DNA from: an uncultured Eubacterium sp.
GTDB lineage: Bacteria; Bacillota_A; Clostridia; Lachnospirales; Lachnospiraceae
Length of the DNA stretch: 6,167 bases
Direction of reading: 5' to 3'
NCBI GenBank assembly: GCA_948759685.1
Contig: CAQBGY010000206.1
Location: forward strand, 1 to 6,167
Shown here: positions 1 through 6,167 of the stretch, in pieces
Numbering within the stretch: the first letter of the stretch is position 1
Layout of the letters: each line of letters opens with the position of its first letter
Position numbers and translations under genes: made by a program
The notes under the pieces: generated by a model
Told to the model about the DNA's origin: nothing
Databases searched by the model: none
What the model saw: the letters and a program-made list of their open reading frames with translations, nothing else

Positions 1-4
1 AAAA

Positions 5-78
5 GGGGCGTTAGCTCATCTGGCTAGAGCGCGACACTGGCAGTGTCGAGGTGATCGGTTCGAGTCCGATACGCTCCA
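5..78 (+). tRNA. tRNA-Ala (anticodon GGC)
   Basis: A complete cloverleaf can be drawn. The acceptor stem is 5-11 with 71-77, the D stem is GCTC 14-17 with GAGC 27-30, the anticodon stem is CGACA 32-36 with TGTCG 44-48, and the T stem is ATCGG 54-58 with CCGAT 66-70 around a TTCGAGT loop. The seven-base anticodon loop CTGGCAG (37-43) places GGC at 39-41, which reads GCC/GCU alanine codons. The third acceptor pair is G7 with T75, the G3:U70 wobble that is the main identity element for alanyl-tRNA synthetase. The discriminator base is A78. CCA is not encoded, so it must be added after transcription. No promoter is visible because the window begins four bases upstream. Confidence 0.97.
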
Positions 79-164
79 CTTACACAAGACTTAAACTACA
101 ACATTAATTTTAGCACACAAAAATTCCTCCCTTTCGCTCCTATCATCTCTATCCAAATAACAAT

Positions 165-199
165 AAAAAAAGGGAATACACAGTAAGCCATATATCCCC
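165..199 (-). terminator. Rho-independent terminator of the Rpn nuclease gene
   Basis: On the minus strand a seven-base-pair stem (193-199 with 172-178, sequence GGGGATA/TATTCCC) closes a 14-base loop and is followed by seven T (171-165). One pair is a G-U wobble that forms only in the minus-strand transcript; on the plus strand it would be an A-C mismatch. The site therefore has a direction and belongs to the nuclease gene ending at 227. Confidence 0.75.
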
Positions 200-226
200 T
201 CAATCAATAACATATTCAAGTTTACA

Positions 227-1141
227 CTATAACTTTTCTATTTCTTCTTTAGACAATCCAGTAGCTTGTGAAATTATATCAATTGCCACTCCCAGCTTTT
301 TCAGGTTACGAGCATTATTCAAATTGGCTTCTCTTACTCCTTCTTCTTTCCCTTTAGCCAATCCTTTATTTAGTCCTTCTTCAATGCCTTCCGCCCTTCC
401 TTCTTCTCGTTCCGTATAAATATTATCTCGGAGTATCACAATATTATCCAAGTGACGATAATAAGCAGCCAATTCATCTTTCGTCATACTATCGAGTTTT
501 AGTCTTTCACGTGCCTCTTCAAGTCCGGGAGCTGTAGCACTAGAAGGAATCTCACCTGTATTCAAATAGTAAATCCATTCTTCCAACGGACTCTTAGCTA
601 CCTGATTAAAGCCATTCACTTTCAGGATATAGTATTCAGGATACAACTGACTAACTGTATCTACTTTAAATGTCTGCTTCTGGAAAGGAGTCAGTTCTAA
701 AATATCCCCTTGATGAATACCTCTAAATTCCGTCTTTCCATGATATACAAAGTCTGTTCCGTGACCTAATGAGAAATAGACAATATTGACGCTATAAACT
801 TTACGTACCTTGTCATAACCCTCTCCTCTATTGATATATTCAGTCACTAATTTAGAAGTACCGAACAACATTCGCTGAAAGTAGGCATACTCATTGTTGT
901 TCTGCACCTCTATCAAAACAAGCTCACCCTTAGAATTCTCGGCAAGCATATCTACACGATTATACTTGTCAAACTCATCCTCCTGATTACTTTCACTTTC
1001 AAGGAGTTTTTGGATAACGATCTTCTCACCCAGCAACGTAGTAAGCAAACCTTCAAGTACACTAAAGTTTGCCTTATTCCGGAGCAGGCGTTTCATCGCC
1101 CAGTCAAAACGAATTATCTGATTATTATTACTGTTATTCAT
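227..1141 (-). CDS. Rpn-family PD-(D/E)XK nuclease (PDDEXK_2)
   Basis: The 304-aa protein matches the layout of the Rpn (recombination-promoting nuclease) / PDDEXK_2 family, often annotated as putative transposase. The family members are DNA endonucleases that raise recA-independent recombination in E. coli, and some act in phage defence. The N-terminal third carries the nuclease core: RVDM with Asp64, then LIEVQ with Glu78 and Gln80 (the D...ExQ active-site form), then a downstream Arg90 in a helix. The C-terminus (about 245-304) has the family's repeated EG/KG spacing in a charged helix and ends in a short helix-turn pattern (TGLSKEEIEKL). I chose ATG 1141 over an in-frame ATG at 1174 because the promoter -7 box (1169-1162) lies between them, so the upstream ATG would not be transcribed. 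The gene is monocistronic, with its own promoter and terminator. All three core residues are present, so it looks intact. No inverted repeats or target duplications mark it as a mobile element. Confidence 0.9.
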   Translation of the reverse strand: MNNSNNNQIIRFDWAMKRLLRNKANFSVLEGLLTTLLGEKIVIQKLLESESNQEDEFDKYNRVDMLAENSKGELVLIEVQNNNEYAYFQRMLFGTSKLVTEYINRGEGYDKVRKVYSVNIVYFSLGHGTDFVYHGKTEFRGIHQGDILELTPFQKQTFKVDTVSQLYPEYYILKVNGFNQVAKSPLEEWIYYLNTGEIPSSATAPGLEEARERLKLDSMTKDELAAYYRHLDNIVILRDNIYTEREEGRAEGIEEGLNKGLAKGKEEGVREANLNNARNLKKLGVAIDIISQATGLSKEEIEKL

Positions 1142-1161
1142 ATTCAATATATTGATTAACA

Positions 1162-1192
1162 CAAAGGTAAGCAAAATCCTCTATATTAACAA
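1162..1192 (-). promoter_or_regulatory. Bacteroidetes-type promoter for the Rpn gene
   Basis: Read on the minus strand, TTG (1192-1190) is followed by a 20-base spacer and TACCTTTG (1169-1162), a full match to the Bacteroides -33/-7 consensus TTG-N19-21-TAnnTTTG. Transcription should begin near 1155-1158, leaving a leader of about 15 bases before ATG 1141. A perfect 12-base palindrome, TCAATATATTGA (1144-1155), occupies nearly all of this leader and could be an operator. No Shine-Dalgarno sequence is present, as is usual in this phylum. Confidence 0.75.
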
Positions 1193-1333
1193 GGAAAAAG
1201 CGTTTTAGTGCACAAAGCTCCAAGAAGTATACATAATACCCATATACTTTTTTATCACCTTTTATCATAATCACAAAAATTTGAAGTAGAAGTAGCTCTA
1301 AGACAGCTCTCAACTTTTAATAAACAATAGTTC

Positions 1334-1363
1334 TTGCAAATTAAACAGCTTTTAGTAACTTTG
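1334..1363 (+). promoter_or_regulatory. Bacteroidetes-type promoter for the structured RNA
   Basis: TTG at 1334-1336, a 19-base spacer and TAACTTTG at 1356-1363 match the phylum consensus TTG-N19-21-TAnnTTTG in every defined position. Transcription is expected to start near 1369-1372. The first several hundred bases downstream contain no plausible coding region, so the promoter appears to serve a non-coding RNA. It diverges from the Rpn promoter, with about 140 bases between them. Confidence 0.8.
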
Positions 1364-1369
1364 TAGCAA

Positions 1370-1643
1370 TTTCAGACTTCTATGGAGATAGTTCTGAAAG
1401 GACATAGTTAACGAAGAGCGTTTGATATATTATCCTAAGTTGAAATCTGGACAATTTCATTCTTCAAGGATAGTAGGCAAGAACGCTCACGTCAATGTTA
1501 TATATCTATCTTATATTGGATAGTCTATATATCGTTTGGCGTGGGCTATTGTTTATTACTTGAAGAAGGGCAGTCCAGAGCCTCAACTTAGTAATATTCA
1601 ATAGTTCCCACGCTTCTTTATTGTATAATATTCCCTAGGGAAC
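1370..1643 (+). ncRNA. Long rod-shaped structured RNA, possibly 6S-like
   Basis: No protein frame is convincing here, but the RNA folds into one long irregular hairpin. Helices from outside in are: 1413-1416/1613-1616 and 1419-1421/1610-1612; 1422-1425/1598-1601 and 1427-1432/1592-1597; 1435-1443/1583-1591 (nine perfect pairs); 1447-1452/1573-1578 (six); 1460-1468/1559-1567 (nine perfect); 1469-1473/1546-1550; 1488-1495/1536-1543; 1499-1504/1526-1531; 1506-1510/1519-1523, with apical loop 1511-1518. That is about 65 pairs with only two G-U. A 14-base bulge (1474-1487) faces two bases (1544-1545), and an eight-base bulge (1602-1609) lies on the 3' side. A separate 5' hairpin (1370-1376/1393-1399) and a 3' palindrome (1631-1642) flank the rod. 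A long hairpin with asymmetric bubbles is the architecture of 6S RNA, the RNA polymerase regulator. The Rfam Bacteroidales-1 motif, described in this order behind the same promoter type, is another candidate. I cannot confirm either family by eye. The 3' end is uncertain because no strong U tract follows; a weak stem at 1659-1663/1677-1681 with five T (1685-1689) could end it. Confidence 0.7.
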
Positions 1644-1999
1644 AGGAAGAATTTAAATCATACAGCAAAGCACGAAGTATGTAGTTTTTGTTATGAACCA
1701 ATATGAACTTGATTTGTATTGGATTGTGATGTTTATTTGCAGTAAAATAAAGTATTATAGCAGTCAATTATATGCTATCAGTTCTCTAGTACTTTAAATA
1801 CTATGATTAACTACTTCCTTGGGGAGAATTGGGGAGTATAAATCAATATATTATATAATAAGAAACAGACAGTCTATTTTACTACTCAACAGTTCTTTAT
1901 CAAAGAAGTGTGCAACTTTGTGTTGTGTTCCTCACACTCATATTTCAATTATTCACGCTCTCTATTAGGAACGTAGAAGCACAAACAGATTATATAACC
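1644..1999. other. Gap between structured RNA and lipoprotein gene
   Basis: No convincing gene is visible. It holds several small inverted repeats: a ten-pair hairpin with two wobbles (1698-1707/1713-1722, loop CTTGA), 1757-1762/1773-1778, and TTCTTT-ATC-AAAGAA at 1893-1907. Two imperfect promoters could serve the downstream lipoprotein gene: TTG 1709-1711 with N20 and TTTATTTG (1732-1739), and CAACTTTG (1913-1920) without a clear -33 element. Each -7 box matches seven of the eight consensus positions, counting the two free ones. A GTG-initiated frame from 1910 runs into the lipoprotein gene and reads like a second signal peptide, but is probably not translated. Confidence 0.5.
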
Positions 2000-2365
2000 A
2001 TGAAAAAAGTATTATTTATTAGTGTGATTGCATTTAGTGCGATGTTAACAAGCTGTTCCGTTTCTCAGGAAGCGACAAGTAATCAGAATCAAATTCAGAC
2101 CTCTATCGTTCTTAATCAGAAGAATTATAAGGTAATAGAAACTGTTACTGGAGAGAGCAAGCAGAATTATGTTCTTGGAATTGGCGGTTTGTCTAGGAAA
2201 TCCCTAAGAGAGTCTGCAATGAGTGATATGCTGAAAAAAGCCAACTTAAAAGGTGAAGCACGTGCAATTATAAATACTAATGTACAATACAAGAACCAAT
2301 TTTATTTGCTTTGGGGTAAACGTAAAGCTATTGCAACAGGAACGGTGATAGAGTTTACTAAATAA
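2000..2365 (+). CDS. Small lipoprotein, DUF6567-like
   Basis: The product has 121 aa. ATG 2000 opens a textbook lipoprotein signal: MKK, a hydrophobic core, and the lipobox LTSC with Cys19 as the lipidation site, so the mature protein should be anchored in an envelope membrane. It is a single small domain. Visible blocks are VTGES near 49-53, a glycine-rich turn YVLGIGGLS at 57-65, an amphipathic helix at 68-82, ARAIINTNV at 87-95, and a closing beta strand TGTVIEF at 113-119. This layout, with an AIIN strand and a final GxVIEF strand, resembles small Bacteroidetes lipoproteins grouped as DUF6567; that is recognition by eye and no function is known. Longer starts at 1910 were rejected because the lipobox needs Met at 2000. 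A terminator follows at 2376, so the gene appears monocistronic. Confidence 0.88.
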   Translation: MKKVLFISVIAFSAMLTSCSVSQEATSNQNQIQTSIVLNQKNYKVIETVTGESKQNYVLGIGGLSRKSLRESAMSDMLKKANLKGEARAIINTNVQYKNQFYLLWGKRKAIATGTVIEFTK

Positions 2366-2375
2366 CAATAAATGA

Positions 2376-2424
2376 GAGGGTTGTAGGCAAAATGATTCAT
2401 CTATAACCCTCATTACTTATTTAA
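2376..2424 (+). terminator. Terminator of the small lipoprotein gene
   Basis: An 11-base-pair stem (2376-2386 with 2401-2411, GAGGGTTGTAG/CTATAACCCTC, one G-U pair) closes a 14-base loop. It begins ten bases after the stop codon. The tail is T-rich but interrupted (ATTACTTATTTAAT), so termination may be partial and leave some read-through towards the large surface protein gene, for which no consensus promoter was found. Confidence 0.65.
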
Positions 2425-2436
2425 TTTATATAACAG

Positions 2437-2517
2437 ATGAAGACATTAAGATTTATTGGTATGGCTATAGTAGCCATTTGCCACAGTAAGTTAGAATACT
2501 GTATGACATTACTATGA
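2437..2517 (+). pseudogene. Truncated lipoprotein start (signal peptide remnant)
   Basis: ATG 2437 opens a 26-codon frame that begins MKTLRFIGMAIVAIC and then runs into unrelated sequence and a stop at 2515-2517. The N-terminus is typical of a Bacteroides lipoprotein signal peptide, and similar leaders begin BspA-type surface proteins in this genus. The part after Cys15 has no lipobox environment or domain. The simplest reading is the 5' end of a lost lipoprotein gene, cut by deletion or recombination just upstream of the intact one. The alternative is a real short leader peptide, because its stop overlaps the next ATG as ATGA. Confidence 0.5.
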
Positions 2518-2663
2518 CGAAGGTGTTTGGTATCTTTCATAATACAAGCCAACTGAATTTAGGGATAGAGGTTGGGAAAGGACTGACAGCTCCACACTTT
2601 CTTTTATGAATATATTACTGCCATTATAGGAGTGAAATGGCTATTATTATTTATTGGTTATGA
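2514..2663 (+). other. Chain of mini reading frames ahead of the LRR gene
   Basis: Three short frames follow one another: 2514-2609 (31 codons, starting MTKVFGIFHN), 2606-2629 (7 codons) and 2637-2663 (8 codons). The first starts inside the stop of the 2437 frame (ATGA at 2514), the second inside the stop of the first (ATGA at 2606), and the last has its TGA at 2661-2663 overlapping the ATG at 2660 of the large lipoprotein gene. AGGAG at 2628-2632 lies well placed for ATG 2637, which is uncommon in this phylum. None resembles a known protein. They could be debris or a translational-coupling leader. No TAnnTTTG promoter was found between 2366 and 2660. Confidence 0.3.
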
Positions 2664-5242
2664 TGAAAAAGGCGACATTCTTTTTCTTGGTTATTGCAAC
2701 ACTGACTACCACATTTTACAGTTGCAAGACAAACACAGATGATTTATGGGACAGCATCCACCAACTGGATGAAAGGGTTACTTCATTGGAAGAATTATGC
2801 AAACAGATGAATGGCAATATCAGTTCCCTACAGAAACTGGTACAGGCATTACAAGACAACAACAGTATAACCAAAGTTACTCCAATCAAGGAAAGGGAGA
2901 AAGTCATAGGCTATACAATCTCATTCACCAAAGGCGAACCAATTACCATCTATCATGGTGAAAAAGGTGAGCAGGGTGATAAAGGTGATGATGGCACTAC
3001 TCCTGTAATTACAGTAGACCAAGATGGTGAAACATATTATTGGAAGGTAAATGGGGAGTGGTTGACTGATAAGAAAGGAAATAAAATACCCACCACTGGC
3101 GAGGATGGGCAAGACGCTGTAAGCCCACAGCTTGAAATAAGAAATGGAAGGTGGTTTTTGTTTAATGGTGAGACATGGACTGACATAGGACAGGCAACTG
3201 GAGATGCGGGGAAAGATGGTGACAGTTTCTTTGAGAGCGTGGAAGAGAAAGAAGGGTATGTAGAGTTTACCCTTCCAAGTGGTACTGTACTGACAATTCC
3301 TAAAAATACCCTGTCAATAGTAAAAGGTATTAAGTCTGTTTCATATATTCCCCGTTATGATGATGGTAAGGCATCCGTTTCAGGAACTTCAAAAGCAGAC
3401 AGTTACATAGAACTGGATTTTGAGATTTCCCCAAAAGAAAGTGCTGACTTGTTGGTGAAATATGACGGTGTAGTATCAGTACAAGGAATATATACCACCA
3501 TCAGAACCAGAGCTATTGACTTTATACAGTTCCCTGTATTGTCCATTAGTGCAGAAAATGGCATATTGAGTTTAAAGGTTTCTGGTGAGAATCTGGATGA
3601 TGCATTTTTCGCTGGCACACAAGGTGCGCAACTGGCATTGAAGTTGGAAGACAGTGAATCAACTTACGCTTCTGATTACATAGGCATAGTTCCTTCTCTC
3701 CCTACATATACTTTTACTGCTACATATCAAACTACTTCACCCAATCAGACTATCAAAATAGCACATGATATTGATGCATATCCAATAGCAGGTGCAGCTA
3801 ATCGTTTAATTAGTATTGACTATGGAGATGGAACTAATGGAACTTCCAGTACACATACTTATGCAGCACAAGGTGAACATACGGTTACGTTTTCTTTTGT
3901 AAATGAGGTGACAGAGATTGGGGAACACGCATTTAAAGAATGTAGCCAATTAACTGGTATTGAATATCCTAAAAATATCACAAAGATTAGTGACAAAGCT
4001 TTTCATAAAACTGGAATAATTGATATCATAATACCCAACACTGTAACGCATATTGGAAAATCAGCCTTTGAGGAATGTATCAATGTTAAACGTATAAATG
4101 TTCCCAATAGTATTAAAAACTTAGGTTCAAGAGCTTTTGCATATCGCACAACAGGAGAACTATACATTGATTGTGATATACCATCTTATCAATTTGGTGG
4201 TATAAACGATACGAGTTTTTATTGGGAGTCTGTATTTTATTGGAATAATATAACTAAAATTGTAATAGGCAAAAATGTGAAGTCTATAGGTGATTGGGCT
4301 TTTACTGACTGTAATCAAGTTAGAACTATTGATTATGAAGATGGAACTCAATTAGAAAACATTGGATATGGTGCTTTTCAATGTCCACTAGTTGAAGAAA
4401 TGCCAATTCCTCGTTCGGTAAAAACTATGGGGGATTATCCATTTGCTCTTTGCTCCAGTCTAAAAGGTTTTAAAATGGTTGGTTCTGGAAATGGAAATTA
4501 TATTGTCAGAAATGACATGTTATGTGTAAATCTTGGTGGAACAATAATTCGTTGTCCGCCTTTAAAGGAAGGCAGTTATTGTGATATTAGAGGTGCGAAA
4601 GGAATTGCCAAAGGGGCATTCAGAGACTGTATTAACCTTGAAGAAATTGCTGTAAATTCAGGTTCAGAGCCAATGATAATTGAAGAGGGGGCTTTTTATG
4701 GTTGCAAAAATTTGGTTACAGTGACAGGTTTTGAATCTACAAATCCAACGTTAGACCTGACATTTCATGGCTGTGAAAAATTGACTTCGATTGAATTACC
4801 AACAACAGTTGAAGAAATAGGGTATGAAGCTTTTTGGGGATGTAAGAGTTTAACTGGAGACCTTGTTATTCCAGACAATGTAAAAACTATAGGAATCAGC
4901 GCTTACGAAGGATGTGCAGGATTTAAAGGAAAACTAATTATACCTAATACTGTAGAAACTATTGGACATGGAGCTTTTAAAGGGTGTGTTGGAGTGCTCA
5001 AAGGAGGTGAATTATATTTAGGAAAAGGATTAAAACAAATTGATGATAGAGCCTTTGATGCAGGTTCAGATGAAAATGTGCCTAGTTCTTTCCGTAAAAT
5101 ATATTGTAGTGCAACTGTCCCACCAATCATCAATTATAGTGACCTTAATTGTGAACAATTAATTGTCCCTAAAGGCTGTTTAGAAGCATATCAAAACAGT
5201 AATTGGAATAGTGTATCAGGAAATATAATTGAAGAGGATTGA
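2660..5242 (+). CDS. DUF4988 / BspA-type leucine-rich-repeat surface lipoprotein
   Basis: The 860-aa product is a modular cell-surface lipoprotein. The signal peptide ends in the lipobox FYSC with Cys22. Residues about 26-68 form a heptad-patterned coiled coil, followed by a collagen-like Gly-X-Y run (GEKGEQGDKGDDG, 100-112) and further TGEDG and TGDAGKDG turns at about 146-190; this arrangement is that of the DUF4988 domain. Residues about 220-345 are beta-rich. Residues 382-414 form a short PKD-like unit (DYGDGT...HTYAAQGEHTV). From about 415 to 803 come some 13 BspA-type LRR_5 repeats marked by IGxxAF motifs, and the C-terminal cap (811-852, VPP...LIVPKGCLEAY) is typical of this family. 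BspA-type proteins bind host or bacterial surface ligands; the ligand here is unknown. ATG 2660 is preferred to TTG 2654; ATG 2663 is equally possible. Base composition differs between the two halves (see findings). The reading frame is intact throughout. Confidence 0.92.
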   Translation: MMKKATFFFLVIATLTTTFYSCKTNTDDLWDSIHQLDERVTSLEELCKQMNGNISSLQKLVQALQDNNSITKVTPIKEREKVIGYTISFTKGEPITIYHGEKGEQGDKGDDGTTPVITVDQDGETYYWKVNGEWLTDKKGNKIPTTGEDGQDAVSPQLEIRNGRWFLFNGETWTDIGQATGDAGKDGDSFFESVEEKEGYVEFTLPSGTVLTIPKNTLSIVKGIKSVSYIPRYDDGKASVSGTSKADSYIELDFEISPKESADLLVKYDGVVSVQGIYTTIRTRAIDFIQFPVLSISAENGILSLKVSGENLDDAFFAGTQGAQLALKLEDSESTYASDYIGIVPSLPTYTFTATYQTTSPNQTIKIAHDIDAYPIAGAANRLISIDYGDGTNGTSSTHTYAAQGEHTVTFSFVNEVTEIGEHAFKECSQLTGIEYPKNITKISDKAFHKTGIIDIIIPNTVTHIGKSAFEECINVKRINVPNSIKNLGSRAFAYRTTGELYIDCDIPSYQFGGINDTSFYWESVFYWNNITKIVIGKNVKSIGDWAFTDCNQVRTIDYEDGTQLENIGYGAFQCPLVEEMPIPRSVKTMGDYPFALCSSLKGFKMVGSGNGNYIVRNDMLCVNLGGTIIRCPPLKEGSYCDIRGAKGIAKGAFRDCINLEEIAVNSGSEPMIIEEGAFYGCKNLVTVTGFESTNPTLDLTFHGCEKLTSIELPTTVEEIGYEAFWGCKSLTGDLVIPDNVKTIGISAYEGCAGFKGKLIIPNTVETIGHGAFKGCVGVLKGGELYLGKGLKQIDDRAFDAGSDENVPSSFRKIYCSATVPPIINYSDLNCEQLIVPKGCLEAYQNSNWNSVSGNIIEED

Positions 5243-5272
5243 GTATATCTCGCTAATTGAAAAATAAGGGTA

Positions 5273-5310
5273 AAGGCAGCATTTGAAACAATTCACTTGC
5301 TGCCTTTTTT
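5273..5310 (+). terminator. Strong terminator of the LRR lipoprotein gene
   Basis: A perfect nine-base-pair stem, AAGGCAGCA (5273-5281) with TGCTGCCTT (5298-5306), contains an inner TGAA/TTCA stem with an ACAA loop and runs into six T (5305-5310). It lies 30 bases after the stop codon. Confidence 0.92.
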
Positions 5311-5562
5311 AATTCATTTCCTTCTCTTCTTAACTAATTTATACTTATCCTTCTTTGATGAATTTGAAAATAGTTGTTCTAGCATCTCTCTTGTTACAGG
5401 TCTGTATATAATATCTGTATATGTAGTTTATCTAATCTCTTGTGGTAAATAATGAATTGTGATATTTCTCTTTGGTGTTACTTACATATTTGTATGAAAA
5501 TAAATAGATTAATGTTTGTTTCGACTATAATTTGATGGAGTGAATAAAAAAAGAAAATCGGT
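5311..5562. other. AT-rich intergenic region
   Basis: No coding region can be supported; the reading frames here are short and have no recognisable content. It probably contains the former promoter of the antitoxin remnant near its right end and may otherwise be remains of lost genes. Confidence 0.5.
5489..5518 (+). promoter_or_regulatory. Possible promoter of the antitoxin remnant
   Basis: TTTG (5489-5492), an 18-base spacer and AATGTTTG (5511-5518) approximate the TTG-N19-21-TAnnTTTG consensus, with one mismatch in the -7 box and a spacer one base short. It would give a leader of about 40 bases before ATG 5563. Confidence 0.3.
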
Positions 5563-5734
5563 ATGCAAAGCGTTGAAAACAAAATACTTTCCGCAATTAA
5601 AAGCAAAAAGTACGGAACGATATTATTTGCAAGTGATTTCGCGGATGTGGGAGAACGGAAAACCATTAACTTATTATAGAACTATAGACTTAATCCCCTA
5701 TGTTTGTCGGGTGAGCCCACTTTATGCATACTAA
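5563..5734 (+). pseudogene. Frameshifted AbiEi/DUF6088-like antitoxin N-terminal domain
   Basis: ATG 5563 opens 38 codons beginning MQSVENKILSAIKSKKYGTI and continuing with LFASDFADVG to KTINLL, then TAG at 5677-5679. The pattern (VE-KIL--IK----GT-LF--DF---G----I) is that of the N-terminal winged-helix domain of DUF6088 / AbiEi-type antitoxins, transcriptional autoregulators of type IV toxin-antitoxin pairs. One frame over, starting at 5678, the text continues RTIDLIPYVCRVSPLYAY and stops at 5732-5734. It matches the expected recognition helix and wing (LI-RVSPG-YAYP) at the right distance, with one Gly missing. A single extra base near 5677 plus truncation after the wing explains both pieces. 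The rest of the antitoxin and any AbiEii-type nucleotidyltransferase toxin are absent, so this is a dead relic. Confidence 0.6.
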
Positions 5735-5737
5735 AAC

Positions 5738-5767
5738 AAAAAAGACCTTTATTCAAGGTCTTTTTTT
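5738..5767. terminator. Bidirectional terminator between converging units
   Basis: A perfect 12-base-pair stem (5738-5749 with 5755-5766) around a TATTC loop has six A on its left edge and seven T (5761-5767) on its right, so it can end transcripts in both directions. It follows the antitoxin remnant on the plus strand, and the stop codon of the minus-strand gene (5749-5751) lies inside it. Confidence 0.88.
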
Positions 5768-5961
5768 ATCACTTCATCCATTTCCTTTATCCGTTTCTTA
5801 CGATCCTTGATAGGACCGTCTTTCGTATCATTCTTGAACACATTGTCAACACGGTCGGCAACTTCGCCGCTCCACTCTTCAAATTCATTCGTAGCCGGAC
5901 GACCATTCGGTTCGATATTCTCTTCGGCAATCGAATCATGTCTGTTAATCATATCATCCAT
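5749..5961 (-). CDS. Small charged conserved-looking protein, function unknown
   Basis: The product has 70 aa. It begins MDDMINRHDSIAEENIEP, has a GRPATNEFEEW segment near residues 20-30, and ends in a highly charged helix (KDRKKRIKEMDEVIKKDLE). There is no signal peptide, membrane segment, cysteine or zinc site, so it should be a soluble cytoplasmic protein, largely helical or partly disordered. Balanced, gene-like composition and the terminator placed exactly at its stop support a real gene. The sequence feels like a conserved Bacteroides hypothetical, but I know no function for it. An A-rich stretch before ATG 5961 is the usual initiation context in this phylum; I found no clear TAnnTTTG promoter for it. 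Plus-strand frames over the same bases are its shadows. Confidence 0.75.
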   Translation of the reverse strand: MDDMINRHDSIAEENIEPNGRPATNEFEEWSGEVADRVDNVFKNDTKDGPIKDRKKRIKEMDEVIKKDLE

Positions 5962-6026
5962 AAGTTTTTATTTTTATAGGTTTATGGCTATAAGACAATA
6001 AAGAACTAGAAATGTTTGTTGTTTTA

Positions 6027-6101
6027 ATGACTTTTGAAGAAATTAAAGGAAAAGTACAGGCATCTATCGAACTGACGTTAAAGGTACTATATATCCTATA
6101 A
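6027..6101 (+). CDS. Possible 24-aa peptide or gene fragment before a terminator
   Basis: ATG 6027 opens MTFEEIKGKVQASIELTLKV and ends with TAA at 6099-6101; an in-frame ATG at 6012 would add MFVVL. The peptide forms a plausible amphipathic helix and resembles the opening of a longer protein, so it may be a truncated gene. Its stop codon touches the first base of the terminator stem at 6101, which shows that some plus-strand transcript ends here. It diverges from the small charged gene with about 50 to 65 bases between the starts. I do not recognise a family. Confidence 0.3.
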   Translation: MTFEEIKGKVQASIELTLKVLYIL

Positions 6102-6144
6102 GATGAGGGTCCGGGGCTGACTAAAAAGCCCCCCTCATCTTTTT
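6101..6144 (+). terminator. Strong plus-strand terminator
   Basis: An outer stem of nine perfect pairs (AGATGAGGG 6101-6109 with CCCTCATCT 6132-6140) and an inner GGGCT/AGCCC stem (6114-6118 with 6127-6131), separated by a four-base bulge, are followed by TTTT (6141-6144). The minus strand lacks a T run after the stem, so it acts on plus-strand transcripts only. Confidence 0.88.
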
Positions 6145-6167
6145 CCTCAATTTAAATAATAGTCCAC

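Follow-up and report, generated by a model that had tools for sequence, protein, structure and literature searches.

What is the long, strongly folding segment at positions 1370-1643 of this 6,167-nucleotide stretch of DNA (the window), and what might it do there? The sequence-only reading described a single hairpin of about 65 base pairs between 1413 and 1616, more pairing than expected by chance, two perfect nine-pair helices and a TTG-N19-TAACTTTG promoter, and these observations hold up. The minimum free energy (MFE) of 1370-1643 is -92.7 kcal/mol, compared with -58.05 ± 4.8 for 200 dinucleotide shuffles, none of which is as low (z = -7.22). Positions 1413-1616 alone fold at -80.1 kcal/mol with 77 predicted pairs; 200 mononucleotide shuffles of this segment attain at most 69 pairs and a lowest energy of -55.7 kcal/mol. 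The nine-pair helices are exact, with 1435-1443 being the reverse complement of 1583-1591 and 1460-1468 that of 1559-1567. The promoter motif, recognized from sequence, lies at 1334-1363 on the forward strand, like all other features described here, and consists of TTG (1334-1336), a spacer of 19 nucleotides and TAACTTTG (1356-1363). We take it to be a promoter of the -33/-7 (Bacteroides) type, and we infer that transcription starts near 1370. The MFE fold places a small 5' hairpin, TTTCAGA...TCTGAAA, at 1370-1399, and a similar stretch is found in related copies. The apical hairpin (1499-1531, from MFE folds) varies in sequence and length, and is short or absent in several members.

Rfam 15 contains no family, and hence no known riboswitch or leader, that matches the RNA in cmscan searches of the window (to E 5) and of 12 further member loci (to E 0.5). 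One match below the cut-off lies elsewhere in one of these 12 loci. Judged by sequence comparison, the RNA belongs to a multicopy family of Bacteroidales and Fibrobacterota. By blastn, it matches five records of a plasmid collection and two scaffolds of a phage collection, and a pattern derived from the alignment finds at least 119 GTDB contig stretches and two viral contigs. The 5' partner is present in 106 of the 127 pattern matches (window and loci; 103 distinct). Inspection by eye suggests that the remaining 21 include truncated or variant members and chance matches in unrelated genomes, and none of seven genomes with chance pattern matches contains the family. A covariance model built from 36 sequences (R1) was run on ten genomes chosen as carriers and yields 23, 14, 9, 19, 8, 5, 6, 4, 19, and 2 sense matches (G001 to G010) at E 0.1 or better, with opposite-strand echoes removed by hand and the weakest matches included without individual checking.

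Carrier frequencies, each with the centre genome included, are 26 of 31 genomes for the genus Bacteroides, 16 of 38 for the phylum of Fibrobacter intestinalis, 10 of 41 for the order of the centre genome (E 1e-7, strict filters) and 2 of 118 for Bacteroidota (E 1e-8, strict filters). The sequence-only reading had suggested a new Bacteroidales small RNA. A structured non-coding RNA without an Rfam match it is, but it extends to the Fibrobacter phylum and is most likely a 5' leader. Some copies occur as close pairs, at 1352-1546 and 3501-3697 of locus L234 and at two places within about 500 bases of each other on contig C92 of genome G007. Two others (L127 and L128) lie on IMG/VR viral contigs, one of them with a serine recombinase upstream. 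Members are also found on contigs of metagenome-assembled genomes (MAGs) named for other phyla, a Verrucomicrobia MAG (L038) and a Clostridium MAG (L012), a placement that may reflect mis-binning or transfer.

The core rod (1435-1591) comprises helices c (1435-1443 with c' 1583-1591), k (1446-1452 with k' 1573-1579) and e (1460-1468 with e' 1559-1567). All three covary. In a partner-swap test of 81 copies, found by the covariance model and not by the pattern, z reaches 38.4 (c:c'), 22.5 (k:k') and 32.6 (e:e'). Both of the nine-pair helices show compensatory changes. A MAFFT alignment of 36 sequences contains double changes in 27 of 43 rod pairs, and none of 500 shuffles attains its score; 93.3% of its cells pair, compared with 39-45% when the partners are slid by 1-3 columns. 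The alignment fitted to the covariance model, which leans to structure, has double changes in 38 of 43 pairs, including all seven of k:k' (83 distinct rows, two of them opposite-strand echoes). Within the pattern-selected set, one k position is G-C in 72 copies and C-G in 34 with no mismatches, A and T being excluded from both sides by the pattern and the 5'-partner rule. A second k position is C-G in 89 copies, A-T in 15 and mismatched in two.

Two local mini-hairpins surround k and k'. H5 (1441-1459) has the flanks UGAAAU and AUUUCA and the loop CUGGACA; its flank pairing scores z = 5.6, and AA and UU are kept in more than 90% of copies. H3 (1568-1583) has the flanks GGGC and GCCU and the loop AGUCCAGA, with a flank-pairing z of 4.6. 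Its GGY..RCC motif is found in 77 of 81 copies (C-G in 51, U-A in 18, U-G in seven and C-A in one) and is missing from four. The two loops are complementary to each other. The left side of H5 against the right side of H3 scores 9.6 in a window that includes the end of c:c', and the control line gives -0.5.

Beyond the core, five segments can pair in alternative ways. Segment 1 (B5, 1413-1435) pairs with segment 2 (B3, 1468-1493) through GAGCGTT (1416-1422) and AACGCTC (1482-1488), and through TATTATCC and GGATAGTA. Segment 2 can instead pair with segment 3 (G5, 1538-1558) as part of the rod, and segment 3 can in turn pair with segment 4 (G3, 1592-1613) in a stem that resembles an intrinsic terminator and is followed by a U tract (1614-1622). 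Lastly, GUUCCC of segment 4 (1604-1609) is complementary to GGGAAC of segment 5 (H, 1638-1643), across the U tract. The swap test was applied to 171 of 172 copies, with 40 swaps each and approximate windows somewhat wider than the segments. It supports B5:B3 (z = 13.5), B3:G5 (25.7), G5:G3 (17.8) and G3:H (6.6); the other combinations score -1.4 (B5:G5), 1.2 (B3:G3), -0.1 (G5:H), 2.0 (B3:H) and 2.0 (B5:H), the background of the test reaching about 2.4. For G3:H, a second run gives 8.6 and a control window further downstream 2.4, and the score is 7.2 for copies with near start codons and 5.1 for those with far ones. B5:G3 shows weak support (5.3), which transitivity through the other three pairings can explain. 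It also implies that the rod may extend at its base as far as the U tract and could act as a terminator in its own right.

The comparison suggests that pairings 1:2, 2:3, 3:4 and 4:5 are mutually exclusive, as in a transcription attenuator. The single rod put forward at the outset is therefore only part of the picture: the rod itself covaries, but the same bases form a second, exclusive set of helices that includes a 3' stem with its U tract (1592-1622) and a partner at 1638-1643. A single static rod as the whole account is ruled out, because 1:2 and 3:4 covary too, and so are three free hairpins without a rod, because the strands of c, k, and e come from opposite sides of the molecule. The Fibrobacter copies (n = 22) are less clear. 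Taken alone, they give weak scores for B3:G5 (2.5), G5:G3 (2.3) and B5:G3 (3.4), and the swap test supports neither B5:B3 (0.2) nor G3:H (-1.2). The full ladder is thus established for the non-Fibrobacter copies only, nearly all of which are Bacteroidales among those with a record title (L008-L087).

At least six T residues occur in the 12 nucleotides after the 3:4 stem in 154 of 170 copies, the other two of the 172 lacking either the sequence or the stem needed for the count. ViennaRNA predicts both states to be stable. The rod-type state is favored over the terminator state by a median of 10.8 kcal/mol (170 copies, with no credit for loop kissing), and the terminator stem is absent from the predicted minimum in 154 of 170 copies.

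These features make it probable that we are dealing with a 5' leader RNA, some 250-280 nucleotides long, that acts in cis by attenuating transcription of the gene or genes behind it. Transcription would begin near 1370. In the OFF state, hairpin 1:2 would form, and stem 3:4 with the U tract at its end would serve as an intrinsic terminator. In the ON state, the long rod would form: segment 2 would capture segment 3, the U tract would be partly covered, pairing 4:5 would become possible and the polymerase would read on. The rod is assigned to read-through because it captures segment 3 and frees segment 4 for segment 5. The core, with its c, k, and e helices and the two mini-hairpins with complementary loops, would nucleate or lock one of the states. 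We infer that the element is transcribed, that its termination is regulated, that the rod is the ON state and that a ligand, a protein or a small RNA makes the choice.

The surroundings of the RNA are consistent with such a role. Of 171 copies, 134 have TAnnTTTG upstream, compared with 12.4 expected from mononucleotide shuffles, and TTG lies 17-21 from it in 85 copies. The start of an open reading frame (ORF) follows the terminator at 30-79 nucleotides in 85 of 159 copies, where the rule requires an ATG start, at least 60 codons and at least 600 nucleotides of sequence behind the copy, and distance is counted from a fixed U-tract point. In the controls, the rule is satisfied in nine of 93 cases when one looks leftward of the promoter along the opposite strand, and by 106 of 700 random anchors further downstream. 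What comparison of the copies bears out is the set of pairings, a U tract after the stem, a promoter motif and a place ahead of genes. At the level of the family, a promoter motif upstream and a close gene on the same strand accompany an apparent intrinsic terminator and a covarying antiterminator that excludes it through the shared segment 3, the latter being weak in Fibrobacter.

The downstream products look exported more often than their neighbors. By a home-made rule, 71 of 118 products with a start 30-200 nucleotides behind the RNA appear exported, compared with 233 of 837 other ORFs (at least 150 amino acids) from the same loci, and a lipobox is present in 32 of 118 versus 55 of 837. For 106 of 113 downstream products, the Pfam matches include LRR_5 (10), LRR_8 (7), Lipocalin_4 (5), DUF5640 (3), Big_2 (3), FecR (2) and sigma-70 (2), and no common pathway is seen among the best 25 of 65 families. 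A defence-system reading of these genes was rejected; among the first 25 of 52 families, all that speaks for it is isolated restriction/methylase-type matches, each in one member. By eye, the lipoproteins behind L214, L218, L111, L107, L124, L100, L079 and L021 share a signal-peptide start of the type MKT-FRFIG-L-C-NFTSC and then diverge.

The window itself is a less typical case. A second leader stretch (1854-2004) is, in all or part, 81-93% identical by blastn to the sequence preceding the start codon in L174, L108/L216, L215 and L111. The nearest clear gene encodes a lipoprotein-like DUF6567 protein (2000-2365; PF20205, 5.3e-40, scanned as a longer ORF from GTG 1910) and begins about 380 nucleotides beyond the U tract. 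It is followed by a gene for a DUF4988/BspA-type leucine-rich repeat surface protein (2654-5242; PF13306, 4.4e-66; PF16378, 1.5e-32). The distance to the first of these genes counts against attenuation, as do the 74 of 159 copies whose ORF start falls outside 30-79 nucleotides, the weak or unsupported pairings in Fibrobacter and the lack of a common pathway noted above.

The two live competitors of attenuation, a leader acting after transcription and a trans-acting small RNA, are not exclusive of it, and the likelihoods that we attach to the three readings sum to more than one. The preferred distance of the start codon would also suit a post-transcriptional leader, in which rod and branched foldings set translation, stability or protein binding (for example, of an RRM-type protein) rather than termination. 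The conserved AA, UU, GG, and CC next to k and k' fit this idea as a possible site for a protein. A U tract placed directly after the 3:4 stem is needless for such a role, and we regard the explanation, though compatible with attenuation, as somewhat unlikely.

A free-standing, trans-acting small RNA family with its own promoter and terminator and a FopS-like copy number, for which the genes behind would be incidental, is unlikely. The copies do carry the promoter and terminator signature. In addition, a multicopy small RNA family of B. thetaiotaomicron adjoins transposases and invertases according to the parts of PMC11697453 consulted, and a recombinase is the nearest upstream gene in 13 of 100 rows here (12 loci, by sequence). 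Yet start codons lie 40-69 nucleotides behind the terminator in 69 of 159 copies, too close for a separate promoter, and TAnnTTTG occurs between terminator and ORF in none of the 85 near copies (3.1 expected). Furthermore, segment 5 covaries with segment 4 although it lies beyond the terminator, and no constant single-stranded stretch of seed length is visible by eye within the 171-position model.

It is quite improbable that the locus is primarily a DNA element, such as a recombination or inversion site or a mobile hairpin element, whose RNA features would be secondary. Blastn delimits a unit common to close Bacteroides relatives, with its left edge at 1301-1330; among the closest loci, this edge mostly falls at 1300-1309 and otherwise lies further right. 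TAATAAACAATAG (1318-1330) forms a perfect 13-nucleotide inverted repeat with 1546-1558 in segment 3, as detected by repeat search, and is possibly a recombinase or regulator site. The same stretch, above the -33 box, is also a near direct repeat (88%) of 1592-1607 in segment 4. Downstream, the window is a mosaic: 1301-1820 is 97.3% identical to L012, a separate locus, with the similarity limited to this interval; 1744-1842 resembles (97%) what follows another copy (L223); and 1854-2038 resembles (90%) the leader that follows a third (L174). The RNA loci seem to recombine with each other. Some loci have recombinases upstream, of the Phage_integrase type (tyrosine, mostly 195 amino acids) in L012, L256, L260, L262, L263, L100, L118 and L039/L274, and of the Resolvase type (serine, 211-214 amino acids) in L001, L111, L127, L257 and L258. 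They were judged by shared sequence, with Pfam run on L256, L001, L127 and L111. In the window, the upstream gene is PDDEXK_2 and a recombinase is absent there. Against a DNA element, the upstream neighbor is of a different kind in 87 of 100 rows (by eye), and the compensatory changes are specific to individual copies. G-U cells outnumber A-C cells by 534 to 44 (82 rows), a ratio of about 12 in an alignment that leans to structure, which points to RNA and fits one read from this strand.

The sequence-only reading was reminded of polymerase-trapping 6S RNA by an asymmetric 14:2 bulge and a 3' bubble, and the long rod with internal loops and the promoter motif speak for such an RNA. We hold a 6S-like RNA to be extremely improbable: cmscan finds no match to 6S or to Bacteroidales-1 (RF01693), which we take to be the Bacteroidales 6S RNA, the ten carrier genomes have 2-23 sense matches each, one copy of Bacteroidales-1 lies elsewhere in each of five carrier genomes out of five, and the present RNA sits before genes and has a terminator/antiterminator ladder.

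A more specific form of the attenuation reading can be offered tentatively. The RNA may represent an orphan class akin to riboswitches, an attenuator of five segments in which an intramolecular kissing-loop and rod core senses a signal and which acts in cis at up to about 20 loci. It would select which surface lipoproteins, BspA-type proteins, sigma/anti-sigma pairs and restriction genes are read in gut Bacteroidales and Fibrobacter, and in Bacteroides would be partly coupled to gene-shuffling recombinases. If read-through is regulated, the family would form a cis-regulatory layer that acts globally on surface and accessory genes. This is a structured RNA of considerable size with up to about 20 matches per genome in abundant gut bacteria, yet it has no match in Rfam 15, and its many natural copies are ready material for tests.

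Among known systems, trp-type attenuators and riboswitches with expression platforms have a promoter, exclusive 1:2, 2:3, and 3:4 pairings, a U tract after 3:4 and a gene behind. The present RNA shares this entire arrangement. It differs in having no recognized leader peptide (by casual rather than systematic search), ligand site or Rfam aptamer, and adds a fifth segment, a loop-loop core and many copies before unrelated genes. Bacteroidales-1 is likewise a structured RNA of comparable size (its model has 179 positions) from Bacteroidales, but it is single copy, occupies a separate locus, and its model does not match the present RNA. In the search with 6S-Flavo (RF01685), the controls were silent.

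The FopS/GibS small RNAs of Bacteroides, as far as PMC11697453 was consulted, are similar in being multicopy and in having a housekeeping-type promoter and an intrinsic terminator. FopS is described there as a single-stranded 5' stretch plus a terminator hairpin that acts in trans, whereas most core bases of the present RNA are paired; relative to that description, its structure lacks an unpaired, conserved 5' seed of the FopS type followed by a terminator. The portion consulted also reports a second multicopy, RbpB-linked family in B. thetaiotaomicron, with six members (BTnc020, BTnc054, BTnc075, BTnc172, BTnc213 and BTnc266) beside transposases and invertases (PMC11697453). Compared by description only, it resembles part of the Bacteroides copies in both respects. 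This family could be the Bacteroides branch of the present one, in which case a part would already have been seen as transcripts (PMC11697453). Literature searches over titles and the openings of abstracts brought up no recognizable RNA family of this kind. Five searched words are absent from the main text of PMC8040213; its thousands of candidates lie outside this check, and an uncurated earlier prediction is therefore possible. Set beside these systems, the RNA is best read as an undescribed cis-acting leader, probably an attenuator.
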